Of a stretch of DNA of 64,000 bases, positions 1-64,000 are shown piece by piece. The stretch comes from Fibrobacter sp. UWB2 (lineage in GTDB: Bacteria; Fibrobacterota; Fibrobacteria; Fibrobacterales; Fibrobacteraceae). Both the position numbers and the translations under genes were made by a program. Position 1 is the first letter of the stretch. Each line of letters starts with the position of its first letter. The stretch covers positions 124,001 through 188,000 of the forward strand of contig NZ_MWQK01000002.1 in assembly GCF_002210425.1 (NCBI RefSeq), given 5' to 3'. The notes below the pieces were generated by a model. It was not told the origin of the DNA. It did no database searches and saw only the letters and a list, made by a program, of their open reading frames with translations.

Positions 1-294
1 TTGGCGGACGGTTCCGAAGTGCTCGTGGTCAAGGTCGGTGCGACAAACGTTGGCCGCATTGGCGTCGTGTATAACGATTCCATCTTGACGAATGCCGGCA
101 AGCTCCCGCGCGACAAAAAGCGCTTGGACTGGATTCCGAATCAGCAGTTCTCTTTTGACCGTGGCGATGAACTTGGCCGCTTTGAAATGGGCAGCACCGT
201 GATTCTCGTGGTCGACAAGAAAATTCGCGAACGCCATCCGGACTTGTTCAAGTCCCGTCTTGGACAGGCGGTGAAGGTGGGCGAGGCTCTCTAG
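1..294 (+). CDS. psd: Phosphatidylserine decarboxylase, C-terminal part (cut by window edge)
   Basis: C-terminal about 97 residues of phosphatidylserine decarboxylase, which makes phosphatidylethanolamine at the inner membrane. The signature is VVKVGATNVGRI followed near residue 63 by FEMGSTVILVV. The GST there is the self-cleavage site, where the serine becomes the pyruvoyl cofactor of the alpha chain. The 5' end lies outside the window, so the first codon shown is not a start. The TAG stop is followed with no gap by the TTG start of the next gene, which suggests one operon. Family assignment is firm from the motif. Confidence 0.9.
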   Translation: MADGSEVLVVKVGATNVGRIGVVYNDSILTNAGKLPRDKKRLDWIPNQQFSFDRGDELGRFEMGSTVILVVDKKIRERHPDLFKSRLGQAVKVGEAL

Positions 295-1125
295 TTGGTC
301 TCGGTAAAGCGTTTCATTCACGACGAACCGGCGCTATTCAAGGCTTCGAAAGCCTTTGTAGCGCTTCTTTTCAAGTGCGCTGACCCCATAGTTTATGTTG
401 CTCAAAAAATGCCCACGGCGAATGAACAAATTGCGTGGACATTGCTTGGGACGGTCTTGTTTCAGGATCGTTCTTACCCCGATATCTTGCGCCTCCTCGT
501 GAAGTTGCACGAGCGTTTCCCGGGTGATAAGCTTTGGTCGCTCCCTGTGCCGAAAGGCGGTGAAATCGAAGAGGTCGTTGAGCAAACGTTTAATAGCCGC
601 AACTGGACTGTTTTTGAACACGTCTCCGGGATTTTCTGGAGCGTGGGGCTATTTGTCCGCCGTCATCCGGACCTTGCATCTTGGGTGCAAGGCTCTACTC
701 CCGAAGAGATGTGGCGCGACTTGGGCGAAATCTATTTCATGGGCCGTGCAAATCCGCGCCCTAAGGCTTGTGCCGCCATTTACCGATTGCTTGCTCCAAA
801 GCCGCTAGGCCTTGGGCTTACCTGCCGAGACGGTTCCAAAATGCCGTCCTTGCCGCTGACGATGGGGGCTCGCCGTTTCCTTGCGATGCTCGGGCCTGCA
901 AAGGAGTCTAGCTTTGCAGAACTGGAACCTGCCCAAAAGCAAAAACTTGCGAATGAGTATTTTATGGCGCTTGCCCCGGAGAACCCGTATTTTGCGGCGC
1001 ATTCGCTCCAGTTCTTTCTGGAGAATGGGTCCGAAGGCTTCATTTGCCGTGAACTCACGTCGCATTGTTCCAAGTGTCCACTTTATGAGTACTGTAATTA
1101 CGCCGAAGTCCGCAAAAAAGACTGA
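295..1125 (+). CDS. Endonuclease III-like protein with C-terminal [4Fe-4S] loop
   Basis: 276-residue protein ending in CRELTSHCSKCPLYEYC, that is C-x6-C-x2-C-x5-C. This is the exact spacing of the iron-sulfur cluster loop of endonuclease III and MutY. The preceding helical region (EQIAWTLLGTVLFQDRSYPD onward) has the feel of the HhH-GPD fold. I cannot find the usual hairpin GVGxKTA or an evident catalytic Lys/Asp pair; FMGRANPRPKACA may stand in that place. It could be a diverged glycosylase or a non-catalytic DNA-binding relative. The start is taken at TTG directly after the psd stop, with a GAGG upstream; ATG at 409 is the alternative. Confidence 0.6.
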   Translation: MVSVKRFIHDEPALFKASKAFVALLFKCADPIVYVAQKMPTANEQIAWTLLGTVLFQDRSYPDILRLLVKLHERFPGDKLWSLPVPKGGEIEEVVEQTFNSRNWTVFEHVSGIFWSVGLFVRRHPDLASWVQGSTPEEMWRDLGEIYFMGRANPRPKACAAIYRLLAPKPLGLGLTCRDGSKMPSLPLTMGARRFLAMLGPAKESSFAELEPAQKQKLANEYFMALAPENPYFAAHSLQFFLENGSEGFICRELTSHCSKCPLYEYCNYAEVRKKD

Positions 1126-1140
1126 TGTATGCTAAATTTT

Positions 1141-2001
1141 ATGAGTATGAATCGTTTCTTTTCGGTGTTGCCTAAGTTTGTTTGTGCTGGAGCCTGTCTC
1201 GTTGCACTCATGCTTTGCGCTTGCGAACAGAAGGTCGAAGAGATTGTCGATTACACGCTTGTATGCTACAATGATGTGTGGCCCATGGACGAAATTCGTA
1301 TCGACGAAAATCCGAACGACGATATCAAAGCTTTGGTAAAGCGAATCGATTTACGTTATCCGATAATGCTTGGCGATACGCTCGACGTGACGATTCTCGA
1401 ATTCAAGAGCGACGTCTATGCGCTTGACTATTACATGAACAGCGGAAAGTTCCAGGGAATCGTTCCGATTTTGCGAGGTGCGTTCCTAGAACAGAGCATC
1501 CGCTCGGCGGCTCGAATCTTCATCTTCAAGCACGATAGCTTCCGTCGCTATGAACGTAGCGACCTTGAAAATTACGTCCGCCAGTTCCCGAACGCAAGGC
1601 ACGGCGGGTTCCCGCAGGAATTCCTGAGCCTCCCGTTTGAACACCGCGAACCGGGGCGGACCTCAATCCAGACGAAGTATTTCATTGGCGTCAAGGCCTA
1701 TTTCCCGGTGTTAGCCCAGAGCTACAGGGACTCCGACTTGCAGTGGAACGTTGCCCGCAGTTGGGACCTTGTCGAAGAGAACGACTTTATCGCCTGGGGC
1801 CGCCAGCTGAACATTGTGCAACCCAAGGGCATTTACCGCGAAACCTCGACGCTTTACTTTAATGCGGGCGAGGGCGTGAACGGCATGGCAACGAGACTCC
1901 CGGGTGGGCGCGTCGTGGCCGTGTGGGGCTACCTCGACTGGTCGGATCTGGAACGCAAGTTCTTTACCGCCAGCGACCGCATCTACAGCGCTAGGTATTA
2001 A
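1141..2001 (+). CDS. Predicted lipoprotein of unknown function
   Basis: The N terminus has a hydrophobic signal segment ending in LMLCAC, a plausible lipobox with Cys as the acylated residue. The rest is soluble and rich in aromatic and charged residues, with no motif I recognise. The open frame begins at ATG 1129, but ATG 1141 or 1147 (MNRFFSV) gives a normal short n-region, so I place the start at 1141. It sits 15 bp after the endonuclease-III-like gene, probably in the same transcript. Confidence 0.6.
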   Translation: MSMNRFFSVLPKFVCAGACLVALMLCACEQKVEEIVDYTLVCYNDVWPMDEIRIDENPNDDIKALVKRIDLRYPIMLGDTLDVTILEFKSDVYALDYYMNSGKFQGIVPILRGAFLEQSIRSAARIFIFKHDSFRRYERSDLENYVRQFPNARHGGFPQEFLSLPFEHREPGRTSIQTKYFIGVKAYFPVLAQSYRDSDLQWNVARSWDLVEENDFIAWGRQLNIVQPKGIYRETSTLYFNAGEGVNGMATRLPGGRVVAVWGYLDWSDLERKFFTASDRIYSARY

Positions 2002-2023
2002 TTTTTATTACTATATTCAAAAT

Positions 2024-2359
2024 ATGGCTATTGAAAAACTTGCAGAAACTCTTTTGGAAAAGCTCCGCTACATCACGAAGGCGGAAACTGTCATTGGTGA
2101 ACCTATCCAGGCGGGCGAAACGACCGTCGTGCCTGTGAGCCGCGTGTCCGTTGGCTTTGGCTTTGGTGGCCACCAGAACAAGGGCGATACGTCTGCATCT
2201 GGCGGTGGCGCTTCGGTCGACCCGGTCGCGTTCCTCGTCATCAAGGGCGATGACGTGCGCATCATGCCGATTACCAAGGATAGCTCGCTCGTGTCGAAAA
2301 TCATGGACATCGTCCCTGATATTACGAATAAATTTGCTAAGAAGCCCGCTGACAATTAA
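2024..2359 (+). CDS. GerW/YtfJ-family protein
   Basis: 111-residue protein with the family pattern: an N-terminal amphipathic helix (IEKLAETLLEKLRYITKAETVIGEPI), then TTVVPVSRVSVGFGFGG, a glycine/serine-rich turn, and VDPVAFLVIKGDDVRIMPI. This matches Bacillus YtfJ (GerW), a spore protein, but the family also occurs in non-sporulating bacteria where its role is unknown. The start is ATG 2024, which removes an out-of-context N-terminal stretch overlapping the previous gene. A strong terminator follows at 2395. Confidence 0.8.
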   Translation: MAIEKLAETLLEKLRYITKAETVIGEPIQAGETTVVPVSRVSVGFGFGGHQNKGDTSASGGGASVDPVAFLVIKGDDVRIMPITKDSSLVSKIMDIVPDITNKFAKKPADN

Positions 2360-2394
2360 GAAGTTGTCGCTCGGCATTCTTCTGTGTTTGTAAT

Positions 2395-2420
2395 GTCCGC
2401 CTTTGTGCGGACTTTTTTTT
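2395..2420 (+). terminator. Rho-independent terminator
   Basis: GTCCGC, a 6-nt loop, GCGGAC, then eight T. It lies 35 bp after the GerW-like gene and closes the psd-to-gerW transcript. Confidence 0.85.
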
Positions 2421-2425
2421 GATTT

Positions 2426-2585
2426 GTCATTCCACTTCGTGGCTTGACTTGTTCGCCTCGGATATAGAAACGTGCAAGCATGTTTCTGCATCGCTCGGCT
2501 CCTTGTCATTCCCCTAACGGGGCTTGACAGCTGCGGCTCGGCAATAAGAATGAGTATACTCATTCTTGCTGCACTCGCCTTGCGT
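2426..2585 (+). repeat. Two tandem units of a palindromic repeat with variable 22-nt cores
   Basis: Two units of 79 bp (2426-2504) and 81 bp (2505-2585), each starting GTCATTCC. Each unit has a first small hairpin ending in CTTGAC, then CTCGG plus four bases. Next comes a 22-nt palindrome (2466-2487 and 2546-2567), then GC(A/T)(T/G)C(A/G)CTCG. The palindromes share no sequence: one arm is AGAAAC, the other AAGAATGAGTA. A third copy lies at 12731-12818 on the other strand. Confidence 0.75.
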
Positions 2586-2613
2586 GTCATTCCCGCCTTG
2601 AGCGGGAATCTCC
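2586..2613 (+). repeat. REP-like palindrome, family GTCAT(T/G)CCCGCC
   Basis: GTCATTCCCGC, short loop, GCGGGAATCTCC. Near-identical copies occur at 11387, 29019, 37634 and, reversed, 55588; an interrupted copy lies at 60374. Here it directly follows the two longer repeat units. Confidence 0.8.
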
Positions 2614-2754
2614 TTTTCTAGTCAAAAACAGAATTTTATTGGTCTTTTTCTCTATTTTTGTTCTTTTGAGAACTTGAAAAATTTTTGAGAACATTTTGGA
2701 GGCAGTATGTAGTGTGATATTTTGCAAAATTATGTTAAAAAATGGTGTTTTCTA

Positions 2755-2783
2755 TTGACATTCGCAATTTAAAAGAGTATCTT
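2755..2783 (+). promoter_or_regulatory. Sigma70-type promoter of a candidate small RNA
   Basis: TTGACA at 2755-2760, a 17-base spacer, TATCTT at 2778-2783. No start codon with a ribosome site follows, so the expected transcript (from about 2790) appears non-coding. Confidence 0.65.
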
Positions 2784-2789
2784 TATCCA

Positions 2790-3028
2790 TGTAAAAACGA
2801 GAAAGTGAAAGCCTTTGGGTGTATATGGGTTAGTAATTTTGAGAACAAAAAGAAGGTCGTAAACTTCTCTCGGTAGTTTTACAAGGTCGTGTTTTGGTTG
2901 TTGGACCTTGTGAAATACCCGGCACGGGGACATACGTGCCACGAAATCCTCCTCCAAGGCGCCGTAATGGCGTACTCCTAACACAAAAAATAGGACCTCC
3001 TCATACTCCATGAGGAGGTTCTTCTTTT
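2790..3028 (+). ncRNA. Candidate structured small RNA, about 240 nt, family unknown
   Basis: Bounded by a good promoter and a terminator. It contains local hairpins: ACAAGGTC/GACCTTGT around 2879-2910 and GGCACG/CGTGCC around 2921-2942. It also contains two CCTCCT-type stretches (near 2948 and in the terminator) that could pair with ribosome-binding sites. I see no signature of tmRNA, RNase P RNA or SRP RNA. A 6S RNA cannot be excluded. The 80-codon minus-strand frame across it has no support. Confidence 0.45.
2995..3028 (+). terminator. Terminator of the candidate small RNA
   Basis: ACCTCCTCAT, five-base loop, ATGAGGAGGT, then TCTTCTTTT. It has a perfect 10-bp stem. Confidence 0.7.
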
Positions 3029-3038
3029 GTCATGACCA

Positions 3039-3070
3039 GTCATCCTCGAAGCGAAGCGTAGGGGATCCAT
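3039..3070 (+). repeat. Dispersed repeat, family GTCATCC...GGATCCA
   Basis: GTCATCCTCGAAGCGAAGC followed by GGGGATCCAT. It resembles the copies at 41742 (plus) and 49588 (minus). All are intergenic. Confidence 0.55.
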
Positions 3071-3109
3071 TATTTCTTGTAACTACGTTTGCTGTCGGGC
3101 TTTTTCTTT

Positions 3110-3141
3110 AAACGAAAAAGCCCCGGCGCTAGGCCGAGGCT
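3110..3141 (-). terminator. Terminator of serC
   Basis: On the minus strand, AGCCTCGGC and GCCGGGGCT form a stem with one mismatch, followed by TTTTTCG. A second hairpin (GCTTTTTC/GAAAAAGC) overlaps it at 3100-3121. Confidence 0.65.
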
Positions 3142-3185
3142 TTCTCAAATGCGTTACACCGCGCAGCGCGCGGCATTCTCGTCGA

Positions 3186-4292
3186 TTAACCGAGAACCTT
3201 CTTTTCGAAGTCGCCGAGGCAGTCGACGAGGGCCTGAACGCCTTCGACCGGCATGGCGTTGTAGATAGAAGCGCGGAAGCCGCCGACAGAACGGTGACCC
3301 TTGAGCTGCTGGAGGCCACGAGCCTTAGCGAATTCGAGGAATTCCTTGGCGAGATCGTCAGCCTTGTCAGCTGCAACGACGTCCTTGTTGAACACGAACG
3401 GAACGTTCATGATGGAACGGTCTTCCTTAGCAGCCGTACCGACGAACACCTTGGAGTTGTCGAGAGCGCTGTAAAGGAGAGCAGCCTTGGAGCGGTTCAC
3501 CTTTTCGATAGCGTCCACGCCACCGAATTCCTTGAGCCACTTGAGGGTGCGGTTCATCACGTACACGGCAAAGACCGGAGGAGTGTTGAACATGTTGGCA
3601 GCGTCGATGTGGGTCTGGAAGTTGAGCATGGTCGGGATGGTGCGGTTCACCTTGCCGAGGAGGCCCTTCTTGATGATCGTGACAGTCACGCCAGCGCAGC
3701 TGATGTTCTTCTGAGCGCCGCCATAGACGACACCGAAGTCAGACACGTTAATCTTACGGGCGAGGAAGTCGGAGCTCACGTCAGCCATGAGGAAGCCAGA
3801 CTTCGGCTTCGGGAAGTTGTGCCATTCCGTACCGTAAATCGTGTTGTTTGCGGTCACGTGGAGGTAAGTAGCGTTGTCGCTGAGCTTCAAGTTCTTGTCG
3901 ATGCGGCTGTAAGTTTCAGACTTGGTGTCGCAAGCGGCGAGAGCGTTACCGAACTGCTTAGCTTCCTTGTAAGCCTTGTTTGCCCAGACGCCGGTCAAAG
4001 CGTAGTCGGCCGTAGCGTTCTGATCGAGGAAGTTCATCGGGAGCATGCAGAACAAAAGTGAGCAACCACCACCGAGGAACACGATGTCGTAATCTTCCGG
4101 GATGCCCATCAATTCACGGAGGTACTGTTCCGTCTGGGCGAACATGTTTTCAATCGGCTTTGAACGGTGACTCATGGAGAGGATACTGATGCCGCTGTTT
4201 TCGAAGTCGATGCATGCAGCAGATGCTTCCTTGAGTGCCTGTTCCGGCAAGACCGACGGTCCTGCGCTAAAGTTATAGACTTTATTTGCCAT
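3186..4292 (-). CDS. serC: Phosphoserine aminotransferase
   Basis: 368-residue PLP enzyme that converts 3-phosphohydroxypyruvate to phosphoserine in serine synthesis and also serves pyridoxal phosphate synthesis. Visible family features are the N-terminal VYNFSAGPSVLPEQAL, ISILSMSHRSK, the HVTANNTIYGTEW segment and VYGGAQKNI, which holds the PLP-binding lysine. Length is normal for SerC (about 360). ATG 4292 is preceded by AAGGAA at good spacing. It is a single gene with its own promoter and terminator. Confidence 0.95.
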   Translation of the reverse strand: MANKVYNFSAGPSVLPEQALKEASAACIDFENSGISILSMSHRSKPIENMFAQTEQYLRELMGIPEDYDIVFLGGGCSLLFCMLPMNFLDQNATADYALTGVWANKAYKEAKQFGNALAACDTKSETYSRIDKNLKLSDNATYLHVTANNTIYGTEWHNFPKPKSGFLMADVSSDFLARKINVSDFGVVYGGAQKNISCAGVTVTIIKKGLLGKVNRTIPTMLNFQTHIDAANMFNTPPVFAVYVMNRTLKWLKEFGGVDAIEKVNRSKAALLYSALDNSKVFVGTAAKEDRSIMNVPFVFNKDVVAADKADDLAKEFLEFAKARGLQQLKGHRSVGGFRASIYNAMPVEGVQALVDCLGDFEKKVLG

Positions 4293-4347
4293 TGTTGTGT
4301 TCCTTATTAGGGGTTGGTGCCCGTTAGGGCTAAAAAATTACGGTGTA

Positions 4348-4376
4348 AAATTAGTAAATAGGCGTTGACGTGGCAA
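4348..4376 (-). promoter_or_regulatory. Probable serC promoter
   Basis: On the minus strand: TTGCCA (4376-4371), 17 bases, TAATTT (4353-4348), about 56 bp before the serC start. It has the same form as the metF, mraZ and tRNA-fMet promoters. Confidence 0.5.
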
Positions 4377-4384
4377 TAAAAAAA

Positions 4385-4408
4385 GCCCGCTCGCGGCGGG
4401 CATTTTTT
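4385..4408 (-). terminator. Bidirectional-looking terminator after the HD-like gene
   Basis: GCCCGC/GCGGGC stem, flanked by seven or eight T on the minus-strand exit side and by T on the plus side. It ends against the stop codon of the gene at 4408-4932. Confidence 0.8.
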
Positions 4409-4932
4409 TAAACTCCAAGTGCCTGGATGGCTGCCTTGTACTTCTTGAGACGGAACTTCGTCTTGAGTTCGCGGCGTTCCTGACGGTGGATGTACTTGTC
4501 GTCCATGAGCACGTTCAAGATGGCGCTCTTGGCCTTGGCGGCTGTCGGGTTGTCCTTGAGCGTTTCGACAAAGCGTACAAAGTCCTTTTCACGGGCGTCG
4601 TAGGTGGCGTCTTCGGCCGGCACGCCCTTTTCCATGAGGTGGCAGCTGTATTCGTCAATCCATGCCTGGTTCTTGTGGTAGGTCATCTTCTGGATGAGGT
4701 CCACCATATCGGCCGGAACACCCATCTTGATCATGTCGTCCGGAGTCTTTTTAGTGGCAGAAGTAATGGAATCCTGCAAAATAGCGAGAACCTGGACATC
4801 TTCGGATTCGCCTTTGTTCTTGAGATAGTCGGCGACATTCTGGAGGAAATCGATGTATGGGCCACCGGCCTTGTCTTGCTGGCCTTGGTGAACGGATTCT
4901 GCAATTTTGTAGGCGTCTTGATAAGAAAGCAT
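4408..4932 (-). CDS. Degenerate RelA/SpoT-type HD-domain protein
   Basis: 174 residues from ATG 4932; the frame opens further upstream but that part is not conserved-looking. The AHxGQxDKAGxPY region of SpoT-like hydrolases is clear as SVHQGQQDKAGGPYIDF. It is followed by LAILQDSITSATKKTPDDMIKMGVP and the LIQKMTYHK segment. The metal-binding His of that first motif is Phe, and the HD pair is QD, so ppGpp hydrolysis is unlikely. The C terminus is basic. It may bind a nucleotide or act as a scaffold; its function is unknown. Confidence 0.6.
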   Translation of the reverse strand: MLSYQDAYKIAESVHQGQQDKAGGPYIDFLQNVADYLKNKGESEDVQVLAILQDSITSATKKTPDDMIKMGVPADMVDLIQKMTYHKNQAWIDEYSCHLMEKGVPAEDATYDAREKDFVRFVETLKDNPTAAKAKSAILNVLMDDKYIHRQERRELKTKFRLKKYKAAIQALGV

Positions 4933-4997
4933 TATTAACCTTTTTTTAAAAACTTCGAGCATCGTTGATGCCCATGCCTTGAATATACATAAAGCTT

Positions 4998-5057
4998 GGT
5001 CAAAAAAGCGTCCCTTTTTTGCAAATGGGTCGAAAAAGCACCTCTTTTGCGCAAAAA
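4998..5057 (+). repeat. Two imperfect 30-bp tandem repeats
   Basis: Units begin GGTCAAAAAAGCG and GGTCGAAAAAGCA and run into T-rich then GCAAA sequence. They lie between two divergent genes, 150-200 bp upstream of the collagen-like lipoprotein. A hairpin ATAGCCC/GGGCTAT follows near 5107-5124. Confidence 0.5.
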
Positions 5058-5205
5058 GACCTTAAAATAGTCGGTTTTTCGCTTTTTTACGCCGTTTTTG
5101 GATGTCTATAGCCCAAATGGGCTATGCCATAAACTCTTTACGAATTACTTAAAATAAGCTAAATTTGCCCAAGTTTTACCAAAATGTAAATAATTGGGAA
5201 CAAAA

Positions 5206-8200
5206 ATGAACAAGAAAACCATCAAGTTCGGGCTTGCAGTTTCTGCAATGGCTCTCTATTTCGCCGGTTGCGGCGACGACCTGCTGTATTCTCAGGATGT
5301 CAATCAGTTTACTACGGTTTCTTCCTTGAATGACGATGACTGTAGTGAAAAGACCGAAGGCTCCATGGCCTTTGTGAAGTCCAAGGCTACGATGTACGTT
5401 TGCTCTGAAGGCGAATGGGTCGCCATGAACGACCACGAAGCTATCCAGTACCGTTGCGAATCCAAGGAACTGAAGGACAAGTCCGGCATCGCCATTATTT
5501 GCGATGGCAACGATACAATCGGTGTTGTCTACAATGGTAAAGATGGTACAAACGGTACGAACGGTAAGGATGGTGCCGACGGCAAAAACGGTACGAACGG
5601 CACCAATGGCACGAATGGTAAAGATGGTGCCGATGGAACGAATGGAACCAGCGGAACGAACGGATCTAGCGGAACGAATGGTAAGTCTGCTTACGAAATC
5701 GCAAAGGATAACGGTTTCACGGGCACCGAAAAGGAATGGCTTGAATCCCTGAAGGGAGCTGACGGCAAGAACGGCACCAACGGCACCAACGGTAAAGATG
5801 CCGATATGGACGCCATCAACAAGGATATTGATAGCAAGTTCAGCAGCGCCTCTGCCAAGAACCAGAGCGAAATTGACGAAGCTCTCAAGAATTTGAGCTC
5901 TGCCTCTGCCAAGAACCAGAAGGATGTCGATGACGCCCTCAAGAACTTGAGTTCTGCAACGGACAAGTTCGGCGAAGATATCGACAGCAAGTTCAACGAT
6001 GCTTACAGCAGCTGGAATGCAGAACTAGAAGACAAGTCTTGCGCCATCATCGATACGGTTCGTGACAACGAAAAGGCTATCATCACCGTGACCATCAAGT
6101 GCGGCGACGCCGAGACCAAGATGGAAATCCCGTTCACAGTCGTGAACGAGAACCTCGCCAAGGTGTACAAGAAGCATGTTGTCGTGCGTTTCCCGGTGCA
6201 GGCCAACAAGGAAACAAAAACCAATGACATCTACGAAGAAATCTGGAAGAACCTCAAGGGTGGCGACAATGCAGAACTTACCGTGACGGACCTTGACGAA
6301 AAGTTCGCCCCGAGCGGCAAGGTGTTTATGCAGGACTTGTTCGCCTCTGCCAATAAATCCTTTGTGACAATCGAAGAAACTAACGAAAAGGCGGTGGAAT
6401 ACAAGGTTGCACGCCTCGAAGGGGATCTTGACATCACGAACCTTACGACCCCGGTTGTGAAGCTCCGTGTCAAGCTGAACTTGAGTAACAACGCTTTCGG
6501 CGCCTTTGGCGGATTTGGCTCGAACGCAACGGATGTCATTTACAACGCCTATGCAGACTTGTCCGATGCGTCCGACACGGTTGTCATCGACTTCTTGACC
6601 GACTACAAGGCCGCCCGCGTAAAGAAGTTGGTTGACGATGGTAACGGTTTTGGTGTTGCAAACGAGCAGGCAAACAAGGACCTTGCCCACGCCCTTTATT
6701 TGGAAAACAGCGAAGAATATCCGTCTTTCGAACATTATGCCCCCGATCAGATTGGCCTGGCCGAAAACTTCAACAGCATCGTGTGGGTGATGGCCCTCAT
6801 TGACCAAAAGGACAAGACTCCGGGTTTTAACTCGGTCTATAACGCTTTCCGCAATGTCTTTGCCGAAAACGGCAACTTTAACACCGCCGTCAATACGACT
6901 TACGCAGGCAAGGAACACAGCATGTTCTTTGTTGATTACCTCGCTTTGCTTATCGACGCGAACTTCTTCAAGTGGAACCAAATGCAGCATGGCGACTATA
7001 CTGCTGAAACGAATGTCTGGAGTGGTACGGATGCCGTCTATTACAAGATTTTGCAGAATGGATTTGTGGAAGCCTATAAGCTTAAAGTCGAAGACGCAAA
7101 GGTTTTCAATGATCCGTCTGGCTATAGCAGCAAGGTGTATAAGTCTGATGTCGAAGGGGGATATTTCCGTTACTTTGAATATATCGAAAACGAACAAGTT
7201 TGGTATCCTATAACACTTTGGGCTGTAGGTGTTGCAACGGTGGAACAAGTTTGCGATGCTGACGCAGTTTATTCGACCTTCTTCTATAGCTTTGAAGGTC
7301 TTGATGAAAATGCCGTTTGTGTATGCGACAATGGAAAATGCTACTGGCAAGATACTGAAAATGTATGCTTGGGCCGTAATAAAGGAGATAAGGGATCGGC
7401 GTTCTTAGACGGGGAAATTCAAGAGTATGAGTGCGAATGTGATCTATCAGCTTCTTCTACTTGCGATGCTCTTGTGCCTGGTATTCCGAACTCTTCGAGC
7501 TCTGTTGCATCCTCTTCTAGCGCTGCAAGTGGCAAGACTCCAGAAGAACTTGCAAATGATCCGTCTTCTAAGCTTTACCTCGGTGAATGCAGCGCTACAG
7601 TAAACGAAGGCAAAGAAAAGCTGTTCGACACCAAGAATGCGGAACTTGCCACGGCAACGAGCAAAACAACCTTTGTATGCGATGGCTCCAAATGGAGACA
7701 GAAAGATTATCATGACGAGGAATATGGAATATGTTCAAAAACTACGATGGAAAAGGGCGAAGTCAAGGCAGGAAATGGTTCCGCTTGGTACAAATGCGAT
7801 TACCTTGATAAACAGGAAAAATACGAATGGATCGCTACTGATTGGCGTGACTGGGATTTAGATAAAGCTTGCCATTATGGCTATGTCAATGAAAAAGTGG
7901 TTACTGAATCCGGTTATGAATATGTTTGTGAAACAGTAGAGGATTTAGACAACAACGGTAACCATACCCATGAATGGCGTGAAACGACTGCTGATGAATA
8001 TTGCGTGGGTGACCGCGTCAAGGCTACAGTGCAGAAGCTTGAAGACGAAGACCTCGGCGAATCGACCTTCAACGAAAAGTGTAGCTACCACGGTTCTACC
8101 TATGCGAGAAACAATACTGCTAGCGGGGCCAAGAAATGGGTGTACTACGGTAATTTTATCAACGAAAGCACAAGATACAGCGTTTTCTTGTTCTTGAATG

Positions 8201-9063
8201 GTTATAAGGATAATGTAATTTACACTTGTAACAGTTGGGACTGTGATTCTGTTTCTGTAGAAGTCGTGCAGGGTGCAATTGCCTCGAATATGCCAGAAGT
8301 CGAAAAACAGAAATGGATTAATGTCCTTTGCAACTATGGCGATTACAAGCGTGCTAGTGGCTACGCCGACGGCATCGCCTTTGAAGTCAATGTAACGTTA
8401 AAGAGTGACGAAACTCCGAAGACGTTTGTCGCTAGTGCCAAGAGAAATGATTGGCACGAACCTACCTTTGAGGATATCTATGGCAAATGCGACGAAGATA
8501 AGATGAAAAATCAAACCAAAGTAGCTGTTTACGGAGGGGAAAAATACAAGTGTAACTACATTTCTGGAGGTCCTTCCAGCGGATACTACTCTTGGATTAA
8601 AGCAAGCGATTTGGATGAAAATGCAACGCTTGGAATTTGCACAAGAAATCGAAAAAAAGATGCCGCTATAGTCGGTGACGCATACTATGAATGTCTTAGT
8701 AATGGTAACGCAGAAGGAATCCCCGCAAGTTCTTCCTCCACAGATTGGCGAGTAATTGATGAAAATGAGTACCTTAACGCCAAGTTTGGTTATTGCGATA
8801 CCGATAGAGGTGATACTAAAAACATTGCAGACATTAAGAGCGAAACCCTCAAGGATGGTGAAAGCCACAGTTTCAAGTGCTCTATTGCTAAAGACGTCGT
8901 AAATGACTATGGTAAGTGGGTTGACGCCTCCACAGACATTGCTCTCGACCAGATTTGCAACAGAGATAACGAAGATGCAACTGTTACCAAAGAAAGCGTA
9001 ACCTATGTCTGTGCGTACAAGGATGAATCATCCATGTATCAGTGGGAAAGCAGCCGCGAATAG
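5206..9063 (+). CDS. Large collagen-like lipoprotein with repeated Cys/Trp modules
   Basis: 1285 residues. The start is ATG 5206; the upstream TTG in frame adds only four residues. Signal peptide ends LYFAGC, a lipobox. Order of parts: a short Cys module; about 25 Gly-X-Y triplets (NGTNGKDG type) around residues 105-200, interrupted by a SAYEIAKDNGFTGTEKEWL motif known from collagen-like surface and tail proteins; a helical stretch with repeated SSASAKNQ (about 205-265); a 450-residue middle region; a poly-Ser linker near residue 765; then about nine modules of the form C-x(15-30)-(Y/F)xC-x(5-20)-W to the C terminus. Probably an envelope-anchored surface protein or adhesin. It lies 15 bp before an OmpA-family gene, so both are likely co-transcribed. 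Confidence 0.8.
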   Translation: MNKKTIKFGLAVSAMALYFAGCGDDLLYSQDVNQFTTVSSLNDDDCSEKTEGSMAFVKSKATMYVCSEGEWVAMNDHEAIQYRCESKELKDKSGIAIICDGNDTIGVVYNGKDGTNGTNGKDGADGKNGTNGTNGTNGKDGADGTNGTSGTNGSSGTNGKSAYEIAKDNGFTGTEKEWLESLKGADGKNGTNGTNGKDADMDAINKDIDSKFSSASAKNQSEIDEALKNLSSASAKNQKDVDDALKNLSSATDKFGEDIDSKFNDAYSSWNAELEDKSCAIIDTVRDNEKAIITVTIKCGDAETKMEIPFTVVNENLAKVYKKHVVVRFPVQANKETKTNDIYEEIWKNLKGGDNAELTVTDLDEKFAPSGKVFMQDLFASANKSFVTIEETNEKAVEYKVARLEGDLDITNLTTPVVKLRVKLNLSNNAFGAFGGFGSNATDVIYNAYADLSDASDTVVIDFLTDYKAARVKKLVDDGNGFGVANEQANKDLAHALYLENSEEYPSFEHYAPDQIGLAENFNSIVWVMALIDQKDKTPGFNSVYNAFRNVFAENGNFNTAVNTTYAGKEHSMFFVDYLALLIDANFFKWNQMQHGDYTAETNVWSGTDAVYYKILQNGFVEAYKLKVEDAKVFNDPSGYSSKVYKSDVEGGYFRYFEYIENEQVWYPITLWAVGVATVEQVCDADAVYSTFFYSFEGLDENAVCVCDNGKCYWQDTENVCLGRNKGDKGSAFLDGEIQEYECECDLSASSTCDALVPGIPNSSSSVASSSSAASGKTPEELANDPSSKLYLGECSATVNEGKEKLFDTKNAELATATSKTTFVCDGSKWRQKDYHDEEYGICSKTTMEKGEVKAGNGSAWYKCDYLDKQEKYEWIATDWRDWDLDKACHYGYVNEKVVTESGYEYVCETVEDLDNNGNHTHEWRETTADEYCVGDRVKATVQKLEDEDLGESTFNEKCSYHGSTYARNNTASGAKKWVYYGNFINESTRYSVFLFLNGYKDNVIYTCNSWDCDSVSVEVVQGAIASNMPEVEKQKWINVLCNYGDYKRASGYADGIAFEVNVTLKSDETPKTFVASAKRNDWHEPTFEDIYGKCDEDKMKNQTKVAVYGGEKYKCNYISGGPSSGYYSWIKASDLDENATLGICTRNRKKDAAIVGDAYYECLSNGNAEGIPASSSSTDWRVIDENEYLNAKFGYCDTDRGDTKNIADIKSETLKDGESHSFKCSIAKDVVNDYGKWVDASTDIALDQICNRDNEDATVTKESVTYVCAYKDESSMYQWESSRE

Positions 9064-9078
9064 AAATTGCACTAGAAT

Positions 9079-11379
9079 ATGAAAAAACTTACCCTTATAC
9101 TCGCACTTGCGCAGGCGGCTGTCTTTGCTCAGACCGGCCTCCTGGGGGGTAAAACTGGCCTCCACCAGCAAGATGCGAATACGCTTGGATTTTTTCACTT
9201 CCGTTTAGGGACGGGCGGTACAATTGCGACCGATAACTGGGGCTACACCCGTGGCGCCTTGTTTACGGACCAGTATGGTCGTACCCAGGAACTCGATGTG
9301 TGGGATGCCCGTATGGAAAAGGGCCGCATTGACGGCGCTTTGGCCGGTAACTTCAACTTTGCGTTTGGCCTCCGTGATGACTTGGATATCGGCGTGAGCC
9401 TCCCGATTTACTACGACCACGCAAAGGATTACTCTGGCGAAGCGATTCGCGCTCACATGGGCAAGGGAGGCCTCGGCGACTTGCAGTTCTATGCCAAGTA
9501 CCGCACGCCGCACTTTTTTGGCCCGGATTACATGAAGACGGCCGCTGTTGTTGATTTGACGGTCCCGACTGGCTGGAGGGGCGTGGGTATCCGCCCGCGT
9601 CACGCCTGGTTCCTCGATAACGAGGGTGGCCCGACGTATGCCTACACGGCAAACAGCGTAATGCTCGGCCTTACGGGGGTTGTCTCTGTCGATTACAACA
9701 AGAAGGGTGTTCCGCTTGTCTGGAATTCTTCTCTTGGACTCATGATCGGCTTTGGCGATGCCTCGAATACGCTTGTGTATAGCACGGGCGTGAACCTGGA
9801 AATCAACGATTACATCCAGCCGTTCCTCGAATTCAGTGGCGAAATGCGCTTTGGCAACGATGCGTATCCGTTCAGTCCGATTACCGACCCGATGGTGCTC
9901 ACGCCGGGTATCAATGTGAAGATTCCGTTCTTCAACATTGACTTTGCTGCGGGTATCGATATTGGTATTGGTAATCTTGTTGATGGCTACGATCGCAAAG
10001 ATGCCATGGACAACTGCAAGGATTTCCAGATCAAGTTCAAGGGCGAAACGGGTTACAGAGCTAGCTACTGCTATGTTGCCCAGCCGCTTATTGCCGGTAT
10101 CGCAAAGCTCACGTGGACGTTTGGCTTTGATGGTGACGACGATAACGATGGTGTAAAGAACCGCAAGGACAAGTGTCCGGAAACGTTCCCGCCGATAGTC
10201 GTGGACGAAGACGGCTGCGGCATCGATACGGACGAAGACAAGGTCTTTGACGGTCTTGACAAGTGCCCGGATACGCCGAAGGGTGTCGCCGTGGATTCTG
10301 TCGGTTGCCCGCTGGATACGGACGAAGATACGGTCCCGGATTACAAGGATTTGTGCCCCGAAACGCCGAAAGGCGTCAAGGTAGATTCTGTCGGCTGCCC
10401 GTTGGATACCGATGAAGATACGGTCCCAGATTACAAGGACCAGTGCCCTGAAACGCCGAAGGGCGTCAAGGTCGATAGCGTCGGTTGCCCGCTCGACAGC
10501 GACAAGGACGGCGTCTTTGATGGGCCGGACAAGTGCCCGGATACGCCGGAAGGTGTTGCCGTGGATGCTGACGGTTGCCCGCTCGATACCGATAAGGATG
10601 GCGTGCCGGATTACCGCGACAAGTGCCCGAATACGCTCCCGGGAATTCAGGTGAACAAGCGTGGCTGCCCGCTGCGCCGCAAGGAAGACCTGGACTACCT
10701 CAAGAAGGGCATCCAGTTCGAATTCGACTCGGCAAAGCTCTTGAAGTCCAGTTACCCGACTTTGGATGACATCATCGCTCTCTTGGAAAAGATTCCGGAA
10801 GTGAAGCTTGAAGTCCAGGGCCATACGGATATCGTGGGTACCGAAGACTACAACCAGAAGCTTTCTGAAGACCGTGCCCACTCCGTGACGGATTACATGG
10901 AATCGAAGGGAATCGCCGCCGACCGCTTACGCGCTATTGGCTTTGGCACTCGCATGCCGCTTGCTGATAACGTAACGGACGAAGGCCGTGCCAAGAACCG
11001 CCGCGTGGAACTCATCCCGTTCGGCTATTACACCGAAGGCGATGGCACTGTGGCTGCTCCGTCTGACTCTCTGCTGAACGACAGCACGGCTGTGCCGCCT
11101 CCGACAAAGTCCGAGGTGAAGCCGGAATCCAAGCCCGAAGTGAAGGTGAAGCTCAAGGCCAATGCCGAAAAGAAGGTGAGGTCTGCTTCTAAGGCTGGCC
11201 TGAAGCGCTTGAAGAACATGCGCGACAGAGCTGAAAAGGCTGTTGTCGAAATGAAGTCGGAAGCTGCTGCCGCTGCAAAGCCAGCTGAAACGCCGAAGCC
11301 GGTTGAAACGCCGAAACCGGCCGAGACTGCTCCGGCAAAGGCGAGTGCGCCTGCTCCTGCGGAAAAGCCTGCGCAGTAG
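9079..11379 (+). CDS. OmpA-family protein with thrombospondin type 3 repeats
   Basis: 766 residues with a signal peptide (cleavage after VFAQ or nearby). The N-terminal about 340 residues look like an outer-membrane beta barrel. Then five or six acidic repeats of the DxDxDGVxDxxDKCP kind (about 352-535) should bind calcium. An OmpA C-terminal domain follows (about 545-650), with FEFDSAKL, VQGHTDIVGTEDYNQKLSEDRA and NRRVELIPFG, expected to bind peptidoglycan. The tail is Lys/Ala/Pro-rich. It links the outer membrane to the wall. Pairing with the upstream lipoprotein suggests a joint surface function. Confidence 0.9.
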   Translation: MKKLTLILALAQAAVFAQTGLLGGKTGLHQQDANTLGFFHFRLGTGGTIATDNWGYTRGALFTDQYGRTQELDVWDARMEKGRIDGALAGNFNFAFGLRDDLDIGVSLPIYYDHAKDYSGEAIRAHMGKGGLGDLQFYAKYRTPHFFGPDYMKTAAVVDLTVPTGWRGVGIRPRHAWFLDNEGGPTYAYTANSVMLGLTGVVSVDYNKKGVPLVWNSSLGLMIGFGDASNTLVYSTGVNLEINDYIQPFLEFSGEMRFGNDAYPFSPITDPMVLTPGINVKIPFFNIDFAAGIDIGIGNLVDGYDRKDAMDNCKDFQIKFKGETGYRASYCYVAQPLIAGIAKLTWTFGFDGDDDNDGVKNRKDKCPETFPPIVVDEDGCGIDTDEDKVFDGLDKCPDTPKGVAVDSVGCPLDTDEDTVPDYKDLCPETPKGVKVDSVGCPLDTDEDTVPDYKDQCPETPKGVKVDSVGCPLDSDKDGVFDGPDKCPDTPEGVAVDADGCPLDTDKDGVPDYRDKCPNTLPGIQVNKRGCPLRRKEDLDYLKKGIQFEFDSAKLLKSSYPTLDDIIALLEKIPEVKLEVQGHTDIVGTEDYNQKLSEDRAHSVTDYMESKGIAADRLRAIGFGTRMPLADNVTDEGRAKNRRVELIPFGYYTEGDGTVAAPSDSLLNDSTAVPPPTKSEVKPESKPEVKVKLKANAEKKVRSASKAGLKRLKNMRDRAEKAVVEMKSEAAAAAKPAETPKPVETPKPAETAPAKASAPAPAEKPAQ

Positions 11380-11386
11380 AGCGGTT

Positions 11387-11415
11387 GTCATGCCCGCCAC
11401 CGAGCGGGCATCACC
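11387..11415 (+). repeat. REP-like palindrome
   Basis: GTCATGCCCGCC...GAGCGGGCATCACC, a member of the family first seen at 2586, placed just after the OmpA gene. Confidence 0.75.
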
Positions 11416-11430
11416 CTCTTGAAAATGTGA

Positions 11431-11459
11431 AAAGACCTGGCATATCGCCAGGTCTTTTT
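11431..11459 (+). terminator. Terminator after the OmpA gene
   Basis: AAAGACCTGGC/GCCAGGTCTTT stem of 11 bp, then TTTTTC. It may also serve metF, which converges on it from the other strand. Confidence 0.85.
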
Positions 11460-11501
11460 CGTTACTTTTGCCGAGTCCGCGGAAGCGGGCTTCTCTCTTA
11501 A

Positions 11502-12392
11502 TTATCCTGCGAAGTTCTTGCCGAGGATGGCAGAGACGTTCTTGAGGATGCCTTCGGCGACGTCCGGCTTGTTCATGGAATAAACGTGGACGTTTGTGAT
11601 GCCGTTGGCATAGAGGTCGATGATCTGGTCGGTGGCGTAGATGATGCCAGCCTGCTTCATGGCGTCCGGATCGCTACCGAACTTGTCCACAAGCGACTTG
11701 AAACGTTGCGGCATGAATGAACCCGAAAGCTTGATGGCGCGTTCGACCTGGTTTGCGTTCGTGATGGGCATGATGCCGGGGAGCACCGGGCAGTTCACGC
11801 CTGCGTCGCGGAGCTTGTAAAGGAAGCTGAAGAAAAGGTTGTTGTCGAAGACCATCTGCGTTGTGAGGAAGTCTGCGCCTGCATCGACCTTTTCCTTGAG
11901 GTGCTTGATATCTTCGGCTTGGTTTGGACTTTCCGGGTGCTTTTCGGGGTAGCAGGCGGCGCCAATGCAAAAATCAGCGTCAGCGGCTTTGAGTTCGCGG
12001 ATGAGTTCCACAGCATGGTGGTAGTCGCAATCACCGCGACCGTTTGCAATGAGTTCCGGCGTGAGGTCGCCACGGAGGGCCATCACGTTCTTGATGCCGG
12101 CGGCCTTCATGTCTTCGATGCGCTGGTGGATGGTTTCCTTGGTGCTCGAAATGCAGGTGAGGTGGGCGAGCATCGGAATGTTGAAATTGTACTTGAGATT
12201 CTTCGCAATTTCGAGCGTGTACTGGCTCACGCCGCCGCCTGCGCCGTATGTGACGCTCATGAATGCGGGGTTAAGCTTTGCAATTGCTTCGGTGGCTGCT
12301 TTAACGTTTTCAAAACTCGTTTCTTTCTTCGGCGGGAACACCTCGAAGGAGAGGCTCATCTTGTCTTGCTTCAGGATGTCGATAATCTTCAT
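11502..12392 (-). CDS. metF: Methylenetetrahydrofolate reductase
   Basis: 296 residues. Reduces 5,10-methylene-THF to 5-methyl-THF for methionine synthesis, using FAD. Family signs: LSFEVFPPKK at the N terminus, MSVTYGAGGG, AHLTCISS, ALRGD, FLTTQMVFDN and PVLPGIMPI. The start is ATG 12392 with GGAG nine bases upstream; an in-frame ATG 17 codons earlier has no ribosome site. The 5' leader can form a small hairpin (GCGAT/ATCGC) next to the ribosome site. Confidence 0.95.
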   Translation of the reverse strand: MKIIDILKQDKMSLSFEVFPPKKETSFENVKAATEAIAKLNPAFMSVTYGAGGGVSQYTLEIAKNLKYNFNIPMLAHLTCISSTKETIHQRIEDMKAAGIKNVMALRGDLTPELIANGRGDCDYHHAVELIRELKAADADFCIGAACYPEKHPESPNQAEDIKHLKEKVDAGADFLTTQMVFDNNLFFSFLYKLRDAGVNCPVLPGIMPITNANQVERAIKLSGSFMPQRFKSLVDKFGSDPDAMKQAGIIYATDQIIDLYANGITNVHVYSMNKPDVAEGILKNVSAILGKNFAG

Positions 12393-12454
12393 TGTATCTC
12401 CGTGCGATTCTGTATCGCGCTCTTGAATTATGCAAATATTCAAATCTATGCATA

Positions 12455-12483
12455 AATGTAGATAAAATTCCCGATTGTGGCAA
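12455..12483 (-). promoter_or_regulatory. Probable metF promoter
   Basis: Minus strand TTGCCA (12483-12478), 17 bases, TACATT (12460-12455), about 60 bp before the metF start. Confidence 0.5.
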
Positions 12484-12533
12484 TGGGGAATGCGTAAAAT
12501 TTTTGGAGAGATGGCTTATGAATCGTGCGAAAA

Positions 12534-12563
12534 TTGACGAAAAATCAAATTATTTACTATATT
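12534..12563 (+). promoter_or_regulatory. Probable tRNA-Arg promoter
   Basis: TTGACG at 12534-12539, 18 bases, TATATT at 12558-12563, ending 14 bp before the tRNA. Confidence 0.55.
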
Positions 12564-12577
12564 GTGTGCTCACAAAC

Positions 12578-12651
12578 GCCGTCGTAGCTCAGTTGGATAG
12601 AGCAGTTGCCTTCTAAGCAACGGGTCGTGGGTTCGACTCCCGCCGACGGTA
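12578..12651 (+). tRNA. tRNA-Arg (anticodon TCT)
   Basis: 74 nt, full cloverleaf: acceptor GCCGTCG/CGACGGT (G1-U72 wobble), D stem GCTC/GAGC, anticodon stem GTTGC/GCAAC with loop CTTCTAA, T arm GTGGG-TTCGACT-CCCGC, discriminator A. CCA is not encoded. It reads AGA codons. Confidence 0.95.
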
Positions 12652-12652
12652 T

Positions 12653-12694
12653 AAAAGGTTCGTGCGCCATTGGCGCGCGGACCTTTTATATTTT
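12653..12694 (+). terminator. tRNA-Arg terminator
   Basis: Long hairpin AAAAGGT-T-CG-T-GCGCC / GGCGC-G-CG-G-ACCTTTT with a three-base loop, then a T-rich tail. Confidence 0.85.
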
Positions 12695-12700
12695 TCAACG

Positions 12701-12727
12701 GAACCCACGACGAGACCATGTGGGTTC
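12701..12727. repeat. Inverted repeat matching the tRNA T arm
   Basis: GAACCCAC at 12701-12708 and GTGGGTTC at 12720-12727. The left arm extended (GAACCCACGAC) is the exact complement of the T-arm segment GTCGTGGGTTC of the tRNA-Arg 70 bp upstream. Confidence 0.55.
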
Positions 12728-12730
12728 GAC

Positions 12731-12818
12731 CTCTGCGTAAGGCGAGTGCAGCGCCGACAAGCTCGCTTGTCGGCATATCCGAGCCGAAGCCGGAGTGACA
12801 ACGCGAAGCGTTGTCACC
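12731..12818 (-). repeat. Third copy of the variable-core palindromic repeat
   Basis: Read on the minus strand: a 23-nt hairpin (GTGACAACGC arm, 12817-12795), CGGCTTCGGCTCGGATAT, a perfect 22-nt palindrome (12774-12753, arm GCCGACAAGCG), then GCTGCACTCGCCTTACG. The flanks match the unit at 2505-2585; the palindrome does not. Confidence 0.7.
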
Positions 12819-12830
12819 TCCCGCCGACAA

Positions 12831-12859
12831 AACAACAAACCCCGGAACAAGTCCGGGGT
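12831..12859 (-). terminator. Terminator of the thioredoxin-like gene
   Basis: CCCCGGA/TCCGGGG stem with a five-base loop; on the minus strand it is followed by TTTGTTGTTTT. Confidence 0.7.
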
Positions 12860-12890
12860 AACAGTCAAAAAACGTAAAAGACAAGTCTTA

Positions 12891-13433
12891 TTACTTCTTC
12901 AAAATCTTGTTCAGCGTAGCGCGCAAATGGTTCATGTTCGCTTCGTTGAGTGTTTCGTAGCGGTAGAACGTGCCGTCCTTCTGCACGAGGTAGACCACCG
13001 GGATGTAACCCGTGCCATAAGTTGGCCCAAACTTACTATCCGTGTCCTGGAACACCGGAATGACTGCGTGGTATTGGTCGATGAACAGACGGATGTCGTT
13101 CTTCTTGATGCCGCCGTTCAAGCCGATGGCAATACCCGTAAGACCCTTGGATTCATATTCCTTGATGAGGTTCTGGATTTCGGGGAAGTGCTTTTGGCAG
13201 TGCGGGCACTTCGGGCTGAAATAGTAGATGAGCAGCGGACGGTTGCTGAAATGGGCGAAGATAATGCCCGGATCGCTGATGCCCGAGAGGTGTGTCGAAA
13301 AGTCCATCTTCATGGGCTGCTCGGTCTTGGGATCCATCATTAGTTTAATATCGGCAACCTGCGGTTCCGGTGCAAACTGGGCAAAACCCATTGCTGCTGC
13401 AAAGACAATCAGACTAAAAAGACGTTTAAACAT
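12891..13433 (-). CDS. Secreted thioredoxin-like (TlpA/AhpC-type) protein
   Basis: 180 residues with a signal peptide ending at MGFA. The active site is YYFSPKCPHCQKHFPE, a CPHC redox pair close to the end of a beta strand. GTGYIPVVYLVQ gives the cis-Pro. It probably acts as an envelope thiol oxidoreductase or in cytochrome maturation. Start choice: AGGAG ends seven bases before ATG 13433, while ATG 13439 would leave only one base, so 13433 is used. It stands alone, between a tRNA region and a convergent neighbour on the same strand. Confidence 0.85.
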   Translation of the reverse strand: MFKRLFSLIVFAAAMGFAQFAPEPQVADIKLMMDPKTEQPMKMDFSTHLSGISDPGIIFAHFSNRPLLIYYFSPKCPHCQKHFPEIQNLIKEYESKGLTGIAIGLNGGIKKNDIRLFIDQYHAVIPVFQDTDSKFGPTYGTGYIPVVYLVQKDGTFYRYETLNEANMNHLRATLNKILKK

Positions 13434-13550
13434 GCTCATACTCCTAAAGACTTTGGGTTAATCCCTGGGAATCTTTTTTAAACAGTTGTAAAATACCAAA
13501 AAATAGCGGATTGAATTGTGATTTTCGTCAAAAAAAGGCAAAAATAATGT

Positions 13551-13570
13551 AAAAAATAGCGATTCTCGCT
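13551..13570 (-). terminator. Weak terminator after the FliB-like gene
   Basis: Minus strand AGCGA-GAA-TCGCT followed by ATTTTTT; the stem is only five pairs. Confidence 0.45.
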
Positions 13571-13578
13571 CGATGGCG

Positions 13579-14616
13579 TTATTCCGCTAGAATTCTTTTG
13601 AAAATGGCGGGTGAAAACGCCGGATTTTCCATGAATTCCTGCTCGAAAATCTCCATGATTTCTTCGGAATATTCAGTCTGTTTGCTCAGTAATTTTATGG
13701 CGTCAATCTTTGCTTGCGGATTTGCTTCGCTTGCGAAAACTTGTCCGAGCTTTTGAAGTATTATCCAGAAGTAAATCGCGAACTCGACCTTGGTGAGGCT
13801 GTTGCCATCGAAGAGGCTTTTCTCGTAGTAACGGAATAGCAAGTAGGCGATGATTTTTTCACCATCGCTGTCCGTGAAAATCGTGTCGGTTTGCCAGCCA
13901 CGTTCCTTGAGCTCTTTGTAGGCGGTGTCCCAGGCGGGGCCGTAGCTTTCGCCTTTGCCAAGAATTTCGAACCACTGGTGGTGGATGTTGTTCGAAATTT
14001 TATAGTTTGTGCGAACTTCGGAATCGTCGGGTTCGGACAGTTCTAGACCACTTGTCTCGATGGCGTAATCCAATAACTCGATGAGTCGGACGTTCAGCGG
14101 TTTGCTGTGGTCTGCTAGAATTTTGAACAAATGATTACGTTCTTCGAAAATGGCATCGCGGGCTTCAATGGCGTCTTCGGGAATATCGTCCGGAACGTCG
14201 TCAATTTCGCGCTCGACAAACGCAATGGGTGAGGTGGCGCCCCCTTTGCTCTCGAGCAGTAAGCGTACGCCTTCTTCGCAGCAGAGCCCGATTCCCTTTT
14301 CCATGATGTCTCCGTAGACTTCGACGAATCGCGGGTGCTCGCGGCAAATATCGCACAAGCTGGATTCCCCGAGATGGCAAATCATGTCGCAGAGCCCGTC
14401 GTTCCTTAAGAAGGGGCAACGGTCGCCGGGGAACAATTTGAAATGGCCGTCTTCGATGTTTTGACGAAGTTTTTCTCCAAAATCGCCTTTGACTTTGGCG
14501 TAACGTTTGGCGCTAGTTTCGTCGATGTCGATTTCCCAGCCGATGCAGCAGGTGTCGGTGCATTTTCCGGCGATGCAACGGAACGAATCGTAAAAATCAG
14601 GTGTTCGGAGAATCAT
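13579..14616 (-). CDS. FliB-like lysine-N-methylase family protein
   Basis: 345 residues. The N-terminal cysteine cluster (RCIAGKCTDTCCIGWEIDID, then RCPFLRNDGLCDMICHLGESSLCDICREHPRF) is typical of FliB, the flagellin lysine methylase, and of the YkgJ-like putative zinc or iron-sulfur cluster proteins. ATG 14616. No flagellar genes lie nearby, so the substrate is probably not flagellin. FliB homologues in non-motile bacteria are of unknown target. Confidence 0.75.
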   Translation of the reverse strand: MILRTPDFYDSFRCIAGKCTDTCCIGWEIDIDETSAKRYAKVKGDFGEKLRQNIEDGHFKLFPGDRCPFLRNDGLCDMICHLGESSLCDICREHPRFVEVYGDIMEKGIGLCCEEGVRLLLESKGGATSPIAFVEREIDDVPDDIPEDAIEARDAIFEERNHLFKILADHSKPLNVRLIELLDYAIETSGLELSEPDDSEVRTNYKISNNIHHQWFEILGKGESYGPAWDTAYKELKERGWQTDTIFTDSDGEKIIAYLLFRYYEKSLFDGNSLTKVEFAIYFWIILQKLGQVFASEANPQAKIDAIKLLSKQTEYSEEIMEIFEQEFMENPAFSPAIFKRILAE

Positions 14617-14782
14617 GCTATAAAATTTAGAAATGACGTCCCGTTATTGCTTTCTAACAAAAAACTTACGTAAATGTTATCTTCTTTGCTTTTAAAATTG
14701 CTCAAATGAGCAAAATTTTATGTAAAAAATTCACAAAAAGTAAGAAAAGTATGCTTTTTTTAAGTTCGACCTCTGTTTTCTA

Positions 14783-14811
14783 TTGCCACGGTGGTAGAAA
14801 GTGGGTATATT
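14783..14811 (+). promoter_or_regulatory. dcw operon promoter with MraZ-type repeats
   Basis: TTGCCA (14783-14788), 17-base spacer, TATATT (14806-14811). GTGGT at 14791 and GTGGG at 14801 are spaced by ten bases inside the spacer. This is the direct-repeat spacing of known MraZ operators, so MraZ would block the promoter. Further GTGTG/GTGTT/GTGGT elements follow up to the start codon. Confidence 0.65.
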
Positions 14812-14850
14812 TGTCGTGTGTGATAAGTGTTGTGGTAAAATGTGTCAAAT

Positions 14851-15324
14851 ATGAATTTCACTTCTTTCATAGGACAAGCCCAAACGGCGATCGATGGAAA
14901 GGGAAGGACCTCCTTCCCTAGGGAATTCCGTCGTCAGCTTTCGGCGTCCGAAGGGAATGAGTTCGTGGTCACCCGTGGCCCGGACCGCACCCTCCGGTTG
15001 TTTGTCCTTCCTGAGTTTGAGAAATTCATGGCGGACTTGGACAGCCGGTCCGACCGCCGTCAAGCCGACTTAGTTCGGAGAGGCCTCTGCCCCACAGTCG
15101 TGGAGATGGATGGCCAGAATCGCATTTTACTCCCCAAAATATTGCTGGAGTATGCCGGTCTTAAAGACGAAGTTCTTTACGTCCAGGCCAGCGGTAAAAC
15201 TCTCGAATTATGGAATCCTGAACGTTACAACGAAAAGTATGGCTTACAGACAAATGAAGCTATCGACGCTTTCGATGCCGCGTTCTATGGTGAAGGCTTG
15301 ACGGAGGGGGATAATGGCAGATAA
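14851..15324 (+). CDS. mraZ: Transcriptional regulator MraZ
   Basis: 157 residues with two AbrB-like halves: QTAIDGKGRTSFPREFRR and VVEMDGQNRILLPKILLEYAGL, each with the DxxGR(x)xLP core. MraZ is the first gene of dcw clusters and usually represses its own operon through GTGG repeats, which are present here. The start is ATG 14851; the frame opens nine bases earlier at GTG. It overlaps rsmH by 11 bases. Confidence 0.95.
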   Translation: MNFTSFIGQAQTAIDGKGRTSFPREFRRQLSASEGNEFVVTRGPDRTLRLFVLPEFEKFMADLDSRSDRRQADLVRRGLCPTVVEMDGQNRILLPKILLEYAGLKDEVLYVQASGKTLELWNPERYNEKYGLQTNEAIDAFDAAFYGEGLTEGDNGR

Positions 15325-16327
15325 CAATCTCCGCAAGTCAGTACATGTAAATGAAATTTCGGAAGCCGCGGTCGCAGGAGTTCAAGGGAGAGAATTCTAT
15401 CACGATCCGGTGATGCTCAAGGAATGCCTTGAAGGCTTGAACATCAAGCCGAACGGCACCTATTCGGACTGCACGCTTGGCGGTGGCGGCCATTCTTACG
15501 CTATTGCCCAAGAACTGAATTCCGAAGGGACTCTCCACGCTTTTGACCGCGACGATGAAGCGGTCCAGTTTGCAACGAAGCGCCTTGCTAATGTTGCTCC
15601 CAAGTTTATTGTCCATCCGGTTCCGTTTAGCGAACTCGGAAACGAAATCGAACCGAATACACTCGACGGAATCCTTTACGATCTCGGCATCAGCAGCCAT
15701 CAGGTAGATGACTCTAGCCGTGGTTTTACGTTTGTAGGCGACAATCCGCTCGACCTCCGCATGGACCGTCGCGAAAGCGTCTCTGCCCAGGAATGGCTCC
15801 GCAACGTTAGCGAAGACGATTTTGCAGCGGCACTCCGCAAGAATGCCGATATGGACCGTGCGTTCAAGCTTGCGACCCGCATCAAGGAAAAAGTGGGAGA
15901 AATTACCACCGAAGGCCGCGATGTGCTCCCGAGCGATATCAAGACCGTTGTCGAGGCCGTGTTCCCGGATAAGCGCCGTGACGCCAATAGTTTGCTTGCC
16001 CGCGTGTTCCAGGCTGTCCGCATGGAAGTGAACGGTGAACTCAAGCAGATTGAAGATAGCCTCCGCGCCGCTGTCGATTGCCTCAAGGTGGGCGGCCGCC
16101 TCGTGGTGATGAGCTACCACTCTGTCGAAGACCGCTGCGTCAAGGAAACGGCGGCTGAATTTGAAAAAGCATGCATTTGCCCGGAAAACTTGCCGGTTTG
16201 CATGTGCGGTGGCAACCACCAGCGTTTAAAGAAAGTGAACCGTAAGCCGATTTTGCCCTCGGCCGAAGAAATCAACAGGAACAGTCGGGCGCGTTCTGCC
16301 AAGCTTAGGGTCTATGAAAGAGTATGA
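15314..16327 (+). CDS. rsmH: 16S rRNA (cytosine1402-N4)-methyltransferase
   Basis: 337 residues, slightly longer than usual (about 310). SAM-binding DCTLGGGGHSYAI, LDGILYDLGISSHQVD and RGFTFVGDNPLDLRMDRR are the family signature; VMSYHSVEDRCVK lies in the C-terminal half. The extra length is at the N terminus. GGAGGGG precedes ATG 15314, inside mraZ. It overlaps ftsL by four bases. Confidence 0.95.
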   Translation: MADNNLRKSVHVNEISEAAVAGVQGREFYHDPVMLKECLEGLNIKPNGTYSDCTLGGGGHSYAIAQELNSEGTLHAFDRDDEAVQFATKRLANVAPKFIVHPVPFSELGNEIEPNTLDGILYDLGISSHQVDDSSRGFTFVGDNPLDLRMDRRESVSAQEWLRNVSEDDFAAALRKNADMDRAFKLATRIKEKVGEITTEGRDVLPSDIKTVVEAVFPDKRRDANSLLARVFQAVRMEVNGELKQIEDSLRAAVDCLKVGGRLVVMSYHSVEDRCVKETAAEFEKACICPENLPVCMCGGNHQRLKKVNRKPILPSAEEINRNSRARSAKLRVYERV

Positions 16328-16641
16328 CTAATAACGAGCAGAATGTATCCGAAAAGTCTAGAAAGGGCGGTGTCATGAGTATCGTGTTCCTGTTTGTCCT
16401 CATGATTACAGTTGCAAGCATGTTCCCGGTGTACATGCAGAACAGCATCAATCGTCTTTACGGTAACTACTATGGTTTAAGGGAAAAGGCGAACCTGTTG
16501 AACCGCGAAATCCTTTTGAGGGATTACGAAATCAACAAGCTTACCTCGATGAACCATCTTGCAAAGTTTGCGGAACAGACAGGCCTTGGCTTGAATTCTG
16601 TGCCGGTGAAAGTCATGATAATGGGGGAGACGCGTGAATAA
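16324..16641 (+). CDS. ftsL: Cell division protein FtsL
   Basis: 105 residues: short cytoplasmic tail, one membrane segment (about 19-38, VMSIVFLFVLMITVASMFPV), then a coiled-coil-like stretch (NRLYGNYYGLREKANLLNREILLRDYEINKL). Sequence identity in this family is low; size, topology and its place between rsmH and ftsI support it. FtsL forms a complex with FtsB and FtsQ. It overlaps ftsI by eight bases. Confidence 0.85.
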   Translation: MTNNEQNVSEKSRKGGVMSIVFLFVLMITVASMFPVYMQNSINRLYGNYYGLREKANLLNREILLRDYEINKLTSMNHLAKFAEQTGLGLNSVPVKVMIMGETRE

Positions 16642-18520
16642 GTTCGGTGCAGATCCTCTGTTTATCTTGAAGAGCCTTGTGCTTTGCACGATTGGTGTGC
16701 TCATTTTGCAGACGTTTGATATCCAGGTTTTAAATCGCAACGTCTATCAGGTAAAATCCAAGTCCATGGTGACGCATACAAAGAACTTGTATGCTGAACG
16801 CGGCTCGATTATGGATAGAAACGGCGTCGTGTTCGCCGAAAGCATCCGTGATACGAGCGACAACCTGGGCTATAGCCGCCTGTTCTTGCAGGGCTCGCTT
16901 GCTTCGCAGATTGTTGGCAAGGTCGGCTTTGACGGCATTGGCAACATGGGCATGGAAAAGATTTACAACGATAATCTTCGCGGTGACGAAGGCATCCGCC
17001 TGAGCATCCAGGACGTGAAAAAGCATGAAGTTTATTCACGTTCCAAAAACGTTGTCGAAGCAAGGTCTGGCCTGAATCTCGTTTTGACGATTGACCGCAA
17101 CATGCAGGAAATTGTCGAGAAGGCTTTGAAGGATGGCGTTGCTGAATTCAATGCAAAGAGTGCAAGTGCTGTTGTTGTGGACCCTGTTACAGGTGAAATC
17201 CTTGCGATGGCGAGCTACCCGACGTTTGACCCGAATTCCAAGAATCAGGGTGTCGATCGCGCCGCAAAGAATGAAATTGTTTCGTTGTCGTATGAACCGG
17301 GTTCTACGTTCAAGGTCATTACCGCTGCCGCCGCTCTTGAAAATAACGTAGTGAGCCCGCTGAAGGTCTTTGCAAACGAAGGCAAGTGCTGGCAGTGGAA
17401 TCCGCGCTCCGAAAAAATTTGCGATACGCACATCTATGGCGATATGGACATGAGCGAAGCCATGGTGCAGTCTTCGAACATCGTGTTTGCAAAGATTGCC
17501 TCTGAAGTGGGCGCTGTCCGTATGCATAAGATGGCCCGTGCCTTTGGCATTGGCGAAAGGGCTTTTGACAATTACGCCGGTGAAGAAAGCGGCAGACTTT
17601 TGACTCCTGCAGAACTCACTCGCGACGATAGAACTTTAAAGACGATGGGCTTTGGCCATGCTGTTTCTGTGACGCCGATCCAGATGGTGATGGCTTATGC
17701 GGCAGTTGCTAATGGCGGTAAGCTGATGCGTCCGCAGATTGTGAAGGAATGGCGCAATTCCAGTGGCGATGTCGTCAAGAAGGTTGAACCGATGGAACTC
17801 CGCCGCGTGATTTCGGAAAAGACCGCTGCTTCGATTCGCAAGATGCTCAACCGTGTGGTGAATAGCGGTACGGCAAAGCGCGTCGCTTCGCAGAAGTTGC
17901 CCGATGTCTTGTTCGGTGGCAAGACGGGTACGGCTGAAAAGTACAATCACATCACCCGTTCTTATGACCGCAATTCTCAGGTGGCTTCGTTTATTGGACT
18001 TGCTCCGTCCGAGGATACCCGCTATGTGTGCCTCGTGCTTGTGGACGACCCGCAAGGGAAGCATGTGGGTGGCCTTACCGCAGGCCCGATTTTCCGCCGC
18101 ATCATGGAAGGGATTTATTTCCATCCGTCGCTTTCGCCGCTTGCTCATAACTTGAAGCAGGTGAAACTTGGTTCTCCGTGCGATAAGGATTTTGCCGGTA
18201 TGCCGGTGACTGCCGCCAAGGATTACGCGAAAAAGCACAAGTGCCCGGTCCGCTTTGAAGGCAAGGGACTCCGCGTGATTTCGGAACGCGTGGATGCGGG
18301 CCTTGTCAATGGAAAAACGCTTTTGCTCGGCGATGCCGTAGCAAGCAGGATGCCCAACTTGCAGGGACTCTCGCTTAGGGATGCCCTCGAGGTGATGGGA
18401 AATATCCGCATGAATGTTGAATATACAGGAAAGGGACGTGTTGTGGCTCAGGAGCCCAAGGCCGAAGAGGCCTTGCAGAAGGGCATGACCTGCAAGCTGA
18501 CCTTAAAGGAGAAAAGCTGA
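16634..18520 (+). CDS. ftsI: Division transpeptidase FtsI (PBP3) with PASTA domain
   Basis: 628 residues, GTG start with GGGGGAG upstream. One N-terminal membrane segment, a dimerisation domain, then the penicillin-binding transpeptidase domain. Motifs are S224-TFK, S280-S-N and K430-T-G. The last about 60 residues (MPNLQGLSLRDALEVMGN onward) form a PASTA domain, as in spore and Gram-positive PBPs and some other phyla. It cross-links septal peptidoglycan with FtsW. The stop overlaps the murE start by one base (TGATG). Confidence 0.95.
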   Translation: MNKFGADPLFILKSLVLCTIGVLILQTFDIQVLNRNVYQVKSKSMVTHTKNLYAERGSIMDRNGVVFAESIRDTSDNLGYSRLFLQGSLASQIVGKVGFDGIGNMGMEKIYNDNLRGDEGIRLSIQDVKKHEVYSRSKNVVEARSGLNLVLTIDRNMQEIVEKALKDGVAEFNAKSASAVVVDPVTGEILAMASYPTFDPNSKNQGVDRAAKNEIVSLSYEPGSTFKVITAAAALENNVVSPLKVFANEGKCWQWNPRSEKICDTHIYGDMDMSEAMVQSSNIVFAKIASEVGAVRMHKMARAFGIGERAFDNYAGEESGRLLTPAELTRDDRTLKTMGFGHAVSVTPIQMVMAYAAVANGGKLMRPQIVKEWRNSSGDVVKKVEPMELRRVISEKTAASIRKMLNRVVNSGTAKRVASQKLPDVLFGGKTGTAEKYNHITRSYDRNSQVASFIGLAPSEDTRYVCLVLVDDPQGKHVGGLTAGPIFRRIMEGIYFHPSLSPLAHNLKQVKLGSPCDKDFAGMPVTAAKDYAKKHKCPVRFEGKGLRVISERVDAGLVNGKTLLLGDAVASRMPNLQGLSLRDALEVMGNIRMNVEYTGKGRVVAQEPKAEEALQKGMTCKLTLKEKS

Positions 18521-19941
18521 TGATTTCGGAAGGACTTATGGAAAAGTTGTCCGTGACGGGGCTTTGCGATGATTCCCGCCGTGTGAAACCGGGGAATTTA
18601 TTCTTCTCCGTTCCGACGGAAGGTTATGAAGCCTTTGCCCGTAGCGCTATTGCGGCTGGTGCCGTTGCGGTTGTGGGCGAGACGATGGCTCCCGAGGGAC
18701 TCACGTCGAAGTGGATCCAGGTGCCGGACGTGAAGGCTGCCCGCCTGGAAGCCGCCAGGATTTTCTACAAGGATCCGTTTAGCAAGCTTATTTGCCATGC
18801 CATTACGGGTACGAACGGCAAGACGACTAGTGCGTTCCTCATGAATGCGATGCTCGAAGCTGAAGGCCGCAAGACGGCTCTGCTCGGCACCATCAAGAAT
18901 AAGATTGGCGACAAGTCCGTGCCGGCTTCGCTTACGACTCCGGGTCTTTTGGACCTTTATGAATTTGCATCTCGCGCTGTAGCTGAAGGCTGCACCGACC
19001 TCGTAATGGAAGCGTCTTCGCATTCGCTCCACCAGGGCCGTGTTGCTGGTATCAAGTTCAGAAGCGGTCTCTTTAGCAACTTGACGCAGGACCATCTCGA
19101 TTACCACAAGACGATGGATGCCTACTTCGAAGCCAAGAAGTTGCTCTTTACGAAGTATTTGGCTGATAATGGCGTGGCCGTCATCAACATTGACGACGCT
19201 CACGGCGAACAGCTCTTTAATTCTCTCGATTGCCGCAAGGTGGCTGTTTCCAGACTCGGCAAGGCTAAAGCGGACGTGAAGCCGTTTGGCGAAATCAAGA
19301 GCACCGAAGACGGTCTTGAATTCACGCTCCCGATGATTGCCACAGAAAAGTTTGAAACTCCGCTCTGCGGCGACTTTAACGTGGACAACTTGCTCTTGGT
19401 GCTTGCATGGGCCCACGCTCTTTGCGTTCCTGAAGATGCCATGCGCAAGGCGATTGCGACCGTGCGCGTTCCGGGCCGCTTTGAAAAGGTTTGGAGCAAG
19501 AACGGCAAGCATGTGATTGTGGACTATGCCCACACGCCGGATGCTCTTGAACGCGTGCTGAATGTGGCCCGCAGCCTCTGCCGCGGCAAGCTTTCTACCG
19601 TGTTTGGCTGCGGTGGTGACCGCGACAAGACGAAGCGCCCGATTATGGGCGGCATTGCCGAACGCATTGCAGACAAGGCTTGGCTCACGTCGGACAATCC
19701 GCGTACCGAAAAACCTGCAGACATCATTGCTGACGTTCGCGCCGGCATGACGACGGACAAGTTTGAAGTGGTCGAAAACCGCGAAGAAGCTATCAATCGC
19801 GCTTGTGCAGAACTCAAGAGCGGCGATTGGCTTGTGATTGCGGGCAAGGGCCATGAGGATTACCAAATCATTGGTAAGACCAAACATCATTTTGACGATC
19901 GCGAAATCGCGGTGAAGGCGATGACTGATGCTGAAGCTTGA
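18520..19941 (+). CDS. murE: UDP-MurNAc-tripeptide synthetase, meso-DAP type
   Basis: 473 residues. ATP-binding GTNGKTTSAFLMNAM, VDYAHTPDALERVL and FGCGGDRDKTKRP are Mur-ligase motifs. DNPRTE at residues 392-397 is the signature that selects meso-diaminopimelate over lysine, so the wall is of the DAP type. AAGGAG precedes the start. It overlaps murF by 14 bases. Confidence 0.95.
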   Translation: MISEGLMEKLSVTGLCDDSRRVKPGNLFFSVPTEGYEAFARSAIAAGAVAVVGETMAPEGLTSKWIQVPDVKAARLEAARIFYKDPFSKLICHAITGTNGKTTSAFLMNAMLEAEGRKTALLGTIKNKIGDKSVPASLTTPGLLDLYEFASRAVAEGCTDLVMEASSHSLHQGRVAGIKFRSGLFSNLTQDHLDYHKTMDAYFEAKKLLFTKYLADNGVAVINIDDAHGEQLFNSLDCRKVAVSRLGKAKADVKPFGEIKSTEDGLEFTLPMIATEKFETPLCGDFNVDNLLLVLAWAHALCVPEDAMRKAIATVRVPGRFEKVWSKNGKHVIVDYAHTPDALERVLNVARSLCRGKLSTVFGCGGDRDKTKRPIMGGIAERIADKAWLTSDNPRTEKPADIIADVRAGMTTDKFEVVENREEAINRACAELKSGDWLVIAGKGHEDYQIIGKTKHHFDDREIAVKAMTDAEA

Positions 19942-21313
19942 TTTGACTATTGGAGAAATGCTCGAGATTCTGGAAACCGAAGCTGTCGGCGTTCCGGCTC
20001 GCACCTTGAAACGCAAGGTGAATCTCTGCATGGATTCTCGTGAAAGTGCCAAGGGCGTCGTCTTTTGGCCGATTAAGGGTGCTCGCTTTGACGCCCACCA
20101 GTTTGTATCTCAAATGGAAAAGGATGGAGCTCTGATGAGCGTTGTAAACCAAACTGCTATCGATCCGAATTTCAAGATGTACGCTCCGGTCGAAGATACG
20201 ACGAAGGCTCTCTTGAAACTGGCCAAGGGCTATCAAAGACTTTTCAAGTTGAAGAAGGTCGCCATTACAGGTAGTAACGGCAAGACCACTACAAAGGAAA
20301 TGACGAAGGCTGTACTTTCGATGAAGTACAACACCCATGCAACTAAGGGTAACTTCAACAACCATATCGGTGTCCCGATGACGTTGTTCCAGCTGAAGCA
20401 CAGCCACGAAGCCGCTGTTGTCGAAATGGGTACGAGTGGTCCGGACGAAATTCGCCCGCTTTCGCTGGCTACGGAACCGGATATTGCCGTGATTACGAAC
20501 ATTGGCGCAAGCCACTTGGAACGCCTCGGCGATTTGGACGGCGTGTTCAACGAAAAAATCAACATTACGGCTGGCCTCAAGAAGGGCGGCACGTTGATTG
20601 TGAACGCTGATGATGAACGCCTCTGCAAGGTGAAGGCCACCAAGAATTACAAGGTCGTCACGTTCGGTGTCCGCCGCGGTATCCTCAAGCCCGAAAAGCT
20701 CAAGTGGACCGAAAACCTCTGCGCTGATTTCTACATCGGCCGTACGCACTTTGTGTTGAATGTTCCGGGTGACCATAACCTTTATGACGCTCTCGCCGCA
20801 ATTGCCGTGGGCGAAGCTCTCCGCATCCCGAAGGGTGATATTGCAAAGGCTTTGGCAAGCTTTACCTCTACGAGCATGCGCATGGAAATCAAGGCCGCAA
20901 ACGGCTTCAAGGTGATTTCGGACTGCTACAACGCCAACCCGTCTTCGACGAAGATGGCGCTCCAGACGCTCGGCAACATGCGTGTCGAAGGCAAGCGCAT
21001 TGCTGTGCTTGGCGATATGCTCGAACTCGGCAAGGAAAGTGGCAATTTGCACAAGCAGATTGGCGCCTTGGTGCCCGAAATGAATTTTGACATGCTCCTT
21101 GCTGTCGGCAAGGAAGCAAAGAAGTATGTGGAAGGCGCGAAGTCCCGTGGCATGAAGAACGTGCAGTATTTCGAATCTGTCCCGGAAGTCATTAGCCAGT
21201 TGAGCGAAACTGTCGCCGAAGGGGATGTCCTTTTGGTGAAGGGCAGCCGCGGTATGCACATGGAACAGGTGGTCGATGCACTCCTCCACATGGTGCCGGT
21301 ATTCAAGGTTTAA
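19928..21313 (+). CDS. murF: UDP-MurNAc-tripeptide--D-Ala-D-Ala ligase
   Basis: 461 residues. ITGSNGKTTTKEM (P-loop), KGNFNNHIGVPMTLF, EMGTSGPDEI and ISDCYNANPSSTKMAL are MurF hallmarks. Adds D-Ala-D-Ala to the stem peptide. In most dcw clusters mraY and murD follow, but here only 20 bp separate it from ftsW. Confidence 0.95.
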   Translation: MLKLDLTIGEMLEILETEAVGVPARTLKRKVNLCMDSRESAKGVVFWPIKGARFDAHQFVSQMEKDGALMSVVNQTAIDPNFKMYAPVEDTTKALLKLAKGYQRLFKLKKVAITGSNGKTTTKEMTKAVLSMKYNTHATKGNFNNHIGVPMTLFQLKHSHEAAVVEMGTSGPDEIRPLSLATEPDIAVITNIGASHLERLGDLDGVFNEKINITAGLKKGGTLIVNADDERLCKVKATKNYKVVTFGVRRGILKPEKLKWTENLCADFYIGRTHFVLNVPGDHNLYDALAAIAVGEALRIPKGDIAKALASFTSTSMRMEIKAANGFKVISDCYNANPSSTKMALQTLGNMRVEGKRIAVLGDMLELGKESGNLHKQIGALVPEMNFDMLLAVGKEAKKYVEGAKSRGMKNVQYFESVPEVISQLSETVAEGDVLLVKGSRGMHMEQVVDALLHMVPVFKV

Positions 21314-21333
21314 GGTAAGGTCTAGTAGTTAAG

Positions 21334-22509
21334 ATGTCATCAACGTCGCAGACAATAGGTATGAACAAGCTCCTGCTATTTGTCACATTAGCATTAATGT
21401 GCTTTGGCTGTGTTGCTGTCTATTCTGCATCTGCGCCTGTGGCACTTTCGAAGAATTTGCCTGCGGAATATTATCTCAAGGCGCATCTTGTCAAGGTCTT
21501 GGCGGCAGCCGTGATTATCGGCGTGTTCTACAAGATTGATTATGCGCTGTGGAAGGTTTCTGCTCGCCTTGTCTTTGGCGTCGGTGCCATTTTGACGTTG
21601 GCGGCTATTGTCTCGGGCGGTGCGGTGAAGGGTGCGTCACGCTGGATTTTCGGTATCCAACCGTCCGAAATCTTGAAGTTTGGCTTTATCATCTGGGTTT
21701 GCTCGAAACTTTCGAACGCCGGTGACGAAATCAAGTCAATCAAGTGTACTGTTATCCAGCCGGGTGTACCGATGTTGATCTCGGCGATTTTGCTTGCTCT
21801 GCAACCGAACTTTTCGATGCTTATCATGTTCGGTTCCCTCTTGCTTGTGATGCTTGTTATTGCAGGCGCAAACTACAAGTACGTTGGAATTTCCCTTTTG
21901 GCATGTATCCCGGTGGGAATTCTCGTGCTCTTGAAGAAGGCGCATACAAGCAGACGTATCACGGGATTCCTCTCGGGTGACGGGACTAAGAGCGATGCGA
22001 TGTATCAGGTGGACCATGCCCTTGAAGCTCTTGGGAATGGCGGTATTTTTGGAACGGGTGTTGGCTTGGGTGAACAGAAACTTGGCTACTTGCCCGAAGC
22101 CTATAAGGATGTGGTGTACGCTGTGATTGGTGAAGAATTTGGTTTTATCGGGACTTTCCTTGTGCTTGTCGCCTTTGCGATCCTCTTTTCGCAGGGCTAC
22201 AACATTGCAAGGGGGGCGACGACTCGTTTTGGCAGGTATTTGGCTGTGGCGCTTACGACTTCGATTTTTATGAATTTTGTCATCCACATTTGCGTGTGCG
22301 TAAGGCTTATCCCGCCGACGGGTCAGCCGCTTCCGTTCATCAGCTTTGGCGGAACGAACTTGTTGATGACAGCCGCGTTTATTGGAGTTTTGCTGAATAT
22401 TTCTCGCCCGACAAGCGGCAAGAGCATTCGCGAACCTTATATGAGCAGCCCGATGACATTTGAAACGGGTCGGTTTATGAATTTTAGGACAAGAAGGAGT
22501 TCTATATGA
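21334..22509 (+). CDS. ftsW: Septal peptidoglycan polymerase FtsW
   Basis: 391 residues, about ten membrane segments. SEDS-family motifs: KGASRWIFGIQPSEILKFG, HALEALGNGGIFGTGVGLG, IGEEFGFIG and PPTGQPLPFISFGGTNLL. Polymerises lipid II at the septum together with FtsI. ATG 21334 is used; ATG 21361 is possible. It overlaps murG by four bases (ATGA). Confidence 0.93.
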   Translation: MSSTSQTIGMNKLLLFVTLALMCFGCVAVYSASAPVALSKNLPAEYYLKAHLVKVLAAAVIIGVFYKIDYALWKVSARLVFGVGAILTLAAIVSGGAVKGASRWIFGIQPSEILKFGFIIWVCSKLSNAGDEIKSIKCTVIQPGVPMLISAILLALQPNFSMLIMFGSLLLVMLVIAGANYKYVGISLLACIPVGILVLLKKAHTSRRITGFLSGDGTKSDAMYQVDHALEALGNGGIFGTGVGLGEQKLGYLPEAYKDVVYAVIGEEFGFIGTFLVLVAFAILFSQGYNIARGATTRFGRYLAVALTTSIFMNFVIHICVCVRLIPPTGQPLPFISFGGTNLLMTAAFIGVLLNISRPTSGKSIREPYMSSPMTFETGRFMNFRTRRSSI

Positions 22510-23576
22510 AAAAGTTCCTCTTTGTTTGCGGTGGCACGGGTGGCCACATTTTCCCGGCAGTAGCTATTGCCGAGAGCTTGAAGAAGATGGGTGTTACTCA
22601 GATTACGTTTGCTGGCCGTAAGGATTCTATGGAAGAACGCCTTGTGGCAAAAAATTGGCCGTACGAATACATTTCGGCAGTTCCGCTGCACCGTGGACCG
22701 TTCCTCAAGAATTTGGCTTTGCCGTTCAACTTGACCAAGTCCTTGATCCGTGCCAAGAGCGTTGTAAAGAAGGTGGCTCCGGATGTTGTGATTGCAACGG
22801 GTGGCTATGTCTCGCTCCCGATTGTGCTTGCTGCAGGTTCTATGGGTATCCCGGTCTATTTGCAGGAACAGAACGCTGTTGCCGGTATTGCTAACAAGGT
22901 TGGCGCCCGCTATGCAAAGACTGTTTTTGTTACCTCTGAAGAGGCCATGAAGGGTTTCCCGATTGAAAAGACCCGTATTCTTGGCAACCCGATCCGTGAC
23001 TTGCCTGCTGCCGATTCCCTGGCTCGTCCGGTGGAATTCCGCGAAGGCCGCAAGGCTGTGTTTATTGTTGGCGGTTCTCAGGGTGCTGTAGGCATCAACA
23101 ACAAGATTGAAGAAAGTATCGGCCGCATTGCCGCCCACGAAGATATTAGTGTGGTTTGGCAGGTGGGTGCCAAGAATGTCGATGACATCAACAAGCGCCT
23201 CGGTATTTTGCCGAACGTCGCTGTTCGTGGCTTCTTGGACAACATCTATGCTTACATGAAGCACGCTGACTTGATTATTAGCCGCGCTGGTGCATCGGGA
23301 CTTGCAGAAATCCTTGCTTTTGGCAAGCCGTCTATTTTGCTCCCGTACCCGCATGCGACAGCAAACCATCAGGAACACAATGCACGTGTTGTTGAACGTG
23401 CTGGTGCAGCCCTCGTGGAACTTGATGATGAACCGAATGATCTTTGGAACAAGGTTGAATCTCTCCTGTACGACCCAGAACGTCTGGAGAAGATGGGCGA
23501 AGCCGCCAAGACGCTTGGCATGCCCGATGCCGCTGACCAGATTGCAAAAATTATCCTGGATATGGAGAGAACGTAA
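22506..23576 (+). CDS. murG: UDP-GlcNAc transferase MurG
   Basis: 356 residues, GT-B fold glycosyltransferase that makes lipid II from lipid I. GGTGGHIFPAVAIAE at residues 9-23, ATGGYVSLPIVLA, QEQNAVAGIANK and ISRAGASGLAEILAFGKPSILLPYP are characteristic. It overlaps the murC start by one base (TAATG). Confidence 0.96.
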   Translation: MKKFLFVCGGTGGHIFPAVAIAESLKKMGVTQITFAGRKDSMEERLVAKNWPYEYISAVPLHRGPFLKNLALPFNLTKSLIRAKSVVKKVAPDVVIATGGYVSLPIVLAAGSMGIPVYLQEQNAVAGIANKVGARYAKTVFVTSEEAMKGFPIEKTRILGNPIRDLPAADSLARPVEFREGRKAVFIVGGSQGAVGINNKIEESIGRIAAHEDISVVWQVGAKNVDDINKRLGILPNVAVRGFLDNIYAYMKHADLIISRAGASGLAEILAFGKPSILLPYPHATANHQEHNARVVERAGAALVELDDEPNDLWNKVESLLYDPERLEKMGEAAKTLGMPDAADQIAKIILDMERT

Positions 23577-24958
23577 TGCAGATTAATGATTGTAAACGTG
23601 TTCGTCGCCTTCATTTTGTGGGCATCGGTGGCGCCGGTATGTCCGGTATTGCCGAAGTGCTCCACGAAAATGGCTTTGTGGTGACGGGTTCCGATATGGG
23701 CGAAGGCGCTGTCATTGATTACCTGAAAGGTCTTGGCATCCGTATTGACCCGAAGCACGAAGCAAAGAATGTCGTAGATGCGGACTTGGTCGTTTATTCC
23801 TCTGCCATTCCGTTTGACAATCCGGAACTTGTTGAGGCTCGTGCCCGCCGCATTCCGGTGATTCGCCGCGCTGAAATGCTCGGTGAACTGATGCGCCTCA
23901 AGTACACGCTCTCTATTGCCGGTACACATGGCAAGACCACGACGACGTCTATCGTTGGTGCCATTTGGGAAGAAGCAGGCCTTGACCCGACGATTATCGT
24001 GGGTGGCATTGTGAAGGGCAAGTGCAGTGGTGCCAAGGTGGGCCACGGCGACTACCTCATTGCCGAAAGTGACGAATTTGACCGCAGCTTCCTTTCGATG
24101 ATGCCGTCTTCGGCGATCATCACGAACATCGATGCCGACCATCTCGATACTTACGAGAATATCGATGCCATCAAGGATGCTTTCACGCAGTTTGCAAACA
24201 AGATTCCGTTCTACGGCCAGGTGATTGTATGCCTCGACGATCCGAACGTGCAGCAGATTCTGTCGCACCTCAAGAAGCCGGTAATTACGTACGGCTTTAC
24301 TCGCCAGGCCAAGTACCGCGTTGAAAATCTCACGTTCGTGAAGGGTTATCCGCAGTTTGAAATTCTCTGCGACGGCAAGAGCCTCGGACAGTTCAAGCTC
24401 CAGATTCCGGGTCGCCACAACGTTTTGAACGCAACGGCTGCTGTAGCCCTTGCTGTCGAAGAAGGTATTTCGATTGAAGTTGCCCGCAAGGCCGTGGCTG
24501 CATTCGAAGGTGTGAAGCGTCGCTTTGAATTCATTGGCGAAAAGAATGGCGTCATGGTCTTTGATGACTATGCTCACCACCCGACCGAAGCAACCGCTAC
24601 ACTCCTCGGATTCCGCGAAGCGTTCCCGGACAAGCGCATCATTGTCGCTTTCCAGCCGCACTTGTTTACTCGTACCCGCGACCAGCACGAAGCTTTTGGT
24701 AGCGCATTCTCGAACTGCGATGTGCTTTTGGTGACTGACATTTATCCGTCCCGCGAAAAGCCGATTGAAGGCGTGACCGGTGCGATGGTGGCAAACAGTG
24801 CCGCTGATCGTGGCCACCGCGATGCCCGCTTTATCGGTGATGTGAACAACTTGATTCCGGTTTGCAAGGATTTGCTCAAGCCGAATGACGTGATTGTTCT
24901 GATGGGCGCCGGCAACATCTGGAAACTTGGACAGACGATTTTGGAGAAGAGCATTTGA
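23576..24958 (+). CDS. murC: UDP-N-acetylmuramate--L-alanine ligase
   Basis: 460 residues. N-terminal HFVGIGGAGMSGIAEVL, P-loop AGTHGKTTTTSIVGAI, ESDEFDRSFL, and FDDYAHHPTEATATL near the C-terminal domain identify MurC. Adds the first amino acid of the stem peptide. The usual neighbour murB is absent; ftsQ follows with a four-base overlap. Confidence 0.96.
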   Translation: MQINDCKRVRRLHFVGIGGAGMSGIAEVLHENGFVVTGSDMGEGAVIDYLKGLGIRIDPKHEAKNVVDADLVVYSSAIPFDNPELVEARARRIPVIRRAEMLGELMRLKYTLSIAGTHGKTTTTSIVGAIWEEAGLDPTIIVGGIVKGKCSGAKVGHGDYLIAESDEFDRSFLSMMPSSAIITNIDADHLDTYENIDAIKDAFTQFANKIPFYGQVIVCLDDPNVQQILSHLKKPVITYGFTRQAKYRVENLTFVKGYPQFEILCDGKSLGQFKLQIPGRHNVLNATAAVALAVEEGISIEVARKAVAAFEGVKRRFEFIGEKNGVMVFDDYAHHPTEATATLLGFREAFPDKRIIVAFQPHLFTRTRDQHEAFGSAFSNCDVLLVTDIYPSREKPIEGVTGAMVANSAADRGHRDARFIGDVNNLIPVCKDLLKPNDVIVLMGAGNIWKLGQTILEKSI

Positions 24959-25797
24959 CGTCAGAAGAAACAACAATGTTCGGTCGACGGATCGGATACA
25001 ACGAACGCAAGCGCAAGCGTAAGCGTGCCCGTATGAGACGGATGCGCATTGCCAATGCTGTTCGTTGGTTCAAGCGCAAGGGCTGGGTCTTGACTCTGCT
25101 CCTTGTCATTGCTGCCGTCGCACTGTGGCAAAGTCGTTTCTATCTGCACCAGATCAACCCGCTTGAACTTAGGCATTTGCAGTACATCGAAATCGAAGGC
25201 AATCGCATGCTTTCTTGGGAAGATGTCGTGCAGAGCGCTCAGGTGGAAACGGGTATGCTCATGTCGGAACTGGATGCCGACTCTGTGAAGAAATCCCTCT
25301 TGCAGATTCCGCTGATCCACTCCGCCGAAGTCGAGAGCAAGTTCCCGTCTTCGCTCTACATCAAGCTTCAGGAAGCGTCCCCGATTTTGTCCGTACTCGA
25401 AGATGGCAAGGGTACGGTCTACTCCGAAAGAGGCCTTTCGCTCCCGATGTCGATGATGACTGCGCTCCGCTTGCCGATTCTTGAAAGTGAATCGGTGGGG
25501 AAGGTAAAACAGGTGGCACAGTTCCTGTTTGCAATGCGTAAGGAAGACAAGCCCCTTTATGACCGCGTGTCGCAAGTGGGCTGGTCCGAGAAGGACAGGG
25601 CATTCGAAGTGTTCTTCAAGGATGCCGGATTCCGCGTGATGTTTCCGGAATCGAATTGGGATAAGGATTTGTTTACTTTGTACGATGCTGTCGGAAAGGG
25701 CTTTAGAAAAGATCTCCTTTGCGCTGGCGAGGTCGATATGAGATTTCATGGATTTGCGTATTTAAAAAACTTTGATAAGAGGTGTATCAATGGATGA
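24955..25797 (+). CDS. ftsQ: Cell division protein FtsQ (DivIB)
   Basis: 280 residues. A highly basic N-terminal tail (NERKRKRKRARMRRMR), one membrane segment (about 47-61), a POTRA-type region (IEIEGNRMLSWEDVVQ ... IPLIHSAEVESKFPSSLYIKLQEASP), then the FtsQ beta domain. The start is taken at TTG 24955, which overlaps the murC stop as TTGA and has GGAGA upstream; ATG 24976 is the alternative. It overlaps ftsA by eight bases. Confidence 0.88.
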   Translation: MTSEETTMFGRRIGYNERKRKRKRARMRRMRIANAVRWFKRKGWVLTLLLVIAAVALWQSRFYLHQINPLELRHLQYIEIEGNRMLSWEDVVQSAQVETGMLMSELDADSVKKSLLQIPLIHSAEVESKFPSSLYIKLQEASPILSVLEDGKGTVYSERGLSLPMSMMTALRLPILESESVGKVKQVAQFLFAMRKEDKPLYDRVSQVGWSEKDRAFEVFFKDAGFRVMFPESNWDKDLFTLYDAVGKGFRKDLLCAGEVDMRFHGFAYLKNFDKRCING

Positions 25798-27031
25798 CAA
25801 TAAGCAATTAGTCAAAAAAGAGGACTACATTTTCGGGCTCGATATCGGTGCCTCGAAAGTGAACTTGTTCGTTGGCATCTCGGAAGGCGAAACCGTCCGA
25901 GTCGTGGAATGCGGTGACTTTCCGCTGGAATCGTCTGACGAATACGATTCTGTCGTCGAAACTTTGCAGAAGTCTGTCCATATGCTTGAATCATCGGCAG
26001 GTGTCGATGTGCGCGATGTCTACGTAGGCATTGCAGGGAAGCATGTGTCTTCCTTCAGCTATAAGGGTCTCGTTACGCTTCCGACAAACGAAGTCCGCGA
26101 TGAAGATATCATCAATGTCCAGCGTCAGGCAAGTACGCTGCCGGACAAGGCTGGCGAAATCATCCATATTTTCCCGGGTGAATATACGCTTGATGACAGA
26201 ACGGGCATCCGCAATCCTAAAGGCTATTCTGGCCGTCGCCTCGGAGTTGAAGTTCAGGTGGTTACCTCACGCCCGAACGCTCTCCAGGATATCGCAAAAT
26301 GCGTGAACCGCGCTGGCCTCAACTTGGCGGGCTTTGTTCTCGAACCGCTCGCTGCCGCATCTGCCGTGCTGTCCGATGATGAACGCGAACTCGGCGTCGC
26401 ATTGATTGACATTGGCGCAGGTTCTGCGGACGTGGCTGTATTTGTCAAGGATTCCGTGCGCTATACGGCGTCGCTCGACATTGCAGGCAATGTTATTACA
26501 AGTGACATCAGCAAGTGCCTCAAGGTTCCGGTTTCTCTGACGAAGGCCGAAGAAATCAAGAAAAAGTATGGCACCTGCTCGCTCAACAATTTGATTGAAG
26601 ATGAAACATTCCCGGTCCCAGGTGTGGGTGACCGCGGAGAAGTTCTTTGTTCTCGTAAGCTTTTGGCACAAATTATTACTGCTCGCGTTGCAGAAATCTT
26701 CAAGCTCTTGGCCAAGGATTTGGAAAAGCACCACCTCGACACCGTCATTGATGGCGGCATTGTCCTCACGGGTGGCTGCTGCAACCTTGCCGGCATCGAA
26801 GATATTGCAGCTAAAGTATTCAAGAAGCCTGTCCATATCGGTAAGCCGAGAGGCACGAGCGGCATTCAGGAAGCTTTCCAGAATCCGTCTTATGCAACAG
26901 GCATTGGCCTCTTGTACTACGCGAACAAGAAACATCGCGAAAGAAAACAGCGTGACACGGATACCCAGTTGCTTGTCACTGTGAAGAAGGGCGTCCAGCG
27001 CATTCGCGACTTCATCAAGACTTACTTTTAA
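25790..27031 (+). CDS. ftsA: Cell division protein FtsA
   Basis: 413 residues, actin-like ATPase that anchors FtsZ to the membrane. FGLDIGASKVNLFVG (phosphate 1), GVALIDIGAGSADVAVF (phosphate 2) and GGIVLTGGCCNLAGIEDIA fit the family. The C terminus KKGVQRIRDFIKTYF is a likely membrane-binding amphipathic helix. ATG 25790 with AGAGG upstream; the frame opens six codons earlier. Confidence 0.95.
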   Translation: MDDNKQLVKKEDYIFGLDIGASKVNLFVGISEGETVRVVECGDFPLESSDEYDSVVETLQKSVHMLESSAGVDVRDVYVGIAGKHVSSFSYKGLVTLPTNEVRDEDIINVQRQASTLPDKAGEIIHIFPGEYTLDDRTGIRNPKGYSGRRLGVEVQVVTSRPNALQDIAKCVNRAGLNLAGFVLEPLAAASAVLSDDERELGVALIDIGAGSADVAVFVKDSVRYTASLDIAGNVITSDISKCLKVPVSLTKAEEIKKKYGTCSLNNLIEDETFPVPGVGDRGEVLCSRKLLAQIITARVAEIFKLLAKDLEKHHLDTVIDGGIVLTGGCCNLAGIEDIAAKVFKKPVHIGKPRGTSGIQEAFQNPSYATGIGLLYYANKKHRERKQRDTDTQLLVTVKKGVQRIRDFIKTYF

Positions 27032-27063
27032 CCGTTAAACCACTCAAATCAGGGAGATAAACT

Positions 27064-28731
27064 ATGAGTGACTTTGCAAATATCAATTTCGAGGCTATGT
27101 CTCGTATCACGGGTGATGACACTCCAACCAGAAATGCCAAGGTGAAGGTCTTTGGCGTCGGCGGTGCCGGCGGCAATACTGTGAACCGCATGAAGCAGAT
27201 GAATATTGAAGGTGTAGAATACTACGCCATCAATACTGACGCTATGGCTCTGGACCAGAGTCTCGCCGACCACAAGATCCTTATCGGTGAAAAGAGCACG
27301 AGAAATCTCGGTGCTGGCATGGATCCGGAAATGGGTCGCAAGGCTGTCGAAGAAAACATCGACGACTTGAAGAAGGCCATGATGGGTGCGGACCTTGTGT
27401 TCGTTACCGCAGGTATGGGCGGTGGTACCGGTACGGGTGCAGCTCCGATTGTTGCTACTGTTGCACGTGAACTCGGAATCCTTACGGTCGCCGTTGTCAC
27501 AAAGCCGTTCCGCTTTGAAGGTAACGTCCGTAATTCCTTGGCTCAGAATGGCGTCCGCGCTCTCCGCGAAGCCGCCGATACGATCATCGTTATCGAAAAC
27601 AAGAAGCTCTTGAACCTCATCCAGAACACGAACAAGAGTGCTACTGTTGACGAAGCCTTCAAGATGGCTGACGAAATCCTCGGTAACGCAGTGCAGAGCA
27701 TCTGCAGCATCATGTTCCGTCACGGCCTCGTGCACGTTGACTTTGCTGATATCCGCAAGGTTATGCTCAAGGGTGGTTCCGCTCTTATGGGTACGGGTAC
27801 TGCAGAAGGCGAAGGCCGCGGTGTTGCCGCTGCCGATGCAGCCCTCTCTTCTCCGCTTCTCGAAGATATCGACATCCAGGGTGCTTCTGGCGTGCTCATC
27901 AACGTTTCTCACGGCGAAAACTACTCCTTGCTCGAACACAACGAAGCAATGGAACACATTTACGACGCTGTGGGCGAAGAAGGCAACCCGAACATCATCG
28001 TCGGTGATATCACTCTTCCGGAACTTGGCGACAAGGTTTGCATCACCATCATCGCAACGGGTTGCGGTGGCTCTAACAATGCCGCTGCCGTGAACTACGC
28101 TGGTATCGGTACCGCTGCTTACCAGATGAACCAGGCCCAGGCTCAGTATCAGGCCCCGGCTGCTCCGGTGCAGGCTGCTACTCCGCGCCCGACCACGAAC
28201 TTCCTCGCTCTTGCTGGCCGTAACACGGCTGCCATGCCGACTGCCGCAATGCCGACCGCCTCTATGCCTGCAACTCCGACGGTTGCTACTCCGGCTGTCA
28301 CGCAGCGCGTTGTCCCGGCTACCGCTCCGGCAGCTCCGTCTTACACGGCTCCGCAGAACTCCTACACGAACACGGTTCGCCAGGCTGCTCCGGTGAATGC
28401 GGCTGCTGCAATGTTCGCTCCGGCTTCTTCTTTCGCTTCCCCGAGCTTCGATGCCAAGGCAAGCTACACTGAAGAAACTGTTGCTACGACAAAGAGCATT
28501 CGTGAAACGGAAGAAATGCCGGGTGCTGCTGAAGCAGATCCGCTTTCTAACGGCAACTATGCAAGCTCTTACAAGCAGGAATCTCACCCGGCTCAGACCG
28601 AACAGGTGAACACTGTTGATTATGCTACTCCGGCTTACATGCGTAGCCAGAAGGGTTCTGAAGACGCTCTCAAGGAAAGCAATGTCGATTACGACTTGCC
28701 GGCCTTCATGCGTATGAATGACTTGTTCTAA
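27064..28731 (+). CDS. ftsZ: Cell division protein FtsZ with long linker and doubled C-terminal motif
   Basis: 555 residues against the usual 350-450. The tubulin-like GTPase core has FGVGGAGGNTVNRM, the GGGTGTG loop near residues 119-125 and the T7-loop region VDFADIRKVM. A linker of about 180 residues rich in Ala, Pro, Thr and Gln follows the core. The end carries two copies of the FtsA/partner-binding C-terminal peptide: DYATPAYMR (519-527) and DYDLPAFMR (542-550). AGGGAG precedes the start. Last gene of the dcw operon. Confidence 0.97.
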   Translation: MSDFANINFEAMSRITGDDTPTRNAKVKVFGVGGAGGNTVNRMKQMNIEGVEYYAINTDAMALDQSLADHKILIGEKSTRNLGAGMDPEMGRKAVEENIDDLKKAMMGADLVFVTAGMGGGTGTGAAPIVATVARELGILTVAVVTKPFRFEGNVRNSLAQNGVRALREAADTIIVIENKKLLNLIQNTNKSATVDEAFKMADEILGNAVQSICSIMFRHGLVHVDFADIRKVMLKGGSALMGTGTAEGEGRGVAAADAALSSPLLEDIDIQGASGVLINVSHGENYSLLEHNEAMEHIYDAVGEEGNPNIIVGDITLPELGDKVCITIIATGCGGSNNAAAVNYAGIGTAAYQMNQAQAQYQAPAAPVQAATPRPTTNFLALAGRNTAAMPTAAMPTASMPATPTVATPAVTQRVVPATAPAAPSYTAPQNSYTNTVRQAAPVNAAAAMFAPASSFASPSFDAKASYTEETVATTKSIRETEEMPGAAEADPLSNGNYASSYKQESHPAQTEQVNTVDYATPAYMRSQKGSEDALKESNVDYDLPAFMRMNDLF

Positions 28732-29018
28732 TCGTGAATAACGATTAGCCCTACATTGCAGTAACGAAATTCGACCAGGTGCGTTCGAAGTTTTCGAACA
28801 CGCCCTCGAGAAAGAACACACACACACGGGTGCGTGAGTGCGCACCCACCACAACACAAGGGATCACCCGGGTCTCCCTGCCTGGGTGGTCCTTATCGTG
28901 TCCGTTCGGCTCTTGTGCAATACAAGACTCCGACTTCGCCTCACTCTCGCCAACACGGCACGCTTACGCCGTGCCGCTTATGGCTCACGGCGTGTCCGCT
29001 TTGCTTCAAGTCTAATTT
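28732..29018. repeat. Gene-free block of short hairpins after ftsZ
   Basis: No convincing ORF. Contains CTAATCG/CGATTAG at the ftsZ end; GCGTTCGAA facing TTCGAACaCGC; an (AC)n run; GGGTGCG/CGCACCC; GGATCACCC/GGGTGGTCC; CTTGT/ACAAG; and GGCACGC with GCCGTGCC. The stretch CGGCTC...CTCACTCTCGCC resembles the flanks of the variable-core repeats. No clear T-rich terminator. Confidence 0.5.
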
Positions 29019-29046
29019 GTCATGCCCGCCTTGAGCGGGCATCTCC
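29019..29046 (+). repeat. REP-like palindrome
   Basis: GTCATGCCCGCC, loop, GAGCGGGCATCTCC, identical in plan to those at 2586 and 37634. Confidence 0.8.
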
Positions 29047-29078
29047 ATGATCAAAAGACATTTTAATACATTTAAGTT

Positions 29079-30611
29079 ATGTTATCTCGTGTTTTATTGT
29101 TTGCTTGTTTGATGGCGGTGGCATCGTTTGCGTCCGCTGAAAAGGTGGGCTATTTCCAGATTGGGACTGATTTCAATTTCGGCTTTAATGGCGGTCCGAC
29201 CGACCCGATGTTTGCTGTGGATACTGCCGAGTATTATGGCGGCAACTGGCGCGGCCTTAGAATCCCGCTAGAGACGGCTCGCAATTACGAGGAACGTATC
29301 AACCCCTTCTTTACGCTTAGCTTCCGTGCAGGCTACAAGGATTTCCACTTCTTGATGGAAGCGCCTTTGCGCAAGGATTTGGAAGCCTGGTACAATAGTG
29401 AACTCAAGACAAATCTTACTTATAAGCCGAGCGAGCTCGACATCAATGTGCCGATTAATGCCTACGCCAAGTGGGATAATTCCGTTGGCTTTGTGCAGTT
29501 CGGCCGTTTTAATCCCGAAGACTTGAAGATTTCCAAGAACGATATCTTCTTGGGCGGTTTGCCGTACCATGATGGAATTCACTGGAAGTTGAATATCGGT
29601 ATTTTCCGCTATGACTTTTTGCTGAGTTCGTTGAACGCTTGGCTTTTTGACGATGTGATTGATAACGAGACGGGGTGCCCGCCAAAAGGTAGCGAGGCTT
29701 ATTCCCAGAAATGTACGGAACGTGGGAAGCAGGTGAGCAACCAACGCAATCGCACTTATACCGAGAACGTGAAAAATATGGTGTTCCACAGGCTCGGCGT
29801 CGATACGAAAAAATTCTGGATTTACCTTGTTGAACAGAGTGTCATTGGCGGAAAGTCCTTGGAATTCCGCTCATTCAATCCGTTTATGTACTGGCACGAT
29901 AACTATGCCACGGGGTACACCTCTGCGGCAACGTCTGTGGAATTTGGTTACAAGACTTCGAACGGTGCAAAGTTCTACAGCCAAATTAATATGGAAGATA
30001 TTGCAAGCCCGGTCGGCGAAGATAAAAAGATGGGCACGAACCGCTCTATCATTAATTACATGGTCGGCTACTATCACGAACTTGAAACCCGCAATTACGG
30101 AAAATTCTCCTGGCGCTTGGATGTTGTAAAAACGGACCCGGCAGCAAATAACAGCAGGCTCCCGCTTTTGAAATACACGGGTCGTCGCAATTACCGCAGC
30201 AATTATCGTGAACAGGGCGATAGCGACTACGCCGATGCTTACTTTGTCGATTATCCCATTGGATACCGCAGGGGTGGCGATGCGCTTGACTTGTGGTTTG
30301 ACATGAACTGGAAATGGAGCGTGCATTCTGCAACGCTTACGCTTGCTTGGCTCCGCCAGGGCGATAAGGAACTTTATACGGACTACGATGTTGCTTTGAA
30401 GTCCGAAGATGCTCTTTCGGGCGTTGTTGAAAAACAGTTCCTCGTTGACGTTCTTTACGAAAGAAAAGTGCGCGACTGGTTCCAGTTTTATGCGGGCGGA
30501 GGCTTTCGCGTTTACCGCAACCTTTCGCATGATAAGCACGAAGATGGTTCCGATGCGTGGATCCGCTCGGGCGTGAAATTCAACTTCAACCCGGTGAATT
30601 TGAAGTTCTAG
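29079..30611 (+). CDS. Outer-membrane beta-barrel protein, function unknown
   Basis: 510 residues with a signal peptide (cleavage after FASA). The rest shows alternating aromatic/polar strands without membrane helices (for example FTLSFRAGYKDFHFLMEAPL, WKWSVHSATLTLAWLRQG) and ends in Phe, as outer-membrane barrels do. It somewhat recalls capsule-assembly Wzi-type barrels, but I cannot confirm that. It precedes the MoxR operon by 20 bp and may be co-transcribed. Confidence 0.65.
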   Translation: MLSRVLLFACLMAVASFASAEKVGYFQIGTDFNFGFNGGPTDPMFAVDTAEYYGGNWRGLRIPLETARNYEERINPFFTLSFRAGYKDFHFLMEAPLRKDLEAWYNSELKTNLTYKPSELDINVPINAYAKWDNSVGFVQFGRFNPEDLKISKNDIFLGGLPYHDGIHWKLNIGIFRYDFLLSSLNAWLFDDVIDNETGCPPKGSEAYSQKCTERGKQVSNQRNRTYTENVKNMVFHRLGVDTKKFWIYLVEQSVIGGKSLEFRSFNPFMYWHDNYATGYTSAATSVEFGYKTSNGAKFYSQINMEDIASPVGEDKKMGTNRSIINYMVGYYHELETRNYGKFSWRLDVVKTDPAANNSRLPLLKYTGRRNYRSNYREQGDSDYADAYFVDYPIGYRRGGDALDLWFDMNWKWSVHSATLTLAWLRQGDKELYTDYDVALKSEDALSGVVEKQFLVDVLYERKVRDWFQFYAGGGFRVYRNLSHDKHEDGSDAWIRSGVKFNFNPVNLKF

Positions 30612-30630
30612 GCGGAAAAAATATCAATTC

Positions 30631-31569
30631 ATGATTGTATCTATATATATTATAGGTATGGTCAAAAAGCTTATTGAATCTTTGAATAGTGTCCTGCTTG
30701 GAAAGCAGGAACAAGTGGAAATGCTTGTGATGGCGCTCCTCGCTGATGGTCATGTGCTGATTGAGGATGTGCCGGGGACGGGCAAGACGACGATTGCAAA
30801 GGCGCTTGCCGCCGCAATTGGGGCAGACTTTGCGCGTATCCAGTTTACGCCGGATTTGCTCCCCGCCGATGTGACGGGTGGTGCCGTGTTCAAGGCGAAT
30901 ACGGGTGAGTTTGAAATTCGCAAGGGACCTGTCTTTACGCAGGTGCTCCTAGCTGACGAAATCAACCGAGCATCTCCGCGAACGCAGAGCTCGCTTTTGG
31001 AAGCGATGGAAGAGCGCCAGGTCTCGCTGGAAGGTGAACGCCATGCGCTCCCGAAATTGTTCATGGTGCTTGCGACCGAGAATCCTGTGGAATTCCATGG
31101 CGTGTTCCCGCTCCCGGAAGCGCAAATGGACCGATTCTTGGTGCGTCTTTCACTTGGTTATCCGACGGCGGAAACAGAACTTGGCATTTTGCGTGCGCAT
31201 CGCGATGGGAGGCCGCTTGATACGCTTAAGGCGGTAACGACTCCCGATGAAATTATTGCGGTGCGAAACGACGTCCGCAAGATTCACATTGACGAGTCGC
31301 TTGAAATGTACGTGGTTTCGCTGGTGCAGGCAACGCGTACGAATCCGGCGGTGCGCTTGGCGGCAAGCCCGCGTGCAGGTATCAACCTCATCAAGATGGC
31401 GCAAGCTTGTGCGTATGTGGCGGGCCGCGATTTCGTGAATCCCGATGACATCCAGCACGTGTTCTTCCCGGTGATGGAACATCGTGTGTTTGCAAAAGAT
31501 TCGAACACGCCCGGCGCCTCCAGACAAATTCTCGAAGGCATCTTGAAACAGGTGCGAGTGCCGAAGTAA
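30631..31569 (+). CDS. MoxR-family AAA+ ATPase
   Basis: 312 residues (303 if the start is ATG 30658). Walker A EDVPGTGKTTIAKAL, Walker B LLADEINRASPRTQSSLLEAMEE, and the MoxR sensor region LATENPVEFHGVFPLPEAQMDRF. MoxR ATPases act as chaperones, usually with a DUF58 partner, as here. The stop overlaps the next start. Confidence 0.92.
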   Translation: MIVSIYIIGMVKKLIESLNSVLLGKQEQVEMLVMALLADGHVLIEDVPGTGKTTIAKALAAAIGADFARIQFTPDLLPADVTGGAVFKANTGEFEIRKGPVFTQVLLADEINRASPRTQSSLLEAMEERQVSLEGERHALPKLFMVLATENPVEFHGVFPLPEAQMDRFLVRLSLGYPTAETELGILRAHRDGRPLDTLKAVTTPDEIIAVRNDVRKIHIDESLEMYVVSLVQATRTNPAVRLAASPRAGINLIKMAQACAYVAGRDFVNPDDIQHVFFPVMEHRVFAKDSNTPGASRQILEGILKQVRVPK

Positions 31570-32882
31570 TGTCTCTCTTCCATTTCTTTATAAACGCTAT
31601 TCCAAGAAGTCCCAAGCGCAAGGGACTCTTGATGCGTTTGTACTACGTTTGGCAAGAAGGCTTTACGCAGGTGGGGCATGCAGCGGCAGCGCTGATGTTG
31701 TTCTCAATGTTTGCGGGGGCGGTGCCTGGATTCTGGGCGGCGTGGGTGTTTTGCGGTTTGGATTTCATGTATTTCCTTGCTCTTGTACCATGCCTTTTTA
31801 TGACCGCTCGCAAGAGCAAGTTCAAGGCGGGTGACATTTCTGTCCGGAATGTTTATGAGGGCGAAACGTCGACCATTGACTTGCACGTTACTGCCGAAGA
31901 CAAGCTAAATGCGGTGTCGCTTGGATGCTTCCGTATGGATCCATCGCTCAAATGCGAAGAGTCTACGCTTGTGGCGATTGCTGCTGGCGAGATGGCAAAA
32001 CTCACTTGCAAAATCCAGACGAAAAAACGCGGCACATTCGAAATCCCCAAAGTTTCTGTAATCATCCCGGAAATTAATGGCGCTTTACGTTATGCGGCAA
32101 ATGCAGGGAAAGCGGAATTGCTCGTGTTCCCGCGTCCGGTGCGCGTGGGTTCATTCCCGTTTTTGACATCGGGCGCAAGCGGTGCTGTGTTTGCGCCACT
32201 ATTGATGCCGAGTCTTACGCGCGGGATGGATTTTGTGGGTGTGCGTGAATACCGCGAGGGCGATTCCTTGCGCGATTTGCATCACAAGGCTTTTGCACGT
32301 TACGGCAAACCATTCACGAAAGAATTTGAGACGGAACGTGGCGCGGGTGCTATTCTCGTGCTGGATGTGACGGCACGTAGCTTGCGCGAAAGATCATCTG
32401 TTGAAATGCTGATTCGCTTGGCGGCTGGCGTTGGCTTGTGGCTTTTGGAACGCAAGGCACTTGGGCGATTCTTCATTGGCGATGATGAAATTGCGCTTGT
32501 GCAGGGGGATAGCGGCGTGAGCTTCTTGGAAGCGCTTGCGCGAATCCCGGCAGCGTCTTGGCTAGAGGCGCGCATTTCGAAAGGTCCGCACAATTCTCGG
32601 AATGTGGCTAGTGCGCAGAAACTTTGGTCGCCTGCGGCACGCCCGCTTGGCCCTGTGCTCCGTATGGGGCTTTTTGCGACTGAAGACCCGCTTGTGCATA
32701 AGCAAGTGATTTTGGATGCGCATTTAAAAGCGAGTGACGAATCGAAGACCGCAATTTCCGACGATGTTTTGTCGGTGAACGCGGCGCGTCTCGAATACGT
32801 TTTTAACGAACGTTTGCATCGTGAACGAACGATTTCCGAGCGTCCACTTGGAAATTCTCGTGAAGCGGAGGTTAGTCTATGA
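31569..32882 (+). CDS. DUF58 membrane protein
   Basis: 437 residues. Two N-terminal membrane segments, a beta-rich domain, and the DUF58 motif VGVREYREGDSLRDLHHKAFARYGKP split over residues 220-245. After it comes a von Willebrand-like fold beginning ILVLDVTARS. The standard partner of MoxR ATPases and transglutaminases. Overlaps the next gene by four bases. Confidence 0.88.
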   Translation: MSLFHFFINAIPRSPKRKGLLMRLYYVWQEGFTQVGHAAAALMLFSMFAGAVPGFWAAWVFCGLDFMYFLALVPCLFMTARKSKFKAGDISVRNVYEGETSTIDLHVTAEDKLNAVSLGCFRMDPSLKCEESTLVAIAAGEMAKLTCKIQTKKRGTFEIPKVSVIIPEINGALRYAANAGKAELLVFPRPVRVGSFPFLTSGASGAVFAPLLMPSLTRGMDFVGVREYREGDSLRDLHHKAFARYGKPFTKEFETERGAGAILVLDVTARSLRERSSVEMLIRLAAGVGLWLLERKALGRFFIGDDEIALVQGDSGVSFLEALARIPAASWLEARISKGPHNSRNVASAQKLWSPAARPLGPVLRMGLFATEDPLVHKQVILDAHLKASDESKTAISDDVLSVNAARLEYVFNERLHRERTISERPLGNSREAEVSL

Positions 32883-34945
32883 TGAACTTCCGTGAAATTT
32901 GCAAGACGTTTTTCTTCTGCATCGTTTCTATTAATTTGGGCGTTTCAAGCGGTCTTGAAATTCTTGGATTTGTTTTTGCGGCCCTGTTTGTTGCGATTCA
33001 CGTTAAGCAATATTTGCTTTCGAAGTCCGCGATGGGCCAAAGAAAAATCCCGCGTTACAGAAAAGTTTTCGCATACGGTGCGATTGTTCCTTGTGCGTTG
33101 TGGTGGGTGCTCACGCCGAGCGTTGAAATGGGCGTCTCGCCGTACTTGGTCTTTATTCCGGCTTGGTACTTACTTTATTTGGCGTGGCTTCAAAAACGGA
33201 GTCTCGGAAATGGCGGTTACGAAGTCTTTGTTGTGTTCAATGGCGTTGCCGCACTTTTCATGGGGCTGTTCCAAGCGCCTCGCGCAAGCGTCATCAGTGC
33301 CGTTGTGGCGCTATTGCTTGCTGTATATGCGTTTGGCCGTCCGCACGTTGCTCTTTACAAGCGGCTGCTTTTCGTTTTACTTTATGCGAGTCTGTGCGGC
33401 TCGTCGTATCTCGGATTTAAATATTGGAAGAGCAATCGCTATTACAGTGGCCGTTGGGCCGAAGAGTATTACGTGAAAAATCGCGTGATGGGATTTGATC
33501 CCGTGGCTGCTTTGGGCTCCTTCTCCAGTAATTACAATTCCAAGTATAATAGCGAAATTGTCCTCCGTGTTTGGGATACGCTTGCACCCACGTATCTGCG
33601 TGCTGCCGCCTATGAAAAGTATGTGGCTGGCATTTGGAAACTCCCTACGAAGGCCGAAAAGAAACTTTATCCAGCGCGTTATCGCGTAGATTATGCCGTT
33701 TTTGAATCCGAAGATTCCGCGGCGGCAGCGCCAAACGTCAAAGATGTTTGGGTGCAAGCGACACTGAACAATTTCGGCTTTATGTTTGCGCCTGCGAATG
33801 TTGTGGGCGTGGCGAGCAAAAATGCGGACTCCCTGGATTACTATTCGACGAACATTTTTGCGGGAGCGAACGGAACTCGTAGCGATTGGTATTATTACGT
33901 GCCTGATTCTGCGGAGACTCTTGCGATTGCGGCGCATTCATCGGCGGACACGTCATCGGCGGCATTTTCGATGGCATCTGATAGCTCTTTTTTGCAAATC
34001 CCGAGCAAAGAAAAATCGCTTCTAGATACAATTGCCACTGCGATGTCGCTCCCGTCCGTGCATCTCGATTCAGATTCGACGAATCTCGCAAACAGAACTC
34101 TTGACCCCTCGCAATTTGCGGTTCAAAATCTAAAGACTATAGAATCCTATTTTATCCGTAATTTCAAATATTCGTATATCGTTCCCGGTCGAACTCCAAA
34201 TTCTAAAACCGACCCCATTGCTCTTTTCTGGAAAACAAAGGAAGGTTACTGCGAGTACTACGCCACGCTTGCAACACTCATCTTGCGTCATCAGGGAATC
34301 CCAGCTCGCTATGTGACCGGCTTTGCTCACCCCGAGTACGTTCCTGGTCGCCCGTATGTAACTTTCCGTCGCCGTCATAGCCATGCCTGGGTCGAAGTCT
34401 ACATTGACCATAAATGGTACATTTTTGACCCGACTCCGCCTTTGACCGAAATGACTTTTGCAAAATCCTCTTGGCTTTCGATAAAGCTTGAAGGTGTGAA
34501 GGGCCGCTTCTCTTACGTGATGCATTTGCTCAAGGATGGTCAGTGGCGTCGTGTTGTCGATAGCTGGCAAACCGCTTCGGAGCGCATCGTTTCTAGCCCT
34601 GTGCTCTATATCGTACTTGCCGCTTTGCTCCTTGTTTTTGCGTTACTGAAGTTCCGTGGGCGCCGTCGCCAAATTGGCCAACAAAAGGTCTCAAAAAATG
34701 CCGCCCAATGGATTGCGCTCCTTGATGATGCGGAAAAACGACTTGCCCGCTTAGGCTTTGTTCGTGCTCTCGGCGAGACGGTATCCGCTTTTGCCAAACG
34801 AGTGGAACAGGCTTTAAATACTATGCGAACGACTGAGCAAACAACAAAAAAGGCGAGCCCCAAGGACTCGCACTTTGAACAAAATTTGTCTATCGCTTTA
34901 AAGCAGTTGCGTGAATACGAACGCAACCGCTGGAAGGCAAGTTAG
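32879..34945 (+). CDS. TgpA-type transmembrane transglutaminase-like protein
   Basis: 688 residues. Six or so N-terminal membrane segments, a periplasmic transglutaminase-core domain and a C-terminal membrane segment (about 575-592) with a cytoplasmic tail. The catalytic triad is visible: C458 in GYCEYYA, H502 in SHAWVEVY and D517 in FDPTPP. With MoxR and DUF58 this is the common three-gene cassette; the substrate is unknown. Its stop overlaps the stop of the convergent next gene by four bases. Confidence 0.88.
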   Translation: MMNFREICKTFFFCIVSINLGVSSGLEILGFVFAALFVAIHVKQYLLSKSAMGQRKIPRYRKVFAYGAIVPCALWWVLTPSVEMGVSPYLVFIPAWYLLYLAWLQKRSLGNGGYEVFVVFNGVAALFMGLFQAPRASVISAVVALLLAVYAFGRPHVALYKRLLFVLLYASLCGSSYLGFKYWKSNRYYSGRWAEEYYVKNRVMGFDPVAALGSFSSNYNSKYNSEIVLRVWDTLAPTYLRAAAYEKYVAGIWKLPTKAEKKLYPARYRVDYAVFESEDSAAAAPNVKDVWVQATLNNFGFMFAPANVVGVASKNADSLDYYSTNIFAGANGTRSDWYYYVPDSAETLAIAAHSSADTSSAAFSMASDSSFLQIPSKEKSLLDTIATAMSLPSVHLDSDSTNLANRTLDPSQFAVQNLKTIESYFIRNFKYSYIVPGRTPNSKTDPIALFWKTKEGYCEYYATLATLILRHQGIPARYVTGFAHPEYVPGRPYVTFRRRHSHAWVEVYIDHKWYIFDPTPPLTEMTFAKSSWLSIKLEGVKGRFSYVMHLLKDGQWRRVVDSWQTASERIVSSPVLYIVLAALLLVFALLKFRGRRRQIGQQKVSKNAAQWIALLDDAEKRLARLGFVRALGETVSAFAKRVEQALNTMRTTEQTTKKASPKDSHFEQNLSIALKQLREYERNRWKAS

Positions 34946-35499
34946 TCAGCCGAAACGAAGGTGTATACTTCGGTCGTGTTCTGCTTGTCGACGAGGTCGG
35001 CTTGCTTCATTTCCGGTTCCATAAAGAAGAGTCCCTGAAGCGTCATGGAGACCTTGCCGGCTTCGACTGCGACTACTGCCGGGAGCGTTACATCGCTCTT
35101 TTCCATGCATTCATTACCAATCTTGGCGTAAAGGTGAATGGACGTTCCGAGAATATCCCAAGTTCCATAGGTCTTGCCGGTTGGCGTTATGCAGTCGGCC
35201 CTGCTCAACGACGAATTTGTGAATTCGAACATGTTGGTCTTCTTTTGGGGATCGATGTAGAACTTGAGTGTTGCCGGGCTGGCGCTCAAGTCGTGACTTT
35301 GATCGATGACATAGACAACGTCGTTGCCGACAGTCTTTGCTACGGTCGGGCCATTGATGCTCCACGTGCCAATGAGACAGTCGGTAGAAAGCCCTGCGGC
35401 GCACTGATCGGCCTTGGTCGGCGGGGGAGTGGTGGTTTCGCTACAGGCTGTGAACAAGGATGCCGCAATAGCAAGGGGAGCTAAAATTTTGATTGTCAT
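34942..35499 (-). CDS. Small lipoprotein, lipocalin-like size, unknown function
   Basis: 185 residues. Signal ends LFTAC (lipobox), followed by SETTTPPPTKADQCA. Body has CLIGTWSINGP and later TYGTWDILGTSIHLYAK, a pattern seen in lipocalin-like lipoproteins that begin with a GTW motif. Several cysteines could form disulfides. AGAGGA precedes ATG 35499. Function unknown. Confidence 0.65.
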   Translation of the reverse strand: MTIKILAPLAIAASLFTACSETTTPPPTKADQCAAGLSTDCLIGTWSINGPTVAKTVGNDVVYVIDQSHDLSASPATLKFYIDPQKKTNMFEFTNSSLSRADCITPTGKTYGTWDILGTSIHLYAKIGNECMEKSDVTLPAVVAVEAGKVSMTLQGLFFMEPEMKQADLVDKQNTTEVYTFVSAD

Positions 35500-35651
35500 A
35501 AAAATCCTCTTTTAGTTGGAATATAAATAAAAAAATTGATGTTGCAGAACACTACAACGCGATTTTCCAAAGATTTAACATAAGCTATTTGATTGGAAAT
35601 ATATTAAGGATAGTTGTTGGGGGGCATTTTCAGTGCCCCAAGGAGTGTTAG

Positions 35652-36884
35652 ATGAAAGTCTCGCGTTTCGTGGGCTTGTTTTTCGGTTTGGGGCTTGCCG
35701 TGTCGGCTCATGCTGCCCCAGACCCAAATTTCCACATTTATCTTGCTTTTGGCCAGTCCAATATGGAGGGCCAGGGGGACGTCGGTAGTCAGGATAAGAC
35801 CGTTGACGAACGTTTCCAGGTGCTCTGGGCGGCAAATAATGGTTCTTGTTCAGGGAAAACCAAGGGAAAATGGGCTACGGCAGTGCCTCCGTTGGCGCAT
35901 TGTCAGGGCGCAAAACTTGGACCTACGGACTATTTTGGCCGCACGATGGTCGAAAAGACGGATTCTAAAATTAAGGTGGGTGTTATCGTCGTGGCTGTTG
36001 CCGGGTGCAGTATCCAACTGTTCGACAAGGATGGCTATGCCAATTATGCTAGGTCCCAGCAGAGCTGGATGACGCAGCGCATTAATGAATATGGTGGAAA
36101 TCCTTACGGTCGCTTGATTGAAATGGCTAAGAAGGCTCAAGAAGATGGTGTCATCAAGGGGATCATCTTCCACCAGGGTGAAACGGATGCTGGTGACGGT
36201 CAATGGCCCTCCAAGGTCAAAAAGGTTTACGATAACATTATTAAGGATTTGGGTCTTGGCAATGATGTGCCGTTCCTTGCGGGCGAAGTGTTGCGTAGCG
36301 GCTCTAGCAAGGGCGCGAACAACAATATCGCTAAACTCCCGCAACAGTCAAAAAACTTTTATGTAGTTTCATCCGAAGGATTTAATCAGGCTCTTGGCGA
36401 TGGACAGAATGTCCACTTTACCTCGCAGGAATACCGCGATTTTGGCAAGCGCTATGCCGAAAAGATGATTGAGGTTCTTGGTGATAAGATCAAGCCTGTC
36501 GCCGAATCGAGCAGTAGCGAAACGCCATCGAGTTCTTCTGTAGAATCAAGCTCGTCTGTTGAGGAAAGTTCGTCGAGTGTTGAATCCTCTAGCTCTACGA
36601 CGGGTGGAATCGTTATACCGAATGCGATTTACGCGGTCAGTGTGGGCAAGGTGCATTTTGAGGGAGACTTTTTGCAGATGCCTGTATCGATGGCCCACTC
36701 GGGTATCGTGAGCATCCGCCTTTATTCTGTGCTAGGGACGGAAGTGGCGAATGTGAATCGTATGTTGTCTGCAGGAACGAGTAACGTCTTGATTTCTCGT
36801 AAGAAGGTCCCGGCGGGAATTTATATGATGAGTGTCGTGACGGCGTCGTCCTATATCACAAAACGAATAGATTTATCTAAATAA
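35652..36884 (+). CDS. Secreted CE6-type carbohydrate esterase (acetylxylan esterase-like)
   Basis: 410 residues. Signal peptide ends AHAA. SGNH-hydrolase fold: catalytic Ser36 in AFGQSNMEGQG, IIFHQGETDAGDGQW (block III), and H255 in DGQNVHFTSQEYRDFG. The arrangement fits carbohydrate esterase family 6, which removes acetyl groups from xylan. A poly-Ser/Glu linker (about 284-318) leads to a C-terminal domain (GTEVANVNR ... KVPAGIYMMSVV ... KRIDL) that resembles type A sorting domains of the type IX secretion system. AAGGAG precedes the start. Monocistronic with its own terminator. Confidence 0.8.
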   Translation: MKVSRFVGLFFGLGLAVSAHAAPDPNFHIYLAFGQSNMEGQGDVGSQDKTVDERFQVLWAANNGSCSGKTKGKWATAVPPLAHCQGAKLGPTDYFGRTMVEKTDSKIKVGVIVVAVAGCSIQLFDKDGYANYARSQQSWMTQRINEYGGNPYGRLIEMAKKAQEDGVIKGIIFHQGETDAGDGQWPSKVKKVYDNIIKDLGLGNDVPFLAGEVLRSGSSKGANNNIAKLPQQSKNFYVVSSEGFNQALGDGQNVHFTSQEYRDFGKRYAEKMIEVLGDKIKPVAESSSSETPSSSSVESSSSVEESSSSVESSSSTTGGIVIPNAIYAVSVGKVHFEGDFLQMPVSMAHSGIVSIRLYSVLGTEVANVNRMLSAGTSNVLISRKKVPAGIYMMSVVTASSYITKRIDLSK

Positions 36885-36901
36885 AAACTCTCCTCACGCA
36901 A

Positions 36902-36930
36902 AGGGCTCCGTGTTCGCACGGGGCTCTTTT
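36902..36930 (+). terminator. Terminator between esterase and trmO
   Basis: GGGCTCCGTG, TTCG loop, CACGGGGCTC, then TTTT. It can serve both converging genes. Confidence 0.75.
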
Positions 36931-37606
36931 ACTTTATGCTCACAACTTCCAACTCGTCGCCTGCGACTTTGAACTTGACTTCGAATTCGGCGAAATTGAA
37001 TCCGTAAACGCGCTCGGGATCGTTCTGGTAAGCAGGGCGCGGGTCCTGTTCCAAGACTTCGATAAGTGCGGTGCGTTTGTCTGCACTCAGCTTTGTTAGT
37101 ACTTCAGGATTTTTGACGTGTACTTTGTTCTGCTTCACGGCGTCTGCAAAACCGCCAATCGCTTCGGGGTGCGCATCCGTGTAAGGGAGGTAAGGCTTGA
37201 TGTCTACAATCGGGGTGCCATCCATGAGGTCTGCGCCGCTTACGACAATTTCCGGGCCTTCAGTACCGTCGAGGTTGATGGTTTCAATCTTCACGCAAGA
37301 GAGCGCGACCGGGTTCGGGCGGAAACTTGAACGCGTGGCAAAAACGCCGAGACGCTTATTCCCGCCGAGTCTTGGCGGTCGCACGGTCGGGCTCCACGTG
37401 CTGCGAATATTCTCCGAGAAAATCCACATAATCCACAAGTGGCTAAAACCCTCAAGACCGCGGAGTGCATCCGCATTGCGAAATTCCGGCTCAAAGCGTA
37501 TGGTCGAACGCAAGTTCTGTACAAGCCCGCTCTGTCGCGGAATGCCAAACTTCTCGCGAAAATCGCTCTTGATACGCGCAATGATTTTAAACGTCAGTTC
37601 TTGCAT
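36929..37606 (-). CDS. trmO: tRNA (adenine37-N6)-methyltransferase TrmO
   Basis: 225 residues. N-terminal IARIKSDFREKFGIPRQSGL, GLEGFSHLWIMWIF, FATRSSFRPNPVALS and VDIKPYLPYTDAHP are the TrmO (YaeB/TsaA) motifs. It N6-methylates t6A37 of tRNA-Thr using SAM. The C-terminal part around DPRPAYQNDPERVYGF is also family-like. Confidence 0.9.
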   Translation of the reverse strand: MQELTFKIIARIKSDFREKFGIPRQSGLVQNLRSTIRFEPEFRNADALRGLEGFSHLWIMWIFSENIRSTWSPTVRPPRLGGNKRLGVFATRSSFRPNPVALSCVKIETINLDGTEGPEIVVSGADLMDGTPIVDIKPYLPYTDAHPEAIGGFADAVKQNKVHVKNPEVLTKLSADKRTALIEVLEQDPRPAYQNDPERVYGFNFAEFEVKFKVAGDELEVVSIK

Positions 37607-37633
37607 CGGAAATTGCCAAGCTTTAAATACTTT

Positions 37634-37662
37634 GTCATGCCCGCCACTGAGCGGGCATCTCC
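37634..37662 (+). repeat. REP-like palindrome
   Basis: GTCATGCCCGCC, ACTGA, GCGGGCATCTCC, in the gap between trmO and the GH74 gene. Confidence 0.8.
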
Positions 37663-37682
37663 TTTATAACATAGCAAAAAAG

Positions 37683-37728
37683 AAAGGCCAGAGTTTGCAA
37701 GCGTTCGCTTTGGACTCTAGCCTTTTTA
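37683..37728 (-). terminator. Terminator of the GH74 gene
   Basis: Minus strand AAAAAGGCTAGAGT / ACTCTGGCCTTTCTTTTTT with a long loop. Confidence 0.65.
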
Positions 37729-37754
37729 AGTGTGGGATTGATGATTATTGAAAC

Positions 37755-40316
37755 TTATTTAATCGCAATAGCCTTTTTCAGGAGCAACTTACCGTTAGTA
37801 CCGACAACCTTTGCGATGTACTTGCCGGTCGGGAGCTTCTTGAGGCTTACGCTTCTGTTGCCGTTCACGTCTGCGGTGAGGAGCGTCTTGCCGTTCAGTG
37901 CGATAACTTCGAGCTTGCTTTCGCTCGGGACGTTCACCTGCAAGGTTCTGTTCTGCTGCGTGAGCGTTACCTTGCCTAAGCTGATCTTAGCTGTGTTGAG
38001 TCCGGTCGGGGTCACTTCGACAAATTCAGTGCCTTCCGGAGCGCCCACGATGGTGCCACGGCCCACGGTGCTCATGTAGACGACGCCGAAGTTGTTCATG
38101 TCGCCCTGCACGAAGTTTCCGTTACCCGGACCGCCGAACTGGTGCATGTCGTCGTTCACGCGTTCAAAGGTCTTGCATTTGTCTGTACTGCGGTAGATTC
38201 CGATCGGGTCGCCGGACTTTGCAGCACCCCAGATGAAAATCGTTTCGTAGTCGCTGCCTTCTTTGGCCTTGCCGATGCCCACGGCGATTGCGGTAGAAGC
38301 GCCTTCGCAGCGGTTCCAGCTCTTGCCTCCGTCTTCTGTGTAAGCAAGGCCGTATTCCGTGAAGCCCTTCGGTTGCCAAACTTGTGACTGGTCCATCGGA
38401 ACCCACAGATGTCCTTCTCTCTTGGGAACGGTGCGGATAAGGCCGCCACCGTTGTAGTATTCGCCAGCCTGTTCGTTCTGCAAACGGGCTTCAGTTTCTG
38501 CAAAAGTCTTGCCGCCGTCAGTAGATCTGTAAAGCGATCCCATGCCGCCCATGACGTAGAACGTTTTGGGGTCCACCGGGTCAGCAACAATGCGGGAATA
38601 GTTTGTCTGGGTGCCGGTTTCAACAGCAGTCCAAGAGGCGCCATTGTCATCGGAGCGGTAAACTGTTGCGCCCTGGTCTGGGCGGTGCAGCATGATTTTG
38701 CCGTCAGCGGAAAGTACCACCAAGCCCTTCGGGCCTTTGAGGGTTGTTTTTACGCTGTCCCATGTCTTGCCCATGTCATCGCTGCGGTACATCACGTTGA
38801 AATTCTGAGAATCGTACTTGCCGTAAACGGTAATCACACCTGTGCGAACCAAGCTTCCGGTGAGCGGGGCGTAACCCATGCTTTCGGTGGTGCCGATGGT
38901 TGGCTTGTGGCGCTGTGCGCTCTGCTTGATGTCTGTATAAACGGCGCCGTCGTAGTCGCCAATAGCGGTGACCAGCGGGCCTCCCGGAATGCTCACGATG
39001 TCGAGGGGCACAGTTTCTTCGATACCCTTGGACATGAACTTCCAAAGGGGAACCTTTGCGGAGACGTCTTCGGTCATGAAGATGCCGTTACCGCTAGTGA
39101 CCCAGGCCTGCTTGTTGTTGAACGGGTTGATTTCGAGGGAACCTGCCCAGTGGATGGCATTGCCCGGGATCCAGTCGGTGCCGTTGGCGTCAATGTTCGG
39201 AATGTCGTTGTAATGCTGTCCGTGATTCCAGGTCTTGCCGCCGTCAGTGGTGGCATAGATGCGGTCGCCGTAGTTTTCCTTTTCGTCTTTGGTCACATGG
39301 CGGCCGGTGTACTTGCCCAGCGTCGAAATCACAATGTGGTTCTTGTCTTTGGGGTCAATGGCGACGCCGCCGTAAGAGCTCTTGTCCTTTTCGTAGCTCT
39401 TGGTGGTGCTGCCTTCGTGTTCCACGGAATCGCTCGGGGTAAGGTCGGTCCACGTGCCTCCAGCGATATTGTACTTGTAAAAACCACCACTTGCGATGTT
39501 ATACGGACCGGGGCCGTCAGCAAATGTCACGTACATGTCGCCGTCGACAATCTTTGCACGGTGCGGCATGAGTCCAGTGGGGACGCCCTTGATGGCTTCC
39601 CAGGTAGCGCCGCCGTCGTGGCTGACTTGCAAATTATCCTTGGTTTCGGAAATGCCGATGTAGATGGTCTTGGTGGAGCCGTCGGCGTTCTTGCCCTGCG
39701 ATTCGTCGAACATCACAAAGCTGATGCCGTTCACGCCGTTCAGGCTGGATTCTGTGGCGGTAGAAAGGGCGACCTTGTAGGCGCTTGTCCAGGTCTTGCC
39801 GTAGTCGGTACTCTTGTAAAGTCCCTTGGTGCGGCTACCGCAGAAGATGATGTTTCCCTTGTTGGGGTCCACGGCGAGCTTTTCGCCGGTCTGGCGGCCC
39901 ATGCCGTTACCGTGGGCGAGCATTTCCACATAGCTAGTGTCCCAGGTGGCGCCGAAGTCTTCACTGCGGAGCACGGCCGTGCGGCCCTTGCTGAAATAGC
40001 CGGTACCTGCGAGCACGTAAATGCGCTTGGGATCGTTGGGGTCGAGAGCAAAGGCTTCGGTACCGTAAAGGCCCTTGTCGTTTTCCGAGATGAAGTCCAT
40101 CAGCGGAATCCAAGTCTTATTTTGAAAATCGAAGCGATAGATACCGCCCACGTCAGTGCGGGCGTAAAGCAAATTCTCGGCCTTGGGGTGGAACATCACG
40201 GCAGAAACGAATCCGCCACCATCGAAGCGGACGTTGCCCCATTCGTACTTTTCGGCGCTTGCGCTTGTGGCGAGGGCGAGTGCGGCGATGCCGATCATTG
40301 AAATTTTACCAAACAT
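37755..40316 (-). CDS. Secreted GH74 xyloglucanase
   Basis: 853 residues. Signal peptide ends SASA. Repeated Asp-box-like strands (LYKSTDYGKTW, VSHDGGATW, IYATTDGGKTW, YRSDDMGKTW, YRSTDGGKTF) build the two seven-bladed propellers of GH74. The expected acidic pair is D55 in ARTDVGGIYR and D454 in AIGDYDGAVY. It should cut xyloglucan in plant cell walls. The last about 75 residues (KVTLTQQNR ... LKKLPTGKYIAKVVG ... KKAIAIK) resemble a type IX sorting domain and match in plan the tail of the CE6 esterase. GGAG precedes ATG 40316. Confidence 0.88.
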   Translation of the reverse strand: MFGKISMIGIAALALATSASAEKYEWGNVRFDGGGFVSAVMFHPKAENLLYARTDVGGIYRFDFQNKTWIPLMDFISENDKGLYGTEAFALDPNDPKRIYVLAGTGYFSKGRTAVLRSEDFGATWDTSYVEMLAHGNGMGRQTGEKLAVDPNKGNIIFCGSRTKGLYKSTDYGKTWTSAYKVALSTATESSLNGVNGISFVMFDESQGKNADGSTKTIYIGISETKDNLQVSHDGGATWEAIKGVPTGLMPHRAKIVDGDMYVTFADGPGPYNIASGGFYKYNIAGGTWTDLTPSDSVEHEGSTTKSYEKDKSSYGGVAIDPKDKNHIVISTLGKYTGRHVTKDEKENYGDRIYATTDGGKTWNHGQHYNDIPNIDANGTDWIPGNAIHWAGSLEINPFNNKQAWVTSGNGIFMTEDVSAKVPLWKFMSKGIEETVPLDIVSIPGGPLVTAIGDYDGAVYTDIKQSAQRHKPTIGTTESMGYAPLTGSLVRTGVITVYGKYDSQNFNVMYRSDDMGKTWDSVKTTLKGPKGLVVLSADGKIMLHRPDQGATVYRSDDNGASWTAVETGTQTNYSRIVADPVDPKTFYVMGGMGSLYRSTDGGKTFAETEARLQNEQAGEYYNGGGLIRTVPKREGHLWVPMDQSQVWQPKGFTEYGLAYTEDGGKSWNRCEGASTAIAVGIGKAKEGSDYETIFIWGAAKSGDPIGIYRSTDKCKTFERVNDDMHQFGGPGNGNFVQGDMNNFGVVYMSTVGRGTIVGAPEGTEFVEVTPTGLNTAKISLGKVTLTQQNRTLQVNVPSESKLEVIALNGKTLLTADVNGNRSVSLKKLPTGKYIAKVVGTNGKLLLKKAIAIK

Positions 40317-40420
40317 ATCGTCTCCGTTGAAATTTTGAGAACAATTAAAACCCTTACAACTATAGTTAATATATATAAATATTTGAAAAAGAGGTTCTTA
40401 CATAAACCTTAATTTGAGAA

Positions 40421-40438
40421 AATTTTTGAGAACATTTT
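40421..40438 (-). promoter_or_regulatory. Recurring TTTTTGAGAACATTTT motif upstream of GH74
   Basis: An 18-base sequence identical to 2680-2697. Shorter forms (ATTTTGAGAACAA) lie at about 40332 and 2835. In the GH74 leader the motif occurs twice within 110 bp. Its role is unknown. Confidence 0.4.
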
Positions 40439-40469
40439 CGAGCGCAGGTGAAAAATGCGCTAAATAAAA

Positions 40470-40504
40470 AAAATCCCCCGATTTTTTTTATTTTGGGGGA
40501 TTTG
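40470..40504 (-). terminator. Terminator of the lipoprotein gene at 40519
   Basis: AAATCCCCC / GGGGGATTT with T-rich flanks on the exit side of the minus strand. Confidence 0.75.
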
Positions 40505-40518
40505 TGTGTGTTGAAAAG

Positions 40519-41586
40519 TTAATAGGACTTGTCTTTGCCTATGGACTCGATAATCGGGTCGGTAAGGGGTTCGAGGCATTCTAAGAATTCTTTATGGTTG
40601 TTTTTCCTAAACTGACTCACGTATTTGAACTCGTTTCCGTCCTTGTCGGTTTTCGTGCCTAGGCTGTAGTTTTCCGAATACTTGGCGTCGCAGAGACTTT
40701 CTGTCATGTCGTAATAGCTTTCGTAATCGTTTTGGCAGGTCTTGCCGTCTACGGAAATTGTCACCGAGGCTTTCCAGTTCTGGAAGTTATCTTCGAAATT
40801 CAAGACGTTTACGATAATGGTCTTTCCGCCTGAAATAAATGTTTCGCCGCTAGCGGAAAGTTCTTTTATGGTGATACCGTCAAATGTGGAGTTCTCATCG
40901 TCATAAACTGATTCGTGGAACAGCTCATTTGCTGTAGGAAGGTCGCCGCCGGGACCTTTGGAAAGGTAATGGTTGAAAAGTCGTCTGAAATTCGAGGTTG
41001 GGTAATTTAATGATTTATTGAGATAAATGCCTGCTAATTTACGGGCGAATTTATCCTCTGAAATTGTAAAGCTCGATTGTATCAAGCCTTCTTCTTCGTC
41101 CTCGTCGCAATAAGTCTCTTCTTCTTCGCTGTCGTACGTGCATGGTATTATGGTCCATGTACCGTAGATGTTTCCGCCCTTGCCTCCGACGAGCATTGCA
41201 CCGTGTTGCTGGTAGGCTTTTGACTCCTGTAGCCATTCGTAGAGGATTAGCGTATCTCCGGTGAATTCGTATTTTATCTTGCCGGAATTAGTCTTTTTCT
41301 TGATGGTTTTCCATTTAAAGTTATCGCCCTCGGCGACGCAGTACTCTTCTTCGGCTCCGTCGTTAGAAACGTTAAGGACCTTTGCTTCTTTATCGATGCT
41401 CAAAGCAAGGGTGTCGTAAGTGATTTTTTGACGGCTTTCATTGTTGCTTGCTTTGTTGCTGTTGCTGCTACTGATTGTGGTGTTGTCAGTGGCGTTGCTG
41501 CCGCTATCGCTACCGCAAGAGGTGAGCGAAATTGTACAGGCTACAGCTGCGCATAAGACTGTGTAGATTTTAAAAGACGTCTTCAT
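40519..41586 (-). CDS. Lipoprotein of unknown function
   Basis: 355 residues. Signal ends SLTSC (lipobox), then a Ser/Asn-rich linker (residues 26-52). Acidic, with a stretch of Asp/Glu (DSEEEETYCDEDEEEG) around residues 150-167 and seven or so cysteines. YGTW recurs as in the 34942 lipoprotein (NIYGTWTIIP), so the two may be distant relatives. AGGAGG precedes ATG 41586. No function recognised. Confidence 0.6.
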   Translation of the reverse strand: MKTSFKIYTVLCAAVACTISLTSCGSDSGSNATDNTTISSSNSNKASNNESRQKITYDTLALSIDKEAKVLNVSNDGAEEEYCVAEGDNFKWKTIKKKTNSGKIKYEFTGDTLILYEWLQESKAYQQHGAMLVGGKGGNIYGTWTIIPCTYDSEEEETYCDEDEEEGLIQSSFTISEDKFARKLAGIYLNKSLNYPTSNFRRLFNHYLSKGPGGDLPTANELFHESVYDDENSTFDGITIKELSASGETFISGGKTIIVNVLNFEDNFQNWKASVTISVDGKTCQNDYESYYDMTESLCDAKYSENYSLGTKTDKDGNEFKYVSQFRKNNHKEFLECLEPLTDPIIESIGKDKSY

Positions 41587-41698
41587 AAGGGGACCTCCTG
41601 GATGATGTCTTTTATCTAATGTAATGTATTTTTATAAAAAATATCAGTATTTTTTAATTTCGACTATTCTAAACTGTTTTTCTGTGTTTTATATCAAA

Positions 41699-41725
41699 AA
41701 AAAGCCCTCGACCAAGTCGAGGGTG
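41699..41725 (-). terminator. Terminator of the phosphatase lipoprotein gene
   Basis: Minus strand CCCTCGAC/GTCGAGGG stem followed by eight T. Confidence 0.8.
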
Positions 41726-41741
41726 AAATTGAATGCGATGC

Positions 41742-41773
41742 GTCATTCCGAGCGACGCGAGAAATCCAGGATC
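41742..41773 (+). repeat. Dispersed repeat, GTCATTCCGAGCG type
   Basis: GTCATTCCGAGCGACGCGAG followed by AAATCCAGGATC. Related in plan to 3039-3070 and 49588-49617. Confidence 0.5.
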
Positions 41774-41774
41774 T

Positions 41775-42818
41775 TTATTCTGCGCCGATGCCAAGACCTC
41801 TGAACGGAACGTATCTGATCTGGTCCTTGTTGTCGATGATGACAGCGACGCCGGTCAAGAAGTACGGCCAGTGTCTGGAAGCTGGGTCGTGGAATCTGTA
41901 GTTCACGGTGCCGTTGGAGGCGAATACGCTGAATGGGAGCACGAAGTCATCGTGGGTGCAGATGACGCGGTACTTGTTCATGGCGGCGTAGCCCGGGGCG
42001 ATGTCCTTCTTGACGATTTCTTCGGATTTTTCCTTGAGGTCGTAGAAAGCGTCGGCATAGAGATTGTCGTATGCCCAACCTGCAATCACGAGACGGACGT
42101 TCTTGGTGGAGTCATCATAGAAGTCGTAACGTTCCTTGTCCTTCTTGTACCAGCTGATGGAATAAAGGGTCGTCGTGTCGTGCGGGAACGTGGCTTGGCC
42201 GCGGCCGAAGTTGATGTTGAAGCAGGTCTGTTCGGTACGGACGTAGTTCGTGTGCGAGTACACGAATTCTTCGGTGCTGATGAGCTTTTGACCCACGGCG
42301 CGTGCCTGCCTTACGCCGTCAGCGGGTTCTCCATTGACGGTATCCGGTTCGTTTTCCCAGTAGGTGAGGGGTGTTTCGCGGCCGGTCTGGGCGTCATCGC
42401 GTTCGCCGTGGCGGATGATGAACACTGCCTTTTCGTTGCAACGGACGCTCTTGAATACGTCGGCGATGTCGGCAAGGCCAATGGAGTCGAGGGCGATTGT
42501 GGCAACAGGCGTTTCGACGCAAGTAGGGTCAGTTTCGGCTGCAGTTCCGGAAGAGCTTGACAATGTCGGCGGAACTTCTACGGAAGAGCTGGATTCAATG
42601 ACCGGAGCTGTGGCGGAACTGGAGTTTACATCGGCAGAGCTTGCCGGGAGCTGCTCGGTCGAGGAACTAGAAATCGTTGATGGTTGAGCCTGGTCGCTAG
42701 AACTTTGGCTTGCGAAGTTGCTGAAAGTCGGTGAAACGTCCTCGCCACAGGCTGCCAAAAGCGAGGCGGAGAGGATTGCGCCGGTAAAAGCTAAAGAAAT
42801 ACGGGAAATTTTATGCAT
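41775..42818 (-). CDS. Lipoprotein with histidine phosphatase domain
   Basis: 347 residues. Signal ends LLAAC (lipobox); residues 33-92 form a Ser-rich linker with several SSSS runs. The domain starts with AVFIIRHGERDD, the phosphate-binding RHG motif, and has VICTHDDFVLPF with a second His. This is the histidine phosphatase superfamily; the substrate may be an organic phosphate or nothing known. Exposed on the membrane, probably the outer one. Confidence 0.78.
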   Translation of the reverse strand: MHKISRISLAFTGAILSASLLAACGEDVSPTFSNFASQSSSDQAQPSTISSSSTEQLPASSADVNSSSATAPVIESSSSVEVPPTLSSSSGTAAETDPTCVETPVATIALDSIGLADIADVFKSVRCNEKAVFIIRHGERDDAQTGRETPLTYWENEPDTVNGEPADGVRQARAVGQKLISTEEFVYSHTNYVRTEQTCFNINFGRGQATFPHDTTTLYSISWYKKDKERYDFYDDSTKNVRLVIAGWAYDNLYADAFYDLKEKSEEIVKKDIAPGYAAMNKYRVICTHDDFVLPFSVFASNGTVNYRFHDPASRHWPYFLTGVAVIIDNKDQIRYVPFRGLGIGAE

Positions 42819-42912
42819 TGCGTGAAATTCCTTGTTTTTATCCCTCTAAATCTATTTATGTTGAGGGATTTCTTCAAGTAAATTTTTCCAAAACCCGTGA
42901 ATTATGCGCTTT

Positions 42913-43701
42913 TTACGCTTTTACTTCGACGGGCTTGTCGGAATTATAGTTGATTTCGTTACGGCGCTTGAGTTCTTTGTTGAGAGGCCAGTAAATGAGC
43001 GCAAAAATGATGTATCCAATGAGGAGTACAATCCAGTGGTTGAGCCCGAAACCGATTTCCACATAGCGCATGGTGATGAACATGAACGGACCTGCGATGA
43101 GAAAGAGCGGAAGCTGCCTGCATTGATCGCCTAGCGAGTAACGGCTCTCGTAGCTTACGATGGAATTCATCATCGGGAAGCTGGTGCAAAAACCGCCCAT
43201 CAGGCGCTTGATGAACATGAGGCCGGAAACGACGCCTGCGATGGCGGGCGCCTTGATGTAAACCGGGAGCGGGGTTTTGTAGCGCACTCCGGACTTGTAC
43301 TTTTGCTTCTGGAAGAAAATTACGCCGATGACAAAGTCAAAAACGCAGGCGCCGATAAAGTACGCCTCGCCTTCGGGGATGCGGGCGTGCAAAAATGTTC
43401 CGAGCGCGACAAAGAAGGCAAGCCCGGCGATAATTGACGGTACAATAGGAACTTTTACTTTGTAGTGGAGAATGCGTACGATGTGTACGTACAACATACA
43501 CATGAAGCCAGAGACTGCATTTTCGGTGCCCATCGGGAGTCCGACGGCAATGTAGGCAAAACCGCAGGGGATGGGAATGGTCGCCGTGACTGCCTTGAGT
43601 TGCGGGTCCTTGAGGTAGGCGCTCAGGGTGCCGAGGGCGGTAACCATAAAGACGAGCAGCCAGTCGTATGCCGAAAAATGGAAATTTAACGCTTCAAACA
43701 T
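42913..43701 (-). CDS. Polytopic membrane protein, unknown function
   Basis: 262 residues from ATG 43701; the open frame runs 14 codons further but would reach the rmlD leader. About eight membrane segments with short loops, conserved-looking PIPCGFAYIAVGLPMGTENAVSGF and GFCTSFPMMNSIVSYESRYS, and a basic C-terminal tail (NKELKRRNEIN). I do not recognise the family; a transporter or acyltransferase-like membrane protein are both possible. Divergent from rmlD. Confidence 0.6.
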   Translation of the reverse strand: MFEALNFHFSAYDWLLVFMVTALGTLSAYLKDPQLKAVTATIPIPCGFAYIAVGLPMGTENAVSGFMCMLYVHIVRILHYKVKVPIVPSIIAGLAFFVALGTFLHARIPEGEAYFIGACVFDFVIGVIFFQKQKYKSGVRYKTPLPVYIKAPAIAGVVSGLMFIKRLMGGFCTSFPMMNSIVSYESRYSLGDQCRQLPLFLIAGPFMFITMRYVEIGFGLNHWIVLLIGYIIFALIYWPLNKELKRRNEINYNSDKPVEVKA

Positions 43702-43759
43702 CGAGCCCAAAGATAGAAAATAGTGGCTAATTGCTATATTCACACACAGAGGTTTTATT

Positions 43760-44680
43760 ATGAAAGTTTTGGTAACTGGTGTCGGTGGCCAGCTGGGTCA
43801 CGATGTGATGAATGAACTTGCAAAGCGCGGCTACGAAGGTGTCGGTAGCGATATCGCTCCGGTTTATTCCGGTGTGGCCGATGGAAGTGCTGTGACCACG
43901 ATGCCTTATGTTCCGATGGATATTACGAATGCATCTGCAGTTGCAGAAACGATCAAGAGTGTGAAACCGGACGTGATTGTGCATTGCGCCGCCTGGACGG
44001 CAGTGGACCTTGCTGAAGACGAAGACAAGAAGGCAAAGGTCTTTGCTATTAACGCCGAAGGTACGGAAAACATCGCTCGCGTTGCTAAAGAAATTGATGC
44101 AAAGATGGTCTACATCAGCACGGACTACGTGTTTGATGGCCAGGGTACGTCACCGTGGAAGCCGGACTGCAAGGATTACAAGCCGCTCAACGTCTATGGC
44201 GAATCCAAGCTTAAGGGCGAACTTGCCGTGAGCGGAACTCTTGAAAAGTATTTCATTGTGCGTATCGCCTGGGTGTTCGGCCTCAATGGCAAGAACTTTA
44301 TCAAGACGATGCTCAAGGTGGGCGAAACTCACGATACGGTCCGCGTCGTTTACGACCAGATTGGTACGCCGACTTACACGCTCGATTTGAGCCGTCTCCT
44401 CGTCGATATGATTGAAACGGACAAGTACGGCTACTATCACGCCACAAACGAAGGCGGATTCATCAGCTGGTACGAATTCACGAAGGAAATCTACAAGCAG
44501 GCGGGGCTCCCGACTAAGGTGTTGCCGGTGACGACGGCGGAATACGGACTTTCCAAGGCCGCACGTCCGTTCAACAGCCGCTTGGACAAGAGCAAGCTCG
44601 TGGAAGCTGGGTTTAAGCCGCTCCCCACATGGCAGGATGCTCTCGGCCGTTACCTCAAGGAAATCGGCGTAATCGCTTAA
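43760..44680 (+). CDS. rmlD: dTDP-4-dehydrorhamnose reductase
   Basis: 306 residues, extended SDR fold. VLVTGVGGQLGHDV (NAD(P)H binding), HCAAWTAVDLAEDE, YISTDYVFDGQG, and the YGESKLKGE catalytic Tyr/Lys. RIAWVFGLNGKNF follows. Makes dTDP-L-rhamnose for surface polysaccharide. AGAGG precedes the start. The other rml genes are not in this window, which is unusual since they are often clustered. Confidence 0.9.
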   Translation: MKVLVTGVGGQLGHDVMNELAKRGYEGVGSDIAPVYSGVADGSAVTTMPYVPMDITNASAVAETIKSVKPDVIVHCAAWTAVDLAEDEDKKAKVFAINAEGTENIARVAKEIDAKMVYISTDYVFDGQGTSPWKPDCKDYKPLNVYGESKLKGELAVSGTLEKYFIVRIAWVFGLNGKNFIKTMLKVGETHDTVRVVYDQIGTPTYTLDLSRLLVDMIETDKYGYYHATNEGGFISWYEFTKEIYKQAGLPTKVLPVTTAEYGLSKAARPFNSRLDKSKLVEAGFKPLPTWQDALGRYLKEIGVIA

Positions 44681-44710
44681 GAACGGCGCACTTATTGAGT
44701 GCGCACTCTC

Positions 44711-45751
44711 TTAAGAAAATCTTTCGTACAAGGCGTCTCGTTCCACCGGAACGAGACCTTCTTTTTTGATGAGGTCTTGCATGCGTTCCGGGCTCATGCC
44801 CTCGGGAACCGTGGCGCCTGCGGCATGTGTGATCTTCTCTTCGATAATCGTACCGTCCAAATCCGATGCACCGGCGTGGAGAGCCTTCATGGCGGTCTCG
44901 ATGCCCATCTGGATCCAGTAAGCCTTGATGTGCGGGAAGTTGTCCAAGAACAAACGAGAAACAGCGACCGTGCGGAGGATGTCTTCTTCGCTTGTGATGT
45001 TCGGGACAATCTGGTGGAGCGCGTTGTGTTCCGGGTGGTACACGAGCGGGATGAACGCGAAGAATCCCGGCGCCTCGTCTTGCAAGTCGCGGAGCATCTT
45101 CATGTGCGCGATGCGGTCTTCAATCTTTTCGATGTGCCCAAAGAGCATTGTGGCGTTTGTCGGAATGCCGAGCTTGTGGGCGGCGCGATGGACGTCGAGC
45201 CATTCTTCGCCAGTTTCCTTGCCTGGGCAAATCTTGTCGCGTACACTTTGTACTAAAATCTCGGCACCGCCACCGGGGAGGGCATCAAGGCCTGCGTCCT
45301 TGAGCGTTGCCATAATCTGTTCGGGCGTCTGGCCAGAAATTTTTGCGAAGTGGCAAATTTCAACGGCGGTAAAAGCCTTCAAGTTGGCGGACGGAAATTC
45401 CTTGCGGAGCTTGCGCAACATCTCGATGTAGTAATCGAACGGATGGTCGGGATGGAGACCTCCGACAATGTGCAATTCGCGGGCGCCTTTGCTGATCGCT
45501 TCGGCTGCCTTGTCGCGGATGGTTTCGTAATTCCAGTCGTAAGCGGTCGGGCTATCTTTTTTGATGCGGCTGAAGGCGCAGAATTTGCAGTGCAGCACGC
45601 ACACGTTCGTGTAGTTGATTTGGCGGTTGTTCACCCAGTAAACGGACTTGCCGTGGCGCGCTTCTTTTTCGGCGTTGGCGCGTGCGCAAAGTTCATCGAG
45701 CGGTGCGTTCAAAAATAAATCGAGAGCTTCTTGTTCTGAAATGCGAGACAT
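44711..45751 (-). CDS. mqnE: Aminofutalosine synthase
   Basis: 346 residues, radical SAM enzyme of the futalosine route to menaquinone. Cys51, Cys55 and Cys58 in CVLHCKFCAF bind the [4Fe-4S] cluster. GGLHPDHPFDYY and KAFTAVEICHFAK separate MqnE from the sister enzyme MqnC. Convergent with rmlD. ATG 45751. Confidence 0.92.
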   Translation of the reverse strand: MSRISEQEALDLFLNAPLDELCARANAEKEARHGKSVYWVNNRQINYTNVCVLHCKFCAFSRIKKDSPTAYDWNYETIRDKAAEAISKGARELHIVGGLHPDHPFDYYIEMLRKLRKEFPSANLKAFTAVEICHFAKISGQTPEQIMATLKDAGLDALPGGGAEILVQSVRDKICPGKETGEEWLDVHRAAHKLGIPTNATMLFGHIEKIEDRIAHMKMLRDLQDEAPGFFAFIPLVYHPEHNALHQIVPNITSEEDILRTVAVSRLFLDNFPHIKAYWIQMGIETAMKALHAGASDLDGTIIEEKITHAAGATVPEGMSPERMQDLIKKEGLVPVERDALYERFS

Positions 45752-45762
45752 GCTACAAATAT

Positions 45763-45800
45763 AAAAAAGAAAAGACCTAGAGTGAATCTAAGTCTTTTTA
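45763..45800 (-). terminator. tRNA-fMet terminator
   Basis: Minus strand AAGACTTAGA / TCTAGGTCTT, then a T-rich tail (TTCTTTTTT). Confidence 0.8.
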
Positions 45801-45801
45801 G

Positions 45802-45875
<74 letters not shown>

Positions 45876-45889
45876 TCGAGGTTGTCCCA

Positions 45890-45918
45890 TATATAGAAAA
45901 TTATAATGGATTTGGCAA
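45890..45918 (-). promoter_or_regulatory. tRNA-fMet promoter
   Basis: Minus strand TTGCCA (45918-45913), 17 bases, TATATA (45895-45890), 14 bp before the tRNA. Confidence 0.7.
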
Positions 45919-45990
45919 GAGTGAAAAGCAGAGTATTTGCCGGAGTAAGCTTTTTTTATGCTTTTATCGCGGTTTTTGAGCGAATTCGCA

Positions 45991-47151
45991 CTAGACGAAT
46001 TTTTTCAAAATGTGCTTGCTCGCGTAGAAATAATCAATTCCGCTGATGATTGTAATCGTAGTGATAATGCCCATCACGACAATCGGGAATTGGTGCCAGA
46101 TGCTTTCAAATCCTGGAATCAATGCGCGAACCGGATCGATAGCGCCAAGGAGAATCGCGACAATGCCGATGCCCTGCAAAGCCGTTTTCCACTTGCCGCT
46201 GCGACGTGCGGGCATCACGAGGCCTTCGCTTGCGGCGAGCGTTCTGAGCGTTTCCACACTAGATTCGCGGAAGTAAATCAGAGCGACCATCCACACGGGC
46301 GCATAGCCTGTAGCGATAAAGCACATGAAAATCGTCATGTTCGAAATCTTGTCGCTGAATGGGTCGAGGTACTTGCCGAGCGTGCTGACTTCGCCCATCG
46401 CGCGGGCGAGCTTGCCGTCCAGAAAGTCCGTGAGCATAAAGCCGAGCACCATCACGAGCGAAAGCACTTTAAAGACGATGTTGTTGTTGCTGTAATCCAA
46501 ATCGTTATCGTAGAAGAACACCCAAAGGAAAAACGGCGTGAGTACAATGCGGCTCATGGTGAGCTGGCTTGCAATCGAAAGCGGCTTACGGTGTGCGGGG
46601 TCGCGGTAGTACCAGTAAGCGTATGCGGCGGTGGAGGCGGCAATGAGCAAAATGGAAATGACCATCATAATTTGTTGGTAATTTTCCAAGTTTAATAAGT
46701 ACACGCCCATCGTAATTGTGACAGAAAGATTTGCAAGTTTGCTCCAGCGGCGCTTGCGGGGGAGTTGCTTCCCTTCGCGAAGCACTCCGAGAGAGAATAG
46801 CGTGTGGGCAATCAGTCGTCCAAGCAAGACGGCGCAACCGACGCCGAGAATTTTTTCAGCGCTTTCGTTCTGGATTAAGTCGCGGAAGAAAATGCTTGTC
46901 ATCACGATGAACTGCAAGAACCCATCGATAGTGTTGAGCCAAAGTCGGTAATAAGGCTTTTCAATTTCCTGGCTCTTGAGCTGGAACAAGTTGACCCAAC
47001 CCATGACAAGCGCAATACCCACAAAGGAGCATGCCATCGTGGTCCAGTCTTTCCAGATGAAGATTATGACACAGACAAAGATGAGAGCACGCATGATGCT
47101 CCAAATGCGTGACCTTAAACGAACATCAGAAGTATTTTCTGGTTCTGTCAT
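45991..47151 (-). CDS. CDP-alcohol phosphatidyltransferase (PgsA-like) with long N-terminal extension
   Basis: 386 residues; PgsA enzymes are normally about 190. The C-terminal half holds the signature DG-x2-AR-x8-G-x3-D-x3-D as DGKLARAMGEVSTLGKYLDPFSD. It is preceded by LTMSRIVLTPFF, typical of phosphatidylglycerophosphate synthase. The N-terminal about 190 residues contain five or six membrane segments with no motif I know. It overlaps recN by four bases. Confidence 0.82.
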   Translation of the reverse strand: MTEPENTSDVRLRSRIWSIMRALIFVCVIIFIWKDWTTMACSFVGIALVMGWVNLFQLKSQEIEKPYYRLWLNTIDGFLQFIVMTSIFFRDLIQNESAEKILGVGCAVLLGRLIAHTLFSLGVLREGKQLPRKRRWSKLANLSVTITMGVYLLNLENYQQIMMVISILLIAASTAAYAYWYYRDPAHRKPLSIASQLTMSRIVLTPFFLWVFFYDNDLDYSNNNIVFKVLSLVMVLGFMLTDFLDGKLARAMGEVSTLGKYLDPFSDKISNMTIFMCFIATGYAPVWMVALIYFRESSVETLRTLAASEGLVMPARRSGKWKTALQGIGIVAILLGAIDPVRALIPGFESIWHQFPIVVMGIITTITIISGIDYFYASKHILKKFV

Positions 47152-48797
47152 AAATTATTCTCCAACAGCTGCTTTGCATGGGTGCGGACCGTTTCAGAGG
47201 TCCCGCCTAACATTCTAGCAATTTCTTCGATACGTCCGTTCTTGTCGAGGTCAATAATGGACGTAAATGTCCTTCCGTCAACCTCTTTCTTGCTCACGGC
47301 GAGCTGATTTTGGGCTCGGCTTGCGACTTGATGCAAGTGGGTGATGGTGAGCACCTGGTGGTGCTTGCCTAAATTGCGCAGTGCTTCGCCAATGCTATTG
47401 CCCGTTTCGCCCGAAATTCCGGAATCCACTTCATCGAAAATCAGGAGCGGAACCTTGTCGAGTTCTGCCATGACGCTCTTGATGGCGAGCAGCACACGGC
47501 TGAGTTCACCGCCAGAGACTGCCTTTTGCAACGACTTTTCGCCTTCGCCCGGGTTCGGGGCGAGCAAGAATTCGATGCGGTCGGCGCCGTTTGGTGTCGG
47601 GTCCTGTTCCGTGATGCTCGTAAAGAATTTGGCTTTCGGCATGCCGAGGCTGTGCAAGATTTCTTGCACGGCCGAGTCAAAGCGCTGGGCTGCATCTTTA
47701 CGCTTCTCGGTGAGACTTGCCGCCAAGCGGTAGGTCTCTGCTTTGTGGGCATCTGCTTTGCGCTTGAGCTCATCGAGGTCAGCATCGAGATTCTCGAGAC
47801 TGTCGAGTTCCTGCTTACGTTGTTCGGTGAGCGCAATAAGCCCTGCTACATCGGTGCGGTACTTGCGCTTGAGTTTTTGAATTGTTGCAATTCGAGAATT
47901 GGCTCGGTCGATTTCGACGGGGCTCATGGACTTTGAAGGGCGGAGCCTCTGCAAGTCCTTGCAGATTCCTTCGAACGGGTCAGCCACTTCGACGAGTGCA
48001 TTCAAGTCTTCTTCGTAATGCGGAATCTTTTGCGCAAGACTACGCAACTTGTACTGAAGGTTCTGGACCTGTTCCAAGATGCCATTGTCGCAACCGATCA
48101 AACCCTGAATTTCATTCAGCAGGTTGTGTTCCGCTTCGCTCTTGCTTGCTACGTTGACCTTTTCTTCAAGCTCTTCTTCTTCGCCATCGCGGAGTGCCGC
48201 CTTTGAAAGTTCGTCGTACTGGAATTTCAAAAAGTCCTTTTGCTGCGCAAGATCTTTTGCGTGTGCTTCGGTCTTTTGAATCTCGGCCAAAACGTTGTTC
48301 CAGGCGTTGTAGCTTTTTGAATAGTTTATCAGCAGTTCGTTGTTGCCCGCGTATTCATCGAGCATTTTTGCATGCGTGCGGATGTCGCGCAATAACAGCT
48401 GTTCGCTCTGCCCGTGCATCTGGATAAGCGATTCGCCAAGCTCCTGCAAATCCGAGAGGCTAACGACGGAGCCGTTTACGCGGGCACGTCCCTTGCCGTT
48501 CTCAAGAATCTCGCGGCGGATGATGAGTTCATCGTCGTCATCGAGTTCCAACTTTGCAAGAATTTGTTTGACCTCGGGTTCATTCGAAATGTCGAATGTT
48601 CCTTCGATGACCGCTTTTTCTTCGCCTGTGCGGACCATCGACGCTTGCGACTTGTCTCCGCAGACCATGCGGAGCGCTTTCATCAAGACGGACTTGCCGG
48701 CGCCAGTTTCACCCGTGATTGCAGTAAAACCTTCATGGAACGGGACGCTTGCTTCGGCAATGAGTGTAAAGCTATTTATTGTGAGTTGCTTTAACAT
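47148..48797 (-). CDS. recN: DNA repair ATPase RecN
   Basis: 549 residues, SMC-like. Walker A FTAITGETGAGKSVLMKAL, long coiled coils in the middle, then the ABC signature (AVSGGELSRVLLAIKSVM) and Walker B LLIFDEVDSGISGETG. Acts in double-strand break repair. Spaced 13 bp from trmB upstream; a four-gene minus-strand cluster trmB-recN-pgsA is likely. Confidence 0.95.
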   Translation of the reverse strand: MLKQLTINSFTLIAEASVPFHEGFTAITGETGAGKSVLMKALRMVCGDKSQASMVRTGEEKAVIEGTFDISNEPEVKQILAKLELDDDDELIIRREILENGKGRARVNGSVVSLSDLQELGESLIQMHGQSEQLLLRDIRTHAKMLDEYAGNNELLINYSKSYNAWNNVLAEIQKTEAHAKDLAQQKDFLKFQYDELSKAALRDGEEEELEEKVNVASKSEAEHNLLNEIQGLIGCDNGILEQVQNLQYKLRSLAQKIPHYEEDLNALVEVADPFEGICKDLQRLRPSKSMSPVEIDRANSRIATIQKLKRKYRTDVAGLIALTEQRKQELDSLENLDADLDELKRKADAHKAETYRLAASLTEKRKDAAQRFDSAVQEILHSLGMPKAKFFTSITEQDPTPNGADRIEFLLAPNPGEGEKSLQKAVSGGELSRVLLAIKSVMAELDKVPLLIFDEVDSGISGETGNSIGEALRNLGKHHQVLTITHLHQVASRAQNQLAVSKKEVDGRTFTSIIDLDKNGRIEEIARMLGGTSETVRTHAKQLLENNL

Positions 48798-48809
48798 GAT
48801 TAATTAGAA

Positions 48810-49562
48810 CTACTTCTCAAATTCAATAATACTTCTATAAATAGGTCTGCCTTCTTTGCGGTACTTGCGTTCGAAACCGGTCGTGATGCCTTCGGTGGGT
48901 TCAGCCGTATTGCGGACAAGCACCTTGCAAGTCGGGTAGGCATCGAATGTTTCAAGAGCGATTTCGTTGTATTCCTTGTGGTCGGTACCCCAGTAGAAAA
49001 TGCGCTTGCCCGGCTTTAAGCAACGGGCGACTTCATCGAGAAAGTCAGGGCGGAGCAAGCGGTTCTTGTGGTGGCGTTCCTTTGGCCACGGGTCCGGGAA
49101 GTACATGTGGAATGCATCCACGGTGTTGTCCTTCACAGCATCGCGCAAGAAGTAGAAAACGTCACCGCGCAACATGGCTGCGTTGCCCTGAGCGACGATC
49201 CCGCGCTTTTCCATGCGTTCGTGTGCAAATGCGGCCCAGGTGAAGTCCCATTCGCTACCCATGATAAAGTAGTCCGGGTGCTTCTCCGCATAGTCTGTCA
49301 TGAAGTTGCCCTTGCCACTTCCGATTTCGACTTCGATGTGTCCGTTTTCGTTCGGGAACATGTCTTTCCAGGTGAAGTCGAGTTTGTGCGGCTTTCCGTC
49401 CGGCGTCTTGATGGGCTTGCGGTCGCCATTCGTGCGGAACACGTAATGCCACAGCGCCTTCATTTGCGGGTCCTGACTCAAGTCTCGGTAAAACTCCGGA
49501 ATCACGACTTCTTTCGGAGCCTTTTCTTCTTCTAAAATTTCGTTGTTGATTTCTTCTGCCAT
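48810..49562 (-). CDS. trmB: tRNA (guanine46-N7)-methyltransferase
   Basis: 250 residues. EVEIGSGKGNFMTDYAEKHP (SAM site), FHMYFPDPWPKERHHKNRLL (family motif), and FYWGTDHKEYNEIALETF. N-terminal extension of about 70 residues, acidic then loosely conserved. Methylates G46 of tRNAs. Confidence 0.93.
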   Translation of the reverse strand: MAEEINNEILEEEKAPKEVVIPEFYRDLSQDPQMKALWHYVFRTNGDRKPIKTPDGKPHKLDFTWKDMFPNENGHIEVEIGSGKGNFMTDYAEKHPDYFIMGSEWDFTWAAFAHERMEKRGIVAQGNAAMLRGDVFYFLRDAVKDNTVDAFHMYFPDPWPKERHHKNRLLRPDFLDEVARCLKPGKRIFYWGTDHKEYNEIALETFDAYPTCKVLVRNTAEPTEGITTGFERKYRKEGRPIYRSIIEFEK

Positions 49563-49587
49563 GTTTATGTTCCTATTAAACTTTACT

Positions 49588-49617
49588 GGATCCTTCGACT
49601 TCGCTCAGGATGACGCT
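49588..49617 (-). repeat. Dispersed repeat, GTCATCCTGAGCG type
   Basis: Minus strand GTCATCCTGAGCGAAGTCGA then AGGATCCAGT. A very widespread intergenic repeat form in bacteria. It lies between trmB and the next gene. Confidence 0.6.
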
Positions 49618-49618
49618 G

Positions 49619-50506
49619 TTAAATAAACGCTATGATCCTTTCTTTAAACTTCTCCGGAATTGCCTTATCAAGCATCTCGCGGATGTGCCTTTCGGAATAC
49701 TTCATCGAGAAATGACTCAAGATGATTTTTTCGCATTTGATTTCATCATCAAGCTCATTGAGCGCGTGCACAATATCTTTCAAGTGGCTGTGCCCCTTCT
49801 TTTTGCTCATCGCTTCTTCGCCATCGTCGAGGAATGTGCATTCCGTAATCAGCACCTTCGACTGGAAAACGCGGCTGTTGTCGAGCAAGCTTTCGCCAAG
49901 GCAATCGCCCATAAAGCTCACGAGCGGGTCGTAAACTTCACGTGTGATTTCGACACCGTTCTTGCGGAGTTCGATGATTTCGGCGGGCGTTTTCCCGAGG
50001 AATTCGTCCTTGAGCTTTTTCTTGTAAAAATAGAGCGTTCCGCCCATCGCCGGGATGGAATGCTTGACTTCGAACGCTTCGAGCGCGAGATCCTTGCGGT
50101 ATCTCAAAAATTGCAATTCGCCTGCGGTAACGGGTTCAATTTCCGGGTAGCGGAATTTCGCTTCGCCAACGCCTTCGAACAATGCCTCAGCCTTAATCCA
50201 AGCCTTTGCATTTTCACTCACGCAGTCGGGCATGTAATAAACGCTATCGCGTTCGACACCCATCATCTTGCGCAAACTGTGGTGACGCATCAGGCAACGC
50301 GCGTGGTCGCCGTGCGCATGAGTCAGGAACACGTGGTTCAGGGGAATTGCCGAGAGCGGGCATTCGCCCATGTCAATGCAAAAATCGAGCTCTGGAATCT
50401 GTATGTACGTCGCAAGGCCGGAAATCGAGAATCCGGAAATGGGCGAGCAGGGCGTATCGACGTGAATCTGCCGCAGGGCGTTGTGTATGTACTTGTTTTC
50501 GTTCAC
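49619..50506 (-). CDS. RNase Z-like MBL-fold hydrolase
   Basis: 295 residues from GTG 50506 (the frame opens 13 codons earlier at TTG without a ribosome site; GGGCGG lies before the GTG). The metallo-beta-lactamase motif HxHxDH is FLTHAHGDHARC; later ligands appear in MGD, TECTFLDD and LSHFSMKY. The layout fits the tRNA 3'-processing RNase Z / ElaC-like group, though it lacks evident exosite arms. Related hydrolases are an alternative. Confidence 0.72.
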   Translation of the reverse strand: MNENKYIHNALRQIHVDTPCSPISGFSISGLATYIQIPELDFCIDMGECPLSAIPLNHVFLTHAHGDHARCLMRHHSLRKMMGVERDSVYYMPDCVSENAKAWIKAEALFEGVGEAKFRYPEIEPVTAGELQFLRYRKDLALEAFEVKHSIPAMGGTLYFYKKKLKDEFLGKTPAEIIELRKNGVEITREVYDPLVSFMGDCLGESLLDNSRVFQSKVLITECTFLDDGEEAMSKKKGHSHLKDIVHALNELDDEIKCEKIILSHFSMKYSERHIREMLDKAIPEKFKERIIAFI

Positions 50507-50557
50507 TTTTTTACCGCCCGATAATTTAGCAAAAAAGAGAGTCAAAAAATTGACACA

Positions 50558-50590
50558 AAAAAAAGCAGCCCCTTAAGAGCTGCTAAAAAG
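50558..50590 (-). terminator. Terminator
   Basis: Minus strand AGCAGC, nine-base loop, GCTGCT, then eight T. It ends the lipoprotein gene at 50607. Confidence 0.8.
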
Positions 50591-50606
50591 TTTGTTCGAC
50601 TTGTTT

Positions 50607-51194
50607 CTATCGATTCGAAATGATTCTATCGAATTCTGCGCAAGACATGAGCTCGATGTTCACACCCATGGCCCTACTACGAGTCCTGTCGTTGCCCTTC
50701 TTCTCGGGGATGCGGAAACAGAAATCGTACTTGTTTCCTTTGTCGGTCGGGATGCCCATCTTGAAAATGCGGAGGCGTTCAGAACCCTTAGGCGTGATTT
50801 CGAAGTAGTCGTAGGTGTTCTTGACGCGTTCGAGGCGCTTTTCCTGGCTGAATTCGAGTTCGTTTGTAATCGGGCCCTCGAGGTCGATTGGGAGGGAGTT
50901 TTGGAAACGGAGCTCGAGCTTGCCGTTCGTCTTCACGATGGACGTTTCGGACGGCTTGATCAGGTAGCGCTGTTGAGGAATGTTCTTATACGCAATGTTG
51001 TGGCGGCTTGCCTTGCGGACTCCGCAAACTTCGCGCATGTCGGGGTTGGCGACAAAGTCGATATCGCGGCAAATCGGCGGAAGGTCGGTCGGAACTTCGA
51101 GTTCTTCACCGTTCTGGGAGGAGGACGAACCTGCGCAACCTACCAAGAACGATACTGCAAGGAAACAAGATGACAACAAAAATTTATTCTTCAT
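50607..51194 (-). CDS. Lipoprotein of unknown function
   Basis: 195 residues. The frame extends far upstream, but the signal peptide KNKFLLSSCFLAVSFLVGCAG fixes the start at ATG 51194. No clear ribosome site. Lipobox LVGC, then a Ser/Gln linker. Body has CRDIDFVANPDMREVCGVR and a mixed beta-like region; no known motif. Divergent from xth. Confidence 0.65.
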   Translation of the reverse strand: MKNKFLLSSCFLAVSFLVGCAGSSSSQNGEELEVPTDLPPICRDIDFVANPDMREVCGVRKASRHNIAYKNIPQQRYLIKPSETSIVKTNGKLELRFQNSLPIDLEGPITNELEFSQEKRLERVKNTYDYFEITPKGSERLRIFKMGIPTDKGNKYDFCFRIPEKKGNDRTRSRAMGVNIELMSCAEFDRIISNR

Positions 51195-51386
51195 GTAATC
51201 AAATATAAGATTATTATACATATTTGTGAAAATTTTTTTGAAAATGTAATAAATAGCCGTATTTTTCCGCACATAGTTCTTAATTTGTAAAGTTTTATAA
51301 ACTATTTGGCCCCGTTGAGGTCTTTTACCCTTTGGAGTTTGAAAAATTATTCTATCTTTGGCGTGAAAATTGAGATTGGGGTCAAA

Positions 51387-52193
51387 ATGAAGATCTACAG
51401 CTGGAACGTCAACGGTATTCGTTCCGTACTGAAAAAAGGCTTTGAAGATTGGTTCACTGCGACCGATCCCGATGTGCTTTGCCTTCAGGAAGTCCGTGCC
51501 GAAAAAAGCCAGGTTGCTGAAGTCGCAAGCCGCGAAGGCTACTATACCTACTGGAACGCTTGCAAGCGCAAGAAGGGTTACAGCGGTGTAGCCGTCTATT
51601 CCAAGATTGAACCGGATGCGGTCAACTACGGCTTTGATATCGAAGAATTCGATGAAGAAGGCCGTGTGCTCCAGCTGGTGTTCCCGGACTGGGTGCTCAA
51701 CTGCATTTATTTCCCGAACGGCGGCCAGGGCGATGACCGCCTGGACTACAAGCTGCGCTTCTACGATGCATTCCTTGAAAATTCCAAGCAATGGCTTCGC
51801 GATGGCAAGCATGTGGTGACCGTGGGGGATTACAATACCTGCCACAAGGAAATCGATATTGCCCGCCCCAAGGAAAACGAGAACGTGAGCGGCTTCTTGC
51901 CGATTGAACGCGCCTGGATGGACAAGTACGTCGAAAACGGCTTTGTCGATACCTTCCGCACGTTGCACCCGGATACGCGCGATGCATACTCCTGGTGGTC
52001 GAACCGCTTTGGCGCCCGTGAACGCAATGTCGGTTGGCGTTTGGACTATGGCTTTGTTGATTCCGCCCTCATGCAGAACGTGGTAAGCTCCGAAATCTTG
52101 AGCGGTGTCAAGGGCTCGGACCATTGCCCGATTTGCCTGGAACTCGAACCGCCGTTCCTCCCGATTCCTATCAAGAAATCGGAAGACATCTAA
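51387..52193 (+). CDS. xth: Exodeoxyribonuclease III
   Basis: 268 residues. MKIYSWNVNGIRSVLKKGF, CLQEVRAEKSQV (catalytic Glu), GDYNTCHKEIDIARP (Asp/Asn pair), and the end VKGSDHCPICLEL (catalytic Asp-His). Apurinic endonuclease and 3'-5' exonuclease in base excision repair. The start is ATG 51387, not the upstream open frame. Confidence 0.95.
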   Translation: MKIYSWNVNGIRSVLKKGFEDWFTATDPDVLCLQEVRAEKSQVAEVASREGYYTYWNACKRKKGYSGVAVYSKIEPDAVNYGFDIEEFDEEGRVLQLVFPDWVLNCIYFPNGGQGDDRLDYKLRFYDAFLENSKQWLRDGKHVVTVGDYNTCHKEIDIARPKENENVSGFLPIERAWMDKYVENGFVDTFRTLHPDTRDAYSWWSNRFGARERNVGWRLDYGFVDSALMQNVVSSEILSGVKGSDHCPICLELEPPFLPIPIKKSEDI

Positions 52194-52215
52194 TCGATAA
52201 ATGTTGAAATTAAAG

Positions 52216-52239
52216 AGCCTCGCGTCTGCGAGGCTTTTT
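52216..52239 (+). terminator. xth terminator
   Basis: AGCCTCGC/GCGAGGCT with four-base loop, then TTTTG. Confidence 0.85.
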
Positions 52240-52241
52240 GC

Positions 52242-53306
52242 TTATTGCGTATTGACGATCATCCAGGCTTCGTCAAAGTTCTTTTCTTTTTCGCCCATGT
52301 CGTTGAGGAATACCATGCGTTCGATTTCCTGCTTGTTGGGGTTGATGACGCGGTTGTTCTTGAAGTCGTCTTCCATAATCTCGAGGCTTGCCTTGTTCGG
52401 TGTGGCGTAGTTGATAGCCTTGGCGAGTTGTGCCCCGTTTTTAGCATCGAGGATGTAGTCCATAAAAGCGTATGCGCCCGCTGGATTCTTGGCTTTGCTG
52501 CTGAGCGTCATGGCATCTACCCACATAAAGCTTCCTTCGGCCGGGATGGCGTAGTGGAGCGTAGAGTCTGTGTCAATGGCGTCCATGGCTTCACCGCTGA
52601 AGACGATTGCTGCCCAGTATTCTTTTGAAATTACTTTATCCTTGCCAATGTCGGAACCGTCGAACCCAGCAAAGTGAGGGTCTTTCTTTGCTTGCAAAAT
52701 GTAGCTCACGGCCTTGTTGAGTTCGTCTTGCCTTGTGCTGTTTGCATCGGAGCCGATGGCTTCGAGTGCCATGCTGAGCATGGAACGGCTTTCATTGAGG
52801 AGACTGAATTTTCCTTTGGTGTTCTTGGCATCAAAGAGCAAGGAATAGCTTACGCTATCGGGATGGAATTTTCCGCCGCGGTAAAGAATGCCGGTCGTGC
52901 CCCAGAGATAGGGGAGACTGTAGGTATTTGTCGGGTCGTAAGCTTGTCCTAAAAATTGCGGCGCCACGTTCACGTGGTTTGGAATTTTATTGGTGTCGAT
53001 GGGTGCTATGAGCCCGAGGTGTACCATTTGCTGGATGACAACGTCCGATGCAATGATGACATCGTATTTGCCGGAGTCCGCGGTAATGAGCTTGGCAATC
53101 ATTTCTTCTTGGGCTTCGTAAAGTTCCAGCTCCACTTTATAGCCGGTCTTGTCCTTGAAGTCATCGAGCAAAGCAGGGTCGATATATTCGCTGTAAATCA
53201 TGACCGTGACAGTCTTTGAAGACAACAAGCCTTCACCCTGCTTTTGGATGCAGGCTGTTATCGCGATTGCCACGAAAAGAGCTACAAGAATAAAGGCCTT
53301 TTTCAA
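52242..53306 (-). CDS. potD: Polyamine-binding lipoprotein (PotD-like)
   Basis: 354 residues. Lipobox AITAC. Substrate-binding fold of polyamine ABC transporters: YSEYIDPALLDDFKDKTGYKVE at the N terminus, YDVIIASDVVIQQMV, SLPYLWGTTGILY, IPAEGSFMWVDAM, and NPAGAYAFMDYIL. Would bind spermidine or putrescine outside the membrane. No permease or ATPase gene lies next to it, so its partners are elsewhere. Confidence 0.85.
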   Translation of the reverse strand: MKKAFILVALFVAIAITACIQKQGEGLLSSKTVTVMIYSEYIDPALLDDFKDKTGYKVELELYEAQEEMIAKLITADSGKYDVIIASDVVIQQMVHLGLIAPIDTNKIPNHVNVAPQFLGQAYDPTNTYSLPYLWGTTGILYRGGKFHPDSVSYSLLFDAKNTKGKFSLLNESRSMLSMALEAIGSDANSTRQDELNKAVSYILQAKKDPHFAGFDGSDIGKDKVISKEYWAAIVFSGEAMDAIDTDSTLHYAIPAEGSFMWVDAMTLSSKAKNPAGAYAFMDYILDAKNGAQLAKAINYATPNKASLEIMEDDFKNNRVINPNKQEIERMVFLNDMGEKEKNFDEAWMIVNTQ

Positions 53307-53358
53307 ATTCCGATCCCTATACTTCTAGAACATAAAAAATAATTGGATTTATGTCTTA

Positions 53359-54120
53359 CTAGAAATTGTAAAATCCTGTGACGCTGAAGGCTGTGGGCTC
53401 GTCTGTGCCGCTTCTCGTGAATCGGTCACCCGAGTTCAGGTTCACGCCGAAGTCGAGGGTGAATTGTTCGCTCAAGTCCAGCTTGAAACCGAGATTGATA
53501 GATATCCCGTTCTGGCCACCGGTTTCGCCTTCGCAGTGGTAGGTGTAGGAATAGCCGGAGCAAGAGTAGTGGTCCGATTCCTGGCCCATGATGATTTTTA
53601 AATCGCCATAAATCACGAAGTGGTCAAATAAGAACTGGAGTTCGGTACCGAAATAGAGGTACTGGTTTGACCAGGCGTCGCCAAGCATGTAGCCTAAGTA
53701 TTTAGCCCATGTAATGCTTGTGAAAAGGTTGGAATGCTGCAAGCCGAAATTGATGGAGAGTTGGTCGTCGGCGACATCGCTATTGCCCGGCAGGAGGGCG
53801 TCAGCATAAAGGCCGAACCCCTGTGTTATCTGGAAGCGTACGCCCAGCTGCATGTTCATGAGGCCGCTAAAGTCTTGGCTACCTTCTTTGGTATCGGCAC
53901 TGAAAAATCCGTAAGGCAATATTGCAGAGAGCTCAAGCCAGTTTAATGCAGAATAGCGGACACCTGCGCCAAGGGCAATGCCCGATATCGGGTCCATGGA
54001 CAAGTATTCGATTTCGGCTGCGACCTGGCCAGAACCTTTCTTGAGTATGGGGACGTTGTCCCAAGCGGCTTGTGATAAAGTTGCAAATAATGCGATTCCG
54101 GCAATGAGCTTTTTAAACAT
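53359..54120 (-). CDS. Outer-membrane beta-barrel protein, unknown
   Basis: 253 residues. Signal peptide ends SQAA. Alternating beta strands, two closely set Cys in HYSCSGYSYTYHC, last residue Phe. Resembles small barrels of the OmpW/transporter type in size but I see no motif. ATG 54120. Confidence 0.6.
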   Translation of the reverse strand: MFKKLIAGIALFATLSQAAWDNVPILKKGSGQVAAEIEYLSMDPISGIALGAGVRYSALNWLELSAILPYGFFSADTKEGSQDFSGLMNMQLGVRFQITQGFGLYADALLPGNSDVADDQLSINFGLQHSNLFTSITWAKYLGYMLGDAWSNQYLYFGTELQFLFDHFVIYGDLKIIMGQESDHYSCSGYSYTYHCEGETGGQNGISINLGFKLDLSEQFTLDFGVNLNSGDRFTRSGTDEPTAFSVTGFYNF

Positions 54121-54164
54121 GTTTTCCTTCTTTTGTTAGTTCAGGACAAAATATACAAAATAAA

Positions 54165-54198
54165 AGAAGGCCCCGCAGTGTAGTGCGAGGCCCTTGAA
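54165..54198 (-). terminator. Terminator of the aminotransferase gene
   Basis: Minus strand GGGCCTCGCA / TGCGGGGCC, then TTCTTTTA. Confidence 0.7.
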
Positions 54199-54235
54199 CT
54201 TTTATAACTACAAGCTAATAGCTATGGACTAATGA

Positions 54236-55537
54236 CTAGCTATGCAGATATTCGATGATTGCATCGTGAATCGTGGTGAACACGCTGCGGAGCTCGTCTT
54301 CGTCTTCTTCCAAAAGCGTCACGCGGAAGCCCTTGAGGTCCGTGCAGAAGCTCGTGCTCGGCACAACGCAGATGCCCTTTGCGCCCAGGAGGTAGTACAC
54401 GAAGCGGTAGTCGAGATTCGTCGTCTTGCTGCACCATTCTTCGACTTTCTTCTTGATAATCGGATTGTCGATCTTCAGCGTCTGGTGGTTATTGAGAGTG
54501 CCTTCGCGGAAGATGATGGTGTTGTAGAATGCGCCGTAAGTCGGGTTGAAATAGAGCTCCGGAATGTCGGAGAGGATTTCGTTGATGATAGCGCTCCTGC
54601 GGCCAATCTTTTCGTTCAATGCCTTGCGGTGTTCCATAAAACGCTTGTCGCCGAGAACGCGCGGAATCGTCATCTGCGGGAGCGTCGTGGAGCAAACTTC
54701 GACCATCTTGGCGTTGTCGATAGCGCGGCAGAAGGCGTCGAACTGTTCGTCCTTGTCACGGTTGTAGTATTCTGCCCAGCCGCAACGAGCACCCGGCCAC
54801 GGGTATTCCTTGGAAATGCCCTTGAGCGCAATGCCCGGGACATCGCCGATGTATTCAGCGAGCGCGTAGGCGTGAGCTCCGTTGTACGTAATCTTGTTAT
54901 AGATTTCGTCGCAGATGATGAAGAGGCCGTAGCGCTTGGCGATATCGACAATCTTCTGGAGGATTTCGAGCGGGTAGACCATGCCGGTCGGATTGTCCGG
55001 GTTCAAAATCAAAATTCCCGCGATACTCGGGTTGTACTTCACCTTGTTCTCGAGTTCTTCGAGGTCCGGGTACCAGTGGTTTTCCGGCTGCAGACGGTAG
55101 GTAATCGGTGCCGTGTGAGCATGGGCGGCTTCGGCAGAGCTATGCGTAGAGTAGGCCGGGGCCGGTCCGATGATACGGGTGTTCATCGAGAGCAGGCCAT
55201 AGATGGTGGCGATGGCGTCACCGAGGCCGTTGAAGAACAGGATGTCATCGACGTTGATCTGTGCACCGCCGAGCTTGTTGTTTTCCTTCACCAGGAATTC
55301 GCGGGTCTCGAGCATGCCCTTGGAGGGGCAGTAGCCGTAGCTGCGGTTTGTGCGGACGAGGTCCACAACAATGTCCTTGATCCAGTCGGGAACCTGGCAT
55401 TTCTTTTCAATCGGGTCGCCGATGTTTTCCCAATGGATTGGCAAGCCGAGTGCCTTGAGCTGGTTCGCCTTCTTCACGATCTCGCGGATTTCGTAAGAAA
55501 GTTCCTTAGCACCTTCGCTCAACAATCTTCTACGCAT
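54236..55537 (-). CDS. Class I/II aminotransferase, AlaA-like
   Basis: 433 residues. PLP-dependent: SYEIREIVKKANQL at the N terminus, YGYCPSKG, LNPDNPTGMVYPLE, IICDEIYNKITYNG, and GISKEYPWPGARCGW with the PLP lysine. The pattern is that of glutamate-pyruvate transaminases such as AlaA; an aspartate or aromatic enzyme is possible. ATG 55537. Confidence 0.83.
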   Translation of the reverse strand: MRRRLLSEGAKELSYEIREIVKKANQLKALGLPIHWENIGDPIEKKCQVPDWIKDIVVDLVRTNRSYGYCPSKGMLETREFLVKENNKLGGAQINVDDILFFNGLGDAIATIYGLLSMNTRIIGPAPAYSTHSSAEAAHAHTAPITYRLQPENHWYPDLEELENKVKYNPSIAGILILNPDNPTGMVYPLEILQKIVDIAKRYGLFIICDEIYNKITYNGAHAYALAEYIGDVPGIALKGISKEYPWPGARCGWAEYYNRDKDEQFDAFCRAIDNAKMVEVCSTTLPQMTIPRVLGDKRFMEHRKALNEKIGRRSAIINEILSDIPELYFNPTYGAFYNTIIFREGTLNNHQTLKIDNPIIKKKVEEWCSKTTNLDYRFVYYLLGAKGICVVPSTSFCTDLKGFRVTLLEEDEDELRSVFTTIHDAIIEYLHS

Positions 55538-55587
55538 TTTTGACTCCTAAAATGGATGTATTTTTGAGGGAATAATAGTAAAAAAGA

Positions 55588-55613
55588 AGATGCCCGCTCA
55601 AAGCGGGCATAAC
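55588..55613 (-). repeat. REP-like palindrome, reverse copy
   Basis: Minus strand GTTATGCCCGCT, TTGA, GCGGGCATCT. Followed by TCTTTTTT on that strand, so it may also terminate the GGDEF gene upstream. Confidence 0.7.
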
Positions 55614-55636
55614 AAAGTATTGAAAATGCGAAACTT

Positions 55637-57052
55637 TTACAGCCGCTTTCTGTTGGCGGGGAACCTGTCGTAGTAACGCTTCTTGTCTTCGTACATGCGG
55701 ACATCGGCTTCGTGCATGGCTGTGCGAATGTCTCCTCCGTTTGCATCGTAGTAGAACCCGATGGCAAAACTGACCTTGCCCGGAATCATCGATTTCTCGC
55801 GGAGCGTTTTAACTTTAGCTTCGAGCTCTTCTTTCGACTTGTCGAGTGCGATAATCAAGAACTCGTCGCCACCTGCGCGGTAGAATTCGCAACCGTCGAA
55901 CGTGAATTTTAAAAGCTGAGACGCGTCTTTTAAAAGCTTGTCGCCAGCGTCGTGGCCTTTATTATCGTTGACTGGCTTGAGGCCGTTCAAGTCTGCAAAG
56001 ATGATACCGAGCGACTTGTACTGCACTTCGCCATTCAAGAACTGCGTCACGCGATTGTTCATTGAATTACGGTTCATGACGCCCGTCAAGAGGTCCATGC
56101 TGCTGAGTAGTTCTAGCTGGTTCAAAAGCTGGTAGTTCGCAATTTCCGAGGCGACAAAGAATGCCGAAAGCTCAAGTGTTTCACGTATGTAGAGCGTGTT
56201 CGACGTGTCGAAATTCGTGGCCCAGAAAAAGCCTAGAGTAAGGCCGTTGTATTCGAGTGGCAAGAGGACAAGGCTATTGACGTTAGCGGCTACAAGCGAA
56301 TTGTACCATGCTGGGTTTTCCTGATGGATGACTTCGAGGTCGTCCTTGTTCTTGATCATCAGGCAATTGCTTCCGTTCAGTGTCTTTATCCAGGACCTTG
56401 CGTAATCGACAAAGTTTTCGGATTTGAGTTCACGAATGGAACGGATCCCGGAATCCGGCTTTAAGGCATCGCTAAATACGGACCACGTGTTGTCATTGAA
56501 GTCCGTCAGCATCACGCAGCAATAGCTTGCATCACAGATTTTGCGGATGTCCTCGATGACTTCGTCCATGGTCTTTTGCAAGTTTTTAGTACTGCGCAAC
56601 TTGATACAAGTCTGCAATACGTTGGATGAAGTCTTAGCCGAAATGTTCGACATCGCGTCGACATTTTCTTCGAACGTAATTTCCTGGGTGTAGCTACAAT
56701 ACGCCTTTTTCGGGTCGTCAATAGCGAGCGGCATCATGTACAGGTTGATGCAGAAGGTGTAGCGCTCGGGGCGGATGTAGGCGTGTACAGGTTTCTTTTT
56801 GATGGCACATTCGTAGCAGAAGTTCTCGAAGTTGAGTTCCTTCTTCATGTAGCGTTCGTAGCTACTGCCGGGGACAAACTTTTCCTTAAAGACGACATTG
56901 CCATCTTTGTCGACCTTTTCCATGGCGCGGATATACAGGTCATTTGCGGCCTCGATGCGGATGGTGCCGATTCTGTCATCATCGCGCTTTTCGACCGACA
57001 AGATGCTTGTCATCGTGTGGAAGTTATCTACAAATTTCTGCAAATCCATCAT
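55637..57052 (-). CDS. GGDEF protein with GAF-like sensor (second of a tandem pair)
   Basis: 471 residues from ATG 57052. The ATG overlaps the stop of the upstream paralogue as TAATG, so translation is coupled. Residues about 1-140: a domain with FVPGSSYERYMKKELNFENF and HAYIRPERY. Residues about 160-310: a GAF-like domain. The C-terminal diguanylate cyclase domain has an intact GGDEF (YRAGGDEFLII) and no RxxD inhibitory site at the usual place. It should make c-di-GMP. Confidence 0.85.
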   Translation of the reverse strand: MMDLQKFVDNFHTMTSILSVEKRDDDRIGTIRIEAANDLYIRAMEKVDKDGNVVFKEKFVPGSSYERYMKKELNFENFCYECAIKKKPVHAYIRPERYTFCINLYMMPLAIDDPKKAYCSYTQEITFEENVDAMSNISAKTSSNVLQTCIKLRSTKNLQKTMDEVIEDIRKICDASYCCVMLTDFNDNTWSVFSDALKPDSGIRSIRELKSENFVDYARSWIKTLNGSNCLMIKNKDDLEVIHQENPAWYNSLVAANVNSLVLLPLEYNGLTLGFFWATNFDTSNTLYIRETLELSAFFVASEIANYQLLNQLELLSSMDLLTGVMNRNSMNNRVTQFLNGEVQYKSLGIIFADLNGLKPVNDNKGHDAGDKLLKDASQLLKFTFDGCEFYRAGGDEFLIIALDKSKEELEAKVKTLREKSMIPGKVSFAIGFYYDANGGDIRTAMHEADVRMYEDKKRYYDRFPANRKRL

Positions 57053-58464
57053 TAACGGTTCCTGCACTCAGGGTGCCTTTCATAAAAAGCTTTTTTATCG
57101 TTGTACATGTTGGCGTCGGCTTCACGCATGGCTTTTCGGATGTCGCCACCATTTTCTTCGTAATAGAATCCGACGGCAAAACTGATTTTGTTCGGGTCGT
57201 CCGATTTCTTTCGGAGCGTTTCGACTTTTTGGCTGAGAACTTCCTTGGAGTTCTCCATATCGATAATCAGGAACTCGTCGCCACCGGCACGGTAAATCTC
57301 TGAATTTTCGAAAGTCGACTTGAGAATTTCTGCACCGTCTTTTAGCAACTGGTCGCCTGCGCCGTGGCCTTCGCTGTCGTTGACGTATTTGAGACTGTTT
57401 AAGTCGGCAAAGACAATTCCATAGCTATTGGGAACTCTTTCGCGACCGGATAATATCTTGAGAATGCGGTTGTTCATTGCGTTGCGGTTCTTGACTCCGG
57501 TCAAGAGGTCCGTAGAACTCAGCTTTTCGAGTTTTTGCAGCAGCTGGTAGTTGGCTATTTCCGATGCGATAAAGTACGTCGAAAGTTCGAGCGTTTCCTT
57601 GATGTGGTCCGTTTCTTCGAGAGCAAAGTTGGTTGCCCAGATGAATCCGATGATGTCATCGTTGTACTTGAGCGGGAACAGCGCAAGCCTTTCAATGTTT
57701 GCTGACCGCAAGGACTTATACCAAGCCGGGTGACGGGCCTTGATATCTTCCTTGTCTTGTTCGTTCTTGATGAGCAAGCAAGTGCTCCCGTTGATGATGT
57801 CTAGCCAGGACTTGGCGTAGTCGATAAATTCATCGTTCAAAAAGTCTGCAAGCGTGTGCCTGCCGATTTCGGGGGCGGCATTTTCGCTGAGCAAGGAGCA
57901 TTTGCGTGTCTTGAAGTCCGTCAACATGATGCAGCAGTAATTGGCCTTGCAAATATTACGGATGTCGGCCATCACCTCGTCCATGGTCTTGAGGAAGTTC
58001 TTGGTGCTGCGGAGCTTGATGCAAGTCTTGAGCACATCGGCAGTTGTCTTTGCCGAAAGGCTTTGCAAGGAATCCATGTTCATTTCGGTCGACAGTTCTT
58101 GCGTGTAGGTGCAGTAGCACTTGAACGGATCTTCAAAATCGAGGGGCAGGCTGAAGATATTGAACCAGACATCGAACCTTTCTGGGTGAATGTAGGCGTG
58201 CATCGGCTTTTTGAGGACTGCGCTGCTATAGATAAAATGTTCGAAGTTCAGGTCCTTGGGGATATACGCAGTGTATTCCTGACCTGGGACGAACCTCTTG
58301 CCAAACGGCATGTCGATAAGATTGCTACTATTTTTTTCGAAGGAATCGATATATGCCTTGTTCCCAACTTCGATACGCATCTTGCCGTAGCCGTTCGGCT
58401 TTTTTTCGACGGACATGATGCAGGTCATCGAATCGAACTGATTGACATATTCCTGTAAATCCAT
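57052..58464 (-). CDS. GGDEF protein with GAF-like sensor (first of a tandem pair)
   Basis: 470 residues from ATG 58464 with GGAG seven bases upstream; the longer frame is not used. Same plan as its neighbour: MDLQEYVNQFDSMTCIMSVEK start, FVPGQEYTAYIPKDLNFEHF, HAYIHPERF, GAF-like region with TCIKLRSTKNFLKTMDEV, and GGDEF intact (YRAGGDEFLII). The pair is a clear tandem duplication that has diverged. Its signal is unknown. Confidence 0.87.
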   Translation of the reverse strand: MDLQEYVNQFDSMTCIMSVEKKPNGYGKMRIEVGNKAYIDSFEKNSSNLIDMPFGKRFVPGQEYTAYIPKDLNFEHFIYSSAVLKKPMHAYIHPERFDVWFNIFSLPLDFEDPFKCYCTYTQELSTEMNMDSLQSLSAKTTADVLKTCIKLRSTKNFLKTMDEVMADIRNICKANYCCIMLTDFKTRKCSLLSENAAPEIGRHTLADFLNDEFIDYAKSWLDIINGSTCLLIKNEQDKEDIKARHPAWYKSLRSANIERLALFPLKYNDDIIGFIWATNFALEETDHIKETLELSTYFIASEIANYQLLQKLEKLSSTDLLTGVKNRNAMNNRILKILSGRERVPNSYGIVFADLNSLKYVNDSEGHGAGDQLLKDGAEILKSTFENSEIYRAGGDEFLIIDMENSKEVLSQKVETLRKKSDDPNKISFAVGFYYEENGGDIRKAMREADANMYNDKKAFYERHPECRNR

Positions 58465-58610
58465 ATTTGCTCCTTCGTAGGCTTTTTGTAAATAAAAAGT
58501 CATTATAAAGATAATATGAAACACGCAAGTTGGGTCGATTTGTTTGACTTTTTTTGTAATTTCGCCTTGAAATGGGGTGATTTTCCTCACGTTTTTTTAT
58601 ATTCACGCCA

Positions 58611-59027
58611 ATGACCCACGAAACGCTATTTGACCCGATTCGCAAAAAGGATGTCCCTGCAACGCCCGAAGAGCATGTCCGCCAGGCGACGGTGCGCTAT
58701 TTGCTCGATGTGGTGAAGGTGCCGGAGCACTTGATTGCGGTGGAATTTCCGCTTTCGTCGATTGATGTAAAGACGGCGGACCGCGTGGATATCATGGTGC
58801 ATAATTTTCGGGCGGGGGCGCCTCTGAACAAGCCGTGGCTCCTGGTGGAGTGCAAGGCTCCGGGCGAATACACGTGGCCTGTGTTGCAACAGCAACTGAA
58901 CAAGTATTTGCAAATTTTGACGCCGAATTACGTGATGCTTGCGTTAGGCGATTGTGTGCGCTATTTTGAGCTGGACTCCGTGATGCGCCGTTTCAAGAAA
59001 ATTGAGTGCCTGCCGGCATTTGAATAG
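58611..59027 (+). CDS. HSDR_N-type PD-(D/E)XK nuclease domain protein
   Basis: 138 residues. RQATVRYLLDVVKVPEHLIAVEFPLS, then ADRVDIMV and PWLLVECKAPGEY give the D...ExK catalytic pattern of the type I restriction R-subunit N-terminal domain. It is a stand-alone domain with no restriction, modification or specificity gene nearby. It may be a nuclease of unrelated role. Confidence 0.72.
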   Translation: MTHETLFDPIRKKDVPATPEEHVRQATVRYLLDVVKVPEHLIAVEFPLSSIDVKTADRVDIMVHNFRAGAPLNKPWLLVECKAPGEYTWPVLQQQLNKYLQILTPNYVMLALGDCVRYFELDSVMRRFKKIECLPAFE

Positions 59028-59048
59028 TCTTGAAATGCGCGGCAATTG

Positions 59049-60347
59049 TTACTTTACCACTGACAAAACATCCCCGTCGGCGAGGCGAGTCTTGATGGTG
59101 TCGCCGCTCTTGAGCTGGCTTGCCTTGCGGATAAATTTCCCGTTTTCATCGAGCGTGAGCGAGTAGCCCTTGGCAAGTGTCGTCTTGGGGTCTGCGTTTT
59201 TGACTTTTTCGTTGACGAGCTCGAACTGCGATTTCGCGAGGTCAAGAATCTTGCGGGAACCTTGCTTTAAACCTTCTTGGTTGCGGTCAAGTCGTTCGTG
59301 CTCAGACTTTATATAAAATGCAGTGTCCTTTTTGATAGAGGCCGCCATCAGCACATGCTTCGATTTCTCGTTCTGGATGAGCCCGAAAACTTTTTGCTGG
59401 AGCTGGTTTCCCATCGTGCCGAGTTGCTTGTTGTTGTCGGTGAGTAGGTCGCGGGCGCCATCGGCAATGCTTGCCATCGCTTCAGTCATTCGGTTCCAAC
59501 TGTCCGTGACGCGTTCCACGAGACGCTTTGCGCAGTCCGTGGGCGTGATGCACGAGAGGTAAGCGACTTCGTCCAAAAGGCAGCGGTCGATTTCGTGACC
59601 GATTCCCGTAAAGACGGGGGTGGGGTAGTTCGCGACCGCGCGGCAAAGCGCTTCGCTATCGAAAAAGTTCAAGTCCGTCTTGGCGCCGCCACCGCGCACG
59701 ATGCAGACAACATCTAAATTGGAGTCGCCTTGGAGCTGTTCCAGGGCTGCGATGATGCTCCCTTCGGTTTCGTTCCCCTGCATCCGCGCATAGACCGTTG
59801 TGACTTCGAAGGCGAACGGCGAAGCTTCGAGTCGCGTGGTAAAATCCTTGTAGGCGGCAGTGTTTTCGCCAGTGATAAGCCCCACGCGGAGCGGCACGTC
59901 AGCAAGTTCGAGCTGCTTGTTCTTTTCGAGCAAGCCTTCCATCGCAAGGCGCTTCAAGATGGCGCTTTTGGTGAGTGCAAGTTCGCCAATCGTGTAAACC
60001 GGGTCGATGTCTAGGATTTGCGCTTGCAACTTTCCGTACGGGATGTACAGTTCTGCGCGCACGAGAAAATTGACTTTCAAGTCGTGCTTGAGCGTAAACG
60101 GTTGCGAAAGGCTAGAAATCTTGGCAAGAATCGCATCGTACTTGGCGGTGTAGCAGTAAAGGGCGAGGGTCGCCTTGGGCTTCACGTCGCCATCGGCAAA
60201 GTCCGCAATGCTCAGGTAAACGCCCGACGGCTTTTCGGCAATTTGCGAAATGACTCCGTGCACCCACACCGCAGGCGTAGCTTCTACGGTGTTCTTGAGC
60301 GAACGCATGTACTGCGTGACCGAATATGTACGAACTTCTTGATCCAT
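59049..60347 (-). CDS. xseA: Exodeoxyribonuclease VII large subunit
   Basis: 432 residues. OB-fold N terminus (YSVTQYMRSLKNTVEATPAVWVHGVIS), catalytic region VCIVRGGGAKTDLNFFDSEALCRAVANYPTPVFTGIGHEID split over residues 210-250, then long helices. xseB is not adjacent. ATG 60347. Confidence 0.92.
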   Translation of the reverse strand: MDQEVRTYSVTQYMRSLKNTVEATPAVWVHGVISQIAEKPSGVYLSIADFADGDVKPKATLALYCYTAKYDAILAKISSLSQPFTLKHDLKVNFLVRAELYIPYGKLQAQILDIDPVYTIGELALTKSAILKRLAMEGLLEKNKQLELADVPLRVGLITGENTAAYKDFTTRLEASPFAFEVTTVYARMQGNETEGSIIAALEQLQGDSNLDVVCIVRGGGAKTDLNFFDSEALCRAVANYPTPVFTGIGHEIDRCLLDEVAYLSCITPTDCAKRLVERVTDSWNRMTEAMASIADGARDLLTDNNKQLGTMGNQLQQKVFGLIQNEKSKHVLMAASIKKDTAFYIKSEHERLDRNQEGLKQGSRKILDLAKSQFELVNEKVKNADPKTTLAKGYSLTLDENGKFIRKASQLKSGDTIKTRLADGDVLSVVK

Positions 60348-60373
60348 TTATTGGGGGCGCCACCTTTTGCTTT

Positions 60374-60456
60374 GTCATTCCCGCCTCCGAGCTCTTTGAT
60401 CACTTAGTGCTTTAGCACTTATGTGAGCATGATCCGCGTATGGGGAGGGAATCTCC
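60374..60456 (+). repeat. REP-like palindrome interrupted by a palindromic insert
   Basis: Starts GTCATTCCCGCCTCC and ends GGAGGGAATCTCC; between lies a 55-base insert whose centre is AGTGCT/AGCACT. Left flank CCGAGCTC recalls the CTCGG side of the variable-core repeats. Confidence 0.6.
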
Positions 60457-60509
60457 TTTGACGTTAACTATAATAATAATTAAATTGGTTATAAGAAAAA
60501 GGACTCGCC

Positions 60510-60710
60510 GTGTCGAAAGTTGTTTCTGCAATGGATATGCGTCAGAATTTTGGGACGCTCTTGAACCAGGTCGCTATCAAGGACGAAGAAATCGTCATTG
60601 AACGTGCTGGCAAGCCTTTGGCACGCCTCGTGAGCATGAATTCCGCAACAAGCGGCAAGCTCGACTTCCGCGATATCGGCAAACTCCCGAACGACATCTG
60701 GAACGAATAG
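60510..60710 (+). CDS. Phd/YefM-family antitoxin, orphan
   Basis: 66 residues, GTG start with AAGGA seven bases upstream. VVSAMDMRQNFGTLLNQVAIKDEEIVIERAGKPLARLV is the Phd/YefM fold that binds DNA; the C-terminal part normally binds the toxin. No RelE, YoeB or Doc gene follows within 200 bp; the next ORF is a lipoprotein fragment. Confidence 0.8.
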   Translation: MSKVVSAMDMRQNFGTLLNQVAIKDEEIVIERAGKPLARLVSMNSATSGKLDFRDIGKLPNDIWNE

Positions 60711-60816
60711 TTAAAAAGCACAATTTTATTTTACACACTAATTCTTTCCGAACGCCGCTTCTCTTGAATTTGATTTTGTAGGTTGCTTTTATAAAATCAA
60801 TTTGGGAAGTGTTTAT

Positions 60817-60909
60817 ATGAATATCTTGAAAACTGTAGTATTGTCTTTATATGTTTTCTTCTGCGTTGCATGCTCGGATGAAAATTCTGGTAAAAAAGTT
60901 TACGGATAG
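60817..60909 (+). pseudogene. Truncated lipoprotein leader (30 codons)
   Basis: ATG 60817 to TAG 60909: MNILKTVVLSLYVFFCVACS, then ten more residues. It has a full signal and lipobox VAC but almost no body. The next gene starts with the similar VNVLKITISVLCMLLCMACS, so this is probably the remnant of a duplicated leader. Confidence 0.55.
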
Positions 60910-60948
60910 ATTTTATTATGACTTGCTAGAATAACTGATGGTTTGACT

Positions 60949-62343
60949 ATGGTGAATGTTTTGAAAATAACAATATCGGTTTTATGTATGCTCCTCTGCA
61001 TGGCTTGTTCGGACAAAGAACCGAGTGCAGAAGAATTGTTGAATAATCCTCAAAGAAATGTTGTCTTAAATCGGGACTCCTTGGGTGCAGAATATTGGCT
61101 TGAAGTCGAGAAAAACGAGACCGTTCAAATTTGTTTAGACAGCCGCGTTCGCGAATGGAAAACTTCGTTGACATCAAAGATCGTGAATGATTCCTGCTTT
61201 GCGTTTATTGTCCCGACGCTTATTGGTGTCAACTCAATTCATGTGAAGTTTCCTGATTCTGACAGTGCCTATAAAATCAATCTGGCCGTTGGCATGAAGT
61301 ATTTGGACTTCAAAAATGAAGAAATTTTATACGGAAAAGACCTATATCAAGCGTTTGATAAAGACGAAAAAATTGTGTCTGTTACAGGAACTTATCTAGT
61401 TGATGAATACCCGGTTACCAATTGCGAAATCACTCAATTAATGTGGGATGAAATTCCCTTAAATCCAAAGGATCATCAGATTGAAAAAGAATGGTCAGAA
61501 AGAAAAAAGTCCAGCATGCGTAACGAAAAATGCGATGCTCATGATTCTGCAGCAAATATGATTTCTTTGTATATGGCCATGAAGTACGCCAATGCCCGCA
61601 GCATTCGAGAAGGACTAAAACCGTATTATAAATTTTCTGCGACAAAGTATAGAAATATAAAAATAATTGAACCTGAATCAGGTGAATATGACGATTCAAT
61701 AATCAATCCGCGATATCAATATGTTGCAATTCACTATCGTGACTATACTAAACAACGCAAAGGACCAAGGCATCAATATGTCATTATGTCTTATGATTTT
61801 TCCAATCATAAAGAAAAAGCAATTCTTGTTAGCATAGATTCAACTTCTGATGGTTATCGGCTTCCATATTATGACGAATGGATGATGCTTGCTCGTGGTG
61901 GAGAAAAAAAGGCCATGACGCCTTGGTGCAATAATTCCACTAAAATTAAAGACGTTACAAAATATGCAAGATTTGCCAAATATAAGGAACATGTAAAAAC
62001 AGAACCTGTAGGTCAGTTGCTGCCTAATGGTTATGGTCTATATGATGTTTTGGGCTTGGTGGAAGAACACGTTCTTTTAGAAGATCACAATTGGTTAAGA
62101 CCTAATTCCTATATAATGATTAATCCAGGTGGACCTGAGAGAGCGGAAATATGCCGTCCAGGAGATTGTCCATATTGTTTAAAAGAAGGCGAAAATTGTC
62201 CGTCTTGTTTGAAGGGTGGAGGCCTTTTTCACGATTGGAAAAGGATAAACTATAGTTATCGTTCTGAGGATCGATATACAGGTTATTCCGGCGGTTTCCG
62301 CCTAATCCGCAACATCGGCAATAACGCCAAATGGAAACTTTAA
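60949..62343 (+). CDS. Lipoprotein with formylglycine-generating-enzyme-like domain
   Basis: 464 residues. Lipobox CMAC. The domain runs from GTYLVDEYPVTNCEITQLMWDEIP through DGYRLPYYDEWMMLARGG, VGQLLPNGYGLYDVLGLVEEH and GGFRLIRNIG. This is the FGE-sulfatase (SUMF1/DUF323) fold. The usual RGGSW loop is replaced by an insert with CRPGDCPYC and CPSC, a possible metal-binding knuckle. It may bind rather than modify. The start is ATG 60949. AT-rich codon use compared with the rest of the window suggests transfer. Confidence 0.75.
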   Translation: MVNVLKITISVLCMLLCMACSDKEPSAEELLNNPQRNVVLNRDSLGAEYWLEVEKNETVQICLDSRVREWKTSLTSKIVNDSCFAFIVPTLIGVNSIHVKFPDSDSAYKINLAVGMKYLDFKNEEILYGKDLYQAFDKDEKIVSVTGTYLVDEYPVTNCEITQLMWDEIPLNPKDHQIEKEWSERKKSSMRNEKCDAHDSAANMISLYMAMKYANARSIREGLKPYYKFSATKYRNIKIIEPESGEYDDSIINPRYQYVAIHYRDYTKQRKGPRHQYVIMSYDFSNHKEKAILVSIDSTSDGYRLPYYDEWMMLARGGEKKAMTPWCNNSTKIKDVTKYARFAKYKEHVKTEPVGQLLPNGYGLYDVLGLVEEHVLLEDHNWLRPNSYIMINPGGPERAEICRPGDCPYCLKEGENCPSCLKGGGLFHDWKRINYSYRSEDRYTGYSGGFRLIRNIGNNAKWKL

Positions 62344-62446
62344 AAATTATTTTACGCAAAAATACTGAGCCAAAATCCTCGTTCGTGCGTGTTAATGTAG
62401 TAGGGGCGTGTTCAAAACGCTCCGATTCACGTAATCAGAGGATAAA

Positions 62447-63484
62447 ATGGGCGTTCAAAATAAAAGATGTATAGACCCGGTTCTTGAAAAACTTGGACTT
62501 GGGCATTTTTTCCATGGAAATAAACCGTTAGTTTGGATTGTTGACGATTCGACTTGTACGTCATTATGCGAAGATGTTGCCCCGTATAATGCCGAAGAAA
62601 GCGACCTTTCGCAATATTTTGTCAAGGAAGGTGAATTTGGTCCTTACGCAAGCCTTCTGTATGACAAAACTTTCAAGAAGACGTTTTCACCAGATACGCA
62701 TCGAGGAAAACGCAATTTGTTGAATCTGCTGAACGATATGCTTGAGGGGCAGATCCCGCAAAAGATTATGGATGTAGCTTCGCAACAGCCGGAACTCAAT
62801 GATTCCGGTAGCAAGGATTCCAAATCGTCAATCCTAGATTTGCATTGCCGCGATGAGCGGGATAATCTTATCGAAATTGAGGTGCAGATTCAGCGTGAAA
62901 CGAATTTCTTGAAGCGCTTGGTGTTTTATTCAAGTCAGATGATTGTGCAACAGGGCGAACCCGGTCCCGACTGGGATTACGATGTCAAGCCGGTCTATGT
63001 GATTTCTTTTGCTCGTTTTCGGGTATTTGATGACAATCGGCCGCTTCACCGTGCCGGACTTCTTGATTATGAAACCTCCGAACGGCTAGTTGATTGTGCA
63101 AATTTCACGATTGTGGAACTTCCGAAGGTCGCTAGGATGATTCGCAAGAGTGATTCGGAGGTTGCCAAGTGGATGTTTATTTTTCGCTATTTGCACCGCC
63201 TTAAGGAACTTCCCCCAGCTCTAAAAACGGAAAAGTTCGAGGGCTTGCTTCCGTATGCTAAACTAGCTAGATTTAATAAAAAGGAACTAAAAAGGTACAG
63301 GTATATTATGCACTTGAAATGGGACAGATACGCTCAACAGTTGGCTTTTGCGGAAGATAACCCTGATTTCGTGAATAAAATCAGGCAAGAAACGCTTGAT
63401 GCCGTGAGAAAAATTATGCAAAAGAAAAAGCTTTCTCCTGATGTTATAAAGGAATGCCTTGATTATTCGTCATCAAATGGATAG
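62447..63484 (+). CDS. Rpn-family PD-(D/E)XK nuclease / putative transposase
   Basis: 345 residues. FKKTFSPDTHRGKRNLLNLLNDML, then SILDLHCRDERDNLIEIEVQIQRE with the D...ExQ catalytic pattern, and KRLVFYSSQMIVQQG are the PDDEXK_2 (Rpn/YhgA) signature. E. coli Rpn proteins promote recombination. AGAGG lies five bases before ATG 62447. Stem-loops flank the gene at 62403-62423 and 63488-63508. Confidence 0.82.
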   Translation: MGVQNKRCIDPVLEKLGLGHFFHGNKPLVWIVDDSTCTSLCEDVAPYNAEESDLSQYFVKEGEFGPYASLLYDKTFKKTFSPDTHRGKRNLLNLLNDMLEGQIPQKIMDVASQQPELNDSGSKDSKSSILDLHCRDERDNLIEIEVQIQRETNFLKRLVFYSSQMIVQQGEPGPDWDYDVKPVYVISFARFRVFDDNRPLHRAGLLDYETSERLVDCANFTIVELPKVARMIRKSDSEVAKWMFIFRYLHRLKELPPALKTEKFEGLLPYAKLARFNKKELKRYRYIMHLKWDRYAQQLAFAEDNPDFVNKIRQETLDAVRKIMQKKKLSPDVIKECLDYSSSNG

Positions 63485-63487
63485 AAA

Positions 63488-63508
63488 CGGCAGGCTTTAA
63501 GTCTGCCG
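63488..63508 (+). repeat. Hairpin after the Rpn gene
   Basis: CGGCAG/CTGCCG separated by nine bases, four bases after the stop codon. No T-rich tail. Confidence 0.45.
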
Positions 63509-63520
63509 AAAGAAGGTCAA

Positions 63521-63550
63521 CGAAAAACGCCTCCGACTAAGTCGGGGGCG
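63521..63550 (-). terminator. nuoN terminator
   Basis: Minus strand GCCCCCGAC/GTCGGAGGC stem then GTTTTTCG. Confidence 0.65.
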
Positions 63551-63599
63551 AAATTTTATTGTCATTCTCCGTTAGGAGAATCAAGGCGTTTCCCCTTGT

Positions 63600-64000
63600 T
63601 TAATTCATAAATCCGGCAAAGATGTTGTTGCTCAGGAACGGTACAAAGCCGAGGAGGATTACCGCGATGCTCAGCAAAATGATGACTTCGCGCTGGCGCT
63701 TGGTGAGGCGGAGCGGATTCAGATGTCCGTCAGGTTCATCGACCCAGGCAGCCTTGATGAGCTGCAAGTAGTAGAAGAGCGCAATGACGTTGTTCAAAAC
63801 GGCGAATGCCACGAGTGCGTAATGTCCAGTCGAAGCGCCGCTGAAGAACAGGTGGAACTTGCCAAAGAAACCGGCGAGAGGCGGGATGCCTGCCAAGCTG
63901 AACATCGAAATCGCAAGGGCGATGGCGAGGCTCGGGTTTTGCTTTGAAAGTCCGCGGAGCGACTGGAATGTTTCTTCGCGGTGATGCCCGATGATGCCGA
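63600..64000 (-). CDS. nuoN: NADH-quinone oxidoreductase subunit N, C-terminal part (cut by window edge)
   Basis: The frame is open to the window end. The visible 133 residues include GLSKQNPSLAIALAISMFSL followed by AGIPPLAGFFGKFHLF, the conserved end of NuoN, and three membrane segments. It is part of proton-pumping complex I. The rest of the operon would lie beyond 64000. Confidence 0.9.
   Translation of the reverse strand, partial: GIIGHHREETFQSLRGLSKQNPSLAIALAISMFSLAGIPPLAGFFGKFHLFFSGASTGHYALVAFAVLNNVIALFYYLQLIKAAWVDEPDGHLNPLRLTKRQREVIILLSIAVILLGFVPFLSNNIFAGFMN

Follow-up and report, generated by a model that had tools for sequence, protein, structure and literature searches.

Dispersed hairpin repeats of Fibrobacter that appear to be small mobile DNA elements conserved in shape

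The window, that is, the whole 64-kb stretch of Fibrobacter DNA analyzed here, contains three copies of a short repeat in which constant flanks frame a palindrome of variable sequence. The best explanation for these repeats, and one that we consider probable, is that they are small mobile DNA elements, members of a dispersed family that is kept for the shape into which its copies fold. The evidence comes from paired substitutions in the stems, from the non-canonical pairs that the fold tolerates, and from comparison of filled and empty orthologous sites.

Repeat units in the window

The three units lie where the initial annotation had placed them (Table 1), and each consists of a 22-nt palindrome framed by CTCGG plus four bases on one side and GCNNCNCTCG on the other. 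The window contains 3 matches to this pattern, where 0.29 would be expected, and none of 100 shuffled sequences had as many. Interleaved with units 1 and 2 are TGTCATTCC hairpins that are REPs of the CGTC/dRS3 type. The 5' part of hairpin A2 pairs with the 2444-2448 region to form the outer stem (P1) of unit 1, and the 5' end of hairpin A3 closes that of unit 2. Unit 1 belongs to a recent subfamily with many copies that are about 90% identical; its palindrome is imperfect, with one G.T pair and an AA center. In unit 3, the 2-bp stem is broken, with AT facing TG, as would be seen if two units had each contributed one half.

Two stretches that had been listed as related but irregular copies turned out to be something else. 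At 28900-29000 there are other hairpins in a chain, adjacent to an ftsZ-DE RNA (28828-28896; Rfam match, 97 bits), and 60374-60456 holds a TGTCATTCC..GGGAATCTCC hairpin, a REP of the CGTC/dRS3 type whose loop carries an insert. Further hairpins of this type, with varying stems (TGTCATTCCCGCC.., TGTCATGCCCGCC..), are located at 2585-2613, 11386-11416, 29018-29046, and 37632-37662. The window also contains, at 5534-5809, 9-nt tandem repeats (GGTAAAGATGGTACAAAC..) within an ORF of 1289 aa, where they encode a collagen-like G-x-y run.

Table 1. Repeat units, associated hairpins and non-members in the window
Feature	Position	Strand	Anatomy or sequence
Hairpin A1, upstream hairpin of unit 1	2424..2448	+	TTGTCATTCCAC-TTC-GTGGCTTGAC; loop reads GAA on the opposite strand
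Unit 1 core	2457..2497	+	CTCGG-AT-AT-[22 nt]-GC-AT-C-G-CTCG
Unit 1 palindrome	2466-2487	+	AGAAACGTGCAAGCATGTTTCT
Hairpin A2	2503..2529	+	TTGTCATTCCCC-TAAC-GGGGCTTGACA
Unit 2 core	2537..2577	+	CTCGG-CA-AT-[22 nt]-GC-TG-C-A-CTCG
Unit 2 palindrome	2546-2567	+	AAGAATGAGTATACTCATTCTT; perfect
Hairpin A3	2585..2613	+	TGTC-ATTCCCGC-CTTGA-GCGGGAAT-CTCC
Unit 3, 3' arm of P1 and constant right flank	12724..12737	-	CGCAGAGGTCGAAC (right flank)
Unit 3 core	12743..12783	-	CTCGG-AT-AT-[22 nt]-GC-TG-C-A-CTCG
Unit 3 palindrome	12753-12774	-	GCCGACAAGCGAGCTTGTCGGC
Unit 3 linker, including 5' arm of P1	12784..12794	-	
Hairpin H1, upstream hairpin of unit 3	12795..12817	-	GTGACAACGC-TTC-GCGTTGTCAC
Non-member, hairpin chain	28901..29010	+	a CGTC-type REP follows at 29018-29046
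Non-member, CGTC/dRS3-type hairpin	60373..60459	+	TGTCATTCCCGCC..GGGAATCTCC; second hairpin inside the loop

Copy number and range

The whole-genome pattern search that the initial annotation had proposed was run on the genome from which the window comes (G000; 3.53 Mb in 15 contigs), with the reversed pattern as the control. It produced 50 matches to a loose pattern against 11 for the control, and about 35 real units were left under a strict pattern, which additionally requires the palindrome to be preceded by AT and followed by GC. In five congeners, the strict pattern gave 54, 87, 78, 69, and 113 matches (control, 0-2 each), and the loose pattern exceeded the control in most of 36 congeners. 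Thus, far from being confined to three copies, the family numbers from dozens to more than 100 copies per Fibrobacter genome. In other families of the phylum, loose-pattern matches were not clearly above the control. No published description of such a repeat family in Fibrobacter was found in the open-access literature.

Full palindromes with matching side pairs were also detected outside Fibrobacter, namely, among the matches listed, in other Fibrobacterales, in Saccharibacteria, and in Treponema. Copies are present in at least 4 of the 147 genomes searched in the class of the Saccharibacteria, one of which carries four, and one match sits on a 463-kb contig; among the matches listed, one Treponema genome holds seven. 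Judged by eye, the outer stems of these copies pair as they do in Fibrobacter. We regard the copies in Saccharibacteria and Treponema as true but rare members of the family; the range is a lower bound, and metagenome-assembled genomes may be contaminated. The Saccharibacteria copies (L404, L408-L410, L367) seem to lie within a larger fold, in which the upstream hairpin and the unit, together with a second hairpin (GAACTC-TGC-GAGTTC), would be enclosed by an outer stem GGAGAT/ATCTCC. A single match in Treponema UBA4326, on a 4-kb contig, has the look of Fibrobacter contamination and was set aside. Three matches on viral contigs, along with many matches in Rhizobium, Sphingomonas, Mesorhizobium, and others, were attributed to chance because they contain no palindrome, and spread by viruses was accordingly rejected.

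The frame as a fold

Ungapped alignments were built from 46 units with 22-nt palindromes (A1) and 40 units with 18-nt palindromes (A2). From the outside inward, the frame comprises an upstream hairpin, P1, a 3-bp stem, the CTCGG/CNCTCG joint, two free pairs, the A.C and T.G mismatches, and the palindrome; the joint itself reads C-G, T.C, C.T, G-C, one bulged base, and G-C. The sequence of the stems is highly variable: P1 occurs as AAATGC/GCATTT, AAACAC/GTGTTT, AACTGT/ACAGTT, CCTCTGC/GCAGAGG, and in many other versions, and the 3-bp stem inside it as, for example, GGC/GCC, GAT/ATC, AGG/CCT, or GGA/TCC.

The covariation scores for this structure are 0.518 (A1) and 0.477 (A2), compared with 0.195 and 0.185 for shuffled alignments, and were reached by none of the 500 shuffles; structures slid along the alignment score just 0.06-0.19. 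Among the changes in stems P2 and P3, 308 are two-sided versus 9 one-sided, which strongly supports the earlier suggestion of selection on the hairpin. The 2-bp stem is fully paired in 116 of 134 distinct units (shuffles: mean 32.5, maximum 50). The constraint extends beyond what had been recognized, to P1, the upstream hairpin, and the fixed sites of C.T mismatches. P1 is clear in many units with 18-nt palindromes, where 63% of the cells pair in this register; with 22-nt palindromes it is less regular (44%). Prediction of DNA folding for the complementary strand of unit 2 gives the expected structure (z -4.7), and unit 3 folds better than its shuffles (z -4.1 and -3.6); unit 1 taken alone does no better than shuffles, with z near zero.

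Diversity and turnover of the palindromes

Palindrome statistics were collected from 181 units in three genomes. These include 125 distinct palindromes with 111 distinct 5' halves, which argues against a few fixed sequences modified by point mutations; nevertheless, recent subfamilies (AGAAACATGC, GCCGGTCTGC, and AAAAATGAGC) recur, so that not all the copies are independent. The length of exactly 22 nt that was originally reported holds for the window units and for 90 of the 181 family members; another 72 palindromes are 18 nt long, and lengths of 17, 20, 21, 24, and 25 nt are rare. The center follows RY-NA-RY, with GCAAGC being the most common version (96). Most comparisons between palindrome halves show differences at 3-7 of 8-10 positions, in agreement with the description of the palindromes as unrelated in sequence, although this is slightly overstated given that position 1 is nearly always a purine.

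Stem positions are paired in 92-100% of the distinct palindromes, with the exception of position 2 (and, in the 22-mers, position 6), where the departures are nearly all C.T or T.C and hardly ever C.C or T.T. In an independent sample of 105 units, obtained by a scan of genome contigs, we counted 841 Watson-Crick pairs, 52 C.T, 12 G.T, and 8 A.C; 43 of the 52 C.T mismatches fall on positions 2 or 6.

Comparison of orthologous loci across a panel of species 10-20% apart shows both replacement and persistence of palindromes. At the tRNA locus of unit 3, both flanks and the upstream hairpin are almost letter-for-letter identical between G000 and G026 (H1 itself is identical despite the different core), but the palindromes (22 and 18 nt long, respectively) and the two adjoining pairs differ completely; still other palindromes occupy this locus in G001, G004, G061, and G032. 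Elsewhere, the palindrome stays essentially unchanged over two to four species: at the L026 locus (G000, G001, and G004), at the L100 locus (G000 and G006), and at the locus common to L097, L109, L118, and L122. The idea that some process writes new palindromes into a frame that stays fixed is therefore borne out only insofar as palindromes are swapped between constant flanks at the tRNA locus; against it, in addition to the stable loci, whole 90-bp units, such as units 1 and 2, recur elsewhere at about 90% identity. Copying of palindromes from the local flanking DNA was likewise rejected, the longest words shared with their own flanks (mean 6.62) not exceeding those shared with the flanks of other loci (6.58). 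Exchange of ready-made palindromes between copies, combined with slow paired drift, is a simpler reading and explains all the turnover without a dedicated writing process.

Presence, absence and insertion into genes

Comparison of orthologous sites suggests that the family is mobile-looking. Downstream of gerW, where units 1 and 2 are located, the relatives compared have no unit. At the L100 locus, a single hairpin without a unit is present in G026, and in the filled sites of G000 and G006 the unit lies between two copies of a hairpin-bearing sequence of about 31 bp, so that the hairpin target is repeated (L161 versus L100/L163). The L006 locus is empty in G018 (L148 versus L006); where it is filled, a direct repeat of 14 bp encloses an inverted copy. 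At the same locus, G004, G006, and G026 have further units nested inside the palindrome, and a nested copy is seen in L168. The target duplications, about 14 and about 31 bp at two sites, are few and unequal in length. One palindrome can occur in different outer contexts and one outer context can hold different palindromes, so the modules shuffle.

Several observations concern the surroundings of the units. The unit at L006 (2795 when read on the - strand) abuts a tmRNA gene (Rfam tmRNA, L006:1-204). Short tandem repeats GACGAGA/TCTCGTC often border units in variable intergenic regions (flanks of L018, L172, L195, and L201). A near-identical block of about 160 nt, GCGGGCGGGGCCCCAGCTCGGAGTTGACGCC..ACCTTGGCCGACGC, with one unit inside, is found at many sites in G004 (L202-L213) and in G000 (L001, L023, L091, L095, L101, and L103); it may represent a structured RNA or a mobile element of larger size.

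Two units lie in frame within protein-coding genes, read on the complementary strand: one in FeoB of G061 (L195) and one in RlmL of G001 (L201), both families being confirmed by Pfam. The encoded peptides resemble RESRP---G-DR. The FeoB orthologues of G000, G001, G004, and G026 have no insert, the matches stopping near residue 496 and resuming at about residues 567-595, and the RlmL orthologues either lack the unit stretch or are variable there. Other units within ORFs were rejected as parts of genes, namely those in L172 and L197, which have no Pfam domain, and those in the 105-unit sample, whose frames vary. A repeat of the CGTC type, GTCATCCTGAGC-AGCGAAGGATCCAGT, also lies in frame in FeoB (L234, L235, L238, and L195), where it encodes the peptide RHPEQSEGSSE, and related sequences occur in RlmL (L224-L226); these inserts occupy the same flexible linkers that hold the unit in other species.

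Alternative explanations

Covariation of this kind could be expected also of a structured non-coding or cis-regulatory RNA family, with stems drifting under selection for base pairing; several helices covary strongly, the joints are conserved, one subfamily is the conserved block of about 160 nt in many copies, and a strongly paired RNA tolerating little G.U is formally conceivable. We nevertheless consider such an RNA unlikely. Wobble pairs account for about 11 of the 952 cells in P2 and P3 (about 1%), compared with 38 G.U among 409 pairs (9%) in the tRNAs at the same loci, and the innermost palindrome pair covaries even though it closes a 2-nt loop, which is too tight for RNA. The orientation of units relative to the flanking ORFs shows no bias in either of two samples (++23, --20, +-14, -+14, and ++18, --24, +-16, -+17); with no enrichment between convergent genes either, a terminator or another 3' element was also rejected. 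No unit matched Rfam at the curated threshold, so a known RNA family was rejected as well. Of 46 three-base loops in the upstream hairpins, 31 are TNC and none is GNA, that is, the complementary strand reads GNA, and GNA loops closed by G-C form exceptionally stable DNA mini-hairpins (PMC4686876). Read on that strand, the fixed CTC/CTC joint is tandem G.A, and the C.T mismatches that are tolerated likewise turn into G.A. The paucity of wobble pairs, the random orientation relative to genes, and the GNA loops on one strand therefore favor single-stranded DNA over RNA, and we infer that selection acts on the folding of one DNA strand.

Paired changes could also arise without selection if snap-back copying by template switching perfected quasi-palindromes, the repeats being passive. 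The changes are indeed nearly all two-sided, the inverted copy of the flank at L006 resembles a snap-back product, and the loop of the upstream hairpin at the L026 locus flips between TTC and GAA among species. However, the fixed joint and positions 2 and 6 of the stem retain C.T mismatches that blind correction would erase, the palindromes are no closer to their local flanks than the control, and the copy numbers together with the frame shared across species require spread, not correction alone, so this scenario seems to us improbable. Even less credit is due to a relationship with integrons, in which attC sites are strand-specific folded hairpins with fixed unpaired bases and free stems. Such an imperfect hairpin, cut by a tyrosine recombinase, would by analogy follow the same logic as the conserved extrahelical bases and free stem sequences of alignments A1 and A2; no cassette genes were seen between units, however, and this reading is very doubtful. 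The core sites RYYYAAC/GTTRRRY were not seen in the conserved columns. The units may work like attC by analogy only, and membership is not claimed. Transposition by a Y1 (RAYT/TnpA_REP) transposase, as for the GTAG REPs and REPINs, which are likewise dispersed intergenic hairpins, is the least credible of the alternatives and can be nearly dismissed, notwithstanding the REP-like size, the hairpin form, and the mosaic arrays. Y1_Tnp was not found in a PF01797 search of G000 and is absent from the high-copy genomes G006, G018, and G061, on which ground RAYT transposition was rejected; for G000 it is already largely refuted. The domain is encoded in 12 of 41 congeners, the full-length versions being ordinary open frames of about 150-206 aa. 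Unlike GTAG REPs, the units have a free palindrome, and no GTAG at the hairpin foot appears in the conserved columns of either alignment.

A mobile element kept for its shape

If the family consists of mobile DNA kept for its fold, the complement of the strand presented here would fold, as single-stranded DNA exposed during replication or transfer, into hairpin H1, capped by a GNA loop of three bases, plus a long stem with interruptions. This stem would comprise P1, the 3-bp stem, a joint of tandem G.A (C/GA/G) from which one base bulges, a G plus two free pairs, G.T and C.A, and then P3. The fixed bases at the joints and mismatches would give the fold a recognizable, strand-specific shape; the helices need only to pair, and therefore their sequence can drift by paired changes. 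A nuclease, a recombinase, or a template switch at replication, acting on hairpins, might insert copies beside other hairpins, yielding mosaic arrays with CGTC-type REPs, and recombination within the shared frame might swap palindromes between copies.

A bolder version, which is possible and which we put forward tentatively, is that a class of mobile DNA, present in gut bacteria from three or more phyla (Fibrobacterota, Saccharibacteria, and Spirochaetota), is inherited as a folded strand, with joints and mismatches fixed and helices free, and that an enzyme recognizes the single strand in its folded form and places it next to hairpins and, in frame, within proteins. Bacterial repeats are normally recognized by sequence, so a family conserved mainly in shape would escape ordinary repeat finders. 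The family amounts to hundreds of natural compensatory experiments on the tolerated non-canonical pairs (G.A, not G.U), and it makes testable the notion that DNA hairpins themselves, rather than RNAs, are a unit of selection.

Comparison with known systems

MITEs have terminal inverted repeats shared with a transposase gene and target duplications of fixed length; for the units, the comparison covered two sites, where the duplications measure about 14 and 31 bp. The mitochondrial double-hairpin and repetitive hairpin-forming elements are described as mobile hairpins in intergenic DNA, whereas the units are bacterial and have fixed joints and quantized palindrome lengths; the likeness is a lead only. 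The Rickettsia palindromic elements occur in frame inside unrelated genes and encode a recurring peptide (PMC10969869), a trait shared by the units in FeoB (L195) and RlmL (L201), with orthologues lacking them; by their description, these elements are set apart by sequence and anatomy, and the units are mostly intergenic and reside outside Rickettsia, adding a case, beyond that genus, of palindromic repeats growing into proteins.

The CGTC REP superfamily, which includes dRS3 of Neisseria and RPE-4/RPE-6, is defined by an unpaired CGTC/TGTC tag, an 8-9 bp stem starting with complementary A-T pairs, and a 4-5 nt loop (PMC3733652). The A-type hairpins interleaved with units 1 and 2 resemble this superfamily, and hairpin A3 (2585-2613) conforms to the definition, with its TGTC tag, 8-bp stem beginning with AT, 5-nt loop, and short tail. 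The core of the units does not: AT faces GC, as mismatches, in nearly all units, the G(NN) is base-paired, the loop is 2 nt, two flanking joints take the place of one terminal tag, the palindromes are 18 or 22 nt long, and the outer stem and upstream hairpin are part of the fold. What the units share with the CGTC REPs are short palindromes, heterogeneous stems, the lack of a known dedicated transposase, clustering in mosaics, and some intragenic copies (PMC3733652); the hairpin family comes nearest to the REP superfamilies without a known transposase.
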